Shown in pieces: positions 1 to 64,000 of a DNA stretch of 64,000 nt (its first letter is position 1; each line of letters starts with the position of its first letter). Source of the DNA: Planctomycetota bacterium (GTDB lineage: Bacteria > Planctomycetota > SZUA-567 > H5-PLA8); the NCBI GenBank assembly GCA_015075375.1, contig JABTUM010000002.1, positions 979,393-1,043,392 on the forward strand, in the 5' to 3' direction. Position numbers and translations under genes: made by a program. The notes under the pieces were generated by a model. The model was not told the origin of the DNA, did not search any database, and was given only the letters and a program-made list of their open reading frames with translations.

Positions 1-2
1 GA

Positions 3-17
3 CGTCCCGGCGGGACG
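3..17. repeat. Hairpin of the CGTCCC(N)GGGACG family
   Basis: CGTCCCGGCGGGACG forms a six-base-pair stem. The same stem recurs as the second hairpin of the two-hairpin intergenic repeats near 4.2 kb and 37.3-37.8 kb, so this is probably a partial copy cut by the window edge. Confidence 0.5.
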
Positions 18-220
18 CCAGAACGATGGGGAGAATGCCAACCGGTTGTGCCGTAGCACTCGAATGGGATTGGTAGATAACGGTGGCTCCATTGGCAGGA
101 ATCATGCGCATTCTTAACTTAACGCCACGGATCGAAGTTCTGCGGTACGCCGCGACGCGAGCGTAAGTGCGGTTGATGTGTTAGGCTCGGTCCCCGCGTG
201 GCCGCCTGGAGCATGGACGG

Positions 221-373
221 ATGCCTGAAGAGCCTTCGAAGCCGGAAGCGGTAGCGCAGCCGCCGCTGCGGAGTTTGCACACGCCGACGTTCACGGAATT
301 GCTTACGAAGGCGGGGAGCGCGCGACTTACTTCAGTTTTTCGCGGAGCCAGGCGAGATCGATGCGGCCTTTGA
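221..373 (+). pseudogene. Truncated N-terminal remnant resembling TIGR03032-family proteins
   Basis: An ATG opens a 50-codon frame whose residues 15-27 read PLRSLHTPTFTEL. From memory, TIGR03032 proteins (propeller-like, common in Planctomycetota) begin with a similar LRS-HTP-F-LL segment followed by a conserved S-TYQAGK stretch. Here the similarity stops after about 35 residues and the frame runs into the 3' end of the oppositely oriented gene at 327. It could be a decayed gene truncated by rearrangement or a chance short frame. The motif match is by eye only. Confidence 0.4.
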
Positions 374-2381
374 TCGAGAGATGCGTGATCAGCATGCCGA
401 TGTTGCGGCCGGCGACGATGCTGAAGCCGACGCGGTCGTTGGCTTCGGGCGCGTCGTAGGCGATCAGTTCGGTCTCGTTGAGCTTAATCACGTATCGCGG
501 GCCCGCGCAGGAGAATTCGAAGGCGCCTTCTTCGGGCGGAACCGAGGCGAGCGGTTCGGATTTGCGCTTGGGCTGGCTGTACCAGTTCGTGAACTCCGCC
601 ACCCCCACCGTGCCGTCGGCGCCGGCCCGCCCCGATTTCAACAGACCGATCAGCGGGACGGCTTTGCCGCTCGAATCTTCCAGCCCAAAGGCGCACCCGA
701 ATAGAAAGCCGTCGTACGAGAGTTTGAAATTCTTGTACTTCCCGATCACCGTCGCCGAACCCGCCAGCAGCGCGGGCATGTGCAGGACGCGATTGAACGG
801 GCGGGAGCTGTACAGGCGCAAGCCGTCGGGCGTTTCGACGATCCCGGCCACGAGTTCCCCCCTACGGGATGCGTCGTACGCATCGTACTTGAAGTCGAGG
901 CGATGCTTGAGGTTCTTCAGATCGTAATGCAGTTCGATGGTCTGCGTGCGCGGATCGAAGCTCATGATCTCGCCGTTGAAGAGCTTGGCGACACGCGGGT
1001 CGAGGCCGACGGCGATGCGTTCGAGCTGCTGCTTGAACTCGAGCCGCTCTTTGCGCTGCGAGTCGTCCTGAGCGAAAGCCGTGGCCTGGAATGCGGCTTC
1101 CCACTGTTCGAGCAGCCGGGCGAGTTCCTTGGCTTCGGCGGACGATTTGCATTCCTGGAGGCGCTTGACCCAGGCGGTCCACTGCAGGCGCGCGTCCTCT
1201 TCGCCGCGCGCGGCTCGAGCTTTTTTAATCCATGCGGCCAGGGCGGGCGTGAGCGGATGCGCGGGGGCTTGCGCGAGGAACGGTTCGGCGGCGGCGGCGT
1301 CCCCTGCCCCTGCCCACGCGAAGGCCATGGCCAAGGCGTCGTCGGGCGGAAGCGGATCGGCGGCGGGGACGAGCGCGCGCAATCCTTTGATCGTCAGTTC
1401 GTTCCAAGGCACGCCTTGCACGGGCCCGTCTTTCCAGGCGCCGTTGATCTGAAAGCGCCGCGCGACCCAGATGCCTTCGTCGTCGACGCGGTCGAGGTTG
1501 CCTTGGACCGCGCCTTCTTTCGTCTCGAGTTTGAGCGGCTTATTCGGCTGGGCGTTCAGCGCGGCGCGCGCTTGTTTGCGCCATTCAAGCGGCTGGGCGA
1601 GCGCCGCGGCGAAGCGCGCGCGAAGTTCGTCCGGCACGGCGGGCTCCTGGGCCAAGCGTTCCTGCGCGGCGGCGATTCCGTTCTGCTTCAAGTCCGAGAG
1701 CAGCTTGTCGAGGAGCGGAGCGGGATCGAAGGCCGGCGGCGGCTGTGCTTGTTCGACGGCGGGAGCCGGAGCGGCAGGCGGCTCGACCGGCGCCGGTGCG
1801 GGTTCGGGGGGCGGCGCGGGCGCCTGTTCGGGTTCGGGCGGAGCCTGGGAAGCTTCGGGAGCGACGGGCGCTTGGGGTTCGTCGGGGAGCGGCTGCGGTT
1901 CCGGCTCGGCGGGCGGTTCGACCGGCGGCGGAAGGTTTTCGTGTGTGGCGCGCGGCGGCTTGGGCGTTCCTTCGGTTGAGGCGGTGATCTGGATCTGGGG
2001 CGCGGGCTTCGAGGCGGGCGCCAGAAAGACGGCGAGCAACACGAGGCCCGCGAGTGCAAGGATGGCGGCGGGGATCCAGCGGCGATTGGGCGGCGCATCG
2101 GCCGCCGTTCGGTTGGTTCGCGGTGCGGCGCGCGGCGCGGGCATGATGCGATGGCCGGAGGTCTTGCGTTTAGGCTTCGCCGCGGCGGGCATTTCGGCGC
2201 CGGGCGTGTTGAGAATTTCGCGGGCGCGGGCTTCGTCGAGCGGAATGGTTTCGAGGGTCAGGACGCCGACGGCGCAGTCGCGGCAGAAGACGCCGCGGAG
2301 CTTCTTATCGTTGGCTTCGCCGCGAGCGAGGTCCTGTTCGGTAAGGCGCGCGCCGCATTTCTCACAGAAGTAGAATTTCAT
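327..2381 (-). CDS. Zinc-ribbon membrane protein with C-terminal DUF1080/LamG-like domain
   Basis: A 684-residue protein of unknown function. Residues 1-40 form a treble-clef or zinc ribbon with two CxxC knuckles (C6/C9 and C33/C36). A single hydrophobic segment at about 102-122 is followed by a long Pro/Glu/Ala-rich linker (about 125-225). The C-terminal 200 residues (GFLFGCAFGLED, then VIKLNETELIAYD) look like the concanavalin-type beta sandwich of DUF1080 or LamG domains. The likely topology is a cytoplasmic zinc ribbon with the sandwich outside the membrane, which is an inference. Similar zinc-ribbon/TM/sandwich proteins are familiar from Planctomycetota. The start ATG at 2381 gives MKFYFCEKCG, the expected beginning. 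Confidence 0.75.
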   Translation of the reverse strand: MKFYFCEKCGARLTEQDLARGEANDKKLRGVFCRDCAVGVLTLETIPLDEARAREILNTPGAEMPAAAKPKRKTSGHRIMPAPRAAPRTNRTAADAPPNRRWIPAAILALAGLVLLAVFLAPASKPAPQIQITASTEGTPKPPRATHENLPPPVEPPAEPEPQPLPDEPQAPVAPEASQAPPEPEQAPAPPPEPAPAPVEPPAAPAPAVEQAQPPPAFDPAPLLDKLLSDLKQNGIAAAQERLAQEPAVPDELRARFAAALAQPLEWRKQARAALNAQPNKPLKLETKEGAVQGNLDRVDDEGIWVARRFQINGAWKDGPVQGVPWNELTIKGLRALVPAADPLPPDDALAMAFAWAGAGDAAAAEPFLAQAPAHPLTPALAAWIKKARAARGEEDARLQWTAWVKRLQECKSSAEAKELARLLEQWEAAFQATAFAQDDSQRKERLEFKQQLERIAVGLDPRVAKLFNGEIMSFDPRTQTIELHYDLKNLKHRLDFKYDAYDASRRGELVAGIVETPDGLRLYSSRPFNRVLHMPALLAGSATVIGKYKNFKLSYDGFLFGCAFGLEDSSGKAVPLIGLLKSGRAGADGTVGVAEFTNWYSQPKRKSEPLASVPPEEGAFEFSCAGPRYVIKLNETELIAYDAPEANDRVGFSIVAGRNIGMLITHLSIKGRIDLAWLREKLK

Positions 2382-2457
2382 GCGCCGGTCTCAAGATCCG
2401 CATTCCAGAATCGCACACGGCGCGAAAACTGCAACGGCGGCTTGGAGCGCGGGCGGG

Positions 2458-3186
2458 CTAAGTGGCGGCGGGCTTGCGGGCGATGGCTTGGAAGAGCCCG
2501 GGTTCGGCCTCCGGCTGGACGACGAGGCCGGACCATTCGAGGTCCAGGCCGGCGGCTTCGATTTCGCGTTGCAGTTCGGGCGCGGCCTTAATCCGGCGCG
2601 TGGGCAGCCGCCACTCCCCTTCGACCTGCACGGCGCCGAGCGGATGGCCGGCTCGAATGGGCACCCACAAGATGCCTTGCGCATCGAGGTGGGAGGATTC
2701 CGCAACCCGCATCGCCGGGGCGTCGGCCATCGTCTCCACCAGCAGGACGCCGCCGGGCTTAAGGAGCCTTCGCACGCCTTGCAGCACTTGCGCGCGTTCG
2801 GGATCGAAGACGATGCAGTGCAGGCAGTGGCCGTCGAGGATCAGGTCGTAACGATCTGCGCCTTCCAAGCTGAGGACGTCGGCGACGGAGAAGCGGGCGT
2901 TGAGTCCGAGGCGCCGCGCGTGGTCTTGGGCCATGCGTACGGCGGTGGGCGAGATGTCGACGCCTTCGACCTCGAAACCGCGCTGGGCGAGGAAGCAGGC
3001 GGCGGGGCCGGTGCCGCAGCCGAGTTCGAGCGCGCGCCAGGGCGGCGGCCCGAAGTCGAGGCGTTCGAGCGCGTGCTCCAGGAACGAGCGCAGGCAGAAG
3101 CGGTCGAACTCGGCGCGATCCCAACACGACGCGCCGTCGGCTTCGAGCTTTCGATAGGCGTCTTCGTGGCCGTGGTAGTAGGTCAT
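2458..3186 (-). CDS. Class I SAM-dependent methyltransferase
   Basis: A protein of about 242 residues with the Rossmann-type methyltransferase core. The SAM-binding glycine motif is ELGCGTGPA, followed by VEGVDIS (acidic residue after strand 2), a DLILDGHCLH segment and a LLKPGGVLLVE motif IV/post-IV region. The substrate cannot be told from sequence. I prefer the ATG at 3186 (MTYYHGHEDAY), because the longer frame starts at a GTG in sequence with no clear ribosome-binding site. It lies divergent from the Clp-N gene about 115 bases away. Confidence 0.85.
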   Translation of the reverse strand: MTYYHGHEDAYRKLEADGASCWDRAEFDRFCLRSFLEHALERLDFGPPPWRALELGCGTGPAACFLAQRGFEVEGVDISPTAVRMAQDHARRLGLNARFSVADVLSLEGADRYDLILDGHCLHCIVFDPERAQVLQGVRRLLKPGGVLLVETMADAPAMRVAESSHLDAQGILWVPIRAGHPLGAVQVEGEWRLPTRRIKAAPELQREIEAAGLDLEWSGLVVQPEAEPGLFQAIARKPAAT

Positions 3187-3301
3187 GCGCGCGGACTCTC
3201 GGTTTCGATTATTCACCGGCGCGGGGCCGTTGGAGTCACGCGGATTGGGGGGCGGAGGTTTGCGGATAGCGGCGGTGATTAGGTGTCGTTATACCTCGTC
3301 C

Positions 3302-4183
3302 ATGTTTGATCTATTCACGGACTTGGCGCGTAGGGCCATGTTGCGTTCGCGGAAGGCGGCGGAGCGGATGTTCCACGATTACATCGGCCCCGAGCACATT
3401 TATGTGGCGCTGCTTGAAGATGCCGATAGCGGCGCCGTGGAAGTGCTGGAAGCTCAGGGTGTAGACAGGGAAGCGGCATTGGCGGAGGCCGCGGGGTTGT
3501 TGACCCCCGAACCGGAGCATGAGCTTCCTGGGCAATTGAAATTCACCGCCCAGGCGAAGCGCGTGCTGGAGTTATCGATGGAGGAAGCTCGCACGCTGAA
3601 TAGCACCTACGTGGGCACCGAGCACTTGATGTTGGGTGTCTTGCGCGTGCATAAAGCCGGGGAATTACAGGGAGCCGATTGTCTGGAGGCGGTGACGCTG
3701 GAGCGAGCGCGGCCGCTGGTGCTCGAACGGATGGCGCGCGCGAGCGATGCGGCGTACGCATTCGATGCGCAGTTTCGGCCCGCGTCTTACGTTTTGTTTT
3801 GCTTGCGATTGAGGTGGACGCTCCTTTTCATGAATCAGACCTACGAGGAGCGAATACTGTTCGCCTTGGGGCTTCCGGAGAAGCCGCGTAGAACAATTTT
3901 TGACAAGGAATCGCTTAGGCCGGCGTTTGCCGCTGCGGTGAAGGTGATGCGGATAGCCGACTGGGTGCAGTTTCTGGGGTTGTTGTTGATCGCCAGCGCA
4001 TATGGATGGACGCTACGCCAAAAAACTCCGCTTAGCGAGTTGCTCTCCGCAAACGTGGGGCTCACTACGGGCCTGCTGGCGACGGGCCTTGCGCTGTTCG
4101 GCGGGAGCTTGTTGCTGTTGCGCGATCTTCACGCGAAAGCGTTGGCGATCTGGGCGGCTCGGGACGCCGTTCCGCCGACTTAA
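3302..4183 (+). CDS. Clp N-terminal-domain protein with two membrane segments
   Basis: A 293-residue protein. Residues 1-145 hold the Clp N (double four-helix) repeats with the typical GPEHIYVALLED and GTEHLMLGVLR signatures seen in ClpA/ClpC N-domains. No AAA+ ATPase module follows. Instead there are two hydrophobic segments near residues 225-247 and 255-280. A membrane-tethered substrate- or adaptor-binding role is plausible but inferred. The upstream in-frame extension to 3185 overlaps the divergent methyltransferase start region and has no Clp-like sequence, so the ATG at 3302 is preferred. Confidence 0.8.
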   Translation: MFDLFTDLARRAMLRSRKAAERMFHDYIGPEHIYVALLEDADSGAVEVLEAQGVDREAALAEAAGLLTPEPEHELPGQLKFTAQAKRVLELSMEEARTLNSTYVGTEHLMLGVLRVHKAGELQGADCLEAVTLERARPLVLERMARASDAAYAFDAQFRPASYVLFCLRLRWTLLFMNQTYEERILFALGLPEKPRRTIFDKESLRPAFAAAVKVMRIADWVQFLGLLLIASAYGWTLRQKTPLSELLSANVGLTTGLLATGLALFGGSLLLLRDLHAKALAIWAARDAVPPT

Positions 4184-4205
4184 GGTGCGGTCGGCGCGTC
4201 TCATC

Positions 4206-4294
4206 GCGTCCCTACGGGACGCGCGTGGAAGGGGCGTGCGTGAATTCCCGGCGTTAAAACGCCGGGCTATTTTCATTGCGTCCTGATGGGACGC
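4206..4294. repeat. Two-hairpin intergenic repeat (one partial and one full copy)
   Basis: GCGTCCCTACGGGACGC (4206-4222) is a lone second hairpin. The full element follows: hairpin one CCCGGCGTTAAAACGCCGGG (4247-4266), a short ATTTTCAT spacer, then GCGTCCTGATGGGACGC (4278-4294). The same two-stem layout recurs near 37.3-37.8 kb. Confidence 0.8.
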
Positions 4295-4405
4295 GAAGGG
4301 GCAACCAGCCGTTCCATGAGGTTTGGACGAACAAAGTCCGCTGCGCTACTCACCGTTGCCTTCGCTTGGCATTCGTAGTGGATGGAAGGCAAGTGTTCGG
4401 CAGGT

Positions 4406-5284
4406 TCACCCGCCATACACCACCGGAAAATCGGGGCCTTCGACGACGCTTCCGGGCGGGACGATGGGCGCGCCGGGCATCAGGGCGCGGTCGCTGGCGC
4501 TCTTGGTGTCCGGCTTCATGAAATTCAATACGAGACTCCGGCGCGGGCGGTCGCTCTTGTTGGAGTAACTCCCGTGCAGCGTGAGCGGATGGTGGAAGCT
4601 GCATTCGCCGGCTTTCAGCACGACCGGTGCGGGCTTGAACTGCGCGCGCTGTTCGGGCGTGAGGACCTGCTGGATCGCTTCCATGTCTTCGTCGCCGCCG
4701 ACGAGCTTGACGGTGGGGAGCAACTCCCAGCGGTGGCTGCCGGGGATGACGTGCAGGCAGCCGTTTTCGAGCGTCGCGTCGTCGAGCGCGATGAAGCAGG
4801 TGAGGTGCCCCATCGGCGTCGTACGCTGCCAGTAACTGTAATCCTGGTGCCAGGCGACGACGCCGCCGTGGCGCGCGGGCTTGAAGAAGATCTGATCGTG
4901 GAAGAAGCGCACCCCGGCCGATTCGAGCAACTGCGCGGCGGGGATCGCGATGGCCGGATGGAACAGGATGTCGTGGAAGGCTTCTTCGACGAGCCAGGCG
5001 CCCTGAAAGTAGATCATCTGCGGGGTCGCGGTCGGTTCGCCGGCCTGCTTGCTTAACCCGATCAGTTCGTTCGCTCGCGGGTAGCCCGGCGCGGTCATGC
5101 GCGTCATGCCGGCGCGAAGGGCCTCGAGCTGCGCGGCGTCGAGGACCGGAACCGGCGCGAGGTGGCCGGTGGCGCGGAAGCGTTCGATCTGCTCGGCGCT
5201 CAGGCGATAGCGTTCGGCGGCGCGGGCGTCGATGCGCGGGAAGAGCGTGCCGACGGGGGCGTGGCGAGATCGGTAGTCGAGCAT
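4406..5284 (-). CDS. Phytanoyl-CoA dioxygenase (PhyH) family oxygenase
   Basis: A 292-residue Fe(II)/2-oxoglutarate-dependent oxygenase. The iron-binding triad is visible: His146 and Asp148 in WHQDYS and the distal His237 in LTLHGS. An Arg near 249 (RPRRSLVLNF) is placed to bind the 2-oxoglutarate carboxylate. The length matches the PhyH family. The substrate is unknown; bacterial members hydroxylate small metabolites. I chose the ATG at 5284 (MLDYRSRHAP), because the 47-residue upstream extension is low-complexity sequence translated from a CGGCAA-rich intergenic stretch. Confidence 0.85.
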   Translation of the reverse strand: MLDYRSRHAPVGTLFPRIDARAAERYRLSAEQIERFRATGHLAPVPVLDAAQLEALRAGMTRMTAPGYPRANELIGLSKQAGEPTATPQMIYFQGAWLVEEAFHDILFHPAIAIPAAQLLESAGVRFFHDQIFFKPARHGGVVAWHQDYSYWQRTTPMGHLTCFIALDDATLENGCLHVIPGSHRWELLPTVKLVGGDEDMEAIQQVLTPEQRAQFKPAPVVLKAGECSFHHPLTLHGSYSNKSDRPRRSLVLNFMKPDTKSASDRALMPGAPIVPPGSVVEGPDFPVVYGG

Positions 5285-5450
5285 GGGGGGCCTCGGGGTT
5301 GATGGTTTGGAATAAACGGCAAACGGCAAAGGGCAAGAACCAAACAATCGGCAAGCGGCCCATGGCAAGCGAGTGCGCGTTCGAGGGCAGGGCAACGGCA
5401 GTGGCCGGAACGAAGGCGCGGCCACGGCGGCTGGCGGTACGGGGAGGCGG

Positions 5451-8400
5451 TTAAAAGTCGTCGGGGGTTTTGGCTGCGGCGGGCGGCCAGACGAGCGGTT
5501 GGGCCTGGGCGTGAGCGGCGCGCAGAGCTTTGGCGCGCTGGGCGGCTTCGAGGCGCAGTAGCGCGTCGCGGCAGAACCCGCCGAGCGGTCCGGCGGCAGG
5601 CGCGCGAGCTTCGAGATGCTTGCGTGCGGCGGCGTTGCCGCCGCGGGCGAGCCATTCCAATCCGAGGACGGCCAGCCGGGCGGCTTGGGAACTCTTGGCC
5701 GCGCATGCCGAAGCGAGCGTATCGAGGGCGGCGTCGCCGTGCGCCACCAGGAGCTTCACGGCCTCCTGGCGCGCAGCGGGGTCCTGGCTTTCCAGGGCGC
5801 TCAGGGCGTTGTGCAAAGCGTTCGGTTCGAGCGCGGCGGGCGCAGCGAGGCGCGGGAAGAGATCGACCTGGAGCACGGCGGGTTGTTTGTTCAGCAGGAC
5901 CGCGACTTGCGCGCCGGAGGGGTGAAAGAGCATCCCACTGGGCGGCGCGGCGAGTGCGTCGGCCGGGAGGGTGACGCGCCAGCATTCGATGCCGGTGCGC
6001 GCGTCGTAAAAGCGGAGCGTGTTCGAGCCGTCGGCGGCGCCGATGAGGGTGCCGTCGGGGCTGACGACGCGCGTCTGCTTCAGCGCGAACCGGTGCACGT
6101 CCTTGCCGGTGCCGACGTCCACGATGGCATCGGTTCCGACGAGGAGCGTGCCTTCGACGTTGAAGCGCGCGCCCCAACCGGGAGTCTGGAGTTCTCGTAC
6201 GTAGGACCCGTCGGAGGCTTTCCAGAGGCCGGCCTTCCAGGCATCGAGCTGATTTCCATCGTAGCCGAGAAAGACGAGATCCTTCGCGGTGTGGAGCGCC
6301 AGCGCGCGGCCGGTTTCGATCTCTTTCCCCGCGGCGTCCTTAAAGCGCCAAAGCAGCGCGCCTTTGCGCGTATCGAAGCAGCCGGTTAGGCCCAGCGTAC
6401 CGGAGAGCGCCTTCGTCTGGCGATCGTCGGCTTGGAACATCGCCGCGCACCAATCGGCCACGTAGGCGCGCGAACCGTCGTCGGACCATTCCACGCCGCC
6501 CAGTTGCATGCAGTATCCGAAGAACGAATGCTTGGGGCCCTGGACGCTTCCCAGTTCTGCATCGTTGCGCAGATCGTGAAAGTTGAGGGTGCCGTCGTAT
6601 TCTCCGGAGTAGGCCACCCAGCGGCCGCAGGCGGAGAGTTTCAGATCTTTTACACCGCCGCTGGTCACCTTGGGGAGATGTCCGAGCAACTTGCCGGCGA
6701 CCGTGTCCCAGACTTCGGGACGCCCGTCCCCCTTCCCTGCTCCGATGGCCAGCCGTCCGTCGGGCCCGAGGCCTTTGCCGCCGCCTGTATAGTAGAGGCC
6801 CAACGCGTATTCGTTCAGTGGGTTACCCGTGGCGTCGTCGTAGGCGCGCGAGATGCGTCCGTCGAAAACGTGCAGCCGCCCGTCGGCGCCGTAGGCGATC
6901 CAATAAGGCGCCGCTTGGTGTCCGGAGGCTCGGGGCGAAAGTACCTTACCGTTCTTAAGGTCGGCCAGAAAGAGCGACTGGTTGTTCATGCTCGCGGCGA
7001 GCACGTTTCCATCGGCGGAGAGACGCAGGTTTCCGAAGTGCTTAATGCCCGGCACGGGGATGGTACGCAGCGTTTGGCGGTCGGAAAGGCGGTATTCGGT
7101 TAGCGCGCGTTCCGAGAGCAACCACATCCGCTGCCGGTCCGGCGTCAGCATGCCGTGTCCGGGCAAGGCATGCTCCAGTTTGCCCGTCGCGGCCTCCAGC
7201 AGCAGGGTCTGGTACGTACTGCCGTCCAGGTTGCTGGCGTGTATATAGATCAGCCGGTCGTCCAGCCAGCCGGACTGCCCGCCCCAGTACATGCGCTGCC
7301 CGGCCGGCAGGCGCCAGGCGGCCAGGCGTTCGCCCTGCGGCCAGGACCAGAGCGTCCACTCCGATGTACGCGCTCGATCCATCTTCTCGGCCTGCTTGGA
7401 TTCTTCTCCGGAATACCCGCTCCAGCCGTCCGCGCAGATCAGACGGCTGCCGTCGGGGCTCAGAAAAGCCATATCCACCGAATACCTGTTGGCGCCTCCC
7501 GGGCGGGCGACGTTGGGCAAGCGCTTGATCTGCTTTCCGGTGGTCCAATCGAATGCGAGCACATCCACGGGACCTTCGGGTTGGCCCTTGGGGGGAAAAT
7601 TCAGGCCCGTGGCCATGAAGACCGTCTTCCCATCGGGTGCGATATGCAGCCAGCGGTCGCCCAAGAGCGGCCGCGAATCAGGCCCGTGACTACCGGTTTG
7701 CAGCAGTCGATCCAGGAAGGGACGGGGTTGCGGCTTGGGCGTCGTATCGAAGTCGAAGGCTCGAGCGATCTTTCGAGTATTGAGGTCCCAGACCTGAGGC
7801 ACTTTATCCCTGTATCCGGTTCCTTGGTGCGTCAACAAGTGGCGGCCGTCGGGCAGGAATCGCACCTGCATCCCATATTCTTTCAACGACTCGGTCCAGA
7901 CGGGCTTGGCGCTTTCCAGGTCCCAGACCTGAAATCCGCCGTGGTAGACCGCGACGACGCTTTTGCCGTCGGGACTTACATCCAAGTCGGAAATCGATTC
8001 GGGTGCGACAAAGGGCGCAGCGCCGAGCACGCGAACGGGCGTGGGTTCGAGCGCGGGCTCGGCCGGAACGATCTCGGGAAGCGGCGCCGGCGGACCTACT
8101 TCTTCGGCCAGCACCGGAACCGGGATCGGCGCGGGACGGGGTTGCGCGAACGCGGAGACGCCGACCACGGCCGCCGTGAGCATCAGCGCCATGCTCGCCG
8201 CAGCCAGCGGCAGCGCCGCCTGCTTCCAGGCCATGGCGTGCAAGGCCGCATCGGCCAGCGAGACGGAGAGTTTGGAAGCGACCGCCTGCCCGCTCGCCGC
8301 GGCCCATCCCGCGGCTTGGGACGCGGCGAGCACGCCGGCCGGCGCGGCGGCGGCTTCGCCCGCCAAACCCGCGGCCAAGGCGGCGGCGGGGAGCGCCACG

Positions 8401-8939
8401 CCGCGTCGAGAGAGGCATCCGCGGAGGGCTTCCAGTCCGTCGGCGATGCGCTTATGGAAAGCGTCCAGCGAGCAGCCTGCGCGTCCGGCGGCTTCGGCGC
8501 GCGGCAGACCTTGAAGAAAGTGCAGTTCCAGCGCTTCGCGGAGTTTGGGACTCAGTTCGTCGAGCGAGGCATCGAGGAGTTCGCGCGCGCCGTCCCACGG
8601 TTGAGACCCGGGAACGGAATCGGAGAGGTCTTGCGACATGCGCGCGTTCCTTTCCTGATGCTTGCGCCGCCGGGCTTCGGTCCTGATCGCGTTCTGCGCC
8701 ACCAGACGAGCCGTACCGCGCAACCAAGCGCCCAGGTGCTGGGGCTCGCGCACGGCCTGGGGCCGGCGCGCCAGCACGACGAAGACGGCTTGCACGGCGT
8801 CGTCCAACTGCGGGTGCGCCGGTCCCAGCAGACGGCGGCAGGTCGCGTAGACGAGCCCCGCGTGGCGGTCCACGATGGCCCGGAACGCATCTTCGCTGCG
8901 CGCTTGGATGAAACGTTCGAGCAACTCAACGTCGGACAT
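5451..8939 (-). CDS. Membrane-anchored ECF sigma factor fused to WD40-type propeller and HEAT region
   Basis: 1162 residues. Residues 1-95 match sigma-70 region 2 (DAFRAIVDRHAGLVY, DDAVQAVFVVL, LGAWLRGTA). Residues 126-180 match region 4 (LSPKLREALELHFLQGL, then an HTH). An Ala-rich linker leads to one transmembrane helix at about 240-265. The rest (about 295-1010) is a beta-propeller with repeated DLDVSPDGKSVVAVY-type blades. The last 120 residues are HEAT-like. Sigma factors with such C-terminal sensor domains are known from Planctomycetota. The expected topology is sigma domain in the cytoplasm and propeller outside, so signal passage through one helix is inferred. A good Shine-Dalgarno (AAAGG) precedes the ATG. 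Confidence 0.9.
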   Translation of the reverse strand: MSDVELLERFIQARSEDAFRAIVDRHAGLVYATCRRLLGPAHPQLDDAVQAVFVVLARRPQAVREPQHLGAWLRGTARLVAQNAIRTEARRRKHQERNARMSQDLSDSVPGSQPWDGARELLDASLDELSPKLREALELHFLQGLPRAEAAGRAGCSLDAFHKRIADGLEALRGCLSRRGVALPAAALAAGLAGEAAAAPAGVLAASQAAGWAAASGQAVASKLSVSLADAALHAMAWKQAALPLAAASMALMLTAAVVGVSAFAQPRPAPIPVPVLAEEVGPPAPLPEIVPAEPALEPTPVRVLGAAPFVAPESISDLDVSPDGKSVVAVYHGGFQVWDLESAKPVWTESLKEYGMQVRFLPDGRHLLTHQGTGYRDKVPQVWDLNTRKIARAFDFDTTPKPQPRPFLDRLLQTGSHGPDSRPLLGDRWLHIAPDGKTVFMATGLNFPPKGQPEGPVDVLAFDWTTGKQIKRLPNVARPGGANRYSVDMAFLSPDGSRLICADGWSGYSGEESKQAEKMDRARTSEWTLWSWPQGERLAAWRLPAGQRMYWGGQSGWLDDRLIYIHASNLDGSTYQTLLLEAATGKLEHALPGHGMLTPDRQRMWLLSERALTEYRLSDRQTLRTIPVPGIKHFGNLRLSADGNVLAASMNNQSLFLADLKNGKVLSPRASGHQAAPYWIAYGADGRLHVFDGRISRAYDDATGNPLNEYALGLYYTGGGKGLGPDGRLAIGAGKGDGRPEVWDTVAGKLLGHLPKVTSGGVKDLKLSACGRWVAYSGEYDGTLNFHDLRNDAELGSVQGPKHSFFGYCMQLGGVEWSDDGSRAYVADWCAAMFQADDRQTKALSGTLGLTGCFDTRKGALLWRFKDAAGKEIETGRALALHTAKDLVFLGYDGNQLDAWKAGLWKASDGSYVRELQTPGWGARFNVEGTLLVGTDAIVDVGTGKDVHRFALKQTRVVSPDGTLIGAADGSNTLRFYDARTGIECWRVTLPADALAAPPSGMLFHPSGAQVAVLLNKQPAVLQVDLFPRLAAPAALEPNALHNALSALESQDPAARQEAVKLLVAHGDAALDTLASACAAKSSQAARLAVLGLEWLARGGNAAARKHLEARAPAAGPLGGFCRDALLRLEAAQRAKALRAAHAQAQPLVWPPAAAKTPDDF

Positions 8940-9126
8940 GGTGCCTTTTTCCCGGTCCCGATCGGCGCGGTCTGTTACTTGGGAGTGTACCGCGACGGCG
9001 ATTGTGGAGGTGAATTCCGAATTTTCGAGCGCTGCGGCGCACTTCGGGGCGCACGTAGCGCTCCGAGCGATTCGGCATCCTTACCTGCCTGCCTATAAAG
9101 GAGCGTGGCTGGATTGGACGCAAGCG

Positions 9127-9903
9127 TCAGGGCAAAACGGAGAGGAGGCTGGTGTCGCTTTCGCCCAGGAGGGTCTGGGCGGTTTCGCAAAATACGAGCA
9201 TCAGTTCGTCGCCGTCGAGCTGTCCGCAGTCGGCGAGCCAAGCGCGGCTGGCTTCGGTGCGGCCGGCCAGGAGGTCTTCCCAACTCGCGCCGCTGGCGTA
9301 CAGCAGCGTGCCGGCTCCGACTTCGCCGACGAGAAAGTGGAGCGCTTCGACGATCTGGCCTTCGTCCCACAGCCCGCCGGGTCCGGGCAAAAGCCCGCGC
9401 GTGGTGAGGAATACGTTGCGGTTTTCGGCGAGGCGGACTTGCGCCTGCCAGCCGGGATGCGGCCCGTAGACGAAGGGATCGATCCAGAAGCGCGCGTCGG
9501 GGAAGCGGCGGACGATCTGTTTGACTTGCGCGGCGTGCTGGCTGCCGGGCGGCAAATTGAGGCGTACGAGTCGCGGCGTTCCGCGCAAGGCTTGGCAGAG
9601 CGGCCACCAGGCTTCGGGGCGCTTGAGCCAGTCTTCGAGGATGCCGGGCGGGAGCGTGAGGTCGATCACGAAGGCCGAATGCGACGGGAAGCTGGCGTGG
9701 GATTCGCCGACGACGCGGTCGAGGGCTTCGGCGTGGCGCCAGCGCAGGTCGGGCCGCCAGCGGAACGCTTCTTCACGGCGCGGCTTGGCTTCGGGCCCAA
9801 AGAGGATCGCGCCGACGAGCCCCTGCGGCAGGACCGGCGCTTCACTGAGCAGATCGTCCGGGGCCCGCACGGCCAGATCCATAAACGGCGGAACGGCAGC
9901 CAT
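9127..9903 (-). CDS. Amidohydrolase-like TIM-barrel protein, substrate unknown
   Basis: A 258-residue protein. It has features reminiscent of amidohydrolase family 2 (PF04909): a strand with FPDARFWIDPF, a later ENRNVFLTTRGL strand, and GAGTLLYASGASW at the place where those enzymes have the final metal-site strand (usually with an Asp). That Asp is not evident here and no HxH pair is seen near the N-terminus, so it may lack the metal centre. The assignment is by eye and tentative. It sits 57 bases after the upstream minus-strand gene and may share its transcript. Confidence 0.5.
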   Translation of the reverse strand: MAAVPPFMDLAVRAPDDLLSEAPVLPQGLVGAILFGPEAKPRREEAFRWRPDLRWRHAEALDRVVGESHASFPSHSAFVIDLTLPPGILEDWLKRPEAWWPLCQALRGTPRLVRLNLPPGSQHAAQVKQIVRRFPDARFWIDPFVYGPHPGWQAQVRLAENRNVFLTTRGLLPGPGGLWDEGQIVEALHFLVGEVGAGTLLYASGASWEDLLAGRTEASRAWLADCGQLDGDELMLVFCETAQTLLGESDTSLLSVLP

Positions 9904-9960
9904 AATGCTACGCAGCTCGCTTCAAGGGACCGATCGTAAACCGCTCGAACGCGGACGAGC

Positions 9961-11784
9961 CTACCTTGTCCACCCGGTGTGGCCAGACACATTCTCGAAA
10001 CAGAGGCGGTAGAGCGCCGGCGCGTTGCGGGCCAGGGCTTCGACTCCGAAGAGATCGCTTTCGGCGGCCAGGGCGAGGAGATCGCGTTCGGCGAGGCTGA
10101 GAAGGGCCGCGGTATCGCCGAGGCGTTCGAGGAGCGCTTTGCGAAAGCCGGGCAGGAGGATGCGCGCGGCGGTGTGCGGATCGTCGTAGGCGAGCGTGCA
10201 GACGCGCCCGCCGTCTTCGCCGCGCAGGGCCTGCATGCGCGCGCCGTCGAGGTTGGCGGGGGTGCGCGCTTCCAGGTTGCGCAACGCCAGCGCGTACGCG
10301 TCGTCCCAGGCGACGTTCCAGGCGCGCAGCAGGCCGGCGTGGACATGGACGAGGCCTTGGGGGCTTTCGTAGACGAGCCCCACGGCGAGTCCGGGTGCGA
10401 CGGCGCGCAGCGGAAGGTCGTCCTCGCCCAGCGCTTCGGCCGGTTCGCCGGACGGCGCCTGCGCGTCGAGGCGCAGCCGCGGCAGGAGGCGCTTGCGCGC
10501 GATTGCCCAATCGGCCGGCGGCGCGCCTTGCAGCGAGTGGAAAATTTTCTCGAAGAAGCGCGCGAGAAAGGCGGCGGGGCTGAGGTCGCCGGGGCGCTGG
10601 CGGTATTCTTCGTAGGCGTGATCGAGGCGGATGAGCCAGCTCACACCGGGCGCTGCGTGTTCGGGCGCGGCGCCGGCGGCGGGGAGCTTGGCGAGTTCGG
10701 AGTCGCCGTCGGGCGCGGGGGCCGCCGCGGGGAAGAGCTGGAAACCGAAGCGTACGCGCGCGCCGATGCGCAGCCGCGGGTAGCGCTTGGCCAGTACGCG
10801 CAGGGCCAGGCGCAGAAAAGCGCGTTGCGTGGGGCGCGCGCGTTCGTAGGCCGCGCGGCGGGCCTTGAGGCGCGCGTCGAGCGGATCGCCGCCGGGGTCT
10901 TCGTGCCGGTAGTGGAAGCGGATTTCCGGCGCGGCGCCGTCCGGAATCTCGAGGAACGGATACTCGTAGCGGTTGCGGATCTCGCGTTCGAGTTCGAGGA
11001 GGCGTTCGAGATCGGCGGGGCTGGGGATGCCGAAGATGCGGCGGCGTTCGAGGAAATAGCGCACGCCCTGTTCGTTGCGCGCGACGCCGTCGAAGCTGAC
11101 GGGCACGGCCGGTTCAGCGGGCGGCGGGGCGAGCGCCTGGGCGCGGACCTTGACGACGGGGATGCCGGCGCGGAGCCCTTCGACGGAGAGGAGCGAACCG
11201 CGTCCGGCGTGGGCGGCGTCGGCCGGCGCGCAGCGGTCGCGGGTGACGAGGCGGAGTTCCTTGGGCACGCCGAGGCGTTCGAGGAAGTTATCGAGCGCGG
11301 CTTCGACGTCTTCGTAGCGCGGCATGGGGCCGCGGAAGGCGACGCTGGCCGAAGATTCGTCGGCGCCGCGGCGTTCGTCTCCGCGCCCCAGCAGCGCCTG
11401 TAATTCGGGCAGGTCTTCGGGCGAGACGAGGGCGCGGACTTCGCGCCCGTTGTCGTAGATGCGGTAGCGCCAGTGGTAGCAACTGCCCAGGACCAGCGTC
11501 CAGACGACGGTGGTCTTGAGACGCCGCGAAAGCGCGCGGGCGAGTTCGGGATCGCTGTGCTGGCGCGCGGTGTCGATGAGGAGCGACCAGCCGCCGCTTC
11601 CGGGGAGGTGCAGATACTGGCGGCGCCAGTTGGCGTCGGCGCCCCAATCGGCGGGATGATCGAACTGCGGCGAGAGCTGCGGGCAGACTTCGCGGACCCA
11701 GCGCTGCAATTCGCCGGCGACGGCCTCGTCCACCGCCGCGTCGGAATCGCTGCGCACGACCAGGTACGCTTCGTTCACACTCAT
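9961..11784 (-). CDS. Uncharacterised protein with YtpQ/DUF1444-like C-terminal region
   Basis: 607 residues. The C-terminal 130 residues (ALALRNLEARTP, AARILLPGFRKAL, SLAERDLLALAAES) resemble the DUF1444/YtpQ family, where a similar NL-L, D-ASRIL and P-RD pattern is found. The N-terminal 400 residues show no family I recognise and contain mixed alpha/beta sequence without membrane segments. The ATG at 11784 (MSVNEAYLVV) is chosen, since the 87-residue upstream extension is Arg-rich and covers an intergenic repeat. Function unknown. Confidence 0.65.
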   Translation of the reverse strand: MSVNEAYLVVRSDSDAAVDEAVAGELQRWVREVCPQLSPQFDHPADWGADANWRRQYLHLPGSGGWSLLIDTARQHSDPELARALSRRLKTTVVWTLVLGSCYHWRYRIYDNGREVRALVSPEDLPELQALLGRGDERRGADESSASVAFRGPMPRYEDVEAALDNFLERLGVPKELRLVTRDRCAPADAAHAGRGSLLSVEGLRAGIPVVKVRAQALAPPPAEPAVPVSFDGVARNEQGVRYFLERRRIFGIPSPADLERLLELEREIRNRYEYPFLEIPDGAAPEIRFHYRHEDPGGDPLDARLKARRAAYERARPTQRAFLRLALRVLAKRYPRLRIGARVRFGFQLFPAAAPAPDGDSELAKLPAAGAAPEHAAPGVSWLIRLDHAYEEYRQRPGDLSPAAFLARFFEKIFHSLQGAPPADWAIARKRLLPRLRLDAQAPSGEPAEALGEDDLPLRAVAPGLAVGLVYESPQGLVHVHAGLLRAWNVAWDDAYALALRNLEARTPANLDGARMQALRGEDGGRVCTLAYDDPHTAARILLPGFRKALLERLGDTAALLSLAERDLLALAAESDLFGVEALARNAPALYRLCFENVSGHTGWTR

Positions 11785-11893
11785 GCGCTCATTTTCGGCG
11801 CTCCGGCGCGCTTGGCAATGCTTCGCTGACGCGATTTCGCGGAAGAAGCGGCACTGGTGCAGGTGGTGGGGCAAACGGCATATCGGAAGACCT

Positions 11894-11916
11894 GCGGGCG
11901 AGACGCCCGCGATACC
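11894..11916. repeat. GCGGGC-GA-GACGCCCGC-GATACC hairpin repeat, copy 1
   Basis: A GC-rich inverted repeat followed by GATACC. Near-identical copies lie at 41510-41530 and 44567-44585, all in intergenic sequence, so this is a dispersed hairpin repeat. Confidence 0.7.
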
Positions 11917-12072
11917 TGAGCGCGCGACAGCTTTTGCGTCTGCGGCGCCACGATTCTGGCGCTTCTTGGCTGTTCGCGGCTGGGGACGGGTGTATGTGTG
12001 CATGTATGCAGTCAGGCGCAGGCGGGGCGATCCGCTCTGATTCACACAACCGTATTAAGTAAATGAGGTTGC

Positions 12073-15042
12073 ATGAAGACAAATCGATTGGTCGAGGGTG
12101 CAGGCATGGTCTGCATTGGTACATTCGGAAGCCGTATGGCGGCGCTTTTGATGTGCTGCGTGGCGCTCGGTTCGGCCCCATCGGCGGCCGGCGAGGGCGA
12201 GGCGGCGAAGGCGCTTCTTGAGGGCGCGAAGGTGCGCGCGGGGGGGTTGTGCTTGCATGTGGGCTGCGGCCGGGCGGAGACGCCGGGCTTGAGCGCCGAA
12301 TTGGCGGCGCAGAGTTCGCTGCTGGTGCACGGGCTGGCGTGGGACGAGGCCAGCGTGGCGCGGGCGCGGGCGAGCATCGATGCGCGGAAGCTGCACGGCC
12401 GCGCGATGATCGAACGCGGCGCCGGCGCGGCGCTTCCTTATTACGACTCTCTGGCCAACCTCGTGGTGGTTGAAGACGAAGCGGAACTGGCGCAGCAAGG
12501 CGTGACGGCTTCGGAATGCCTGCGCGTGCTGGCGCCGGGCGGGACGCTGGCCGTGCGCCGCGGCGGCGCATGGACGTTCAGCGCCAAGCCGCGCCCCGAG
12601 ACCATGGACGTCTGGACGCATCCGCATCACGGCCCCGACGGGAACCTGGTTTCGACGGACCGCGCGCTCACGTTTCCGGTGAGTTTGCGCTGGCTGGACG
12701 GGATTCCCGTATGCGCCAGCAGCGTGGCGGGGACGCGGGCCTGGGTGGCGAACAGCCGCACCCTCTTTGCGTACGGCATCAACGAGCTCGAGAACGTGGG
12801 CTCGGGCGGGAAAGGGAAGCTTTTTCTTTCCGCGCGCGATGCGTTTAACGGCCTGCCGCTCTGGAAGGCCGACTGCGGCGGCGCGTACGAAGGGACGGGC
12901 ATCCTGTGGCTCAACGCGGGGCCGCTTTGCTGCGACGAAGAGCGCGTGTACGTCAACCGCGACGGGAAGCTCGCCATTCTGGATGCGGCGACGGGGCATC
13001 CGATCCAAACCTGCGCAACGGAGCATCCGCCGGCCAAGCTCCTGGTCGCGGACGGGGTGCTGGTGGCGGCATGCTGGACCGAGGAGATGTTGAAGATCGG
13101 CGAGGGGCAGTCGTGGCTGCGCATTCCGCAAGCCGAGGCCGGGACGATCGAGGCCTTTGAGGCCCAAACCGGCGCGCCGCTTTGGAAGCTCCCCATCCCC
13201 GCCCTGCGGATCGTGGCGGGCGACGCGAGCGTCTATGTGCTCGTGGTGGAAGGCAAGCCGGCCAAGGTCAAGCACCTGATGGCGGTGGAACTCGCCAGCG
13301 GCAAAGAACGCTGGAAAGTGACGCCCGAGGATCTGAAAGCCGGTGCGGATCTGGAATTGTCGAGCGCCGCTCCGGGCGGCGTGGTCCTTTCCAATCCCAA
13401 AGCGCGCGAAGTAATCCTGGTGAGCCAGAAGGACGGCGCGGTTGTGCACCGCGAGAAGTCGTCGGGCTGGTCGCCGGTGGTGGACGGCTTGGTCTGGGCG
13501 GCCGGAAAGGCGATCGATCTCAAGACGGGCGAAGCGAAAGGGAGTTCGCGCGGCGGCTATCTGGGCGGGCATCATTGTTCGCCGTCCAAGCTGGCGGGCG
13601 ATTTCCTGCTTTCCGGCGCGGGTGCGAAGGATCTGGCGGCCAAGGTGGCGAAGGGCGAAAAAGCGCCTGGGTTCGGGTATCCGAGCATCCGGGGCTCGTG
13701 CGTCGAAGGGATGGTTCCGGCCAACGGGCAGCTCTACAACGCGCAGAACAACTGCAAGTGCTACCCGGCGGCGATCTACGGCTTCCACGCCTTCGGTTCG
13801 CGCACGATCGCGGCCGATGCCGAAGCGTTCGCCGCGCCGCGTCCGGTGGAGCGCGGGCCGGCCTTCGGCGAGCCGCTGGAAGCCGAGGGTTCGGACGCGG
13901 AGTGGCCGACGTTCCGCGGCAACGCGGCGCGTTCGGCCTCAAGCCCAGCGGCGGCGCCGAAGGCGCTGAATCAAAAATGGTCCACGCGGTTGTGCGAGCC
14001 GTTGGGCGAGAGCACGCTGGAAGGGGCTTGGAAAGCGCGGCTGGGCGCGAGCCTGACGGCGCCGGTGACGGCGGGCGGGATGGTCTTCGTCGCGGCGATC
14101 GATCACGGCCGGCTGCACGCGCTGGATGCACGGACGGGCGAACCGCGCTGGAGCGTGTCGTTCGGCGCGCGGATCGATTCGCCGCCGACGGTGCACCGCG
14201 GGCTGTGCCTGCTGGGCTGCCACGACGGCTGGGTGTACGCGCTGCGCGCGGCCGACGGGCGGCTGGCGTGGCGGGCGCGGATCGCTCCGGCCGAAGCGCG
14301 GCGCGTGGCGTACGGGCAGATCGAGTCGGCATGGCCGGCGGTGGGAGCGGTGCTGGTGCGCGACGGCGTGGCGTACGCGAGCGCGGGGCGCAGCAGCGAG
14401 ACCGACGGCGGGGTGGCGCTGGCCGCGTTCAAGCTCGAGACGGGCGAGACCGTCTGGGCTCGCGCGCTGAATAAGGGCGCGCTGCGCTTGAACGACGCGC
14501 TCTCCTGGCGCGACGAAGCGCTGGCGTGGCACACGTGGCGCTTCGATCCGAAGACGGGCGCGACGACCCATCCCACCGACTTGGAAGACCGGGAGAAGTA
14601 CAAGGGCGGCGCGGGAAAAATTTCCGGCCCGATGGTGGACGGGACCTGGACGCGGATTCGCAACCGCCGCGCGGGGAGCGCGTTCAGCCTGGGCGAGAAG
14701 GCGGTCGACGCGATGGCCTGGAACGCGGAGACGGCGCTCACCTTCGACGGGATGTTTGCGCTGGCCGGCGCGGAAGCGCGCTGGAAGACGAACTACAACG
14801 CACGGGCTCGGGAAGCCGAGGCGCTGGCGCTGGCTTCAGACGGCGCGATTCTGGCCGGGCGGGTGCGCGCGACGACCGAGAAGCCGAGCGCGGGGTTCGT
14901 GGCGGTCTGGAATCCGGCCGACGGGAAGCCGGTGGCCGAGGCGGCGCTCGCGGCGCCGCCGGTCCACGAAGGGCTGGCGCTGGCGGGGGGCCGGGTCTTC
15001 GTGGCGCTGTACGACGGGACGGTGGCGGCCTGGGGCGAATAA
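12073..15042 (+). CDS. Exported methyltransferase-like/PQQ-type beta-propeller fusion protein
   Basis: 989 residues. A hydrophobic segment (about 20-38) ending in APSAAG suggests export. Residues 57-175 keep the shape of a class I SAM methyltransferase: LHVGCGRAET, LVVVEDEAEL, CLRVLAPGGTLAV. From about 190 to the end are PQQ-like propeller repeats with VDGKPVAE- and LDARTGEPRWS-type blades of the BamB/quinoprotein-dehydrogenase style. This fusion is recurrent in Planctomycetota; its activity is unknown, and a methyltransferase fold outside the cytoplasm would lack SAM. GAGG five bases before the ATG supports the start. It is divergent from the gene ending at 11784. Confidence 0.85.
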   Translation: MKTNRLVEGAGMVCIGTFGSRMAALLMCCVALGSAPSAAGEGEAAKALLEGAKVRAGGLCLHVGCGRAETPGLSAELAAQSSLLVHGLAWDEASVARARASIDARKLHGRAMIERGAGAALPYYDSLANLVVVEDEAELAQQGVTASECLRVLAPGGTLAVRRGGAWTFSAKPRPETMDVWTHPHHGPDGNLVSTDRALTFPVSLRWLDGIPVCASSVAGTRAWVANSRTLFAYGINELENVGSGGKGKLFLSARDAFNGLPLWKADCGGAYEGTGILWLNAGPLCCDEERVYVNRDGKLAILDAATGHPIQTCATEHPPAKLLVADGVLVAACWTEEMLKIGEGQSWLRIPQAEAGTIEAFEAQTGAPLWKLPIPALRIVAGDASVYVLVVEGKPAKVKHLMAVELASGKERWKVTPEDLKAGADLELSSAAPGGVVLSNPKAREVILVSQKDGAVVHREKSSGWSPVVDGLVWAAGKAIDLKTGEAKGSSRGGYLGGHHCSPSKLAGDFLLSGAGAKDLAAKVAKGEKAPGFGYPSIRGSCVEGMVPANGQLYNAQNNCKCYPAAIYGFHAFGSRTIAADAEAFAAPRPVERGPAFGEPLEAEGSDAEWPTFRGNAARSASSPAAAPKALNQKWSTRLCEPLGESTLEGAWKARLGASLTAPVTAGGMVFVAAIDHGRLHALDARTGEPRWSVSFGARIDSPPTVHRGLCLLGCHDGWVYALRAADGRLAWRARIAPAEARRVAYGQIESAWPAVGAVLVRDGVAYASAGRSSETDGGVALAAFKLETGETVWARALNKGALRLNDALSWRDEALAWHTWRFDPKTGATTHPTDLEDREKYKGGAGKISGPMVDGTWTRIRNRRAGSAFSLGEKAVDAMAWNAETALTFDGMFALAGAEARWKTNYNARAREAEALALASDGAILAGRVRATTEKPSAGFVAVWNPADGKPVAEAALAAPPVHEGLALAGGRVFVALYDGTVAAWGE

Positions 15043-15248
15043 GAGCTTGCGGGTCGCCCGGTCCGTCCGGCGGGCGGGTGCGCACGCCGTTCCGGCCTTC
15101 CCGGCCCTCGAACAGCCCGGGGCCGATTCCGACCGTGGGCTTGACGAAAACGCGCGCAGCGGATATTCGTTATCTGCTTTCAACATAAGCACTTGTTTCG
15201 GTTGGGCGGCGGTAGCGCCCCTGAAACGCAGATAAGGGAGCCGCCTCC

Positions 15249-16379
15249 ATGCGCCCGAACGGTTGGCTGTGGGCAGTATTGAGCTTGGCGAGTCTGGGCT
15301 TCGTCGCACGGGCTCAGGACTTCGGCAAGGATTTCGTGGAGTGCAAGATCGAGCTGCCGAACGGCGCTCAATATATGAGGGGCGCCACCGATCCCGTCGC
15401 GGATCTGGTGGTCAAGCTGACGCTGACCAACAAAACGCAGACGGAGCGGCTGGAAAACGAGACGGTGACGTACCGGGACATCGAGCACCTGACGACGGAC
15501 GACACGAAGAAGATTGAAGAGATCGCGAAGGAAGGCCTGAAGGATAAGGACAAGGCCGCGGAGTTTCCCGCCAAGCTCGAAGAGTTCATGAAGGGCAAGG
15601 AAAAGCAGCGCACCCTTGAGCAGCGGCCGGTGAACAAGAACAGCATGAGCATCGCGTATGTGCCCCCGGCGCTGGGGCCGCACGATCTGGTGGAGTTCGT
15701 GATCAAGAAGGTTCCGGAAGGGGAAGCGCAGGGCGACGGTGCGCCGAAGCCGAAGCGCGCGGCGCGGGATATGCAGGTGCAGCACACGGCGCCCGCGGAT
15801 TACGTGCCGACGGCGTATCTGGCCGCGGGCGCGACGTCGCCGGAGTTCCTGCTGCCGGCCGGGCAGTGGTACCGCATCGACGAACCGGGCGAGTACACGA
15901 TCAAGGCGATTGTGCGCGGGATCGGTCAGTCGCAGAGCGAGTCGAAGACGGTGGAGTCGAACGAAGAACGCTTCCGCGTGCTGCCGTACAAGATCGTGAC
16001 GCGCAAGATCGACCGGATCCAGGATTTCTGGGAAGAGTACGAGCGCGGGCATCCGGCGTTCGAATACATGTTCTACGAGCTGCAGACGAACGCGGCCTAC
16101 CGCGAAGTCTACTACGTCCAGAAGGTGATGAACCGCGGGCTGGAGAAGTGGGAGTGGCACCGCCTCTGCACGGTCGATCCGTTCAGCAAGGTGCAGGTGG
16201 CGCAGGTGAATCCCAAGAAGGTGGCGATCCTGGCCAAGCACTGGAAGGGCGACGCGGGGCTGTATCAGGTCGATTTCGCGAGCACGGATCCGAAGATCGA
16301 GTCGAAGACGATCAAGCTGGCCGGCGATCAGGCGCCTCCTGCGCTGAAGGTCGAAGGCGGCGTGGTCAGCGCGGAATAA
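15249..16379 (+). CDS. Secreted protein of unknown function
   Basis: 376 residues. An N-terminal signal peptide (about 1-22, WLWAVLSLASLGFVARA, then Gln) predicts export. The mature part is highly charged and contains a Lys/Glu-rich helix (residues 75-120) followed by beta-rich sequence with no family I recognise. GGGAG lies about eight bases before the ATG. It lies about 200 bases after the propeller fusion and about 50 before the PDZ gene, in the same orientation. Confidence 0.7.
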   Translation: MRPNGWLWAVLSLASLGFVARAQDFGKDFVECKIELPNGAQYMRGATDPVADLVVKLTLTNKTQTERLENETVTYRDIEHLTTDDTKKIEEIAKEGLKDKDKAAEFPAKLEEFMKGKEKQRTLEQRPVNKNSMSIAYVPPALGPHDLVEFVIKKVPEGEAQGDGAPKPKRAARDMQVQHTAPADYVPTAYLAAGATSPEFLLPAGQWYRIDEPGEYTIKAIVRGIGQSQSESKTVESNEERFRVLPYKIVTRKIDRIQDFWEEYERGHPAFEYMFYELQTNAAYREVYYVQKVMNRGLEKWEWHRLCTVDPFSKVQVAQVNPKKVAILAKHWKGDAGLYQVDFASTDPKIESKTIKLAGDQAPPALKVEGGVVSAE

Positions 16380-16437
16380 GCGCCGCCACTCCATCCAGGT
16401 TCACCGCGACCGAAGCCCGCCGGGGGGCGGATTGCGC

Positions 16438-17301
16438 ATGCCGTTCTCCTTGCTATGGCGAAGTACGGCCGCGGGCGTTTTAGCGGCTTGTATGCTGTCC
16501 CCGGCGCACGCGATCGAAGCCGCTCCCTTTGACGGCGCGAAACCGCAAGTCACGGCCCCCGAAGACCGCCAACCCACGCTTCCCGCGCTCGAACCCGAAG
16601 CCGATGCCTGGACGCTCGAACGGCTGCGCCAGACGGCGGCCGACCTGGCAGACGAACGCTTTGCGGTTCGCGAGCAGGCGCGCACGGCGTTGGAACGGCT
16701 GCCCGGCGGGCGCTTGCCCGATTTGCTGGCGCTGGCGAAGGAGCAATCCGACGCGGGCGTGCGGCAGCGGCTCCAGGAGATCGCGCACGGCGTTTTCCTG
16801 GCGCGCGTGCTGCGCGAACTGGCGGAATGGCGGATCGGCCGCGGCTTCTTGGGCATCCAATGGGAGATGGCCGCGCCGCAGGCGGGGATTCAGGTGCTGC
16901 GCGTGCTGCCCGATACGGCCGCGGCTCATGGCGGCTTGAAGGACGGCGACCGGATCGTCGCGATCGACGGGCGGACCTTCGAGGCCGGGCTGACGTACGA
17001 CGACGTGATGAGCATCTGGAAACGCATGGCGCCGGGCGATCCCAAACGCTTGAAGGTGCTGCGCGGCGAGAGCACGCTGACGGAAGAGATCAACGTAGTG
17101 ATCGGCGAGATTCCGCGCGAGTACCGCAACGCCGAGCAAGAGGCCGCGCGCGCGGAGGCGCTTTGGCAGGGCTTCCAAGATGGCGAGGTTCACCTGCCGC
17201 GCGCGCTGCGCACACGGTCCGAAGCTCCCAGCCCCCCACCCCGCAAGCCGCTTCAATCGTGGCCGGTTCCGCAGCCTCCCGAAAGTCCTCGCGAAGAGTA
17301 A
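16438..17301 (+). CDS. Exported PDZ-domain protein
   Basis: About 287 residues. A signal peptide (ending near AHA, residue 25) is followed by an acidic linker, a helical HEAT-like stretch (45-115) and one PDZ domain (about 125-215) with the GFLGIQWEM carboxylate-binding loop, AHGGLKDGDRIVAIDG and a KVLRGE strand. There is no protease domain, so it is likely a scaffold or an accessory to a periplasmic protease (inference). A TTG six bases upstream could also serve as start; the ATG is preferred for its spacing to a GGGGGG run. Confidence 0.8.
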   Translation: MPFSLLWRSTAAGVLAACMLSPAHAIEAAPFDGAKPQVTAPEDRQPTLPALEPEADAWTLERLRQTAADLADERFAVREQARTALERLPGGRLPDLLALAKEQSDAGVRQRLQEIAHGVFLARVLRELAEWRIGRGFLGIQWEMAAPQAGIQVLRVLPDTAAAHGGLKDGDRIVAIDGRTFEAGLTYDDVMSIWKRMAPGDPKRLKVLRGESTLTEEINVVIGEIPREYRNAEQEAARAEALWQGFQDGEVHLPRALRTRSEAPSPPPRKPLQSWPVPQPPESPREE

Positions 17302-17533
17302 ATCAGGCGCACGCGGGACGCGCTAACTCCTTGGTATAGCAATTGGTTACGCCGTAAGCCTGTACATCGTTTGTACTTGGGCTGTGAAGAATCTAGACAC
17401 GCCGCGCAGCGAGGCGTTGTTCGAGCTCGATTTTGGAATGCAAGTTCTGCTTGGGCAATACGTTAGCAAATCATCGGATTGAGCCGCTTTGGCCTTTGGC
17501 TTGCCACTCGTGGCGGTGGGAGCGCTTCTTCGA

Positions 17534-18571
17534 ATGACCGAGCAGGATCTGGAACGGCTGCTGGACCGTGGCGCGCGGCGCGTGCGCGCTTCGGCGGCGC
17601 TGTACGGCGCGTGCGCGGGGGTCGGCTTGGCGCTGGGGGCAAGCGCGCTGGCGGTGCTGGCGGCGCGGGTGCAGCCGGCGTGGAGCGGCGCGGTGATGGC
17701 CGCGCTGCCGTGGACGGCGGCGGGCGTGGCGCTCGGCGCGGGGGTCTGCTTTTGGCGTTCGCGGCCGGCGCCGTTGCGCGTGGCGTTGCTGCTGGATACG
17801 CGTGCTGGACTTTCCGAACATCTGACCACTTGGCTGGACCGGCGCGGGCAGCCTTCGGGCGACCCGCTGGCGCAAGGCTTCCAGGCCGCTCAGCGCAACG
17901 CGACGCTGCGCGCCGCCGCGGGACTGCATCCGGCGCGGCTCTTGCCGCTGCGCCTGCCGGCGTGGACGCGGGCGCTTTGGCTGGGGCTGCTGGCCTTGGG
18001 CTGCGCGCTTTTGATGCCCGCGCAGAGCGGGCGCGAGTACGCGGGGCACCCGCGGTTGGCGACGGCCGAAGGCGGCCCGCGCGAAGAGGGCGCGCAAGCC
18101 GGTCCCTTGCAGCCGCTTTCGGCGCTGCCCAAGGACCGCGCGTTCAAGATCAATCCGCTCAGTCCCGAAGAACTTTTCAAAGCCCGGCTGACGGCAGGCG
18201 ACGAGCTGGCGCCGGAGTTTCTAAAGGCCGAGTTGCTGGCCGAACTGGAAGCGAAGGTGGCGGGGCTTTCGGAGGCCGAGTTGGACGATCAGGTGCGTGA
18301 AGTGCTGGCGCAGTTGCGCCGTCCGCAGGGGCGCGACCCGCAGGAAGCGGCGGCGCCGCCGCAGGGCAGCGTGGCTCAGGAAGGTTCCGAAAAGCCGGAG
18401 GCTCCGCATGGCTCGGCGGAACACCTGGGCGTGCCGGAGGCGGCGTTGAGTCCGGTCGAGCTGACCGGGATCGCGCGGGACCGCTTTCCCGATGTGGCGG
18501 AAGCGTTGGCGCGCTTTTACGCGGCGGGCCGGCCGAACGATTCGAATGGAGGGGCTGGACGCATTCGGTAA
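17534..18571 (+). CDS. Membrane protein of unknown function
   Basis: 345 residues from the ATG at 17534 (MTEQDLERLLDRG). Three hydrophobic segments near residues 22-46, 53-75 and 138-160 are followed by a charged soluble C-terminus with Glu/Ala- and Pro/Gln-rich sections. An LLLDTRAGLSEHLTTWL segment between the second and third helices resembles the LDR-L-ERLSTA sequence seen in planctomycete membrane proteins of the DUF4175 type, but this link is weak. It ends 80 bases before the first toroid gene and may belong to that transcription unit. Confidence 0.65.
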   Translation: MTEQDLERLLDRGARRVRASAALYGACAGVGLALGASALAVLAARVQPAWSGAVMAALPWTAAGVALGAGVCFWRSRPAPLRVALLLDTRAGLSEHLTTWLDRRGQPSGDPLAQGFQAAQRNATLRAAAGLHPARLLPLRLPAWTRALWLGLLALGCALLMPAQSGREYAGHPRLATAEGGPREEGAQAGPLQPLSALPKDRAFKINPLSPEELFKARLTAGDELAPEFLKAELLAELEAKVAGLSEAELDDQVREVLAQLRRPQGRDPQEAAAPPQGSVAQEGSEKPEAPHGSAEHLGVPEAALSPVELTGIARDRFPDVAEALARFYAAGRPNDSNGGAGRIR

Positions 18572-18651
18572 GCGGTCTTGCATGCCGCGCGGAAGCGGGG
18601 CAAGCTGGAGCTTTCCGAACCTTGTTTCCAGGCCAAAGGAGCACGAAAGCG

Positions 18652-19749
18652 ATGCGTGGGAATGGCACATGGATTTGCGCGCTGGTTTTAGGCTGGGCCG
18701 CGGCGGCGCACGGAGTGGAACTGGACCGCGTGAAGAGCGCGGCCGACGGAGGGGCGAACTGGCTGATCGAGCAGTTTGACCTCAAGACGGGGATATTCGG
18801 GGCCAGCGAGGTGAACAAGCTGCCCGGGATCCAGGGTCTGGCGATCCGGGTGCTTTCGGAACATCACCGCAAGTACAGCGAGCCGCTGGGGCCGTTCATG
18901 ACCGAGCCGGTGAAGTACATCCTGAAGCAGCAGCAGGAAGACGGCTCGATCCGGATCGAAGGGCAAGGCTTCGATACGTACAACACGGCGCTGGCGCTGC
19001 ACGGGCTGGCGGCGTTGAAGAATCCGAAGTACACGGACGCGATCTCCAAGGCGCGCGCGTACCTGCTGACGGCGCAGTCGAAGGACGGCGGCTTTACCTA
19101 CGGCTACGGCTTCCGGCAGGGCGGCGACCTGAGCAATACGTGGTGCGCGCTTTCGAGCCTCAAGGCGGCGGGCGAGAAGGACGCCAAGGTCTTCGAAGCG
19201 GCGCTGAACTTCATCCGGCGCGTGCAGGACAACATCGAGACCAATCCCGATGCGGAAGCCAAGGCGGGGCCGAATTCGGGCGGCGCATACTACAAGCCCG
19301 GCCAGAGCGAAGCCGGGACGGTGAAGAACCGCGACGGCGTGGAGTTTCCCAAGCCCTACGGAAGCATGACGGCCGCGGCGCTGGACGGCTACCTTCAGTC
19401 GGGCCTCAAGGCCGACGCGCCGGAAGTGCAAGCGGCGCTGCGCTGGCTCACGGCGAATTTTTCAGCTACCGAGAACCCGGGGGCCGGGATGAACGGCTAT
19501 TACTACTACGTCCATGCACTGGCCCGGGCCTTCGAAGCGGCGCAGGTGACGGAAATCTCGCTGGGCGACGGCGGCAAGGTGCATTGGGCCGACGCGCTGG
19601 CTACGCAACTCCTGGCGCGGCAAAAGCGCGAGGGCTTTTGGGTCAACGAGACGACCAAGTGGATGGAGAGCGACCCGGTCCTGTGTACGGCTTACGCACT
19701 GGGTGCATTGAATATCTGCTACAAGCAGCTCAAGGCGGCGAAGAAGTGA
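18652..19749 (+). CDS. Secreted prenyltransferase/squalene-oxidase-repeat (alpha/alpha toroid) protein 1
   Basis: 365 residues. A signal peptide (about 1-21, ICALVLGWAAAAHG) precedes repeated helical hairpins of the terpene-cyclase/prenyltransferase toroid type, with QQQEDGSI, AQSKDGGF and KREGFW repeat turns (QxxDGxF/W pattern). The DxDD acid motif of squalene-hopene cyclases is absent, so cyclase activity is unlikely. Family members in Planctomycetota are annotated only by fold. The ATG at 18652 is favoured over the upstream TTG at 18622; an AAAGGA lies 12 bases upstream. It is followed 53 bases later by its paralogue. Confidence 0.85.
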   Translation: MRGNGTWICALVLGWAAAAHGVELDRVKSAADGGANWLIEQFDLKTGIFGASEVNKLPGIQGLAIRVLSEHHRKYSEPLGPFMTEPVKYILKQQQEDGSIRIEGQGFDTYNTALALHGLAALKNPKYTDAISKARAYLLTAQSKDGGFTYGYGFRQGGDLSNTWCALSSLKAAGEKDAKVFEAALNFIRRVQDNIETNPDAEAKAGPNSGGAYYKPGQSEAGTVKNRDGVEFPKPYGSMTAAALDGYLQSGLKADAPEVQAALRWLTANFSATENPGAGMNGYYYYVHALARAFEAAQVTEISLGDGGKVHWADALATQLLARQKREGFWVNETTKWMESDPVLCTAYALGALNICYKQLKAAKK

Positions 19750-19802
19750 ACCTTTTCCGGACAAGGAAGCGTTACCAACTACGCAACAAGGAGATGCACG
19801 CG

Positions 19803-20975
19803 ATGCGGATGGGTCAACAGGCATGGGGCTGGAGCTTGGCGCTGGCCTTGGCGGTCGGTTCCCTTACGGCGGGCGAGGAAGCTCCGGCGGCGCCTCCGGC
19901 GCAGCCCGATGCGGCGGCCGTGGCGAACGCGGCGGCCGAGAAGGCGGTGAAATACTTCCTCTCGCAGGCGAACGGGGACGGCACGTTCGGGAAAAGCATG
20001 GCGGCGAAGTCGCCGGGCGTGGTGGGCTTGGTGGTCTACGGGCTGGCCAAGGCGCCGGGCAAGCGCAGCCCCGAGTTGCAGGCGGCGCTGGACAAGGCCG
20101 CCGGTTACCTGGTGGCGCTGCAGCAGGAGAACGGTGCGATCGCGGTGCCGGGCCATGGGCTGGAGAACTACATGACCAGCGTGGCGGTGATGGCGCTGAA
20201 AGCGTTGAACGATCCGAAGTACGACGCGGTGCTGGCCAAGGCCAAGCCGTACATCCTGAGCAGCCAGCTCACGGCGGCGCAGGGCTACAACAAAGACGAG
20301 CACTACATGGCGTACGGCGGGTTCGGGTACGGCGGCGGGAAGCGCGCGGACCTGTCCAACACCACGTTCTCGCTCGACGCCCTGAAAGCGCTGGGGATGG
20401 ACGAGAACTCGGAGGAGTTCAAGAACGCGCTCGTCTTCGTGCGCCGGACGCAGGACAACACCGAGACGAACGACGTTCCGGCGATGAAGGAAGGCAACAA
20501 TTCGGGCGGGTTCCTGTACTTCCCCGGCACGGGCGAATTCGGGACCGAAAAGAACCGCGCAGGCAAGGACGTTCCGAAGCCTTACGGGAACATGACCTAC
20601 GCGGGGATCAAGTGTCTGATCTACTGCGGCGCGAAGCCCGACAGCCCGGAACTGCAGGCCGCGTGGCGCTGGATCAAAGAGCACTACGACGTGACGCAGA
20701 ATCCCGGCGGCAAGGGCAGCGAAGGCTACTACTACTACCTCGTTGCGTTCGCCAAGGCGTTCACGGCCGCGAAAGTGAACGAGATCGACCTGGGCGACGG
20801 GAAGAAAGCCGCCTGGGCGAAGGACCTCGCGCTGCAGGTCGCGAAGCTGCAGAAGCCCGACGGTTCGTGGGCGAACGAAGCCGAACGCTGGTGGGAAAGC
20901 GATCCGACGCTGGCGACGGCGTACGCGCTGATTGCGCTGGACTACGCCGCGGCAAATCTGGCGGGCGGTAAGTAA
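19803..20975 (+). CDS. Secreted prenyltransferase/squalene-oxidase-repeat (alpha/alpha toroid) protein 2
   Basis: 390 residues, a paralogue of the preceding gene. Both share NSGG-Y-PG, GT-KNR-G, PKPYG-MT and the GYYYY tetrad region in the same order, so they arose by tandem duplication. A signal peptide (about 1-22) leads to toroid repeats (QQENGAI, QKPDGSW). No DxDD motif is present. AAGGAG at 19788-19793 lies nine bases before the ATG at 19803, which decides the start over the ATG at 19794. It shares an operon with the next two genes (gaps of 26 and about 10 bases). Confidence 0.85.
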   Translation: MRMGQQAWGWSLALALAVGSLTAGEEAPAAPPAQPDAAAVANAAAEKAVKYFLSQANGDGTFGKSMAAKSPGVVGLVVYGLAKAPGKRSPELQAALDKAAGYLVALQQENGAIAVPGHGLENYMTSVAVMALKALNDPKYDAVLAKAKPYILSSQLTAAQGYNKDEHYMAYGGFGYGGGKRADLSNTTFSLDALKALGMDENSEEFKNALVFVRRTQDNTETNDVPAMKEGNNSGGFLYFPGTGEFGTEKNRAGKDVPKPYGNMTYAGIKCLIYCGAKPDSPELQAAWRWIKEHYDVTQNPGGKGSEGYYYYLVAFAKAFTAAKVNEIDLGDGKKAAWAKDLALQVAKLQKPDGSWANEAERWWESDPTLATAYALIALDYAAANLAGGK

Positions 20976-21001
20976 CGGGCAACCGGGAAGGCGGCCGACG
21001 C

Positions 21002-22564
21002 ATGAACGCACGCATACGCGGACTGCTGGGAGTGGGTTTCCTGGCGCTGCTCTTCGTCCCGGCCTTCCAGGCCCGGGGCGAAGAGGACGAGCGGCGCACG
21101 TTTCTGGATGCGTGGAGCTACAGCCGCGAGCGTAAGACGATCACCGGCAGCAACCGCGTCACCTGCCGCTTCACGGTGAAGAACATCTCCGAGAAGCCGC
21201 TGGACGGCGTGCACGCGATGGTCACCTTCCACGATACGATGGGGCAGCAGGTCGGGCAGCCGGTGCAGCAGGAACTGGGGCGCATCCAGCCCAAGGAGAC
21301 CAAACAGTTCCAGGCGGCGGCCGAATTCATCCCGATCTTCAACAGCTACCAGATCCATTTGCGCCACCGCGACGGTAAGGAACTCTGGTATTGCCCCAGC
21401 GACATCGGGAACCCGGAGCCGAAGGTCGAGAAGCTGCAGAAGGGCATCGGGACGGCGCGGCTGCTGGGGAGCGACTTGAGCCCCGACCGCTACGGGCGCA
21501 TGACCGGGAGCGTGCGCGTCAAGAACGAAGGCGACCAGGAAGCGAAGAACGTTCAGATTCAGATCACCTTCTACGGCAACCCGCCCGCACAACCGCGCCG
21601 TCCGGCGCCGCCGCCGAAGGATCCCAAAGCCGCCAAGACGCAGGCGCACGCCGATCCGCTGGGCGAGCACGCGACCAACGACAACGCTCCGGTGCTGAAA
21701 GAGTGGTCGGGGAAGCTCGACAGCGGCACGCTCAAGCCGGGCGAAGAGCGCGTGATCCAGTTGATCGTCCCGCAGGCGGTGCCCAAAGGCTACGCGGGGC
21801 ACCGGGTGCGCATCACCTGCGACGAGACGGCGCCGGAGAAGGCCATGTCGGGGGGCGAATTCGCCAACGCCGAGGATCTGGAAGCGGCGCATTTCGCGTT
21901 CACGCGCGCGGGTAAGGACAACGCCGATCTGGAAGTGCGCTGCAAGCTGCGCAACGGGCTGAAGGACACGGCGAAGGACATCAAGGTCGATCTGGCCTTC
22001 TTCCTGGCCGAGAAGGGCGAGAAGAAGGAAGTGAAGCGGCACGCCGAGACGCTGAAGGAGACGGTCGCGCCCGGCGAGATCAAGGAAGTCACGTTCACGG
22101 TGGCGGCGATGCCTAAGTTCGATTCGTTCGAGCAGGCGCTGGATTACAAGACCGGGGACGCCAAGCCTACCAAGCCCGGCCCGGTGGCGAAGCTGGAGTT
22201 CCAGAACTCGCCGACCGTCGAAGTGCTGCTCAAGGATTTCAAGACGCAGGACGACGGGACGGTGCTGGTGGTCTGCGCGGCGCGCAACGGGCGCCCGAAT
22301 TTCGTGAAGGACATCAAGATCAAGGCGCACTTCCTGAAGGCCGACGGGAGCGAGCTGACGAGCGCCGAGAAGCTGCTCGCGGAGTCCGTCGCTCCGGGCG
22401 AGGTCCGCAATTTCCTGATCCGCGCGGCCAACGCCAAGGACTACGCGCAGGTGACGACCGAGGTGGGCTTTACCGAACAGCGTCCCGCGCAGAAGACCGC
22501 CGAAGCGGCCGAGACCGGCGCCGCGGAACCCGCGCCGGCCGAGACGGCCGAGCAGCCGCAATAG
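21002..22564 (+). CDS. Exported protein with repeated CARDB/FxLYD-like beta-sandwich domains
   Basis: 520 residues. A signal peptide (about 1-25, LLGVGFLALLFVPAFQARG) is followed by several Ig-like segments. Each contains a CRFTVKNISEKPL- or VRVKNEGDQEAKNV-type strand and a L-PGEERVIQL-type strand, the pattern of CARDB and FxLYD domains that bind or present other proteins. The C-terminus is an Ala/Glu/Pro tail. It lies directly between the toroid pair and the eboD-like gene with minimal gaps, which points to co-expression. Function unknown. Confidence 0.75.
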   Translation: MNARIRGLLGVGFLALLFVPAFQARGEEDERRTFLDAWSYSRERKTITGSNRVTCRFTVKNISEKPLDGVHAMVTFHDTMGQQVGQPVQQELGRIQPKETKQFQAAAEFIPIFNSYQIHLRHRDGKELWYCPSDIGNPEPKVEKLQKGIGTARLLGSDLSPDRYGRMTGSVRVKNEGDQEAKNVQIQITFYGNPPAQPRRPAPPPKDPKAAKTQAHADPLGEHATNDNAPVLKEWSGKLDSGTLKPGEERVIQLIVPQAVPKGYAGHRVRITCDETAPEKAMSGGEFANAEDLEAAHFAFTRAGKDNADLEVRCKLRNGLKDTAKDIKVDLAFFLAEKGEKKEVKRHAETLKETVAPGEIKEVTFTVAAMPKFDSFEQALDYKTGDAKPTKPGPVAKLEFQNSPTVEVLLKDFKTQDDGTVLVVCAARNGRPNFVKDIKIKAHFLKADGSELTSAEKLLAESVAPGEVRNFLIRAANAKDYAQVTTEVGFTEQRPAQKTAEAAETGAAEPAPAETAEQPQ

Positions 22565-22574
22565 GAAGATGAAC

Positions 22575-23747
22575 ATGCGCCACCGGCAGGAGATTCAGGT
22601 TCCGTTCGCCTACGACGTGGTCTTCACGCGCGGCCTCTTCGCGCCGGAGAACACGGCGCTGGCCGAGACGTTGCCGCACGCGGACGGCCCCGCGCACGCG
22701 GCGTTCTTCATCGATCAGGGCGTGCTCAGCCGCTGGCCCGACCTGCCGGACCGGATCGAAGCCTGGGCCGCGGCGCATCCGGACGTCCTCGTGCTGCGCG
22801 GTTCGCCCGTGGCGGTGCCCGGGGGCGAACAGGTGAAGAACGACCTTTCGTTCGTGCAGCGCATGACGCATCAGTTCCAGCGCCTGGAACTGGACCGCCA
22901 CAATTACGTCTTCGCCGTCGGCGGCGGCGCGGTGCTCGACGCCGTGGGCCTCGCGGCGGGCGTCTTCCACCGCGGCATCCGGCTGGTGCGCGTGCCCACC
23001 ACCGTGCTGAGCCAGAACGACAGCGGCGTCGGCGTCAAAAACGGGATCAACCTCGACGGGGTCAAGAACCTGATCGGCACCTTCGCTCCGCCCTACGCGG
23101 TGCTGAGCGATCTCGAGTTCCTCACCACGCTGGACGACCGCGATTGGTTCGGCGGGCTGGCCGAGACGTTCAAGGTGGCGCTGATCAAGGACGCGGCGCT
23201 GCTGGACGAACTGGAAGCGCTGGCTCCGCGGCTGGCGGCGCGCGACCTGGACGCGATGGCGCGGATGGTCGAGCGCTGCGCGATCCTGCACCTGCAGCAC
23301 ATCCGCGACGGCGGCGATCCGTTCGAATGCGGCTCGGCCCGTCCGCTCGACTTCGGGCACTGGTCGGCGCACAAGCTGGAGGCGCTGACGCACCACGAAC
23401 TGCGCCACGGCGAGGCCGTCGCCATCGGCATCGCGCTGGATCTGTGCCTTGCCGCCGATCTGGGCCACATCACGCCGGCCGAACGGGAGCGCGCGCTCGC
23501 GGCGATGCAAGCCTGCCGCCAGCCGCTCTGGCACCCGATGCTGGCCAAGCGCAACGGCGCGACGGGGAAGCTGAAGGTGGCCGAAGGGTTGGAGGAATTC
23601 CGCCAGCATCTCGGCGGCCGATTGACGCTCACGCTGCCCGACGGGATCGGCCGGAAGCTCGAGATTCACGCGCTGGAAGCGGAACGGATCGAGCGCGCAG
23701 TGGCCGAACTGGCCGCACGCTTCGCGGGCGCGGCGGCGGCGGTATGA
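22575..23747 (+). CDS. eboD: Sugar-phosphate cyclase of the 3-dehydroquinate-synthase fold, EboD-like
   Basis: 390 residues. NAD-dependent cyclase fold: FAVGGGAVLDAVGLAAG nucleotide/metal region, RVPTTVLSQNDSGVGVKNGIN, and a metal-ligand set in GGLAETFKVALIKD and HELRHGEAVAIG. Compared with AroB, the GVGVKNGINLDGVKN segment and the opening VPFAYDVVFTRGLF match the EboD subgroup of the ebo operon (linked to moving lipid or scytonemin precursors across the membrane). No other ebo gene is visible nearby, so the symbol is tentative; it might be a divergent aroB. AGGA eight bases before ATG 22575 favours it over ATG 22569. Confidence 0.7.
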   Translation: MRHRQEIQVPFAYDVVFTRGLFAPENTALAETLPHADGPAHAAFFIDQGVLSRWPDLPDRIEAWAAAHPDVLVLRGSPVAVPGGEQVKNDLSFVQRMTHQFQRLELDRHNYVFAVGGGAVLDAVGLAAGVFHRGIRLVRVPTTVLSQNDSGVGVKNGINLDGVKNLIGTFAPPYAVLSDLEFLTTLDDRDWFGGLAETFKVALIKDAALLDELEALAPRLAARDLDAMARMVERCAILHLQHIRDGGDPFECGSARPLDFGHWSAHKLEALTHHELRHGEAVAIGIALDLCLAADLGHITPAERERALAAMQACRQPLWHPMLAKRNGATGKLKVAEGLEEFRQHLGGRLTLTLPDGIGRKLEIHALEAERIERAVAELAARFAGAAAAV

Positions 23748-23842
23748 AGTAAGCCCAAGAATTCTTAAGCATCTAAATCGCATGCCTATATTGGCAAGCC
23801 TTGTTCTGATGTGGCTGCGTTTGTCCCATTAAGGATCACTGT

Positions 23843-24868
23843 ATGAACCGGCTAATGACAGTGGGAATCCTGTCGCTTGTGTCGTCCTTGGCGTGCGCGA
23901 GCCCAACGCGCGCGGAAGAGATTGCCGAGACGTGGGTACAACAGCTCAGAAACGAAGATTTCACCAAGCGGATGGAGGCGGAGAAGAATATTCTCGCGGC
24001 TGGTGCAGCGGCGGCCGCGGCGCTGGAGCATGCCGCCAAGAGCCAAGACGCCGAGATGCGCCTTCGTGCAAACCTCATGTTGGCCGCGCTGAAGACTGAG
24101 CCGATTCTGGTCAAGATGCAGGAAACGGTCACAAAGACCGAGTTCCTTGAGGCCGACCTGGAAATGAAGATGAATATGATGGGAATGCAGACCGGGGGCA
24201 AAGGCCACTTCAAGGGAAAGGGGAACAGTGAGCAATTCGTCATGGACCAGGCGATATCCATGAACGGGCAGGAGTTCAAGATGCATCTAGTTTGCGACGG
24301 GACGACCTTGTGGATCGAGAGCACGATTCCGGGCGGGGCCGGGAAGCGGGTCCAGAAGATGTCCCTGGAATTTATGAATAAGATGGGCGGGCAGCAAACG
24401 GGCACGAGCAACCCGATGTACCAAGTAAAGCAGATGCGCGAGAATTTCGATTTCACGAAAATGAAAGAGGAAACACTGGATGGTGCAATTATTTATGTGA
24501 TTGAGGGGAAGCTCAAGCCGGACGCGCTGGAGCTGGCAGCGAAGAACGCCGAAGCGGTGGGCGGCGCAATGGCCGCGCAAGCGGCGCGCGCGCAGATGCA
24601 GAAGTTGGACACAGCGCGGATCTTCATCGCCAAGGACGACTTTGTGCTGCGACAGTACCAGATGCTCGATGCGCAGGGCTCGACGGTGCTGGATATGAAA
24701 CTAAGTAATTTTAAGACTAACGTACCCCTGACGGCCGACCTGTTTAAGTACAATCCTCCGGAAGGCGCACGGGTGATAGACATAGAACAAATGGTGAAGG
24801 GGATACCCCAGGGCGGCGGAGGGGAGAAGGCGCCTCCGGCGGAAGGCCCGACGCAGGGCGGGTTCTGA
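23843..24868 (+). CDS. Exported LolA-like protein
   Basis: 341 residues. A signal peptide (about 1-24, ending near TRA) precedes a short helical HEAT-like section and a beta-rich domain (about 80-310) resembling LolA/LppX lipoprotein carriers: repeated strands such as GKGHFKGKGNSEQF, DGTTLWIES, and the FKTNVPLTADLFKYNPPEGARVID ending typical of LolA-like proteins. The C-terminus is Gly/Pro-rich. AAGGA seven bases before the ATG fits. The 95-base gap to the eboD-like gene and the AT-richer upstream bases suggest its own promoter, which I cannot place with confidence. Confidence 0.7.
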   Translation: MNRLMTVGILSLVSSLACASPTRAEEIAETWVQQLRNEDFTKRMEAEKNILAAGAAAAAALEHAAKSQDAEMRLRANLMLAALKTEPILVKMQETVTKTEFLEADLEMKMNMMGMQTGGKGHFKGKGNSEQFVMDQAISMNGQEFKMHLVCDGTTLWIESTIPGGAGKRVQKMSLEFMNKMGGQQTGTSNPMYQVKQMRENFDFTKMKEETLDGAIIYVIEGKLKPDALELAAKNAEAVGGAMAAQAARAQMQKLDTARIFIAKDDFVLRQYQMLDAQGSTVLDMKLSNFKTNVPLTADLFKYNPPEGARVIDIEQMVKGIPQGGGGEKAPPAEGPTQGGF

Positions 24869-24910
24869 GGGTTAACGGCGCACGCTTCTACATCTCACGC
24901 GGTAACCCTC
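24867..24910. terminator. Possible bidirectional terminator hairpin
   Basis: GAGGGTTA (24867-24874) pairs perfectly with TAACCCTC (24903-24910) across a long loop, between the convergent ends of the LolA-like gene and purH. No T-run follows on either strand, so function as a terminator is uncertain. Confidence 0.35.
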
Positions 24911-24921
24911 AAGGCCCCCGC

Positions 24922-26490
24922 TCAATGCTTGAAGTGCCGGTAGCCGGTGAAGACCATCGCGACGCCGTGCTTGTCGGCCGCGGCGATGACTTCGTCGTCC
25001 TTTACGCTGCCGCCGGGTTGAATCGCGGCCTTCACGCCGGCGTTCGCGGCGGCTTCCAGTCCGTCGGGGAACGGGAAGAAGGCGTCGCTGGCCAGGACGG
25101 CGCCGGTGGCGCGGGCGGCGGCTTTCTTGACCGCGATCTCGACCGAGTCCACGCGGCTCATCTGCCCCGCCCCCACCCCGACGATCTGCGTGCCTTGCGC
25201 GAAGACGATGGCGTTCGACTTCACGTGCTTGCAGACGCGCATGGCGAACTTCAGCGCGGCCATTTCCGCGTCCGTGGGCGCGCGCTTGGTGACGATCTTC
25301 AGGTTGGCCCATTCGTCCGCGATGCGGTCGCGGTCCTGCACGAGCATCCCTCCGGGAATGCAGCGGACGTCGCGCGCGCGGGCGCCGCCTCGGAAGTCCT
25401 CGAACGGACCGGTCTCGAGCAGAATCACCTGCTGGCCCCATTTCTTGCGCGTCGTCAGGATCTGAATGGCGGCTTCGGTGATGAGCGGCGCGACGATGGC
25501 ATCGACCTTGGGGTGGCTCATAATTTCTTCGGCCACGCGTTCGTCGAGCTTCCGGTTAAGCCCCACGATGCCGCCGAAGGCCGAGAGCGGATCGCCTTCG
25601 TACGCTTTGCGATAGGCCTCAAGCACGTCGCCGGCCGTCGCCGCGCCGCAGGGGTTGGTGTGCTTGATCACGGCCGCGGCGGGCTCGTCGAAGTCCTTCA
25701 CGATCTCCAGCGCCGCGGAGAGGTCGAGGATGTTGTTGAAAGAGAGTTCCTTGCCCGAACGCTGCCTCGCGTCGGCCAGATTAGGCTCGCCGCAGCCGGG
25801 GATCGCGTAGAAGGCGGCCTGCTGGTGCGGGTTCTCGCCGTAGCGCAGCCCCTGAAAGAGCGCGCCCTGGAGATGAAAGGTCTTCTGCGGGCCGCTCTCG
25901 CCCAAGCCCTCCATGTACGCGCAGATCGCGGCGTCGTAGCGGCTGGTGGTGGCGAAGACCTTGGCGGCCAGTTCGCGGCGCGTCTCGCGGCGCGTCTCGC
26001 CGGCGCCCTCGCGCAGTTCGCTCAGGACGCGCGGATAGTCGTCGGGTTCGCAGACCACCGTGACGGCTTCCCAATTCTTCGCGGCGCTGCGGAGCATCGA
26101 AGGGCCGCCGATGTCGATCTGCTCGATGGCGTCCTCGACGCTCACGTTCGGATCGGCCACGGTCTTCTCGAACGGATAGAGGTTCACGGCGACGAGATCG
26201 ATGGCGACGATGCCGTGCTGCGCGGCCTGCGCGCGGTGCGCGTCGAGGTCGCGGCGGTAGAGCAGCCCGCCGTGGACGTTGGGGTGCAGGGTCTTGACGC
26301 GCCCGTCGAGCATCTCGGGGAAGCCGGTGACTTCGCTGACGTCGAGGACTTTGAGCCCCGCGTCGCGCAGCGCCTTGGCGGTGCCGCCGGTGGAGATCAG
26401 CTCGAAGTGCTGTTGGACGAGGCCCTCGGCGAAGGCGACGACGCCGGATTTGTCGAAGACGCTGATGAGGGCTCGGCGGGTCTTGGGCAT
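24922..26490 (-). CDS. purH: Bifunctional AICAR transformylase/IMP cyclohydrolase
   Basis: 522 residues, the usual length. It catalyses the last two steps of IMP synthesis: formyl transfer to AICAR and ring closure. The N-terminal MGS-like cyclohydrolase domain begins RRALISVFDKSGV and contains TLHPNVHGGLL. The transformylase half shows AAVIKHTNPCG (catalytic Lys-His region), SAFGGIVGLNR and SDAFFPFPDG. It is the last gene of the purF-purM-DUF2283-purH transcript; a GAGGA precedes its ATG, 19 bases after the DUF2283 stop. Confidence 0.97.
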   Translation of the reverse strand: MPKTRRALISVFDKSGVVAFAEGLVQQHFELISTGGTAKALRDAGLKVLDVSEVTGFPEMLDGRVKTLHPNVHGGLLYRRDLDAHRAQAAQHGIVAIDLVAVNLYPFEKTVADPNVSVEDAIEQIDIGGPSMLRSAAKNWEAVTVVCEPDDYPRVLSELREGAGETRRETRRELAAKVFATTSRYDAAICAYMEGLGESGPQKTFHLQGALFQGLRYGENPHQQAAFYAIPGCGEPNLADARQRSGKELSFNNILDLSAALEIVKDFDEPAAAVIKHTNPCGAATAGDVLEAYRKAYEGDPLSAFGGIVGLNRKLDERVAEEIMSHPKVDAIVAPLITEAAIQILTTRKKWGQQVILLETGPFEDFRGGARARDVRCIPGGMLVQDRDRIADEWANLKIVTKRAPTDAEMAALKFAMRVCKHVKSNAIVFAQGTQIVGVGAGQMSRVDSVEIAVKKAAARATGAVLASDAFFPFPDGLEAAANAGVKAAIQPGGSVKDDEVIAAADKHGVAMVFTGYRHFKH

Positions 26491-26508
26491 GGGGAAAATC
26501 CTCGAATC

Positions 26509-26679
26509 TTATTTCACTCGACGAGAGGCGTTGAGAATCTCTAAGGCCACAAAGCGACCCTTGCGATCATAGTCAAAAACCACACCCCAATCCGGCTCTT
26601 TGCTCTCTTGTATGCGTCGTTGATTCAGCACAATAGGCAGGACGTCAGCTTCGCGGCCACAAACAATTTTCATATCCAT
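26509..26679 (-). CDS. Small DUF2283 family protein
   Basis: A 56-residue protein (54 if it begins at ATG 26673). MKIVCGREADVLPI, then a GVVFDYDRKGRFVALEILNAS strand pattern matches DUF2283, small proteins of unknown function with the consensus MKI-YDPEADALYI and GVI-DYDEDGRVVGIEIL. The start is set by the family pattern, as the longer frame runs back into purM. It lies 14 bases after purM and 19 before purH, so it is co-transcribed with purine genes. DUF2283 genes elsewhere are often next to DUF4258 genes; none is seen here. Confidence 0.8.
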   Translation of the reverse strand: MDMKIVCGREADVLPIVLNQRRIQESKEPDWGVVFDYDRKGRFVALEILNASRRVK

Positions 26680-26693
26680 GCTTAACCGCGCAC

Positions 26694-27788
26694 TCAATCC
26701 AACACCACTTCCGCCTCCGCGCCCGGGTCGCGCGCGGCTTCGATCGTGCCGATCAGGCTGGCCGGGAAGCCGCTCTGTTCCAGCGTCCCTACGATCGCCT
26801 TGGCGTTGAACTCGGGGCAAACCAGCGTCAGTCCCACGCCCATGTTGAACGTGTCGAACATCTCGCTCTCGGCGACGTCCCCGGCCCGCTGAATCAGCCC
26901 GTAGATCGGCGGGACCGGCCAGGAACCCTTCTTGACGCGCGCTACTACGCCCGCCGGCAGCGTGCGCGGCAGGTTGCCGGGCAGCCCCGAGCCGGTGATG
27001 TTCGCCAGCGCCTTCACGATCTCCTTTACCGTGTAGCGCGAGAGCACCTGCCGGACCGGATCGACGTAAATCAGCGTGGGCGTCAGGAGCACCTCGCCCA
27101 GCGTCTTGCCGCCCAGTTCGGCGGGCGTGTCGCTCAGCTTCATGCCGGCGCGCTCGAGGAGCGCCTTGCGCGCGAGGCTGTAGCCGTTGCTGTGCAGACC
27201 GGAGCTGTGCACGCCGATCACCACATCGCCGGGTGTGACCTTCGTGCCTTCGATAAGCTTGGTGCGTTCGACGACGCCCACGCAGAAACCCGCGAGGTCG
27301 TATTCGCCCGGCGCGTACATGTCGGGGAGCGACGCCGTCTCGCCGCCCAGCAGCGCGCAGCGGGCCTGATGGCAGCCTTCGACAACGCCCTTCACCAGCG
27401 CCTCGCAGACGGCCGGATCTTTCTTGCCCATCCCGATGTAATCGAGGAAGAAGAGCGGCTCGGCGCCCTGCACGATCAGATCGTTGACCGACATCGCGAC
27501 GAGGTCGATCCCGACCGTGTCGTGCTTGTTCATCAGGAAGGCGAGCTTGAGCTTCGTGCCGACGCCGTCGGTGCAGGCGACGAGGACCGGATCTTTGTAC
27601 TGCCCGCGGAAAAGCTTGACCTCGCCGCCGAGTTCGAAAAGCCCCGCGAAGCCCCCCACCCCGCCGATCACTTCGGGGCCGTACGTGCTCTGGGCGAGCT
27701 TGCCGATCGCGCCGGCGACCTGGTCGCCCATGCGGATGTCCACGCCGGCTTCTTTATAGGTGAGGCCTTTTTCGGGCTTCTTGGTCAC
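26694..27788 (-). CDS. purM: Phosphoribosylformylglycinamidine cyclo-ligase (AIR synthetase)
   Basis: 364 residues, slightly longer than the typical 345. It converts FGAM to AIR with ATP in purine synthesis. Family features: LTYKEAGVDI start, VACTDGVGTKLKLA, VNDLIVQGAEPLFFLDY, LLGGETASLPDMY, GVHSSGLHSNGYSL and FNMGVGLTLV. The start appears to be a GTG at 27788, 25 bases after the purF stop, in a tight operon. Confidence 0.97.
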   Translation of the reverse strand: MTKKPEKGLTYKEAGVDIRMGDQVAGAIGKLAQSTYGPEVIGGVGGFAGLFELGGEVKLFRGQYKDPVLVACTDGVGTKLKLAFLMNKHDTVGIDLVAMSVNDLIVQGAEPLFFLDYIGMGKKDPAVCEALVKGVVEGCHQARCALLGGETASLPDMYAPGEYDLAGFCVGVVERTKLIEGTKVTPGDVVIGVHSSGLHSNGYSLARKALLERAGMKLSDTPAELGGKTLGEVLLTPTLIYVDPVRQVLSRYTVKEIVKALANITGSGLPGNLPRTLPAGVVARVKKGSWPVPPIYGLIQRAGDVAESEMFDTFNMGVGLTLVCPEFNAKAIVGTLEQSGFPASLIGTIEAARDPGAEAEVVLD

Positions 27789-27813
27789 GGGATGGCCTTT
27801 GATCTTGCGCCGC

Positions 27814-29235
27814 TCAGCACTTTTCCATGCCCAGCTTATCCATCACGTCCACCGGGTGAACCGGATATTTCCCGTTCCAGCAGGCCGTGCAGTAGTGCGA
27901 ACCCGGACGCGAGACGACGGAGAGCAGCCCCTCTTCGCTCACGTAGCCCAGCGATTCGATGTTCAGGTACTCGCGGATGGCTTCGACCGACTTGAGCTTT
28001 CCGGCGATCAGTTCGCCGCGGCTCAGGAAGTCGATCCCGTAGTAGCAGGCGTGCTTGGTCGGTGGGCAGGAGATGCGCAGGTGGATCTCCGTCGCTCCGG
28101 CCTGCCGCAACAGCTTGGCCTGGCGGCGGAACGTCGTCCCGCGCACCAGCGAATCGTCGACGACCACCACGCGCTTGCCGTCCACCACGGACCGGACTGC
28201 GTTGAACTTCATGTCCACGACCTTCTCGCGCTCGAGCTGGTCGGGCTTGATGAAGCTGCGGCCGACGTAATGGCTGCGGATAAAGCCGAAATCGAACGGG
28301 ATGCCGGACGCGCGCGCGAAGCCCTGCGCCGCGACGTTGCCGCTGTCGGGGACCCCGATCACCACGTCGGCCTTGACGGGATGCTCCTGCGCGAGCTTCT
28401 CGCCGAGCTTGAGCCGGATCTGGTGCACGTAATCGCCGAAGATCATGCTGTCGGGACGCGCGAAGTACACGTGCTCGAACATGCAGTGCGCGGGTTTGGG
28501 TTCGGCAAACCGTTTGGAGCGCACGCCTTCGGCGTCGATGATCAGCAACTCGCCCGGCTCGATCTCGCGTTCGAAGACCGCGCCGGCCTGGTCGAGCGCG
28601 CACGTCTCGCTGGCGACCATCCAGCCTTCGCCGATCGACTTGAGGTGCCCCGGCACGGCGATGCGCCCGAGCACAAGCGGCCTGAAGCCCTGCGGATCGC
28701 GCGCGGCGATCAGCTTGTCGTGGGTCATGAAAATGAAGCTGTACGCGCCCAGGATGCGCGGGAGGCTCTGCAGCAACCCGCGCTCGTATCCGGCGTGCTC
28801 CGGCCGCGCCAAGAGGTGGACGATCACTTCGCTGTCGGTGCTGGTCTGGAAGATCGAGCCGTGCGCTTCGAATTCGTCGCGCAAGGTCTTGGCGTTGACC
28901 AAGTTGCCGTTGTGCGCGACGGCGATCAGCCCGTGCGCGGTGTCGATCACCAGCGGCTGGACGTTAACGAGGCGGCTCGAGCCGGTCGTGCTGTAGCGCA
29001 CGTGGCCGACGCCGATGTGCCCGTGCAGTTCTTCAAAGTCCTTTGGCCGAAAGACTTCGGTGACGAGGCCCATCGATTTTTTGACGTTCAGATTTTTGCC
29101 GTCGCTGACGGCGATGCCCGCGGATTCCTGCCCGCGATGCTGGAGCGCGAAGAGTCCGAGGTAACAGCGCGCCGCGGCGTCCGGGACGTTGTACACGCCG
29201 GCCAAGCCGCAGTGATGCCCGACTGAGTCGTCCAC
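27814..29235 (-). CDS. purF: Amidophosphoribosyltransferase, iron-sulphur type
   Basis: 473 residues. First enzyme of purine synthesis: PRPP plus glutamine to phosphoribosylamine. The start is a GTG at 29235 with GGAAGG upstream, giving an eight-residue propeptide before the catalytic Cys9 of HHCGLAGVYN. The glutaminase part shows LFALQHRGQESAGI and VAHNGNLVN; the PRPP motif is VVVVDDSLVRGTTF. Cysteines in AHCMFEHVYF, RISCPPT and YCTACW correspond to the 4Fe-4S ligands of the Bacillus-type enzyme. It heads the purine operon. Confidence 0.96.
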   Translation of the reverse strand: MDDSVGHHCGLAGVYNVPDAAARCYLGLFALQHRGQESAGIAVSDGKNLNVKKSMGLVTEVFRPKDFEELHGHIGVGHVRYSTTGSSRLVNVQPLVIDTAHGLIAVAHNGNLVNAKTLRDEFEAHGSIFQTSTDSEVIVHLLARPEHAGYERGLLQSLPRILGAYSFIFMTHDKLIAARDPQGFRPLVLGRIAVPGHLKSIGEGWMVASETCALDQAGAVFEREIEPGELLIIDAEGVRSKRFAEPKPAHCMFEHVYFARPDSMIFGDYVHQIRLKLGEKLAQEHPVKADVVIGVPDSGNVAAQGFARASGIPFDFGFIRSHYVGRSFIKPDQLEREKVVDMKFNAVRSVVDGKRVVVVDDSLVRGTTFRRQAKLLRQAGATEIHLRISCPPTKHACYYGIDFLSRGELIAGKLKSVEAIREYLNIESLGYVSEEGLLSVVSRPGSHYCTACWNGKYPVHPVDVMDKLGMEKC

Positions 29236-29482
29236 GAGCCGCCTTCCGGGATGAGGGGAGGATGCGAGCGGCGGCGATCGGATCGACCGCGGCGCGTCCC
29301 TCCCGAACGCGCCGCAAGCCATTGTGCCGAAGCGAAAAATGTTCGCAAGTCCTGCCGAATAACAGCGCGCAAAGATTCTTGCGCCGCGCGCGCTGCTGGA
29401 AATTGCGCTGCATCGCGAACGAAGGAAAAGCGCGCCGGCGCCCGAGGTTCAACAGGCGCGGCGCGTTATCGGGATTCGCTTC

Positions 29483-30166
29483 TTAGTGTTCGTCGAACTT
29501 CAGGTAGGAAGCCTTTACGTCGATCTTTCCGCGCAGGCCGACGGGCGCGGGCAAATCTATTTTCAGCCAGGACTTCGAACCGTCGGCGCCTTCCTTGCGC
29601 GGCGGCTGCGGCGGAAGCTCGCTGCCTTTGTGCGGCCCCATCAAGACGTGATGCGTGACGGGATTGCCCGAGCCGTCTTTCATCGAGATGCACAGCTCCA
29701 GCGCCAGCAAGCGTTTATCGCCTTTGTTGGTGGTCAGGATCGTACCTTTAAGCCGGTCGCCGCTGATGTCGAGGATGCTGGTGATGCCGATCTGCTCGCG
29801 GTAGGCGGCCAGATCGCTCGAGGCTTGATCGCGGTGCGTATCGGTAATCTCAAGCGGGACAAACTCTTCGGCGCCCACGGCGTTATCGACGCCGACCAGG
29901 ATCGGGCGGCCGTTGCGGGGCTTGGGCGGTGAGGCCTCGGCGACGGAGGCGCCGGTCTGCTTCGATTCGCCTTCTTTAACCTTCGGCGCGTTCGAGGGAT
30001 GCAGCGGCACCATGTCGCCGGTCTTCTTGTCGAAGCGGAAGGGCTTTCCGTCGATCATGATCACGTCGTAGCGGTAGGTGTCTTTATTGCCGTCGTCGCC
30101 TTCGGCGGTTTGGGCGGCTCCGCAGAGGCACGCGGCACACAGGGAGAGCATCAGGAGGTTGCGCAT
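29483..30166 (-). CDS. Secreted protein of unknown function
   Basis: 227 residues. A signal peptide with a possible lipobox-like Cys (LCAACLCGAAQT, residues 9-20) suggests export. The mature protein has a short YRYDVIMIDGKPFRFDKKTGDMVPL strand region, a linker, then a beta-rich domain (about 105-225). Nothing identifies a function. It ends in the 247-base stretch upstream of purF, and follows the universal stress gene with a 21-base gap, so the two may be co-transcribed. Confidence 0.65.
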   Translation of the reverse strand: MRNLLMLSLCAACLCGAAQTAEGDDGNKDTYRYDVIMIDGKPFRFDKKTGDMVPLHPSNAPKVKEGESKQTGASVAEASPPKPRNGRPILVGVDNAVGAEEFVPLEITDTHRDQASSDLAAYREQIGITSILDISGDRLKGTILTTNKGDKRLLALELCISMKDGSGNPVTHHVLMGPHKGSELPPQPPRKEGADGSKSWLKIDLPAPVGLRGKIDVKASYLKFDEH

Positions 30167-30187
30167 AGAAGGTTGACCCGCTTGGGT

Positions 30188-30679
30188 TTAACGACTCCGC
30201 TTCCCGCCCCCGTTTTCGGCGATCATCCCGTGCGCCTTTTCGCGCACCGTCAGCACCGGACACGGACATTCGCGCACTACGCGTTCGGCGACAGACCCGA
30301 AAATGAGGTGCGACAAGCCCGTACGGCCGTGCGTCGCGATCACCACCACATCCACATCCAGTTCCGCGGCGGCGGCGATAATTTCACTGGCCACCACGCC
30401 GCGCCTCAGGTGCGTGGAAACGCTGACACCCGAAGGTACTTCTTTGACTACGGCATCGAGTTTTTTCTTGCGATCCTCCACCAATCCTTCAATTAAAACG
30501 CTCGGATCGAAGGGCGCGCCGTCGTAGACGAACTGCGCGTAGTACAAGCTATCTTCAACCACATGAACGAGATGCAGCTCCGCGCCGTACCCCTTGGCCA
30601 GGCTTGCCGCATAGGGCAGCGCCTTCGCGGCCGATTCCGAAAAGTCGGTCGAGACCAGCACTTTCTTGATCTTGATCAC
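30188..30679 (-). CDS. Universal stress protein, UspA family
   Basis: 163 residues with the Usp alpha/beta fold: KVLVSTDFSESAAKALPYA at the start, ELHLVHVVED, and the nucleotide-binding signature THGRTGLSHLIFGSVAERVV near the C-terminus (G-2x-G-9x-G-S/T type, so ATP-binding). The C-terminal tail is basic and Gly-rich. The frame starts at a GTG (30679) with AGGA only one base upstream, so an alternative GTG at codon 8 is possible. Confidence 0.9.
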   Translation of the reverse strand: MIKIKKVLVSTDFSESAAKALPYAASLAKGYGAELHLVHVVEDSLYYAQFVYDGAPFDPSVLIEGLVEDRKKKLDAVVKEVPSGVSVSTHLRRGVVASEIIAAAAELDVDVVVIATHGRTGLSHLIFGSVAERVVRECPCPVLTVREKAHGMIAENGGGKRSR

Positions 30680-30845
30680 GTCCTGTGCTCACTTTCAACG
30701 GGCTTGTATTCGTGCGCTTGGGGCGCTCGAAACGGTCACCGAATTCCAGGGTGCAAGCGTTTTTATTGTAGCCTTTTTCAGCCGAAGGCAACGGGTAAAT
30801 CCAGGCTAGGACTAAAATAACAACAACGCGACGGAACGCTTCGAA

Positions 30846-30863
30846 GTCACTTGTGCAAGTGAC
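30846..30863. terminator. Perfect hairpin after the HEAT-protein gene
   Basis: GTCACTTGTGCAAGTGAC is a perfect inverted repeat just past the stop of the minus-strand gene ending at 30873. Read on that strand it has no immediate T-run, so it may stabilise the mRNA end rather than terminate on its own. Confidence 0.35.
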
Positions 30864-30872
30864 GCCGAGCGC

Positions 30873-32114
30873 TCAATCGCGGAAGAAGTCCTTGGCCTTT
30901 TCGCGATCCTGCTCCCGGATGATCCCGTCGGCGCTGTCGCGCTTGACCACGGGGAACTGTTCTTCGTACTTCTTATCTTCAGGCCGCGTATAGGTTTCCG
31001 GCTTCGCGGGCGGCTTTTCGCCGGTCACGATGTCGGCCGACATCGGCGGGCGGGGCCACTCGCGCTTCTCTAACTTCAGCGCCCGAGCCTCTTTAAGCTT
31101 CTCGTAGTACTTGGGATCGGTGGGCTCGATCTCGGGCTCCCCGATCTGCGGCGGGAGGCGGTCGAAGTTCGCGTTGTACCATTCGACGTACTTTTTGAGC
31201 CCGTCCTGGACCAGCGGGCTGCTGGGTTCCACGCTGATAAACGCTTGCCCGGTGGTGGTTTGCAAGGCCGTCTTGAGCGACCGGACGTACTGGCGCTGGT
31301 AGCTGGCGGCCTGGCCGGAGCCCGGCATCACGGCGTACAGCGTCTCGACCAACTGCTTGATCGCGTTCTTCGCGTTGAGGTCGTTGAGGAGGTCGCAGGC
31401 GGTGCGGCGCGTCTCGGCGTCGGAATGCTGTAAGAGCTTGGCCAGACCGGGGATAACATCTTTGCCGAGGCTCTTGAGTTTGGCCTTGGCGGCTTCGCGG
31501 TCGGACGGCTTTTCGCTGCCCAAGCCCTTGACGGCTTTGTCGAAGGCGTCCTTCTTTTCCTTAGGCACGGCATAGGGATCCGCTTTCTCTTCGGTCTCGG
31601 CGGGCTTCTTTGCGCCGGTCTCGCCGTCCTTCGGTTCCCCTTCGGCGGTCTTCTCGCCGGTCCCTTCCGTTCCTGCATCTCCTTCGGTGTTCTTACCTTC
31701 CGGGTCCGCTTCGGCTCCGGTCTTGGCGCCTTCCGCAGTCTCTTCGCCGGTCTTGGCGCCTTCGGCCGTCTCTTCGCCGGTCTTTTCGCCTTCGGCGGGC
31801 GGCTTGTCGCCCGGCTCTTCGGCCGTTTTTTTCTCTTCTTGGGTCTTCCGGTTACGCAGTCCGGTACCGAACGTAAAGAGTGAACTGTCATCGGTTTTCT
31901 GGCGATCGCGAACCACTAAGTCCACATTCTCGCGCTTGATCGAGCGGACCGCGCCGCTGAGGCGTTCTTTGAACACGACGGTCGTCGGCGTCTCTTCGAG
32001 GATCTCGCCGTCGAGTTCGGAGCCGTTCTTGAGGAAGATGGTGTCGGCGAAACAGAGCGGCGTGAGGAGCCCGAACATAGCTCCAAGTCCAAGCACACGT
32101 TGGAGTTGCTTCAT
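30873..32114 (-). CDS. Exported protein with acidic repeats and HEAT-like region
   Basis: 413 residues. A signal peptide (about 1-23, ending CFA) precedes a small beta domain, DTIFLKNGSELDGEILEE, seen in many planctomycete exported proteins. Residues about 90-175 are a Glu/Thr/Gly/Lys-rich linker containing a near-perfect duplicated TGEETAEGAK unit. A HEAT-like segment follows (about 195-275), then a charged Pro-rich C-terminus. There is no catalytic motif. The linker repeats probably vary in length between strains. Confidence 0.7.
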   Translation of the reverse strand: MKQLQRVLGLGAMFGLLTPLCFADTIFLKNGSELDGEILEETPTTVVFKERLSGAVRSIKRENVDLVVRDRQKTDDSSLFTFGTGLRNRKTQEEKKTAEEPGDKPPAEGEKTGEETAEGAKTGEETAEGAKTGAEADPEGKNTEGDAGTEGTGEKTAEGEPKDGETGAKKPAETEEKADPYAVPKEKKDAFDKAVKGLGSEKPSDREAAKAKLKSLGKDVIPGLAKLLQHSDAETRRTACDLLNDLNAKNAIKQLVETLYAVMPGSGQAASYQRQYVRSLKTALQTTTGQAFISVEPSSPLVQDGLKKYVEWYNANFDRLPPQIGEPEIEPTDPKYYEKLKEARALKLEKREWPRPPMSADIVTGEKPPAKPETYTRPEDKKYEEQFPVVKRDSADGIIREQDREKAKDFFRD

Positions 32115-32198
32115 GGTCGAACCTCCTTACGGCAGAGCGATCGGGCCGGCGCTCGGGGCGTCCTAGGTATAGTGTCGCCCCGGCGCGGCGAAAGCGGC

Positions 32199-32690
32199 TT
32201 ACTTTTTCTGATCTTCCGCGCTGTAGACCCACGGCCGGATCGCAGAACCGCTTCCCTGGCCGGGGCTTACAAGCTCTTCGGACTTGAACCACAATTCCAG
32301 TTCGCGCGCCGCCGACTCGAGGCTGTCGCTGGCGTGGATGAGGTTATTCTGCATCGAGAGCGCGTAATCGCCGCGGATCGTCCCGCCGGGGGCTTTGAGG
32401 CCTGAGGTCGGACCCACGAGGCCGCGCACAACTTCAATCACGCCTTGACCTTCCAGCGCCAGGACGACGACGGGCCCACCGGTGATGAAGCTGACCAGAC
32501 TCCCGAAAAACGGCTTCTCTTTGTGCTCGGCGTAATGCTGCTTGGCCGTGGCCTCGTTGACGCGCATGAGCTTTAACCCTACTACGCTCATACCTTTGCG
32601 TTCGAACCGCGCGAGGATCTCGCCGGCCAGTCCGCGTGCGACGCCGTCGGGCTTGACGATCACCAGAGTCCGTTCGTGCAACTTGCTCAC
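32199..32690 (-). CDS. ndk: Nucleoside-diphosphate kinase
   Basis: 163 residues. It transfers the terminal phosphate between nucleoside tri- and diphosphates. Motifs: ERTLVIVKPDGVARG, GLKLMRV, FGSLVSFITGGPVVVLALEG, and the active-site His in NNLIHASDS. The start is GTG at 32690, fixed by an AAGGAG seven bases upstream; the longer frames from 32708 or beyond lack such a signal. The C-terminus is about 15 residues longer than usual. Reading from 32876 on this strand is not supported. Confidence 0.95.
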   Translation of the reverse strand: MSKLHERTLVIVKPDGVARGLAGEILARFERKGMSVVGLKLMRVNEATAKQHYAEHKEKPFFGSLVSFITGGPVVVLALEGQGVIEVVRGLVGPTSGLKAPGGTIRGDYALSMQNNLIHASDSLESAARELELWFKSEELVSPGQGSGSAIRPWVYSAEDQKK

Positions 32691-33308
32691 CGCATAACTC
32701 CTTGCCATGCAAGGGCCTGCCGAACCGCTGCCGAGAGGGCTCCGGCGGCCTACCAATGGGACGCTTGAGAAACTCCGTTTGCTCAAGGTGCGCGCTATTT
32801 TGTAGGTCGTGGCGGGTGGAAAGTCAAGTCCCCGGCGGCGGGAATGGGGCGTGTGCACCGGTGGGTTTTTGCGCAATCGATGAGCCTGGCTTTACGAGGA
32901 ATAAGGACTTACAAGGAGGTGTCGCGTGTCTAGACGTGGAGGCGCACGTCGAGCAAAAATTCGATCTTGCCATAAAACTGCTATAAATCGCTGCTGCAAA
33001 GCGTATTTTTGCACGGACGTGCTTAGTGTCCGGCGCGCTATGCCCGAGGGGCTGAACGGGTGCATGGGGTTTTGAGGCCGAAAAAGGGCGGCTTTCCGTG
33101 GCCTTTGGCGCTCGGCGCGGGCGGAGCGGCGCACGCGGTTTCACCTGTGCGTAAGTTAGTGCGGTTCTTTCGTGTTTTGCGATTCCGTTGGCGGGGCGGA
33201 TGCCTACAATGCGTGCGACTCGGGACCATGGTGGAAAGCGAAGGAAGGCGGAAGCCGGAAGCACGTACGGCTGTTGATGTACGCCTTAAGGCCTAGCGGG
33301 CCGACAGA

Positions 33309-33380
33309 GTATAGCCCCCGGGCGTGCGCCCGGGGTGGCGGGAGATGGGGCGTGGAGCCCCGGAGGGGCGGAAGAGCGTG
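33309..33380. repeat. REP-like two-hairpin element
   Basis: Hairpin one CCCCGGGCGTGCGCCCGGGG (33316-33335) and hairpin two GCCCCGGAGGGGC (33357-33369) are separated by 21 bases, followed by GGAAGAGCG. Two-stem GC-rich elements of this kind (REP/BIME type, often moved by REP-associated tyrosine transposases) are common in such genomes. No transposase gene is in the window. Confidence 0.6.
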
Positions 33381-33415
33381 CCGCGGCCGATGAAGAGCCT
33401 CGTGTGTCTGGGGCA

Positions 33416-33442
33416 CCCACACAAGCCTCTGGATTGTGTGGG
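33416..33442. repeat. Nine-base-pair perfect inverted repeat just before the cassette
   Basis: CCCACACAA (33416-33424) and TTGTGTGGG (33434-33442) flank a nine-base loop and end 18 bases before the first cassette start codon. It could be an operator, a leader hairpin or an element end. There is no T-run after it. Confidence 0.7.
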
Positions 33443-33460
33443 CAACGCGCGACAAAGGCA

Positions 33461-34414
33461 ATGGGGGAGCAAATGATTCAGCCGAGGCTAGGTGAAGACT
33501 TCCCCGAAGTCCCTAAAGATGTGCTGAAGTGGATAATAAAAGTATTCAGAATTTGTAATCGTCGCGCATCATTTAAAATGACCAAAATCCCAACTTCGCA
33601 AGAACACTCTCTAGATATGACTATTGTCGACGAGGTGTCACATTTTTCCGCACCCTTTATACTTCCGTCTAAGTGGACTGTTAGAATCGAAACCCACTTT
33701 TTAGGCGGCATGAAGCACTTTAATGGTTGGGAAATTGCCGATATAGGATTACTAGCGACGTTTAGGAAAGGGGGGCGTCTGATTAAGACAAAAGTTGCTC
33801 TTCTTCAATCTAAGAGACTTTATCCCGAGGAACAAACATACGAAGAGGCGACTAAAATTGATTATATGACTGGGTTTGGGAGCCTTCTGGAAAAGGACGC
33901 CATTGCAATGCATTTAGCACAACCACGCAACTTTGGCTTTACGAATAAGTCCAAATATAGCGCACTTAAGGTCAACGATGATCAGTACTTAGCGATAGAT
34001 AGATATGAGGATGAAACTAAAATTCCCGTTTACTACCTCCTTTATAATCCTTATGAAGTTCCTTGGTCAATAGAATTGCCATTACCCAGTGGATTAAAAA
34101 TCAAGGCTCACGCTAAAGAAACCTGTAAGGTGTTACCTGCTAAAATAGTAAGGGCAGCACTTTCGGGAAAAGCAACGAATTATACTCCATTATTTTCTGA
34201 TCTTTGTCATCAATCGCCAATGCCGGGTAAGAAGAGGTGGCCAGGCGGTTGGAAGCTGGAAGAGTTTGTTGGAAAGCAATTTATCCCCTGCAAGCAAGGT
34301 TACAAGTCATTTGAGGCCCGCACTGATGAAAGCATTTATAACGTGTTTAACAGAAGGAGCGGACCGATTGCCTCAGCTATTTCAATAAATATTGAAGCCC
34401 CTATTACATCCTAG
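33461..34414 (+). CDS. Predicted PD-(D/E)XK-like nuclease of an AT-rich cassette (gene A)
   Basis: 317 residues, unlike its neighbours in base and codon use (many AAA, ATT, TTA codons). I do not recognise a named family. Residues 77-118 have an E-(n)-D-(n)-QxK arrangement: E77, then WEIADIG with D94, a beta-turn-rich FRKGGRLIKTK, then ALLQSKRLY with Q116 and K118. This resembles Mrr-type restriction nucleases, where a D is followed some 20 residues later by QxKR. The nuclease call is inference. The C-terminal half is mixed and ends without membrane segments. The start may be ATG 33461 or 33473. Confidence 0.7.
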   Translation: MGEQMIQPRLGEDFPEVPKDVLKWIIKVFRICNRRASFKMTKIPTSQEHSLDMTIVDEVSHFSAPFILPSKWTVRIETHFLGGMKHFNGWEIADIGLLATFRKGGRLIKTKVALLQSKRLYPEEQTYEEATKIDYMTGFGSLLEKDAIAMHLAQPRNFGFTNKSKYSALKVNDDQYLAIDRYEDETKIPVYYLLYNPYEVPWSIELPLPSGLKIKAHAKETCKVLPAKIVRAALSGKATNYTPLFSDLCHQSPMPGKKRWPGGWKLEEFVGKQFIPCKQGYKSFEARTDESIYNVFNRRSGPIASAISINIEAPITS

Positions 34415-34427
34415 TTACGCAAATCGT

Positions 34428-34449
34428 AAATTTTGTTGTACTAAAATTT
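34428..34449. repeat. AT-rich inverted repeat between cassette genes A and B
   Basis: AAATTTT (34428-34434) and AAAATTT (34443-34449) can form a seven-base-pair stem in the 90-base gap. It might be a weak terminator or regulator binding site controlling the relative output of genes A and B. Confidence 0.5.
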
Positions 34450-34503
34450 GCCGATAAGTGCACTACAGTGATTGCCGTTAGGTGAGTGGAGGACAAAGCG
34501 CAC

Positions 34504-35670
34504 GTGAATGCCGAGAGATTGCAAGAAGCCACATTGCTGGTTCTTAATGAGTACACCTCTACAAAACTCTTGGATTTGATGTCTCAATTAGAAACAACGT
34601 TAACGCAGTCCGTTACCGCATCAAACCCAGATACCAATAAAGCATTTAGGCTGAAATACGAAGAGGTGCTAAATGTTCTAAATAAATGTAAGTCTAATTT
34701 TGTCCGGCCAACCCAAAAAAGCATATTAGGTGAAATGAAGGCCTTATCACGAATTGGCATAGGACTCTCTTCTAGGATTCAAGAGATAATTTCAGAAAAT
34801 AGCGCAACTCAGGCAGATCTTTTGGATCAATTCAAGAAGCTTCGCGCAGAAATTGTTGAGTTTTCTAAAACGCTGACGAGTCTTAAGGAAAACATGGCAA
34901 AAGTTGGTGTGTCTATCAGCTTGTTGGAAAAGGGGACGTTTGAAGTTGGAATAATCTTTCCCCCAAGTGACAACCGTCGTGGGGTTGGAGATTTTAAGGA
35001 ACATGTTTCTAATATAGAGTTCATTATTCTAACTTTTCAAGAGATGTCTGGAATGTCCCTAGCTAGTGCAACTATTCGACGTATCAGCTCTTCGGACTGG
35101 GAAGTATTTGTTGCATGTAGCGGTCCAGCTGCCGCCGGAATTGCATTTGCCCTCGAGCGAATAGTTTCCATGTATAAGACTTACCTTGAGATTAAACTTC
35201 TTAAGAAGCAGCTGGCGGAGAAGGAAGTTCCTGAATCGGTGCTGAAGGGTCTAGCAGACCACCTTGACAGCAAAATTGGAGCTGACGTTGATTCTATTTC
35301 TAAAATTATTATAGATAAATATTGCTCTATAAAAGATTCTGGGAGAAAAAGTGAGCTGCACAATAAGTTGAGAATAGCCTTAACAAAGCTTATCAAAATG
35401 GTGGATATGGCAGCAATTATTGATGTAGTTGGGAATCCTCCGGACAAACCAAGTGCTCCAGAAGGAGGTGCGCAAGACACTCCCGAGCAGAGGCAGCTCA
35501 GTGAGCAGTATACACAAACTTTAGAGTTACTAGAGGTAGTTGAAAAGCATGGTCACGTTATATCTGATTTAGGAGAGAGAAGTAAAGCGCAATTAGAGCT
35601 TCCCGATCCTGATTGTGCTCCCAATGCTCCAACTGAAACACCCGCCGATACCAACCCAAACCCTCCTTGA
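34504..35670 (+). CDS. Coiled-coil protein of the AT-rich cassette (gene B)
   Basis: 388 residues from GTG 34504, chosen for a GGAGG ten bases upstream (GTG 34486 is possible). Residues about 1-140 are helical and coiled-coil-like. A beta-rich stretch (KGTFEVGIIFPPSDN, EVFVACSGPAAA) is followed by GIAFALERIVSMYKTYLEIKLLKKQL, an amphipathic to hydrophobic helix leading into another charged helix. The C-terminus is Pro/Glu-rich and likely disordered. A similar pattern of a short hydrophobic core helix and a long basic helix occurs in uncharacterised proteins I cannot name. The stop overlaps the start of gene C (TTGA), so the two are translationally coupled. Confidence 0.7.
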   Translation: MNAERLQEATLLVLNEYTSTKLLDLMSQLETTLTQSVTASNPDTNKAFRLKYEEVLNVLNKCKSNFVRPTQKSILGEMKALSRIGIGLSSRIQEIISENSATQADLLDQFKKLRAEIVEFSKTLTSLKENMAKVGVSISLLEKGTFEVGIIFPPSDNRRGVGDFKEHVSNIEFIILTFQEMSGMSLASATIRRISSSDWEVFVACSGPAAAGIAFALERIVSMYKTYLEIKLLKKQLAEKEVPESVLKGLADHLDSKIGADVDSISKIIIDKYCSIKDSGRKSELHNKLRIALTKLIKMVDMAAIIDVVGNPPDKPSAPEGGAQDTPEQRQLSEQYTQTLELLEVVEKHGHVISDLGERSKAQLELPDPDCAPNAPTETPADTNPNPP

Positions 35671-36878
35671 TCGAGGGAAGGGAGACTGAGGGTGGGTGGC
35701 GCAGCGTGCCGCGATATCCAGAGGGATTAGACCTATCCGGAGTTTTTGATGTGCTTAAAGACACCTTACTAATAAAGAATAATGGACCTTCAGGTGGTCC
35801 ATTCCCGTCCTTTATTGTTGATCCATCAAACGCAGACCCCCATTGGGTTGACTGTATTGTAAAGATATTACAGCAGATTGATTTCGAAGACCGAAGGTAT
35901 TTTGATGAATCGACTTCAACATTCTTTAGACTTGGTGCGATTAATAGTTTCGAATGGGTTATAGCAAATCTTGATTTTTCTCATGGTGATGACCCAAAAT
36001 TGTCACTTTTTAAGATACACTTGCGAACCGTCTTGGGCAATGCAATCTTTGCAATGATTGGGTCAAGTAGGTGGAGCAAGTTGTTTCCTAAAGGTAAACA
36101 GTCTGGCAATCCATTGCCGATACACGATATTGACTTCTTGCTAAGGGAACGAAGTATCAATGTAGTTCTTTCGTCTCTAAAGAGAGGAAAATATGGCGGG
36201 TATTGTTCAAGGCGTGATCTCAATATTCAGATTGACGGAAAGCCTAAGTATATTGCATTTAGCGAGCACGCCATAGAACGAACCTACCAGAGGATTATAG
36301 GAAGCATGGGGATATATGCTTCTTGGGGTGACGCGTTTGCCTTCTTTGACCGCTGTCGATACTTTGAGCCCGTTCTCTTACGCGATGGAGAGAATTCGCT
36401 TTCATTTTTTCAGGACTGTTTCCTTGAGCAACATGACCCCTCTATACTCATGTATCCAAACGAATATGCCCTTAGGATTTCTGGATTCGAAAGCCTTTGT
36501 TATCATATAGAATTTGGGATTCGTTCCTACTATCGAGTGGGATATGCCCCGATTGTAAGTAAAGGAGATTGGATACTTCTGAAAACCCTGCTTCCACCAG
36601 GCTATGCAGGTACACCTGAACTTGACCTATTTCAGAACGTTAAGATGGCGCCAAATAAACGAAGAAGACTTCTTAAGATGACCGATCACTGGACCGTTGA
36701 TCAACTTAACAAGAGCTTTGACTTTTCTCTCTTTAAATTCTTTCACCAAAATGGAATACCCCAGGTTGTTCAATTCACAGGAGATTTGTTTGCCCCGTTA
36801 GTAGGTTCAATCTCTACTCTAGAACAGCCCAAAAGGGTAGAGATTTGTAGTGTCCCCGCGGCCCCTGTACAACCCTGA
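35667..36878 (+). CDS. Unknown protein with HAIER motif of the AT-rich cassette (gene C)
   Basis: 403 residues. The TTG at 35667 overlaps the gene B stop; GTG 35706 is an alternative. I recognise no family. The middle contains AFSEHAIERTYQR, which recalls the HALERM-ERGI signature of small DUF4258/BrnT-like RNase-fold proteins, followed by a beta hairpin with SLSFF. The rest is mixed alpha/beta with many aromatic residues and no membrane segment. Codon use is AT-rich as in genes A and B, and very different from the chromosome. A toxin- or effector-like role is only a guess. No paired antitoxin is evident. Confidence 0.65.
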   Translation: MIEGRETEGGWRSVPRYPEGLDLSGVFDVLKDTLLIKNNGPSGGPFPSFIVDPSNADPHWVDCIVKILQQIDFEDRRYFDESTSTFFRLGAINSFEWVIANLDFSHGDDPKLSLFKIHLRTVLGNAIFAMIGSSRWSKLFPKGKQSGNPLPIHDIDFLLRERSINVVLSSLKRGKYGGYCSRRDLNIQIDGKPKYIAFSEHAIERTYQRIIGSMGIYASWGDAFAFFDRCRYFEPVLLRDGENSLSFFQDCFLEQHDPSILMYPNEYALRISGFESLCYHIEFGIRSYYRVGYAPIVSKGDWILLKTLLPPGYAGTPELDLFQNVKMAPNKRRRLLKMTDHWTVDQLNKSFDFSLFKFFHQNGIPQVVQFTGDLFAPLVGSISTLEQPKRVEICSVPAAPVQP

Positions 36879-36953
36879 AGTTTATTGCGCGCGCGATTCC
36901 CACGGCTGGGTTCCATGCTTCTTGAGGAAGGCGGCTTGGGGCCGTGGAGGACC

Positions 36954-37086
36954 TCCGCCTTCGCTGCGCTTCCGCCTTCGCTGCGCTTCCGCCTTCGCTG
37001 CGCTTCCGCCTTCGCTGCGCTATGGCGCGACAAGATGGCGCGACAAGATGGCGCGACAAGACGGCGCGACAAAACGGCGCGACGAG
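36954..37086. repeat. Tandem repeats: four 17-base units then five 13-base units
   Basis: TCCGCCTTCGCTGCGCT is repeated four times exactly (36954-37021). It is followed without a gap by ATGGCGCGACAAG three times and two variants (ACGGCGCGACAAA, then a partial one) to 37086. There are no spacers, so it is not CRISPR. The same two units, two copies each, recur at 39070-39137. Confidence 0.95.
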
Positions 37087-37310
37087 CCGGTCTTTTGATT
37101 CGCGCGGGGCGGGGGCGATTTGCGTACGGCTCCATGCCGCCCTTGCCGGGCTCCCGAGCGAGTGCGGCTGCTTTCCAGGGGCTCGCGCCTCGGGCTGTTG
37201 GACGACGCTCCTGCGGGGCGAGGACGCGAGCGGACCGTGCGGCGGGCGCGCGGCGCTCCAGGCGCTCGGCTCTGTCGTCCCTTCGGGACTCACACCTGAC
37301 CTCACCGTCC

Positions 37311-37358
37311 CCCGGCGCTGAAGCGGCGGGCTGTTTTCGTCGCGTCCCGGTGGGACGC
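37311..37358. repeat. Two-hairpin repeat R1
   Basis: Imperfect hairpin CCCGGCGCTGAAGCGGCGGG (37311-37330), spacer CTGTTTTCGTC, then GCGTCCCGGTGGGACGC (37342-37358), followed by GGAGGGC. Same family as R3 and the 4.2 kb copy. Confidence 0.85.
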
Positions 37359-37373
37359 GGAGGGCGCGGCGTT

Positions 37374-37434
37374 CCCGGGGTGCGGGCGTGCCGCCCGACC
37401 CCGGGCTAATTTCCTCGCGCCCCGCCGGGGCGCG
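37374..37434. repeat. Two-hairpin repeat R2
   Basis: Long hairpin 37374-37405 (arms CCCGGGG and CCCCGGG, inner CGGGCG/CGCCCG) and second hairpin CGCGCCCCGCCGGGGCGCG (37416-37434), then GAGGGCAAGGGCGAG. Almost identical to R4 at 37733-37793. Confidence 0.85.
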
Positions 37435-37510
37435 GAGGGCAAGGGCGAGGTCAGGGCTACGGCTATTCGGATCGCGCGGGGCGCGGCGTTTTACGTTCAC
37501 CTCCCCCTGC

Positions 37511-37529
37511 CCCTCCTTGGCAAGGAGGG
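37511..37529. repeat. CCCTCCTTGGCAAGGAGGG palindrome, copy 1
   Basis: Nineteen-base hairpin (stem CCCTCCTTG/CAAGGAGGG) between repeats R2 and R3. The same sequence recurs at 38986-39006 and 40286-40306, each followed by GG-A-ACGGC or similar. Confidence 0.85.
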
Positions 37530-37561
37530 GAGAACGGCGGAAGGGCGCGGCGTTCCTCCCC

Positions 37562-37609
37562 CCCGGCGTTGAAACGCCGGGCAATTTTCATCGCGTCCCG
37601 GTGGGACGC
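37562..37609. repeat. Two-hairpin repeat R3
   Basis: Perfect hairpin CCCGGCGTTGAAACGCCGGG (37562-37581), spacer CAATTTTCATC, then GCGTCCCGGTGGGACGC (37593-37609), followed by GGAGGGCAAGGGCGAG. It closely matches the copy at 4247-4294. Confidence 0.9.
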
Positions 37610-37685
37610 GGAGGGCAAGGGCGAGTACACGGCAACGGCTTTTGGGATCGCGCGGTGGCGCGGGGTTCCTACCTCCCTCACCCTG

Positions 37686-37706
37686 CCCTCTCCCAGAGGG
37701 AGAGGG
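37686..37706. repeat. CCCTCTCCCAGAGGGAGAGGG palindrome
   Basis: Hairpin with stem CCCTCTCCC/GGGAGAGGG between R3 and R4, in the same position within the array as the CCTTGGCAAGG palindrome holds between R2 and R3. A sister family of palindrome. Confidence 0.85.
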
Positions 37707-37732
37707 GAAACGGCGGGGGGCGGCGTTCCTCC

Positions 37733-37793
37733 CCCGGGGTGCGGGCGTGCCGCCCGACCCCGGGCTAATCTCCTCGCGCCCCGCCGGGGCGCG
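37733..37793. repeat. Two-hairpin repeat R4
   Basis: Hairpin 37733-37764 and CGCGCCCCGCCGGGGCGCG (37775-37793), then GAGGGCAAGGGCGAG. It differs from R2 by about one base over 70, so one arose from the other recently. Confidence 0.9.
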
Positions 37794-37968
37794 GAGGGCA
37801 AGGGCGAGTACGGCGGCGCGGGGGAATGGTCGGCGGCTCTTAGTCCGTACTCTGCAAAATGTTGTGGGATTGACGGGGTGGCAAAGGCGGAGCGATGGAG
37901 TAGACTGCGCGTTCCACGCCGAGGGGCCACGGGGGGCCGATCGGCGCGTATGGAGTCGCCGTACACGC

Positions 37969-38925
37969 ATGAGCGGAACCGAAGACCATCCGGCCGGGCC
38001 GACCACGCGGCAGGAAGTGCTGCTCGTTTCTCCCGATACCGCGACGCTGGGCAAGCTGGCGGCGGCGATTCAGCGCAGCAACGAACTGGCGCTGACGGCC
38101 GGGAACGTGCAGGACGCGTGGGAGTGCGTGCGCAGCGGCGTCGTCGGCGTGGTGGTGCTGGACTTGATCAGCCCGACGCTGGACGAATTCGCGCTCTTTC
38201 GCGCCGCTCGTTCGTCGCACAGCTACCACGATCTCCCGTTCCTGTTCCTGATCCGCAAGGATTACCATCCTCCGGCGCTGACTTCGATCGCGGGCGAGAC
38301 GGTGCGCGACGCGTGGCTGGTGCTGCCCTGCCCCGCTCAGAATTTCATCGGCCTGATCCAGGGCCTGCGGCGGCAAGGCGGCGGCGCTCGCGAGAGCACG
38401 CGGCGGCTGATGCCGGTGGGCCTGTCGAGCGTGACGCTGGACGCGGTGAGCAAGAAGGGGGAAGCGGCGGAAGCGCCGGAGATCGCCGCTCCGGCCGGCA
38501 CGCCGGGAATCTTCGAAGGTCAACTGGGCGCGATCGACGTGACGAAGATCCTGAGCATGCTGGAGCCGCTGAAGCTGACCGGGACGCTGAACGTGACGGA
38601 CGAGAAGCGCGAGGGCGAGATTCATTTCGTCGACGGGCGCGTGCATCACGCGGCGCTGCACGACATCGAAGGCGCGGACGCGCTGTTTTTGCTGTTCCAC
38701 ATGCGGCAGGGGCATTTCGTGTTCCAGAAGGGCGAGGCCACGTCGAAGCGGACGATCCAGGGCAACACGATGCAGTTGCTGCTGGAAGGGCTGCGCCAGA
38801 TGGACGAAGCGAAGGCGATGATCAAGGCGTTTCAGCACAAGCGCCAGAAGGGCCCCGGCGAAGAGGACGAAGCCGGCGAAGGCGCGCCCGTGCCGGAGCA
38901 GGACGGCGTGGCCGGAAACCCATAG
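37969..38925 (+). CDS. Receiver-like/DUF4388 (PATAN) regulatory protein
   Basis: 318 residues from ATG 37969 (MSGTEDHPAG). Residues about 15-140 look like a receiver domain (EVLLVSPDTATLGKLAAAI, VVGVVVLDLISPTLDEF with the acceptor-type Asp, a DLPFLFLIR strand and a VLPCPAQNFIGLI end). A linker leads to a DUF4388 domain (about 178-290): FEGQLGAIDVTKILSMLEPLKLTGTLNV, GEIHFVDGRVHHA, ALFLLF, GHFVFQKGE. DUF4388/PATAN domains act in protein-protein signalling. There is no DNA-binding or kinase domain. The upstream extension is repeat sequence and is discounted. Confidence 0.85.
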   Translation: MSGTEDHPAGPTTRQEVLLVSPDTATLGKLAAAIQRSNELALTAGNVQDAWECVRSGVVGVVVLDLISPTLDEFALFRAARSSHSYHDLPFLFLIRKDYHPPALTSIAGETVRDAWLVLPCPAQNFIGLIQGLRRQGGGARESTRRLMPVGLSSVTLDAVSKKGEAAEAPEIAAPAGTPGIFEGQLGAIDVTKILSMLEPLKLTGTLNVTDEKREGEIHFVDGRVHHAALHDIEGADALFLLFHMRQGHFVFQKGEATSKRTIQGNTMQLLLEGLRQMDEAKAMIKAFQHKRQKGPGEEDEAGEGAPVPEQDGVAGNP

Positions 38926-38985
38926 CGGGGCACGGACGCTACCGAGGATCGCGCTTCGCGCGGATTGGTTCGGGCACCTCCCCTA

Positions 38986-39006
38986 CCCCTCCTTGGCAAG
39001 GAGGGG
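38986..39006. repeat. CCCCTCCTTGGCAAGGAGGGG palindrome, copy 2
   Basis: Same hairpin as at 37511, here 61 bases after the DUF4388 gene. It could serve as its 3' hairpin, though no T-run follows. Confidence 0.85.
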
Positions 39007-39069
39007 ATACGGCGGAAGGGCTTTTCGAATCGCGCTTTGCGCGGATTGGTTGGGGCACCTCCCCCTGCC

Positions 39070-39137
39070 CCGCCTTCGCTGCGCTTCCGCCTTCGCTGCG
39101 CTACGGCGCGACAAGACGGCGCGACAAGTCGGCGCGG
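39070..39137. repeat. Second copy of the 17- and 13-base composite tandem repeat
   Basis: CCGCCTTCGCTGCGCT plus one full 17-base unit, then ACGGCGCGACAAG twice and a variant TCGGCGCGG. The order and joint are the same as at 36954-37086, so the composite was copied as a block. Confidence 0.9.
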
Positions 39138-39178
39138 GAACTAACCGTTTACCGTTCACCTATTATCGATCGGCGCTT

Positions 39179-40198
39179 CTAAGCCACCCAGCGGCGGCGG
39201 CGGAGGGTTTGGATCAGGATTTTTTCGAGCGGCGTGTCGGAGCGTTCGTGGAGGTAGAGCCCGCCGCGGCGGCGGAAGATGCGCTGGACGGCTTGGGCGT
39301 GGGCGTCGAGTTCGGCGGCGTAGCGCGCGAGCGCGGCGGGGGTGAGGGTGAGTTCGAGTTCGCCGGCGGCTTCGAGGTTGAGGACGCGGACGGGCCCGGT
39401 TTCGGGCGGGAGGAGTTCTTCGGCGGCGAGGACGTGGATGCCGGCGACGTCGTGCCCGGCGGCTCCGAGGAGGCGGATGGATTCGGCGAGTTCGGCTTCT
39501 TCCTGCCAGAAATCACCGATCACGAAGACATGCCCGCGCGGCGGACCGGCGCGGAGGAAGGCGCGAACGGCCTCGTTCAGCGCTCCGGCTTCGGCTCGTG
39601 CGGGCGCGTCCGCGGCCTGCGGCTCGGGTTCGGCGAGGCGTTCGCGGCGGAGCCAATCGACGAAGGCGGTGCTGGAAGGCCGCGCGCCGCGCGCGGGGTA
39701 GCGGGTGAGTTCGCGTCCGGGCCCGCGGAAGGCGCAGGCGTGGACGAGATCGTGAGCTTTCCAGGCGACGTGGCCGAAGAGCGCGGCGAGGCGGCGGGCG
39801 AAGGTCCACTTGCTGGGGCGCCCGAGCTGCATGGACGGCGTGGCGTCGAGGAGGAGGTGCAAACAGCCGGCTTCCTCGCGCGCGAATTCCTTGACGAACG
39901 GGCGTCCCAATCGCGCGTAGAGACTCCAGTCGAGGTAGCGCAGATCGTCGCCGGGGGAGTAGCTGCGGTGGTCGTGGAATTCGAGCTGTCCGCCGCGGAA
40001 CGCTCCGAGTCGGTGGCCTTCGTGCAGGCCGCCTCCGGCGGCTTTGAGCGCGGCGACGCGGAGGCGTTCGAGGGATTCGAGGAAGCCGGGGGGGAAGACG
40101 ACTTCGGCATCGGGAGCGGAGGGGCGCGCGGCGAAGGGGAGCAGGCGCTGCCACCAGTGCGATTTTGGATTTTCGATTTTGGATTTTGGAGGGGGCAT
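39179..40198 (-). CDS. DUF58 domain protein
   Basis: 339 residues. The DUF58 signature is clear: LEFHDHRSYSPGDDLRYLDWSLYARLGRPFVKEF, followed by a vWA-like domain with LHLLLDATPSMQLG (the MIDAS-like DxSxS is altered) and GHVFVIGDFWQ. DUF58 proteins usually act with MoxR-type ATPases and vWA proteins in envelope or complex assembly, but none of these is adjacent. Residues 5-13 (KSKIENPKS) are read from an intergenic AAAATCC-type repeat. AGGA 11 bases before ATG 40198 supports the start. Confidence 0.85.
   Translation of the reverse strand: MPPPKSKIENPKSHWWQRLLPFAARPSAPDAEVVFPPGFLESLERLRVAALKAAGGGLHEGHRLGAFRGGQLEFHDHRSYSPGDDLRYLDWSLYARLGRPFVKEFAREEAGCLHLLLDATPSMQLGRPSKWTFARRLAALFGHVAWKAHDLVHACAFRGPGRELTRYPARGARPSSTAFVDWLRRERLAEPEPQAADAPARAEAGALNEAVRAFLRAGPPRGHVFVIGDFWQEEAELAESIRLLGAAGHDVAGIHVLAAEELLPPETGPVRVLNLEAAGELELTLTPAALARYAAELDAHAQAVQRIFRRRGGLYLHERSDTPLEKILIQTLRRRRWVA
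40161..40189. repeat. GATTTTGGATTTTC-type repeat inside the start of the DUF58 gene
   Basis: Alternating GATTTTGGATTTT and CGATTTTGGATTTTGG units, of a kind often seen in intergenic DNA of related genomes, are here translated as residues about 4-13 of the DUF58 protein. Confidence 0.6.
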
Positions 40199-40285
40199 GC
40201 GGTGGGGCTTCCTGGGCTAGCGCCGCGCATAAGGTTTTTCGTTTGGGTGCGCGCGGCGCGCGGCTAATTAAGTCCACCTCCCCTA

Positions 40286-40306
40286 CCCCTCCTTGGCAAG
40301 GAGGGG
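40286..40306. repeat. CCCCTCCTTGGCAAGGAGGGG palindrome, copy 3
   Basis: Same hairpin as at 37511 and 38986, in the gap between the DUF58 and trpS genes. Confidence 0.85.
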
Positions 40307-40472
40307 AAACGGCAACGTCAAATGCCAAGAGACTTCGATAAGACCGCTTGGCACGGCCTATTTATTTGACGCTCGCCGACAACGGCTTGTCCGATTCTTT
40401 CCTTTGCGACGCTCATTAAACGCGACGTACGCCGCAATCCAAATTCGAAAAAACGGAATTCGAATTCCAGCT

Positions 40473-41447
40473 TCAGCTCAGCCCGGACGCTTTCTTGCAT
40501 TCGTCGAGGGTCTGGCGGGCGACGGCGCGGGCTCGGGCGGCGCCGTCGCGGAGCACTTGTTCGACGTGGTCGAGGTTCTTGGCCAGGTCCTTGCGCGTCT
40601 CGCGGTAGGGTTCGAAGAATTCGTCGATCTTGGCGAGGAGTTTCTTTTTCGCGTCGCCGTAGCCGAGTCCGCCGGCGCGGTACTGGGCTTCGAGTTCCTT
40701 CGTCTCTTCGGGTGAAGCGACGAGCTTGTAGAGCGCGAAGACGTTGCAGGTCTCGGGGTTCTTGGGCTGATCGACGGGGGTGCTGTCGGTCTTGACGCTC
40801 ATGACGCGCTTCTTGAGTTCGGCGCCTTCCATCTGGAGGTCGATGGTGTTGCCGTAGGACTTGCTCATTTTTTCGCCGTCGACGCCGGGGACCTTGGCGG
40901 TCTCGTTGAGCTTCGCTTCGGGGCGGACGAGGACTTCGCAGCCGTAGATGTTGTTGAAATACTGCGCCATATCCTGCGTCATCTCGACGTGCTGGACCTG
41001 ATCCTGGCCGACGGGGACGAGCTTGGATTTGTAGATCAGAATATCGGCGGCCATCAGCACGGGATAATAGAAGAGCCCCACGCTGGGCTTGAGGCCCTTG
41101 GCGGTCTTGTCCTTGTAGCTGTGCGCGCGTTCGAGCAAGCCCATGCCGGTGACGCAACTGAGCATCCAGGCGAGTTCGGCGACTTCGGGGACATCGGACT
41201 GGCGGAAGAAGACGGCTTTCTTGGAGTCGAGGCCCAGGGCGAGGTAATCGAGCGCCACGCCGGTGACGAATTCGCGGAGCTTGGCGGCGTCCTGGACGGT
41301 GGTCATGGCGTGGAAGTCGGCGATGAAGTAGTAGGGTTCGGCGCCGGGCAGATCCTGGAGTTCGATGTGCTGCTTGATCGCTCCGAAGTAATTCCCGAGG
41401 TGAAGCTGTCCGCTGGGTTGGACGCCGGAAAGAATGCGTGTGGCCAT
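40473..41447 (-). CDS. trpS: Tryptophanyl-tRNA synthetase
   Basis: 324 residues, the bacterial length. It charges tRNA-Trp. The class I HIGH-type motif is SGQLHLGNYFGA, the KMSKS loop is GEKMSKSYGN, and PVGQDQVQHVEM and AADILIY fit TrpRS. Its ATG is 41447. It lies upstream of the DUF58 gene on the same strand, with about 275 bases of repeat-bearing spacer between them. Confidence 0.97.
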   Translation of the reverse strand: MATRILSGVQPSGQLHLGNYFGAIKQHIELQDLPGAEPYYFIADFHAMTTVQDAAKLREFVTGVALDYLALGLDSKKAVFFRQSDVPEVAELAWMLSCVTGMGLLERAHSYKDKTAKGLKPSVGLFYYPVLMAADILIYKSKLVPVGQDQVQHVEMTQDMAQYFNNIYGCEVLVRPEAKLNETAKVPGVDGEKMSKSYGNTIDLQMEGAELKKRVMSVKTDSTPVDQPKNPETCNVFALYKLVASPEETKELEAQYRAGGLGYGDAKKKLLAKIDEFFEPYRETRKDLAKNLDHVEQVLRDGAARARAVARQTLDECKKASGLS

Positions 41448-41509
41448 GATGGGCGGGACTCCTTGCGGTACGGTGCGGGGAACGAACGGCCCGCGGCTTT
41501 AACGGCAAC

Positions 41510-41530
41510 GGGCGGGACGCCCGCGATTCC
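41510..41530. repeat. GGGCGGGACGCCCGCGATTCC hairpin repeat, copy 2
   Basis: Same repeat as at 11894 and 44567; followed by AACGGCAACG, which also follows the 44567 copy. Confidence 0.7.
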
Positions 41531-41559
41531 AACGGCAACGTCAACGGCGGTACGGAAAT

Positions 41560-44415
41560 CTACTTGGCTACTACGGGTTCGGCCACTCGAAGCACGCGCT
41601 TGAGGTATTGACCGGTAAAGCTGCCTTCGGTGCGGCAGACGTCTTCGGGGGTTCCCTGGGCGACGATGCGCCCCCCGCCCTCCCCGCCTTCGGGGCCCAG
41701 ATCGACGATCCAGTCGGCCTGCTTGATCACGTCGAGGTTGTGTTCGATCACGACGACGGTATTGCCGAGGTTCACCAGGCGCTGCAGGACATCGAGGAGC
41801 TTGGCGATGTCGTGGAAGTGCAGGCCGGTGGTCGGTTCGTCGAGGACGTAGAGCGTGTTGCCGGTGGCGCGTTTGGAGAGTTCGAAGGCCAGCTTGATGC
41901 GCTGCGCTTCGCCGCCGGAGAGCGTCGTCGAGGACTGCCCGAGCCGGACGTAGCCGAGGCCGACGTCGAAGAGCGTCTGCATGCCGTCCTTGATCTTGGG
42001 GTGGTTGGCAAAAAGCTTGAGCGCGGCTTCGACGGAGAGATCGAGGACGTCGGCGATGTTGTGGCCCTTGTAGCGGACTTCAAGCGTCTCGCGGTTGAAG
42101 CGCTGGCCTTTGCAGACTTCGCAGGTGACGTAGACGTCGGCAAGGAAGTGCATCTCGATGGCCTTGACGCCCTGCCCCTGGCAGGCCTCGCAGCGTCCGC
42201 CCTTCACGTTGAAGCTGAAGCGTCCGGCGTTGTAGCCGCGGATCTTGGCTTCGTTCATCTGGACGAAGAGCTTGCGGATCTCGTCGAAGACACCGGTGTA
42301 CGTCGCGGGATTGCTGCGCGGCGTGCGGCCGATGGGGCTCTGGTCGATATCGATGATCTTGTCGACCGCGGCGCTTCCTTTCAGGAAGACCTTGTCGCAG
42401 GCGCCGGGCTTTTCGCGGGTGTTGTGCAACTGGCGCGAGAGGCTCTTGTAGAGCACCTCGTTGACGAGGGAGCTTTTGCCGCTGCCGCTGACGCCGGTGA
42501 CGCAGACGAAGCAGCCGAGCGGGAGGTCCACGTCGGCGTTCTTGAGGTTGTTCTCTCTCGCGCCACGGATGGCGATGGCGCGCTGGAGATCGGCGGCGCG
42601 GCGCTGGGCGGGGATGCCGATTTCGAGCTTTCCGGTCAGGTACTGTCCGGTCATGGAGCGTTCGCACTTGGAGAGATCGGCGACCGATCCGGCGGCGACG
42701 ACTTCGCCGCCGTGGACGCCGGCGTGCGGTCCCATATCGACGATCCAATCGGCGCGGCGGATCACGTCTTCGTCGTGCTCGACGACGAGGACGGTGTTGC
42801 CCAGATCGCGGAGCTTGACGAGCGTGTTGAGGAGGCGGTCGTTGTCGCGCTGGTGCAGGCCGATGGTGGGTTCGTCGAGGACGTAGGTGACGCCGACGAG
42901 CTTGCTGCCGACCTGGCTGGCGAGGCGGATGCGCTGCGCTTCTCCGCCGCTGAGCGTGCCGCTGGTGCGGTCGAGGGTGAGGTAGGCGAGGCCGACGTCG
43001 ACGAGGAAGCCGAGGCGGTCGCGGATTTCCTTGAGCGCCTGGGCGGCGATCTTGGCTTTTTCGCCGTCGAGCTGAAGCGTATCGAAGAAGATCATGGCGC
43101 GTTCGGTGGTGAGGCCCGTGACTTCGTGGATGCTCTTGCCGCCGACGCGGACGGCCAGGACTTCGGGGCGCAGACGCGCGCCGCGGCAGTCCTGGCAAGG
43201 CTGCGCGGTCATGAACTCGTGGATGCGGGCCTTGATCGTCTCGCTCTCGGTGTGCATGAAGCGTTCGGTGAGCGACGGGACGAGGCCGCGGAATTCGCGC
43301 CCGTACTTTTCGGCGGCTTTGCCCGAGACGCCGTGCATCAGCGCCTTGAAAAAGGGCTTGGGCAGATCGGCGAGCGGCGTTTCGAGATCGACGCCGGCGG
43401 CCTTGCAGAAGCGCCTGACGGCCCGGCCGTACCAGATGCCGTAGTTGTAACCGAGCTTGTAGAGGTTTTTGATCAGCCCCGCGTCGATGCTGCGCTTGCG
43501 TTCGGGCGCGAGGAGATCGACGTCGACTTCCATCTTGGTGCCCAGCCCCGCGCAGGTGGGGCACGCGCCGTAGGGGCTGTTGAAGCTGAACATGCGCGGC
43601 GAGAGTTCTTCGATGCCGACGCCGTGGACGGGGCAGGCGAAGCGTTCGCTGAAAGCGTGGTCCTTGCCGGCGTTTTTGTCGGGTTCCTGGACGTTGGCGA
43701 TGAGCAGCCCGTCGCCGACCTTGAGCGCGAGTTCGACCGATTCGGTCAGCCGCGCTTCGACGCCGGCCTTGACGACGATGCGGTCGATGACGACTTCGAT
43801 GGTGTGCTGGAAGGTCTTGGCGAGGGGCTTGGCTTCGCGCGCGTCGACCTGTTCGCCGTCTACGCGGAGGCGCTGGAAGCCTTCGCGGCGCGCGGCGGCG
43901 AAGATTTCGCGGTGTTCACCCTTTTTGCCGCGGACGAGCGGCGCGAGGAGCGCCAGCTTCGTGCCTTCGGGGTAGCTCTTGAGGCGGTCGACGATCTGCT
44001 GCGCGGACTGGCCCTGAATCTCGCGCGAGCACTGCGGGCAATGCGGCGTGCCGATGCGCGCGAAGAGGACGCGCAGGTAGTCGTATATTTCGGTGGTGGT
44101 GGCGACGGTGGAGCGCGGCGTGGAGGTGCCGCTGCGCTGTTCGATGGCGATGGTGGGCGTGAGGCCGTCGATGGATTCGACGTCGGGCTTCTGGAGCATC
44201 TGGAGAAACTGGCGCGCGTAGGCGCTGAGGCTTTCGACGTAGCGGCGCTGCCCTTCGGCGTAGACGGTATCGAAGGCAAGCGTGGACTTTCCGGAGCCCG
44301 AAAGGCCGGTGATGACCACCAGCTTGTCGCGCGGGAGGTCGACGTTGACGTGCTTGAGGTTGTGCTCGCGCGCCCCGCGGATGCGGATGGCGTGCGTGGG
44401 GTCGGGCTTGGGCAT
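41560..44415 (-). CDS. uvrA: Excinuclease ABC subunit A
   Basis: 951 residues. The DNA damage sensor of nucleotide excision repair. It has two ABC modules: Walker [10 protein letters not shown] near residue 31 and GVSGSGKSS in the second half, [12 protein letters not shown] and [12 protein letters not shown] signatures, and [10 protein letters not shown] and [10 protein letters not shown] Walker B. Zinc-binding Cys pairs occur in [11 protein letters not shown] and CEACQGQG. All expected parts are present and the ATG at 44415 gives the usual [13 protein letters not shown] beginning. Confidence 0.98.
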
Positions 44416-44566
44416 GGTGTGCGTCCTGAGTGCGTTCGTGTACGGCGCGGCGAGCTTATCCGAGGGACGGGCGGAGGACGAGTGCGTTCACCGCGGCGAC
44501 GCGGAGGACGCGGAGAGAGACCAGGCAGGACTGGGTGAACGGCGGGACCAAGGGCGACGTCAGCGA

Positions 44567-44585
44567 GCGGGACGCCCGCGATACC
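44567..44585. repeat. GCGGGACGCCCGCGATACC hairpin repeat, copy 3
   Basis: In the gap between uvrA and the metallopeptidase gene. It shares the AACGGCAAC trailer with the 41510 copy and the GATACC with the 11894 copy. A CCGCGGCGACGCGGAGGACGCGGAG stretch lies about 65 bases before it, another common intergenic repeat. Confidence 0.7.
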
Positions 44586-44601
44586 AACGGCAACTGCGGA
44601 C

Positions 44602-46908
44602 TCATTCTTTCAGGACTTCGGCTTCGTCTTTCTTGGGCTGGGGTGCGGCAGGCGTTTGGGCGGCGGGCGGGGCGATAAATTTGAAGCTGCCGATGGCTTC
44701 GCGGATGGCTTCTTCGTGGGCTTTCCAGTCCTGTTCGGGCGATGAAGCGGTGACGGCGATCATCTTGTTGCCGACGATGTAGGTGTGCTGCAGGACGTGG
44801 AGGTCGCGGCCGGCGTCGTTGGCCGAGAACTCGATCTCGTGCCCTTTGCGTCCCGCCGATTCGATGAAGCCGCTCTTGTGCTTCTTGAGGTTCTTGAAGC
44901 GCATGCCGAGTCCCATTTCGAGGGACATGGGCATCATCTCGATGGGCACGGCCATGGGCATGGTGGCCTGGACGATGCCGACGCGGGCGGCGCCGTCGGC
45001 GCTTTCGAGTTGCGCGAGGACCAGTTCCCCGCCCTCTTCGGGGCGCGCCTCGCTGAAGGTCCAGCCTGCGGCCTTGGGCTGCTTGAGTTCGACGCCTTCC
45101 TTCTCGTTGCGGTAGACGCCATCGGCGACGGCGCCCTTGGCGGGCTTGGGCTGGTTGGCGAGCATCTGCTGCGCCATCTTCTCCATCGCCGCCGCGGTAT
45201 CGGCGTCGTCGGCGCCGCCGCCGCTGAGCATTTTTTCGGCGAGCTTCATGAAGTTCGGATCGTTGAGCAGTTTGCCCAGATCCATCCCGCCGCCTTCCTG
45301 GCCTTCGCCTTTGAGCATCTGTTCGGCCATCTTCTGCAGGTTCGGGTCGTTCATCAGCTTGTTGAGGTCGAGCCCATCGCCCGGCGCATCGGCCGGGTCC
45401 TTGGCGCCTTCGGCTCCGCCGAGGAGCTTCTGGAGTTCGCCGCCGCCTTCGCCGCCGAGCATGTCCTGCATCATCTTCTGGACGGCCGGATCGTTGAGGA
45501 GTTTGAGCATCTCGTCGAAGCCGGCCTGTTTGGGCTTGTCGGTTTCGGCAATGCCGAGGGCGGCGAAGTCGATGTTCTTGGCGGCGGGGCGTTCGGCGGG
45601 CGCGGCGAAGAGCGCGGCGGCGAGTTCGGGCTTCTGCGCGGCGCTTCCGGCGACGACGATCACGCGCGCGCCCTGGCGCGCGACGAGCCGGTCCGCGGCG
45701 GCCTCGGCCTTGAAACCCTGGCGCGCGGCGGCTTCGAATTCGCGCGCATCGGCCTCGCCGTCCCAATCGGTGATCCAGGCGAGGAGTTCGTCGCCGTCTT
45801 TGACGTAAAGTCCGAACAAGTCCCCGCCCCAGCCTTCGGCGGCCTGCTGGCAGCGCGCGCGCGCGGCGGCGCCGAGCTTTTCGACAAGGACGAGCTGCGT
45901 ATTGAATTCGCCCCACGAGCCTTCGCTGAGTTTGGCGTAACCGGGCAGGACGGCGGCGAGATCGGGCAGCTTGAGCAGGATCGGATCGTCGCGTTTGAAG
46001 ATCCATTTTTCGGGATGCAGGATCTGTTCGCTGCTGCGCGGCGGATCGGTCTTGAAGGCGTGGTCGAGGAGCTTCTGTCCGCCGGCTTTGCGCACGGAGA
46101 GGCAGAAGCCCAGGCCCTGGATGTAGCTGAAGAGCAGGTTGTCGCGGATGACGGCGGGCGCGGTGGACATCTCCTTGGAGCCGGGCATCTCGGGCATCAT
46201 ATCGATCAGGGCCTTGGGATCCTGGCCCATCGAGCGGATCTGGGCATCGACCATGGGCAGGGTTTCCATGGGCAGTCCGTAGAAGTGGCTGTACATGACG
46301 AGCGTGGCGTCGCCTTCGATGAGCGCGAGCTTGGCGGCGGCGGCGTCGGAGAGCGGCGTGTCGTGCCCGAACTTCTGCAGATCGTAGTGCTGGTCCTGGA
46401 TCGCGTGGGTGATCTCGTGGACCATCACGATGTCGTCCATCTTGGCGCCCATCTCGGCGCCGTAGCGCTTGCCGATCTCGGCGTTAACGCCCGCTCCGCC
46501 CTTGACCAGGACGAGGTACTTCTCTTTCGGTTCGTAGAAGCCGCCGATCTGGCTGGTGAGGAGTTCGGGGTAATAGACGTTCAGGTCCATCGCGGCGGGC
46601 ATCAGGCCAAAGGCCTTGTAGGTGCGCTGGATGGGTTCCATTTTTTCGGCGGGGAGTTCGTCCTTGAACATCAGGAGTACTTTTTTCTTGAGCGCTTCGG
46701 TGTCGAGCTGGCCCATGGCGATGCGTTTGGGCAGCGCGAGGCCGCGGTAGCGTTCGGCCGATTTGACGAGCACCTCGAGCCGGGCCTGGATGGCCGGATC
46801 GAGCTTTTCGATCCCGTCGGGGAGCTTGGGTTCGTCCTGGGCGCAGGCGCAGACGGCGGCGAGGGCGCAACCGAGCAACCAGGCGCTGCGGAATCGGGCG
46901 AGTCGCAT
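44602..46908 (-). CDS. Exported zinc metallopeptidase with STI1-like repeats and MOG1/PsbP-like tail
   Basis: 768 residues. A signal peptide runs to about residue 23 (VCACAQ, perhaps a lipobox-type Cys). The HExxH active site is H164-E165-I-T-H168 in [13 protein letters not shown]198 in LIEGDAT fits the third zinc ligand of gluzincins. Residues 467-484, 516-532 and 545-561 are three repeats of the LLNDPxxxKMxxxML form, like the STI1/Hop DP-type motif. The C-terminal 150 residues resemble MOG1/PsbP/DcrB-like domains. AGGAGA before ATG 46908 supports the start. Substrate unknown. It lies 134 bases downstream of the kinase gene on the same strand. Confidence 0.8.
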
Positions 46909-47042
46909 ACGAAGTCTCCTGTGCGGCGAACCCCGGCCGAACCGCCCTCGTCCCCGGCCCTGCGTGTGGGGGGCGAAGGGAGCAGGCACGGCCACGACCT
47001 GCTTTACGAGGTCAGACGCTCGCCCAGGGGCGGGCGCTTCGA

Positions 47043-49694
47043 TTATTCCTTCTTGTGCGCTTCGGCTTCGGCGTTCAGACCGCGTTCGAGACAGAAGGCG
47101 TGCAGCCCGGCGTGGTCCTCGGGCGCGGGATTGGTAAGGAACAGCTTGTACAACTGGTAGAGCTGGGAGGGTTCGAACTCGGCGAACTTTTTGGACATGC
47201 CGGGGGCCGCGTTCTTGGGAATGGGGTCCAGGTTCACCACGTCGTCGCGGGTGCCGGCGACGGCCCAGGTCTTGACGTCGATCTTGGCAAAGACCAATTC
47301 GAACGGGAGCGGCAACGGCGCTCCCTCGCGCTGCTGGATGTTCTTAATGACTTTCTCGTGAAGCTTTTTCTGTTTTTCGAGCTGCGCGTCGCGGCCGGCT
47401 TCTTCCTTTTCCCACTTGGTGCCGGACAGCTTGGCGACGAACTTACGCTGGCGCTGGATGGCTTCCTCGTAGCGCGTGGCGGCGGCGAGCTGCTTGACCT
47501 CGGCACGTTCCTGCTGGGCGAAGTTCTGGGCGGTGGCGAGCACGGCGTCGCGTGCTTTCTCGGCTTCGCCGCGGCGCTTGCCGTCCTGGACTTCGGCGAG
47601 GTAGCGTTCCCAGGTTTCCAGCGCCATGGGGAGCGGCCGCGCGGCGTCCTTGGCCTTGCGTTCGGCGTCGGCGCGGGCTTCGTCGAAGTGGCGCTGCGCC
47701 TCGGCTTCGAGTTCGGCCAGGCGCTTCTCGGCTTCGACGCCCTGCTGCGAGCCCTTGTGCGCCTGAATGAAGGCTTCGAGCGGCTGGCGCGCGCCGTCGT
47801 AATTCTTCTGCGCGGCCGGTCCCTTGGCTTGGGCGAGGGCGTTGTCGAGTTCGCCTTGCAGCGCCTGCTGCGCGTGGCTGCGGCGCTTCTCTTCGTACTC
47901 TTTGAACTTGCGGTCGGCCTCGTCGCGCACGGCGGCGGCATCGCCGGCCTGTTTGGCGACTTCGGCGTACTGGTCGGCGATGGTTTTGAATTCGCCGGGA
48001 TCTTCGCCGTGGGTCTGTTCGTACTTGCGCGCGGCGTCGAGGCGTTCCTGGGCCTGCTTGAGGGCGGCTTGTTTGCGCTTCTCGGCGATGCCGGCCTTGA
48101 GGCGTTCGGCTTCGTCGCGCAGCGGCAGCGTGGGGTAATTGGCGATCAGCTCGGTGAGGCGCGCTTCGGCTTCGCGCGAGGCGCCGTCCACGTCGAGGAG
48201 CTGCTTGGCTTCGGCGAGGAGCTTTTCGGCCTGTTCGTTGGTCTGCGGCGTCTGCGCGGCGCCGGAGCCGCTTGAAGAAGGTTGCGGGCCGGGCTGCTGG
48301 GTCGTGCCGGGGCCGTCGGGCGGCGTCTGGGGATCGTCTTCGTTGCGCCCGCGCAAAAGCAGAACCACCAGCGCGACGACGGCGAGGAAGACCACGGCGA
48401 CGCCGCCGTAGAGCAGCAGTCCGCCGACGGGGGTCTGGACGCCGGTCGAGAGTTCCTCGGTGATGTTGCCCTTCTTCTTCGTGACCTGCTGGGCTTCTTC
48501 GTCGGTGACGGCGCGCATGATGGTGCTGTCGCCGGCGGCGATCCGTTCGATCCCTTCGTGCGCGCCTTGCTGCGCGCGTTCGAGGTCCTGGATCAACTTG
48601 GTCATGTTCGGATAGCGCTTCTCGGGGAGCTTGGCCATCATACGCTCGACGATGAAGCAGACCGGGTCGGGGACGTCGGTGACGAGGTCCTGGATCGGGG
48701 CGAGGCTGTCCTGAATGTGGGCCTTGAGGACTTCGTGGGCCGTGGAACCGGTGAAGGGCGTGGTGCCGGTGAGCATGTGGTAGAGCGTCGCGCCGAGGGA
48801 GTAGATGTCGACGCGGTGGTCGATCTCCTTGCCCAAGGCCTGTTCGGGGGCCATGTAGTGCGGCGTGCCCATGACGCGGTTCTGGTGCTGCGAGGACTGC
48901 CCGCTGCCGCCTTCGTCGAAGGTTTTGGCGATGCCCAGGTCGGCGATCTTCACGACGCCGTCCTTGGTGAGCATGATGTTGTCGGGCTTGATGTCGCGGT
49001 GAACGATCCCGTTTTCGTGGGCGAATTCGAGGGCCTTGCCGGTCTGGATGACGATGTCGAGAGCCTGGTCGAGCTTGACCTTGCGCTGAATGCGCAGGAG
49101 CTCTTTGACCGAATTGCCGTCGACGAACTCCATCGAGAAGTAATGCCGGCCGTTGGCCTTGGAGACGTCGTGGACGTGGATGACGTTGGGATGGTTGAGC
49201 TTGCCGGCGGCGCGGGCTTCGCGAATGAAGCGTTCGACGAACTCGCGGTTCCCGCCGTACTTCTCGTTGAGGACCTTCAGGGCGACGACGCGGTCCATCG
49301 AGAGCTGCTTGGCCTTGTAGACGTTGCCCATCCCGCCGGCGCCGATTTTTTCGAGGATCTTGTAGCCGGGAATCTCGATCTCGATCTTCTCGGCCTTCTC
49401 GTCGACCATCTCGAGAACAGTCTCGCCGATGCGGATTTTGTCGCCGAAGGTGAGCGGCGTGGGGCCTTCGCCGTTCTGGCTGGCGAGCTTCTCGTTGACG
49501 TAGGTTCCGTTGCGGCTGAGGTTGTTGACGAAGAACTTGCCGTCCTTGCGGATGATCTCGGCGTGTTCGCGGGAGGCCTTGGCGTCGATGATGGGAATCG
49601 GGGACGCGGAGCGCCGGCCACAGACCAGCCGGTCGGCGTTGAGCTTGTACTCCATGCCGACGTTGCGGCCCTTGCGCACCACCAGCTTGGCCAC
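47043..49694 (-). CDS. FHA-domain Ser/Thr protein kinase with extracytoplasmic coiled-coil
   Basis: 883 residues. Residues 1-95 form an FHA phosphothreonine-binding domain (GRRSASPIPI, SREHAEI, NLSRNGTYVN). The kinase domain (about 110-365) has P-loop GAGGMGNVY, catalytic Lys140, HRDIKPDN (Asp234), DLG instead of DFG at 252-254, and APEQ. A transmembrane helix (424-447) separates it from a 430-residue tail of Pro-rich linker and charged helices, TPR- or coiled-coil-like. Kinases of this layout are typical of Planctomycetota. The tail would be outside the membrane. It is likely co-transcribed with the metallopeptidase (inference). Confidence 0.92.
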   Translation of the reverse strand: MAKLVVRKGRNVGMEYKLNADRLVCGRRSASPIPIIDAKASREHAEIIRKDGKFFVNNLSRNGTYVNEKLASQNGEGPTPLTFGDKIRIGETVLEMVDEKAEKIEIEIPGYKILEKIGAGGMGNVYKAKQLSMDRVVALKVLNEKYGGNREFVERFIREARAAGKLNHPNVIHVHDVSKANGRHYFSMEFVDGNSVKELLRIQRKVKLDQALDIVIQTGKALEFAHENGIVHRDIKPDNIMLTKDGVVKIADLGIAKTFDEGGSGQSSQHQNRVMGTPHYMAPEQALGKEIDHRVDIYSLGATLYHMLTGTTPFTGSTAHEVLKAHIQDSLAPIQDLVTDVPDPVCFIVERMMAKLPEKRYPNMTKLIQDLERAQQGAHEGIERIAAGDSTIMRAVTDEEAQQVTKKKGNITEELSTGVQTPVGGLLLYGGVAVVFLAVVALVVLLLRGRNEDDPQTPPDGPGTTQQPGPQPSSSGSGAAQTPQTNEQAEKLLAEAKQLLDVDGASREAEARLTELIANYPTLPLRDEAERLKAGIAEKRKQAALKQAQERLDAARKYEQTHGEDPGEFKTIADQYAEVAKQAGDAAAVRDEADRKFKEYEEKRRSHAQQALQGELDNALAQAKGPAAQKNYDGARQPLEAFIQAHKGSQQGVEAEKRLAELEAEAQRHFDEARADAERKAKDAARPLPMALETWERYLAEVQDGKRRGEAEKARDAVLATAQNFAQQERAEVKQLAAATRYEEAIQRQRKFVAKLSGTKWEKEEAGRDAQLEKQKKLHEKVIKNIQQREGAPLPLPFELVFAKIDVKTWAVAGTRDDVVNLDPIPKNAAPGMSKKFAEFEPSQLYQLYKLFLTNPAPEDHAGLHAFCLERGLNAEAEAHKKE

Positions 49695-49867
49695 GTTTAA
49701 GGCATCTCCTCGGTCTACGCCGGTCGGCCCGGCCCCTGGCGTCCCGGCGCACCGTTTACGACGATCATTCGATAGCCGTTCTGGCTGGTCTAATTATGGC
49801 TTTGCGCAGAAGTTATGTCAATCGTGCAAGGCCGGAACGGCGGGCGCCGGAAAGCTCGCATATAACT

Positions 49868-51001
49868 ATGAACCGTGTGACCCCGGTTTGCGTCTTAATA
49901 AATCGGGGATGGGGAAAATTTCGCGTGAATTCCAGCCGCCGGACACCGAAGGGCGATTCGCCCGCTCCCTTACTGGCTTGGGCCTGCGGGTTTCTGGGCA
50001 TGCTGGCGCTGGGCGGCGCGGTGCTCTGGACGGCGACGGCACGTTCCGGCGAGGGCGAAGCCGATCCGGTCACGGCGACGCTGGACGATGTCAAGTCGAA
50101 GGTGTACGCGAGCCTCGATCCTTTGGACACGGCAGGCTTCGAGAAGCTCGGCCCGCCCAAGCCCGGCGAATGGCTTTCGATCTACCCCGAACCCATCCAG
50201 CCGCTGGAGACTTACAAGCTGCAGAAGCCGACGCGGGCGACGCCGCAGCGGCGGACGATCGTCCTGAAGCCGTTGGGGACGTTCAGCGCGGAGCGCCGCC
50301 CGGTGCTGGAAGCGATGCGCGCGTACGCGGAGGCGTTCTTCCAGCTTCCGGCGCGGATCGATCCCGAGGTGGCGCTGGCGGCGCCCGAAGGGAAGCCGGA
50401 CCTGTTCCGGATCGTCCCCATGGGCAACCGGCACGGGAGCTACGACAAGCAGTACGACGGGGAGCGGATCCTGACGGAAGTGCTGAAGCCGCGGCTGCCG
50501 GACGACGCGGCGGTCTGCCTGGGCATCACGATGGAAGACCTCTGGGCGGACGACCTGACGTACGTCTTCGGGCTGGGGAGCTTCAAGCATCGCGTGGGGG
50601 TGTACAGCCTGGCGCGGTACTATCCGGAGTTTTGGGGCCGGCGGCCGCTGCCGGGGGATGACCTCAAGGGACTGCTGCGCAGTTGCAAGGTGCTGAACCA
50701 CGAGACGGGGCACATGTTCGGGCTGACGCACTGCGTTTTTTATCGCTGCTCGATGAACGGAAGCAACAGTTTGCCCGAGACGGACGCGGCGCCGATCCAT
50801 TTCTGCCCGGTCTGCCACCGCAAGCTGGGCTGGAATCTGCGCTTCGATCCGATCAAGCGCTACGGCGATTTGGAAGCGTTCTATACCAAGCAAGGCCTGA
50901 GCGCGGAAGCGGAGTGGATCGGGCAGCGCCGGACGCGGTGGAAGGATTTGGCCGCCCAGGAAGCGCGCACCGCCGATCCCAACGTGGAGCCGGGCGAGTA
51001 A
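49868..51001 (+). CDS. Membrane-anchored archaemetzincin-type metallopeptidase
   Basis: About 377 residues. One hydrophobic segment (about 33-57) precedes the catalytic domain. The motif HETGHMFGLTHC gives zinc ligands H278, H282, H288 and Glu279. The Cys quartet C289, C294, C313, C316 (HC-x4-C, then FCPVC) and Met296 are those of archaemetzincins (peptidase family M54, AmzA). Archaeal and bacterial homologues are usually short soluble proteins of about 180-280 residues, so the anchor and N-terminal extension are unusual. The start is uncertain: ATG 49868, or GTG 49925, which would still include the anchor. Confidence 0.85.
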   Translation: MNRVTPVCVLINRGWGKFRVNSSRRTPKGDSPAPLLAWACGFLGMLALGGAVLWTATARSGEGEADPVTATLDDVKSKVYASLDPLDTAGFEKLGPPKPGEWLSIYPEPIQPLETYKLQKPTRATPQRRTIVLKPLGTFSAERRPVLEAMRAYAEAFFQLPARIDPEVALAAPEGKPDLFRIVPMGNRHGSYDKQYDGERILTEVLKPRLPDDAAVCLGITMEDLWADDLTYVFGLGSFKHRVGVYSLARYYPEFWGRRPLPGDDLKGLLRSCKVLNHETGHMFGLTHCVFYRCSMNGSNSLPETDAAPIHFCPVCHRKLGWNLRFDPIKRYGDLEAFYTKQGLSAEAEWIGQRRTRWKDLAAQEARTADPNVEPGE

Positions 51002-51071
51002 GCGATTCACATATGCCCGCGCACGCGCGCGGGGGCGAATTATACTGCGGGCTCCACCCCAGGAGCCGCTC

Positions 51072-52145
51072 ATGCCCCGCCGCATTCAAGTCGCCGTCAC
51101 CGGATTGGGTGTCTCGCGCAGCATGCTGCATTGGTACCGCGAGAGCGCGGATACCGAGCTGGCGATCCTGCATGACGTGGACGAAGCGCGCTTGAAGGAG
51201 GTGGCGGCGAGCCACCCCGGGGTGCGCGCGACGACGGACTTCGCGGAGGTGCTGAAGAGCGGCGTGGATATGGTGGACGTTTCGACGCCCAACCACATCC
51301 ACCCGCAGCAGGCGATCGCGGCGCTGGAGGCGGGCAAGCACGTGCTCTGCCAGAAGCCGATGGCGCCGACGGTGGCCGAGTGCCAGGCGATGTGCGCGGC
51401 CGCGGCGCGGTCGGGCAAACGCCTGGGCATGCATATGGTCATGCACGGGCTGCCGCTGTACCGAAGCCTGAAGGCGATGTGCGAGCGCGGTCTGTTTGGG
51501 AAGATCGCGAGCGTGCATGTCCGCAACGCGCATCGCGGCCCGCTGCAGCGCGCCGACCGCGGCCACTGGCGCGCTCAGGCGGCGAACATCGGCGGCGGGA
51601 GCTTCATGCAACTGGGCGTCCACAACATGAATTTGGTCCAGTGGCTGCTGAACGACGAGATCGTGCGCGTCTGCGGCTTCGCGGACAACCTGTACTGCAA
51701 ACATTCGATGGAAGGCGAGGATGTGGTCGCGGCGGCGGGCGAACTGGCGAGCGGCGCGAAGATCACGCTGGAGTCGGGCTATTCGAGCACGGGGAACGTG
51801 ACGGCGGTGTACGGGACGGAAGGCCATTTCGCGATGACGCGCAACGGGGAACTGCTGCTGGAGGCGCGCGAGGCGTACCGCGACGAGGTGCTGGAGTACC
51901 CGGGTCCGGGCCGTAAGGCCGGCGACGTGATCGCGGTGCCGGGCGAGGAGAGCGTGAAGCGCACGAAGACGCCGGTGGATTACCCGCATATCCAGCAGTT
52001 GGCGTTCGCGCGCGCGGTCCGCGACGGCCAGCCCGCTCCGTCGCCGGGCGAGGAAGGCTTGCGCGACGTGGCGATCGTGCAGGCGATTTACCGTGCGGCG
52101 AAGGAGAAGCGGGTGGTGGAAGTAAGCGAGGTGCGCGAGGCGTAA
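51072..52145 (+). CDS. Gfo/Idh/MocA family oxidoreductase
   Basis: 357 residues. The NAD(P)-binding Rossmann fold begins IQVAVTGLG (GxGxxx degenerate), followed by the VDVSTPNHIHPQQAIAALEAGKHVLCQKPMAPT signature, in which the usual EKP is QKP. The C-terminal dehydrogenase domain contains GGGSFMQLGVHNMNLVQWL, with the catalytic-site His typical of the family. Probably acts on a sugar or inositol-like substrate, not identified. AGGAG lies about eight bases before the ATG. Followed by the GNAT gene after 70 bases. Confidence 0.9.
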   Translation: MPRRIQVAVTGLGVSRSMLHWYRESADTELAILHDVDEARLKEVAASHPGVRATTDFAEVLKSGVDMVDVSTPNHIHPQQAIAALEAGKHVLCQKPMAPTVAECQAMCAAAARSGKRLGMHMVMHGLPLYRSLKAMCERGLFGKIASVHVRNAHRGPLQRADRGHWRAQAANIGGGSFMQLGVHNMNLVQWLLNDEIVRVCGFADNLYCKHSMEGEDVVAAAGELASGAKITLESGYSSTGNVTAVYGTEGHFAMTRNGELLLEAREAYRDEVLEYPGPGRKAGDVIAVPGEESVKRTKTPVDYPHIQQLAFARAVRDGQPAPSPGEEGLRDVAIVQAIYRAAKEKRVVEVSEVREA

Positions 52146-52218
52146 ATGGCGGATTATGGTTGGCGGTGCCCCCGGAAGTAATGCGTCCCCTCAGCTTCTG
52201 CTACATGGACCCTACCCC

Positions 52219-52806
52219 ATGCACGGTTCCTTGCGCATCGTCGAACAGTGCTCCAGCGACCTCACGGCTTATGCAACGGTGCCGATCGCATTTGAAGTAT
52301 GCGAGGTGCTGGATGCGCGGGCGCTTGAGGCGCTGAGTTGTGGAATGCCTTTCGAGTCCACACCCTTGAATCGTACGTGGATCAAGGACTACGACACCTG
52401 TCCCGGCCACCATCCCACCGAGTGGCCGGATAAGTTTGACCTGACCGAATGGATCTTCCTGGGTGCGTTCCGCGACGCCGTTCGCATGGGCTGCGCCGCC
52501 GCCGTGGCGGGGGCGTCCGCCAGGGAACTGCTTGATCACTCATCCGACGCTGCGCTGCTTTGGGATCTGCGCGTTGATCCGCGCACTCGACGCAGCGGGA
52601 CCGGGTCGGCGTTGTTGGCGCGCGTTGAAGCATGGGCGCTTGCACGCGGGGCTCGACGGCTGTGCGTGGAAACGCAACAGATCAACGTTCCGGCGTTCCG
52701 CTTTTATGTTCGCCACGGATTCCGGCTCATCCGCGCTTCGCCTGGCGCGTATCCGGCTTTTCCAGACGAGATTCGGTTGATTCTGGAAAAGAAGCTGGAG
52801 GCGTGA
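52219..52806 (+). CDS. GNAT family N-acetyltransferase
   Basis: 195 residues. The acetyl-CoA-binding motif A is LWDLRVDPRTRRSGTGSALLARVEAWA (R-x2-G-x-G pattern: R-RSGTGS), followed by LCVETQQINVPAFRFYVRHGFRL, the usual FY-xxGF ending. ATG 52219 (MHGSLRIVEQ) is preferred over 52156, whose upstream part overlaps the spacer after the oxidoreductase. The EWIFLGAF strand suggests a small-molecule or antibiotic-type acetyltransferase, but the substrate is unknown. Confidence 0.85.
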   Translation: MHGSLRIVEQCSSDLTAYATVPIAFEVCEVLDARALEALSCGMPFESTPLNRTWIKDYDTCPGHHPTEWPDKFDLTEWIFLGAFRDAVRMGCAAAVAGASARELLDHSSDAALLWDLRVDPRTRRSGTGSALLARVEAWALARGARRLCVETQQINVPAFRFYVRHGFRLIRASPGAYPAFPDEIRLILEKKLEA

Positions 52807-53025
52807 AAGCATGCGCAGAGGTGCTTTCTCGCCGGAGTGGAAGCGATCCGTGACGGGAAGGCAGAGCCTTCCCGCACCTCTGGCGGCGGAGCCGCGACGG
52901 CCAAAGCGAGCAGGTTGGGCGGGCGGCGCCGCGTCAATAGGAGTCAAGGATTGCCGGGCCACGGTATCCTTAAGACGCCACTGCTCCGGTAACGCCTCGT
53001 ACGGGAATCTCGTTTGAATTCAGCT

Positions 53026-55281
53026 ATGCGCTCCCCATTCGCCGTAGTCCTCGCCTTCATTCTCTTCTTCTGCTCCGGCGCGGCGGCGTTGGTGTACGAG
53101 GTTTCTTGGGCGCGGCAGTTCGGGGACGCGTTCGGGCACACGGTACAGAGTTCGGCGCTGGTCCTGTTCAGCTATCTGGGCGGGTTGGCGCTCGGGTACG
53201 GGCTGGCGGGGAGGCGGGCAAGCCGCCGGCCGCTGGCGGCATACGGCGCGCTGGAACTAGGCGCGGCGGCTTGGGCTTGCGCCGTGCCGACGCTGCTGGG
53301 GTGCCTCGCGGCGAGTCCGCTGGGCTCGCCCGATCCCGGTCCGTGGGCGCTCCGAGCCGGCTTGCGCGCCGCGTGCAGCTTCGCGCTGTTGCTGCCGGCG
53401 ACGGCGGCGCTGGGCGCGACGTGGCCGCGGATGGCCGCTTATTTGACGCCGCGGTGGCTGGGTTGGGGCTATGCGTTCAATACGGCCGGGGCGCTGGCGG
53501 GGACGCTGCTGGCCACCGTGTACTTGCTGCCCGTCGCTGGAGTGCGAACGTCGAGCTTCCTGGCGGCAGGAGCGGCGGCCGGATGCGGCCTGGCCGCGCT
53601 GGCGCTCTCGCACATGACGCGGGAAGCCCCGCCGGCCGCCGACGAGCCCGCGCCCGAAACGCTGCCCAACGGCGCGGCGGGGTGGCTCGCGCTCGCGGCG
53701 CTTTCCGGCTTCGCGCTCCTGGCGCTGCAGGTTCTTTATCTGCGCCTTTTCTCACTGGTCTTCCACAACAGCACCTACACCTTCGGAGTGGTGCTGGCGG
53801 TCTTTCTGCTCGCGCTGGCGGCGGGCACCGCGCTGGTCGCCGCGATCGGCTCGCGCGCCGCGCCCGCGAAGCTGGCGGCTCTGGCCAGCGGCGCCGGCGC
53901 GGTCGCGGTGGTGCTCTCGATCGGCCTGTTCATCCGGCTGACGGGCTTCAAGTACGTCCAAACCGGCGGCGGTTCGCTGATGGATTACCTGTGGTCGGCG
54001 TCAAGGCTGGTGGTGGTCGTGGTGCTGCCGCCCGTGACGCTGCTGGGCATGCTGCTGCCGCTCGTCTGGCGCGCGTGTCCGGGGCAGGTGGGCGGACTGA
54101 CCGCGGCCAATGCGCTGGCGAGCGCCGCGGGCGCGCTGGCGGCGAGTTTCGTGTTGCTGCCCGGCGTGGGGCTTTGGGGCGCCTTCGCGATGCTCGCGGG
54201 GGCCTACGCGCTCGCCTCCGGCAGCCTGCTCCTGAGCCGCGGGCGGCGGTGGGTATTGCTCGTACTGCTGACCGCCTTGGGCGCGGTGCTCGGGTGGACG
54301 TGGGCGACGATCCAGCACACCTCGGCTCTCCGGCCCGGCGACACGTTGCTGCGCCGCTGGGAAAGCGCTTACGGCTGGATCGACGTGGTGCGGCAGGCGG
54401 ATGAGTCGCTGGCGATCCGGCAGAACCTGCATTACTCGTTTGGCTCCAGCAAGCGATCGGTCGCGCGCAACTATCGGCAGGGGCACCTGCCGCTTTTGCT
54501 GCACGGCGAGCCGGCCGAGGTGGTCTTCCTGGGCTTGGGCACGGGGCAGACCGCCGCCGCCGCGTTGAGCCACGACGCGCCGCGCGGCATCGTCGTCGCC
54601 GAACTGATCCCCGAAGTGGTCGAAGCGGCCCGGTTGATGCACGCGACGAACCTGGGCCTGGTGGACCATCCGCGGGTGACGGTGGCGGTCGAGGACGGCC
54701 GCCGCTTCCTGCACGGCCAGACGAAGCGTTTCGACGTCATCGTCTCCGACTTGTTCGTGCCTTGGGAGAGCCAGACGGGGTACTTGTACACCGTCGAGCA
54801 CTACCGCGCGGCTCGCCGCGCCCTGAAGCCCGGAGGGCTGTTCTGCCAATGGCTGGCGCTGTACCAGTTGGGGCCGGACGATTTCGAGACGATCGCCGAC
54901 AGCTTCGCGTCCGTTTTTCCGCACGTAACGCTTTGGTGGGCCGAACCGCGGCTGAACGTGGCCGTGCTGGGGCTGGTGGGCAGCGACCGGGCGCCGGACT
55001 TGGCGCAAGCGTGCGCCGCGCGCGCCGACTTGGCCGCCCGCGCGCAGAGCGTGCGCGGCGATCCGCATCTGGGCAGCGACGGAACGATGCGCGCGCTGTT
55101 CATCGGCCGGTGGACGCCGCGCCGTCCGGACCGGCTCAACACCGACGAGCACCCGCGCGTGGAATTCGCCGCTCCGGTGAGCCACGCGGAAGACCGGCAG
55201 CTTTACGACGAGTTGTTGCGCGCGTACATCGACGAGGTGCTGTCGAAGCTGCCGAAGCCGGAGGACGCGGGTGAGGAGTAG
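53026..55281 (+). CDS. Membrane protein with spermidine-synthase-like domain
   Basis: 751 residues. About 11 hydrophobic segments fill residues 1-430 (start FILFFCSGAAALVYEVSW, which is typical of this fused family). The C-terminal 320 residues are a spermidine-synthase-type fold: VVFLGLGTGQTAAAA glycine motif, IVVAELIPEVVEAAR, VEDGRRFL and DVIVSDLF. Related proteins are annotated as fused MFS/spermidine synthase, though polyamine activity is unproven for them. ATG 53026 is chosen over TTG 53014. A GGGAAGGC-AGA-GCCTTCCC hairpin at about 52856 lies between it and the GNAT gene. Confidence 0.85.
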   Translation: MRSPFAVVLAFILFFCSGAAALVYEVSWARQFGDAFGHTVQSSALVLFSYLGGLALGYGLAGRRASRRPLAAYGALELGAAAWACAVPTLLGCLAASPLGSPDPGPWALRAGLRAACSFALLLPATAALGATWPRMAAYLTPRWLGWGYAFNTAGALAGTLLATVYLLPVAGVRTSSFLAAGAAAGCGLAALALSHMTREAPPAADEPAPETLPNGAAGWLALAALSGFALLALQVLYLRLFSLVFHNSTYTFGVVLAVFLLALAAGTALVAAIGSRAAPAKLAALASGAGAVAVVLSIGLFIRLTGFKYVQTGGGSLMDYLWSASRLVVVVVLPPVTLLGMLLPLVWRACPGQVGGLTAANALASAAGALAASFVLLPGVGLWGAFAMLAGAYALASGSLLLSRGRRWVLLVLLTALGAVLGWTWATIQHTSALRPGDTLLRRWESAYGWIDVVRQADESLAIRQNLHYSFGSSKRSVARNYRQGHLPLLLHGEPAEVVFLGLGTGQTAAAALSHDAPRGIVVAELIPEVVEAARLMHATNLGLVDHPRVTVAVEDGRRFLHGQTKRFDVIVSDLFVPWESQTGYLYTVEHYRAARRALKPGGLFCQWLALYQLGPDDFETIADSFASVFPHVTLWWAEPRLNVAVLGLVGSDRAPDLAQACAARADLAARAQSVRGDPHLGSDGTMRALFIGRWTPRRPDRLNTDEHPRVEFAAPVSHAEDRQLYDELLRAYIDEVLSKLPKPEDAGEE

Positions 55282-55347
55282 GCGATGGCGGGATGGGGAT
55301 GGAAGGGCATCCCGCGCATTCAGTGACGCCGCGTTACCGCCTCCGCC

Positions 55348-56778
55348 TCAGTCCGCGGCGTCGCCCTGCTGCTTCTTCTGGAGCTGTTCGACGCGCTTGC
55401 TGACGTCCTTGAAGGAGACGTCGACTTCGTAGATCTGGATGAAGATCTCGAGCGCGTCCTTGATCTGTTCGGACTTCTCGAGCGTATCGGCCTTCCAGTA
55501 CATCAGGTTCTTCCACTTCTCGTCTTTCAGTTCGAGGTGGCCGAGCGTCTCTTCGAAGCGCTTGACGGCGAGTTCGAACTGGCCCTTCGCGGCGAAGCCC
55601 TGGCCCATCTTGAGGCCGGATTCGACGCGGTATTTGGGGTCTTTGAAGGTGAGCTGGAAGCGCTTGATCGCTTCGTCGTACATGATGTTGTCGCGCTTGC
55701 GCCCCGCGAGGTCGAAGTAAATCATCGCGAGTTCGAACTTGATGCGGCCGTCGGTGCTGTACTGTTTTTCGCGTTCGACGAAGGAGCGGCGCTTGAACTC
55801 GAGGAGTTCGAGGAGCTTCTTGGCGTAGATGTCCTTGGCGGCCTGATCGCCCGACTTGAACTTCTGGGCGAGTTCGTTGACCTCGTTGGTGGCCTTCCAG
55901 ATGTCCAGGTCGTCCATGCGGTAGCGCCACGTATGGTTGGTGGGCTCCTTCTCCATGGCCGTCTGGTAGGCCTTTTTGGCCTCGTCGTAATTGGCGCCGC
56001 GCTTGTACAGGTCGCCGAGCTTGGCCCAGGTGCGCGGATCGTCGCCGCGCTTCTGGAGTTCGGCGCGGGTGTCTTCGATGGCCAGCCGCAAATCTTCATC
56101 GGTGCGGATGTCCTGCTGAGTGCGTTCCTGCTTTTCGAGGTCGCCCTGGCTGCGCATGATGCCCTTGGTGGCGGCCATCTTGTCCGACCCGGCGGCCTTG
56201 GTGCCGGCTTCGACCCGGTTGACCATGGTGCGCGCGGAGAGGTCGCGAATCTTGACGCCGGCGTCGCGGTCTTCGGGCGAGAGGCGTTTGACTTCTTCCC
56301 AGACTTCCATCGCTTCCTTGACCTGCCCGGTGGTCTCGTAGGCCATGGCGAGGTGGCGGGAGCCTTCGACGAGGCTCTTGACGTTCCCCCCGCCCTTTCC
56401 GGCGCGGATCTCTTCGAAGGTGACGATGGCGGCGTTGTGGTAGCCGGCGGCCATGGCGGACTGGCCCAGGGTCATCAGCGCGGCGATGCTGCCGGGGTCG
56501 ATCTTGAGCGCGTCTTCGCAGGCGGTCATCGCGCCGTCGTACTTTTTGGCGGCGTAGAGGCCCTTGGCTTTGCCGATGGAAGCCATCACCTTGGCCTTGC
56601 CCATGAACGAGACGCCGCGTTCCTTGGCGACGCGGTGTTCGACCGCGCGTAATTCGCGGCGCGCCTGCGAGTCGTCGGGGCTGAGTTGCAGAGCCTGATT
56701 GTAGAGTTCCACCGCGTAGTCGTAGTTGCGGCGTTCGGCGGCCTCGCGGGCCTTTTCCAGCAGCTTCGAAATGTCCAC
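55348..56778 (-). CDS. Tetratricopeptide-repeat protein
   Basis: 476 residues from GTG 56778, supported by a GGGGG nine bases upstream; the longer frame from ATG 56847 adds an unrelated Pro/Arg-rich stretch. TPR units are visible at the N-terminus (AAERRNYDYAVELYNQALQLSP, KYDGAMTACEDALKIDP, GYHNAAIVTFEEI), and again in the middle (RGANYDEAKKAYQTAMEKEP) and C-terminus (AKGQFELAVKRFEETL). It has no signal peptide or membrane helix, so it is probably a cytoplasmic scaffold. Divergent from trxB. Confidence 0.85.
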   Translation of the reverse strand: MDISKLLEKAREAAERRNYDYAVELYNQALQLSPDDSQARRELRAVEHRVAKERGVSFMGKAKVMASIGKAKGLYAAKKYDGAMTACEDALKIDPGSIAALMTLGQSAMAAGYHNAAIVTFEEIRAGKGGGNVKSLVEGSRHLAMAYETTGQVKEAMEVWEEVKRLSPEDRDAGVKIRDLSARTMVNRVEAGTKAAGSDKMAATKGIMRSQGDLEKQERTQQDIRTDEDLRLAIEDTRAELQKRGDDPRTWAKLGDLYKRGANYDEAKKAYQTAMEKEPTNHTWRYRMDDLDIWKATNEVNELAQKFKSGDQAAKDIYAKKLLELLEFKRRSFVEREKQYSTDGRIKFELAMIYFDLAGRKRDNIMYDEAIKRFQLTFKDPKYRVESGLKMGQGFAAKGQFELAVKRFEETLGHLELKDEKWKNLMYWKADTLEKSEQIKDALEIFIQIYEVDVSFKDVSKRVEQLQKKQQGDAAD

Positions 56779-57044
56779 CAGCGCAATCCCCCGGTCACGA
56801 ACAAGCGGCGGCTCACCCAGGAGCGCCGCACTACCCCGATTCGGCATGGAATGCCCCCTTTAAGAATAGCGATTCCCGCGTTCGTGCGCTACCCGGAAAT
56901 TAGCCCTCCACTCGATAGGTAACCGCGGCATCGGAAGTTGCGTCACGATGCGCGTTCCGTAGAGTCTCTACGCGCGCGGGAATCGCTTACGCGCGGCGCG
57001 ACATTCACTTCCAGCATGCACGGCCGAATCGAGGAGACGTAACC

Positions 57045-58031
57045 ATGCCCGACGAGATTTTGAAGACGTTGATCATCGGCTCCGGACCGGCCGGCCTGAC
57101 GGCGGCGATCTACACCGCACGCGCGGGCCTGAAACCGATGGTGCTCGCCGGTTCCAGCCCGGGCGGGCAGTTGACGAAGACCTCGCTGGTCGAGAACTAC
57201 CCCGGCTTCGCGAAGGGGATCGACGGCCCGAAGCTGATGAACGACATGATCGAACAAGCCAAATGGAACGGCGCGGAGATGAAGTGGGAGTCCGCGGCGA
57301 AGATCGAGGGCAAGCAAGGCCCGTTCACGGTGACGACGAGCGCGGGAGAAGTCCTGCGCACGCACACGCTGCTGTTCTGCACCGGCGCGTCGCCGCGGCG
57401 GCTGGGCGCGAAGGGCGAATTCGATTACCAGCCCAAGCAATCGACCGAGCAGGCCGTGTGGGGCGAAGGCGTGACGTACTGCGCCGTCTGCGACGGAAAC
57501 TTTTACCGCAAGATGCCGGTGGTCGTCGTCGGCGGCGGCGACAGCGCGATGGAAGAAGCGAATTATCTCTCGAACATCTGCGGCGAGGTGACGGTGGTGC
57601 ACCGGCGCGAAGGCTTCCGCGCGAGCCAAGTGATGATCGAGCGCGCGCAGAGCAAGAAGAACATCAAGTGGGAACTGAACCAAGGCATCGAGGAGATCCT
57701 GGGCAACAACGAGAAAGAAGGGCACAAGCGCCGCGTGACCGGCGTGCGGCTGAAGAGCACGAAAGACGGGAGCCTCAAGGAGTTGAAGGTGGACGGCGTC
57801 TTCATCGCGATCGGGCACATCCCGACGACGCAGGTGCTGCAAGGCGTGGTGGACCTGGACGAGCAGGGCTACATCAAGGTCGACGATCGGCAGCGGACGA
57901 GCGCGGTGGGGCTCTTCGCGGCGGGCGACTGCCACGACAGCCGCTACCGGCAAGCCGTGACGGCGGCGGGGATGGGCTGCAAAGCGGCGTTGGAAGCGGA
58001 GCGATACTTGGCGGAGCACGGTTTGAGCTAA
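57045..58031 (+). CDS. trxB: Thioredoxin reductase
   Basis: 328 residues, the low-molecular-weight type. FAD-binding IIGSGPAGLTAAIY, NADPH-binding VVVGGGDSAMEEANYL, redox-active pair C146-A-V-C149 in TYCAVCDG, and the final GLFAAGDCHDSRYRQAVTAAGMGC FAD motif. It uses NADPH to reduce thioredoxin. GAGGAG precedes ATG 57045 by about seven bases. Expressed alone from a promoter in the divergent region with the TPR gene. Confidence 0.97.
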   Translation: MPDEILKTLIIGSGPAGLTAAIYTARAGLKPMVLAGSSPGGQLTKTSLVENYPGFAKGIDGPKLMNDMIEQAKWNGAEMKWESAAKIEGKQGPFTVTTSAGEVLRTHTLLFCTGASPRRLGAKGEFDYQPKQSTEQAVWGEGVTYCAVCDGNFYRKMPVVVVGGGDSAMEEANYLSNICGEVTVVHRREGFRASQVMIERAQSKKNIKWELNQGIEEILGNNEKEGHKRRVTGVRLKSTKDGSLKELKVDGVFIAIGHIPTTQVLQGVVDLDEQGYIKVDDRQRTSAVGLFAAGDCHDSRYRQAVTAAGMGCKAALEAERYLAEHGLS

Positions 58032-58093
58032 GGCATACGCGGGCCGTTTGTGTACAAAGAGCATGCTCAAAAGCGTATAAAACCTAAAAACCC

Positions 58094-58165
58094 ATGGATA
58101 TTAACGCTATATTCAACGCATCTGTAATTCCTGCAAGTGCATGCTTGCAAAGCGGTTGCGCATAG
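58094..58165 (+). CDS. Possible 23-residue leader peptide upstream of ilvB
   Basis: ATG 58094 opens MDINAIFNASVIPASACLQ, ending at TAG 58163-58165. Five of 23 residues are Ile, Val or Leu, as might be used to sense branched-chain aminoacyl-tRNA, though the density is lower than in classical ilv leaders. No clear ribosome-binding site precedes it. It lies ahead of the terminator at 58205 and is less GC-rich than the genes, so it may be a leader or chance. Confidence 0.3.
   Translation: MDINAIFNASVIPASACLQSGCA
58132..58149 (+). promoter_or_regulatory. Hairpin in the ilvB leader
   Basis: TGCAAG-TGCATG-CTTGCA forms a six-base-pair stem inside the proposed leader peptide. A second stem, CCGCA-ACT-TGCGG (58184-58196), is in competition with GTTGCG (155-160)/CGCAAC (185-190) pairing, so alternative folds exist before the terminator. 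Confidence 0.35.
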
Positions 58166-58204
58166 GATAAGGTGTCCTTCGTTCCGCAACTTGCGGCGCG
58201 TTGA

Positions 58205-58232
58205 GCCCCCGGCTTCGGCTGGGGGCGTTTTA
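58205..58232 (+). terminator. Intrinsic terminator 12 bases before ilvB, probable attenuator
   Basis: GCCCCCGGC-TTCG-GCTGGGGGC (58205-58226) is a nine-pair stem with one G-T pair and a UUCG loop, followed by GTTTTA. It is 174 bases past trxB and just ahead of the ilvB ATG at 58244. A strong terminator this close to a start codon suggests regulated read-through, but an antiterminator partner for its 5' arm is not obvious; it could also simply end trxB, with ilvB transcription starting inside the hairpin region. Confidence 0.75.
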
Positions 58233-58243
58233 ATGGGGGCCCC

Positions 58244-59977
58244 ATGAACTCCTCACCCAAGCTGGCCCAAAAAGAAGTGAGCATGAACGGCGCTCGCCTG
58301 GTGTTGGAGCTGCTCCGCCGCTACGGCGTGAAGTACATCTTCGGCTATCCCGGCGGCGCGACGATTCCGCTGTACGACGAACTCTACGATTTCCCCGATT
58401 TGCAGCACATCCTGGTGCGGCACGAGCAGGGCGCCGCGCACATGGCCGACGGGTATTACCGGGCCAGCGGGAAGGTTTCGGTCTGCATGGCGACGTCGGG
58501 GCCGGGCGCGACGAATCTGGTCACGGGGCTGGCGACGGCGTTCACCGATTCGATTCCGATGGTGGCGATCACCGGGCAGGTGAAGACGCATTTGATCGGG
58601 AACGATGCGTTCCAGGAAGCCGACGTGACGGGCATCACGCGCCCGGTGACGAAGCACAACTATCTGGTCAAGTCGATCAAGGACTTGCCGCGGGTGATGA
58701 AGGAGGCGTTTTTCATCGCCACGACCGGCCGCCCGGGCCCGGTGCTGATCGACGTGCCGAAGGACATCCAGGAAGCGACGTACACCGGCCCGCTGGACGT
58801 GCCGATGGATCTGCCGGGCTACCATCCGCCGGGCGCGGAAGCTTCGCCGACTCAAAAAGAGCAGGTTGAAGCGGCGGCGGCGGCGATCAACAAAGCGGAG
58901 CGGCCGGTCTTTTACGTGGGCGGCGGCTGCGTGATCAGCGGGGCGTACAAGGAATTGCGCGCCTGCGCCGAGCGCGCGAACGTGCCGGTCGTCACGACGT
59001 TGATGGCGCTGGGCGCGTTTCCGGGCAACCATGCGCAGTCGATGGGCATGCTGGGAATGCACGGGACGAGCTACGCGAATTTCGCGGTGAACAACTGCGA
59101 CCTGCTGGTCTCGATCGGCGCGCGCTTCGACGACCGCATCACGGGGCGGCTGGACAAGTTTTCGGTGGAATCCAAGAAGGTCCACTTCGACATCGATCCG
59201 ACCTGCATCGGGAAGAACGTGAAGACGCAGTACCCGGTGATGGGCGACGTACGGACGAGCCTGAAGCTGTTGTACAAACATCTGGAGCGTTCGGAGCGCA
59301 AGCCGTGGTTCGACGAGTTGCGCAAGCAGAAGCGCGAACATCCGCTGGTCTATCCGGGCGAGGGCTTGCAGGCGCAGTTCGTGATCGACCGGCTGTGCGA
59401 CCTGACCAAGGGGCGCGCGATCATCACCACCGACGTGGGCCAGCATCAGATGTGGGCGGCGCAGTTCTACACGTTCGTCGAGCCGCGGCATTTCCTGACC
59501 AGCGGCGGGCTGGGGACGATGGGCTACGGCCTGCCGGCGGCGATCGGGGCTCAGATGGCCTGCCCCGACGAGGAAGTCTGGTGCGTGAGCGGCGACGGCA
59601 GCTTCATCATGAACATCCAGGAACTGGTGACGGGCAAGCGCCTGCGCACGCCGGTCAAGGTGGCGATCCTTAACAATTTCCATTTGGGCATGGTGCGGCA
59701 GTGGCAGGAGATGTTCTACGAAGAGAAGTACAGCGAGGTGGATCTGTCGGACAACCCGGACTTCGCGAAGGTGGCGGAGGCCTTCGGGTGCGCGGGGTTG
59801 ACGTGCAAGGACCGCGGCGACGTGGACGACATCCTTAAGGAAGCGCGCAAGATCACGGATCGTCCGACGGTGATCGACTTCCACTGCGTGCCGAGCCAGA
59901 ACGTGTACCCGATGATTCCGGCGGGGGCGTCGCTGGACCAGATCGTGCATTACCCGAAGGAGCCGGAACTGATTTAG
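58244..59977 (+). CDS. ilvB: Acetolactate synthase, large (catalytic) subunit
   Basis: 577 residues. Joins two pyruvates, or pyruvate and 2-oxobutyrate, using thiamine diphosphate. Glu for TPP activation in VRHEQGAAHMADGYYRASG; TPP/Mg site GDGSFIMNIQELVTGKRLRTPVKVAILNN; FAD-binding-type middle domain (GARFDDRITG). ATG 58244 has GGGGGC just upstream; ATG 58283 is an alternative. First gene of ilvB-ilvC-ilvN and likely controlled by the leader described above. Confidence 0.97.
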   Translation: MNSSPKLAQKEVSMNGARLVLELLRRYGVKYIFGYPGGATIPLYDELYDFPDLQHILVRHEQGAAHMADGYYRASGKVSVCMATSGPGATNLVTGLATAFTDSIPMVAITGQVKTHLIGNDAFQEADVTGITRPVTKHNYLVKSIKDLPRVMKEAFFIATTGRPGPVLIDVPKDIQEATYTGPLDVPMDLPGYHPPGAEASPTQKEQVEAAAAAINKAERPVFYVGGGCVISGAYKELRACAERANVPVVTTLMALGAFPGNHAQSMGMLGMHGTSYANFAVNNCDLLVSIGARFDDRITGRLDKFSVESKKVHFDIDPTCIGKNVKTQYPVMGDVRTSLKLLYKHLERSERKPWFDELRKQKREHPLVYPGEGLQAQFVIDRLCDLTKGRAIITTDVGQHQMWAAQFYTFVEPRHFLTSGGLGTMGYGLPAAIGAQMACPDEEVWCVSGDGSFIMNIQELVTGKRLRTPVKVAILNNFHLGMVRQWQEMFYEEKYSEVDLSDNPDFAKVAEAFGCAGLTCKDRGDVDDILKEARKITDRPTVIDFHCVPSQNVYPMIPAGASLDQIVHYPKEPELI

Positions 59978-60108
59978 GACGATCTCGGAGACTGGTTTTT
60001 TTCGAATCACGCCATACGTTTCATGGCTTACGTCTTCCCAACCACCGCGCTCGTTCGCTCACCGTTTCGGTGGCGCAAGCGCCAGCAAAGCCAGGAGAGC
60101 CCGATCCC

Positions 60109-61281
60109 ATGCGTACGTTTACTGTCGGCGGCGTCAAGGAAACCGTGTACGAGCGGAAGGATTTTCCGCCGGCCAAACTGAAGCAGATCCTGGGGCGCGA
60201 GACGGTGGCCGTGATCGGCTACGGCGTGCAGGGCCGCGGGCAGTCGCTGAACATGCGCGACAACGGCGTGAACGTGATCGTCGCCGTGCGCAAGGGCCCC
60301 AGCTACGACTTGGCTCGCAAGGACGGCTGGAAGCCCGGCAAGACGCTCTTCGATAACATCGGCGAAGCCGTGCGGCACGCGACGGTGATCCAGTATTTGC
60401 TCTCGGATGCCGGGCAGAAGGCGCAGTGGGCCGAAGTGCGCGACAACCTGCAGCCTGGCGCGGCGCTGTACTTCAGCCACGGGTTTTCGATCGTGTACCG
60501 CGAGCAGACGGGCGTGATTCCGCCGAAGAACGTGGACGTGATCCTGGTGGCTCCGAAGGGCAGCGGGACGACGGTGCGCCGGCTGTTCCTGGAAGGGCGC
60601 GGGATCAACAGTTCGTTCGCGGTGCACCAGGACTTCACCGGCCGGGCGCGGGAGCGCGCGATGGCGCTGGGGATCGCCGTCGGGAGCGGCTACCTGTTCG
60701 AGACGACTTTCGAGAACGAAGTGTACAGCGATTTGACGGGCGAGCGCGGAGTGCTGATGGGCGCGATTTACGGCCTGATGCGCGCGCAGTACCAGTTGCT
60801 GCGCCAGAAGGGCCATAGCCCCAGCGAAGCGTTCAACGAAACGGTGGAAGAGGCGACGCAGTCGCTGTATCCGCTGATCGGCGAGAACGGGATGGACTGG
60901 ATGTACGCGAACTGCTCCACGACCGCGCAGCGCGGCGCTCTGGACTGGTACAAGAAGTTCGAAGCGGCGTCGAAGCCGGTCTTCGAGGAGCTGTACGACC
61001 GCGTGCACACCGGCAAGGAGACCGCGGTGGTGCTGGATGTGAACAGCCGCCCGGACTACCGGCAGGGCCTGGAGAAGGAACTGGCGGCGGTGCGCCAGGA
61101 CGAGATCTGGCAGATCGGCGCGATCGTGCGCGAACTGCGTCCCGAACGGCAGGGCTCGGCGCGCAAGGGCGCGGCGAAGGCCAAACCCAAGGCCGCCGGC
61201 AAGCGTGCGACCAAGGCCAAAGCGAAGCCCAAGGCCAAGCCGGCCACGCGGAAGGCCAAGAAGAAGGGCGGGCGGCGCTGA
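60109..61281 (+). CDS. ilvC: Ketol-acid reductoisomerase, yeast-like type with basic tail
   Basis: 390 residues. Isomerises and reduces acetolactate or acetohydroxybutyrate with NADPH. The domain order and motifs VIGYGVQGRGQSLNMRDNG, LYFSHGFS, ILVAPKGSGTTVR, GINSSFAVHQDFTG and HSPSEAFNETVEEATQSLYPLIG resemble fungal Ilv5 more than E. coli or Bacillus IlvC. About 45 C-terminal residues (AKGAAKAKPKAAGK... AKKKGGRR) form a Lys/Ala/Pro-rich histone-H1-like tail absent from ordinary enzymes. AGGAG 11 bases before ATG 60109 decides the start; GTG 60070 is rejected. Confidence 0.95.
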   Translation: MRTFTVGGVKETVYERKDFPPAKLKQILGRETVAVIGYGVQGRGQSLNMRDNGVNVIVAVRKGPSYDLARKDGWKPGKTLFDNIGEAVRHATVIQYLLSDAGQKAQWAEVRDNLQPGAALYFSHGFSIVYREQTGVIPPKNVDVILVAPKGSGTTVRRLFLEGRGINSSFAVHQDFTGRARERAMALGIAVGSGYLFETTFENEVYSDLTGERGVLMGAIYGLMRAQYQLLRQKGHSPSEAFNETVEEATQSLYPLIGENGMDWMYANCSTTAQRGALDWYKKFEAASKPVFEELYDRVHTGKETAVVLDVNSRPDYRQGLEKELAAVRQDEIWQIGAIVRELRPERQGSARKGAAKAKPKAAGKRATKAKAKPKAKPATRKAKKKGGRR

Positions 61282-61312
61282 TCCGGCGTCCCCCCCTCCC
61301 AGGAGCGATTGC

Positions 61313-61954
61313 ATGGCACGCACACCCTCTTCCGAAGGCGCCGCGGTTCCGCCGTCGGAAATTCCCGCGTACATGACGGCGCCGGAGTCTGGCGCCGACG
61401 AGGTGCCGCGCACGCGCATGGATGTGCTCTCGCGCCAGCGGCCCACGCGGCATGTGATCAGCCTGGTGGTGAAGAACGTCTCGGGACTCCTGGCGCAGGT
61501 GGCGAATCTCTTCGCGGCGCGCGGTTCGAACATCGAATCGCTGACCGTTGCGGAGACGGAGAACGAGCGCTTCAGCCGCATGACCATCGTGGTGCGCGGC
61601 GAAGAGGTCGTGATCGACGCGCTCAAGAAGGCGCTCTCCAAGTTCGTGAACGTGATCAAGGTGCTCGATTTTTCGGGCATGGACCACGTGGAGCGCGACT
61701 TGGCGCTGATCAAGGTGGCGACGCCGGCCGGTTCGCGGCAGGAGATTTTTCAGCTCGTGGAAGTCTTCGAAGGCCAGGTGGTGGATATCGGGCTGAAGGA
61801 CTGCATGATCGAGATCATCGGCCCCGAAAAGAAGATCGACGCGTTCCTGCGGGTGATGTCGGCATTCGGCATCAAGGAGATGGCGCGCACGGGCCGCGTG
61901 GCGCTGGCGCGCGGCAGCGACATGGCCGGGCAGGTGGACCAGTACCGCATCTGA
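61313..61954 (+). CDS. ilvN: Acetolactate synthase, small (regulatory) subunit
   Basis: 213 residues. The ACT domain (about 45-120) begins RHVISLVVKNVSGLLAQVANLFAARGSNIESLTV, the valine-binding and feedback region; a second domain shows LALIKVA and GPEKKIDAFLRVMSAFGIKEMARTGRVALARG. A 35-residue Pro/Ser-rich N-terminal extension precedes it. AGGAG seven bases before ATG 61313 gives the start, 31 bases after ilvC. The order ilvB-ilvC-ilvN, with the reductoisomerase in the middle, is unlike the common ilvBNC. Confidence 0.95.
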   Translation: MARTPSSEGAAVPPSEIPAYMTAPESGADEVPRTRMDVLSRQRPTRHVISLVVKNVSGLLAQVANLFAARGSNIESLTVAETENERFSRMTIVVRGEEVVIDALKKALSKFVNVIKVLDFSGMDHVERDLALIKVATPAGSRQEIFQLVEVFEGQVVDIGLKDCMIEIIGPEKKIDAFLRVMSAFGIKEMARTGRVALARGSDMAGQVDQYRI

Positions 61955-61993
61955 GGGCCCGCGCGTCTTGCGGAAATCCGACCGCCGGGCACA

Positions 61994-62647
61994 ATGTCGC
62001 GCATGAGCGCAGCGCCCGGCACTTCCTACAACGGCCCGCATCCGGAGTGGCTCGCGCCGCCCGGCCTGCCGGCGGCGCCGGACGTCCCCTACCCCGACGA
62101 GCATTACGATTGGGCGGCGCTGAACAGCATGCCGCGGATCGACGCGCGCGCCTGGATCGCACCGGGCGCGACGGTGCTGGGGCGCGTGGAGTTAAAGGCG
62201 CTCTCGAGCGTCTGGTACGGCTGCATCCTGCGCGGCGACGACGAGTACATCGAGGTCGGCGAGGAGACGAACGTGCAGGACGGCTCGATCCTGCACGTGG
62301 ACCGCGGTTATCCGTGCGTGCTGGGCAAGCGCGTAACGCTGGGGCACAAGGCGATCGTGCACGGCAGCACGGTCGGCGACGGCGCGCTGATCGCGATCGG
62401 CGCGACGGTGCTGAGCCGGTGTACGATCGGCTCGGGTGCGTTGATCGCGGCGGGCGCGCTGGTGCTTGAAGGGACGGACGTGCCGCCGCATACGCTCTGG
62501 GCGGGGATTCCCGCCAAGCAGGTCAAAGAGCTGGAGCCGCGGCAACGCGAGCGATTGGCGCGAACCTACCGGCACTACGTCAACAACGGGCAGGCGTGCC
62601 TGCGCCGCTACGGCCGCGCGCATATCGACGCGCTCACGAAGCCCTGA
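61994..62647 (+). CDS. Gamma-carbonic-anhydrase-like left-handed beta-helix protein
   Basis: 217 residues (or from ATG 62003). Hexapeptide repeats run from about residue 50 to 175: IAPGATVLGRVEL, IEVGEETNVQDGSILHV, VTLGHKAIVHGSTVGDGALIAIGATVLSR. His residues in SILHV and GHKAIVHG match the zinc ligands of gamma-class carbonic anhydrases of the YrdA/PaaY type. A 40-residue N-terminal extension is unusual. Begins 39 bases after ilvN and may be co-transcribed. Carbonic anhydrase activity is not established for many homologues. Confidence 0.88.
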   Translation: MSRMSAAPGTSYNGPHPEWLAPPGLPAAPDVPYPDEHYDWAALNSMPRIDARAWIAPGATVLGRVELKALSSVWYGCILRGDDEYIEVGEETNVQDGSILHVDRGYPCVLGKRVTLGHKAIVHGSTVGDGALIAIGATVLSRCTIGSGALIAAGALVLEGTDVPPHTLWAGIPAKQVKELEPRQRERLARTYRHYVNNGQACLRRYGRAHIDALTKP

Positions 62648-62651
62648 ATCG

Positions 62652-64000
62652 ATGAACGAGACCGGCGCGCCCCTTCCGGAAGCCGCCGTGCCGCCCGTCC
62701 GACCGCTGCTGCGCTGGGCGGCGTGGATCGTCATCGTGGCGGTGTATGTCGGCCTGCGCGCGCCGCTGCTCGAAATACCGCTCGACCGCGACGAAGGCGT
62801 CTTTTCGTACATCGCGCTGGGGGTGTTGCGCGGCGAGGTTCCGTACCGGGAAGCGAAGGATTACAAGCCGCCGGGCGTGTTCTACATGCTGGCGCTGGGG
62901 CTGGCGTTCGTACCGCCCACGGCCGCCGGCATCCATTTTTGGCTGCATCTGTGGAATTTCGGATCGCTCTTGCTGCTGGCGAGTTCGGCGAAGGCGCTGT
63001 ACGGCGAGCGCGCGGGGCTGTGGACGGGCTTCGTGTACGCCTTCCTGAGCGCGAGCGTCGCGGTGCAAGGGTATACGGCCTCGACCGAGATGTTTCTGTT
63101 GCTGCCGCTGGCGGCGAGTTTGCGGCTGACGATCGCGGGCGCGACGCGCACCGGACGGTCGTCTCTGGTGTGTTTGGCGGCGGGCGGCGCGTGCGCGGCG
63201 CTGGCGTGCTGGACGAAGCAGCCGGCGCTGTTCTCGCTGCTGGCGGTGCCGATCTGGCTCCTTTTCAACGGCGCGCGGCCCGGCATTCGCGCGGCGTTCC
63301 TGCGGCTGGGCTGGTGGCTTGCGGGCGGCGTGGTGCTTTCGATCCTGATCGTGGCCTATTTCACCTATCACCTGGGGCTGCGCGAATTTCTGTACTGGGC
63401 GTTTCCGGTGAAGCTGTACGGGACGCGGTGGTCGTACTGGTGGGACACGCTGTGGTGGACGCTGAAAGAAGCGATATGGGATCACCTTCCTGTCTTGGTC
63501 CTGGGCGCCTTTGGCTTCCTGGTGCGCGCTTTCTTGCGCGGAAAAGACCTCTGGTTTCCTATCGCGCTTTTCCTGCTGGGCATTCCTGCGGTGTTCACGG
63601 GTCCGATCTTTTACCGTCACTATTTTGCGGTTCTGACCGCAAGCATAGCATTATTCGGAGGAGTGGGACTCGGCACGGTTCAGGAATGGCACTGGATTCT
63701 GCGCGATCGCACGCGCGCGATCGAATTCACACTGGTGGCCGGCGCGATCTGCTTGAGCGGAGCGCTCTACGCGCCACGTCCATACGCCAACGTCGCCGGA
63801 TGGACCACCAAGGCGCACGAAAAGGCCGCCGAAGCATTGAGAGAAGCCGCTCATCCTGGCGATGGGGCTCTGCTGATGATCGGCCGTTCGCAAATCGCCG
63901 TGATGGCCGACTTACGCCTGCCCAGCATGTTTCCGATGTACGAATCTCTCAATTCGGACCCGGAGCGGACCCAGGAGTTCCAACTGGCCGCCATCGCCCG
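62652..64000 (+). CDS. GT-C membrane glycosyltransferase (PMT/ArnT-like), cut by the window end
   Basis: The frame opens at ATG 62652, four bases after the previous stop, and runs past base 64000 without a stop: at least 449 residues are visible. After the first transmembrane helix, LDRDEGVFSYIALGVLRGEVPYREAKDYKPPGV carries the acidic catalytic-loop motif of dolichyl- or polyprenyl-phosphate-sugar glycosyltransferases (GT39/GT83 style), followed by about nine hydrophobic helices. It probably transfers a sugar from a lipid carrier outside the membrane. Acceptor and donor unknown. Confidence 0.88.
   Translation, partial: MNETGAPLPEAAVPPVRPLLRWAAWIVIVAVYVGLRAPLLEIPLDRDEGVFSYIALGVLRGEVPYREAKDYKPPGVFYMLALGLAFVPPTAAGIHFWLHLWNFGSLLLLASSAKALYGERAGLWTGFVYAFLSASVAVQGYTASTEMFLLLPLAASLRLTIAGATRTGRSSLVCLAAGGACAALACWTKQPALFSLLAVPIWLLFNGARPGIRAAFLRLGWWLAGGVVLSILIVAYFTYHLGLREFLYWAFPVKLYGTRWSYWWDTLWWTLKEAIWDHLPVLVLGAFGFLVRAFLRGKDLWFPIALFLLGIPAVFTGPIFYRHYFAVLTASIALFGGVGLGTVQEWHWILRDRTRAIEFTLVAGAICLSGALYAPRPYANVAGWTTKAHEKAAEALREAAHPGDGALLMIGRSQIAVMADLRLPSMFPMYESLNSDPERTQEFQLAAIA

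Follow-up and report, generated by a model that had tools for sequence, protein, structure and literature searches.

The Mrr-type type IV enzymes (Mrr_cat) have a PD-QxK site (PMC12707154), and the same D ... QxK pattern, in an AD-x-G ... LQ(S/A)KR segment, is found in the product of gene A, the first of three genes on an AT-rich island in a Planctomycetota genome. The window is the 64-kb stretch of DNA around this island that was analyzed. Like the Mrr genes, A is a stand-alone gene with no methyltransferase, and its relatives are found in defense neighborhoods. Unlike Mrr, A has no match to the Mrr profile, no recognized N-terminal winged helix, and its own C-terminal part, which is long and conserved. 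Comparison with an Mrr in hhalign aligned the AD-x-G ... LQ(S/A)KR segment with an E-value of 0.16 and a probability of 0.4%, which is not significant. Since the Mrr profile is not matched, A is not filed as an Mrr.

The archaeal Hjc resolvases match the nuclease core of A repeatedly in Foldseek searches against the PDB, but weakly (E-values of 0.85 and above, probability at most 0.35, TM-score to the target about 0.45). Hjc is about 125 aa long compared with 317 aa for A, and there is no sequence match. A viral Holliday junction resolvase is among the similarly weak matches in BFVD. The top match in the PDB is a SPARDA chain, also weak (E 0.17, probability 0.10), and in eight loci, all of one sub-group, relatives of A are neighbors of a SIR2-APAZ gene and a short Argonaute gene. 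A differs from SPARSA and SPARDA in that most of its relatives, and the window itself, are without an Argonaute, and no APAZ domain is recognized in A. The linkage is thus not constant, and A is not an obligatory part of SPARSA.

The product of gene C has a HAxxR-type helix motif followed by conserved strands, as read from the sequence. This recalls the RNase toxins of the BECR/DUF4258 type, a likeness that we take to be a lead only. In contrast to these toxins, C is longer, and a Pfam search with seven members of its family gave no match.

An AT-rich island of foreign composition

The island (33461-36878) is sharply bounded and carries three intact ORFs, all on the plus strand (Table 1). Its GC content is 0.42 compared with 0.66 outside it in the window, and GC steps from 0.58 to 0.39 near 33,500 and from 0.37 to 0.68 near 36,900. 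In the rest of the 64 kb, segments of 1 kb have a mean GC of 0.657 (sd 0.032) and a minimum of 0.556. The genes have a GC of 0.419 (A), 0.423 (B) and 0.430 (C). The AT-ending codons in a GC-rich chromosome, on which the original prediction was built, are evident from a GC3 of 0.40, 0.38 and 0.39 for A, B and C versus 0.71-0.90 in ten neighboring genes, and codon adaptation to the local genes also sets the island apart (0.21-0.23 versus 0.58-0.82 for the neighbors). This composition departs from local variation far beyond chance. The stretch is a real island that was acquired horizontally, as had been proposed, and the A family shows the same foreign character elsewhere, being GC-poorer than its surroundings in 57 of 60 loci (mean difference -0.065). 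The common strand and composition of A, B and C suggest a stretch of common origin. Each of the three genes is present once in the host genome.

The left block, through the nucleoside diphosphate kinase gene (32,199-32,690), and the right block, from 37,966, are both conserved in two relatives. Since the two blocks lie on different contigs there, the island sits at a gene-order break, and no empty site is demonstrable. Rfam and tRNA scans near the island gave no RNA and no tRNA. Promoter and terminator counts were not above those of shuffled sequence and do not define the transcription units. No known defense gene was recognized beside the island within the 64 kb.

The repeats that had been pointed out as signs of a variable locus, a palindrome, a REP-like stretch and a repeat array, are all real at the island flanks. 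As ends of the island they were rejected, because the left element and the right array are dispersed in the host genome; an exact 34-mer of the 17-bp array is found again at two other sites. Between 37,300 and 37,810 there are also several copies of intergenic GC-rich repeats, about 57-76 nt long and with palindromic cores (CGCGCCCCGCCGGGGCGCG).

Table 1. Coordinates of the island genes and flanking repeats in the window
Feature	Position	Strand	Remarks
Gene A, probable stand-alone PD-(D/E)XK nuclease, E48 ... D94 ... Q116xK118	33461..34414	+	317 aa
Gene B, orphan family, three known members	34486..35670	+	394 aa; 388 aa from GTG 34504
Gene C, unnamed family	35667..36878	+	403 aa; start TTG 35667 overlaps B stop; GTG 35706 is an alternative
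REP-like element, dispersed	33300..33400		Left of island; three further genome copies, 76-80% identity
Tandem arrays, 17-bp unit x4 and 13-bp unit x4.8	36954..37090		Right of island

The three genes are not a conserved system

Gene A may start at ATG 33473, which lies directly behind GGGGGAG and would give a product of 313 aa. For gene B, GTG 34504 is a more likely start than GTG 34486, because both relatives of B begin with a homologous MNxE(K/R)L. The gap between A and B, given as 90 bases in the original prediction, is 89 nt from GTG 34504 and would be 71 nt from GTG 34486. The ORFs are otherwise present as described, including the four-base overlap (TTGA) of B and C. Given this overlap, B and C may be made together.

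The single strand, the like composition, the 89-nt gap and the 4-nt overlap would fit one undescribed defense system, with A as its nuclease effector, B acting as scaffold or sensor, and C as a further enzyme. Such a system would be recognized by co-occurrence of its genes in other genomes, and the search for the trio did not find it. B and C were sought in the ORFs of 77 loci, which include those of the A relatives, and neither lies beside any relative of A. Where relatives of B or C do occur, A is missing, and so is the other of the two. A-B-C is therefore not a conserved three-gene system, the cassette is unsupported as an evolutionary unit, and a single system made of all three is very unlikely. 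The original prediction that the three genes act together is not supported. Tight spacing and like composition are insufficient for a cassette, and this trio dissolves on comparison. B-C may be a separate two-gene unit, or B and C may be independent genes.

Gene A encodes a probable PD-(D/E)XK nuclease

A, B and C have no match of weight in Pfam, NCBIfam, PADLOC or PHROGs, in agreement with the first impression that none belongs to a known family. In 37 aligned sequences of the A family, residues E48, D94, K111, Q116 and K118 are invariant, within WExADIG ... KVALLQSKRLYP.

The PD-(D/E)XK core has the order alpha-beta-beta-beta-alpha-beta. The AlphaFold2 model of A, made with 34 sequences, has a pLDDT of 87.4 and a pTM of 0.86. 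Its helix 48-60, strands 73-80, 93-103 and 106-119, helix 174-186 and strand 190-195 follow in an order that fits this core. E48 opens a helix, and D94 and Q116xK118 lie on the adjacent strands 93-103 and 106-119, as in a PD-(D/E)XK motif. By residue numbering, D94 is opposite Q116-K118 across the hairpin. The nuclease-like core seen originally is supported by the invariant residues and the model, and weakly by Foldseek, where all E-values are above 0.1. No profile ties A to a known nuclease, and a PDB sequence search with profiles of A and C gave nothing meaningful. The model and the conserved residues make A a probable PD-(D/E)XK nuclease whose signature resembles that of Mrr.

Distribution and mobility of the A family

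A profile scan found 54 relatives of A in GTDB genomes, from Planctomycetota, Actinomycetota, Pseudomonadota, Verrucomicrobiota, Acidobacteriota and other phyla, as named in the titles of their records. There are five matches in the plasmid search and three in IMG/VR viral contigs, and none in 50,697 phage records. The family is unnamed, and it is widespread but sparse. In the host's own phylum A is found in three of 246 sampled genomes, and B and C each in three of 392, host included, so these are not housekeeping genes. One genome of the same family as the host (G094) carries a relative of A.

In six alphaproteobacterial genomes, each of a different genus (Sphingomonas, Erythrobacter, Sphingobium, Prosthecomicrobium, Pacificimonas and Enterovirga), A lies next to the left end of a shared stretch (99.98-99.99% identity over at least 9.17 kb), and the DNA to the left of this stretch differs between the genomes. 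Behind A come a gene for a 204-aa protein and then the two SPARSA genes, SIR2-APAZ and short Argonaute, in that order, with DNA similar to chromate-resistance genes after them. Homologues of the two SPARSA genes in another locus, L052, have PADLOC E-values of 4e-176 and 2e-195. The stretch has the look of a recent mobile element. Its right end is not reached in the DNA examined, within which no terminal inverted repeats were found.

In these six loci (L056-L061, e.g. L058:7774-16942) the stretch begins with TGG(C/T)GCCCCGCCCTGGATAAACATAACG. In one sub-group, 11 loci (L058:8958-9572 and ten others) encode the 204-aa protein directly behind A. It belongs to no PADLOC family, and may be a partner of A in that sub-group.

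In the IMG/VR contigs L075, L076 and L077 the relative of A is no more than about 3 kb from the right end, where cargo at the edge of a prophage would be expected to sit.

A different reading is that the nuclease works for mobile elements, in their recombination, in resolution or when elements compete, and not in defense of the host. The weak structural matches to Holliday junction resolvases would agree with this, as would the terminal position of A relatives in a mobile stretch and their nearness to the ends of three viral contigs, and an integrase-like gene adjoins A in two loci (L026 and L076). A role of this kind nevertheless appears unlikely, given the absence of A from the phage records and the lack of any consistent association with recombination genes; the association that does repeat is with diverse defense systems.

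Defense genes around relatives of gene A

Defense genes are enriched in the neighborhoods of A relatives compared with a control that is not taxon-matched to the A loci, being drawn from the host lineage and its relatives. Neighbors were taken as the ORFs within two of A, with a PADLOC cut-off of E up to 1e-20. Among the PADLOC matches of the 109 neighbors are Argonautes, Mokosh, AbiEii, PglX/type IIG, Uzume, Lamassu, DISARM DrmC, MADS, and type I and II restriction-modification genes. The 95 control ORFs match mainly protein-kinase-type models, with two members each, among the matches listed (25 of 31 families). The counts are by family and not by matching member, and no exact percentage is given.

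Gabija genes lie near A in Rhizobium CB3060 (GajA, E 2e-186; GajB, E 3e-145), and two Bradyrhizobium loci have pairs similar to Gabija near A. Several relatives of A, such as L007 and L062, are among metabolic genes.

Genes B and C

Gene B has a full-length relative of 379 aa in genome G386, which aligns pairwise with B at 22% identity (E 2e-15). The other relative, in the sister genome G156 (L020:8231-9408), is split over three frames and has a GC of 0.44 in a locus of 0.69, and is either a decayed gene or the product of assembly errors. Both are without A or C. Neither B nor C was found in the plasmid, phage and viral-contig searches.

The split relative of B, together with some split relatives of A (L047, L050 and L065), would be in keeping with an island that has decayed or is carried along as inert cargo, and that does nothing at present. 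Sequencing errors in metagenome-assembled genomes could also explain these splits. In the window the ORFs are intact and the residues conserved in the families are kept, which makes inert cargo a most improbable reading.

Gene C has six relatives, within one family of the phylum, and all are without A or B. The HAIER motif noted in C at the outset is real, and the motifs of the family are HA(I/L)xxxxxR, GYxP and TxLxPGxxxTPE. Common to the seven members are H201-A202, R209, D222, G292-Y293-x-P295, T307-x-L309-x-P311-G312, T316-P317-E318, H360 and Q366. A single-sequence fold model of C had a pLDDT of 30 and was discarded.

One relative of C, in genome G444, lies between GajA and GajB (E 2e-171 and 1e-134) and a SIR2-HerA pair (E 5e-121 and 2e-231). 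Another, in G510, has an Mrr gene (E 7e-88) about 1.1 kb away, and further neighbors of C relatives match reverse-transcriptase and candidate PDC models. The neighborhood is suggestive of defense, and C is probably a second defense-type effector.

In the G444 locus (L089, G444:C10:141000-157000), a Gabija pair, a McrB-like start, the C relative, a GIY-YIG-like gene and the SIR2-HerA pair are packed within 12 kb as a dense defense island.

Proposed function

The defense-type module of the original prediction stands in part, through the neighborhoods of A relatives and of at least one C relative, and falls as a single conserved cassette. It is fairly likely that the locus is a small horizontally acquired defense-type island on which three separately mobile families are gathered, with A most likely a stand-alone PD-(D/E)XK DNA endonuclease. 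A would cut invading DNA by itself. Its predicted active site would be in the N-terminal half, with E48 at a helix start, D94 at a strand start, and Q116xK118 at the end of the next strand. The C-terminal part, with the conserved C277, G280 and RSGPI, is a candidate sensor of incoming DNA. Restriction by A may be modification- or structure-dependent, as in type IV systems. With no methyltransferase beside A in the window, or consistently elsewhere, methylation is unlikely to protect the host from its own enzyme; the simplest and likeliest mode is that A recognizes modified or unusual DNA. We infer the nuclease activity, the type IV mode and the defense function of A. A rather doubtful variant is that two unnamed defense families meet here, the PD-QxK family of A and a Planctomycetota effector family of unrecognized fold represented by C, each of which would protect alone against phages or plasmids.

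The A family is found beside many antiviral systems, yet it has been overlooked by Pfam, NCBIfam, PHROGs and PADLOC, which makes it a concrete candidate. The predicted active-site residues of A would permit a single-gene test.
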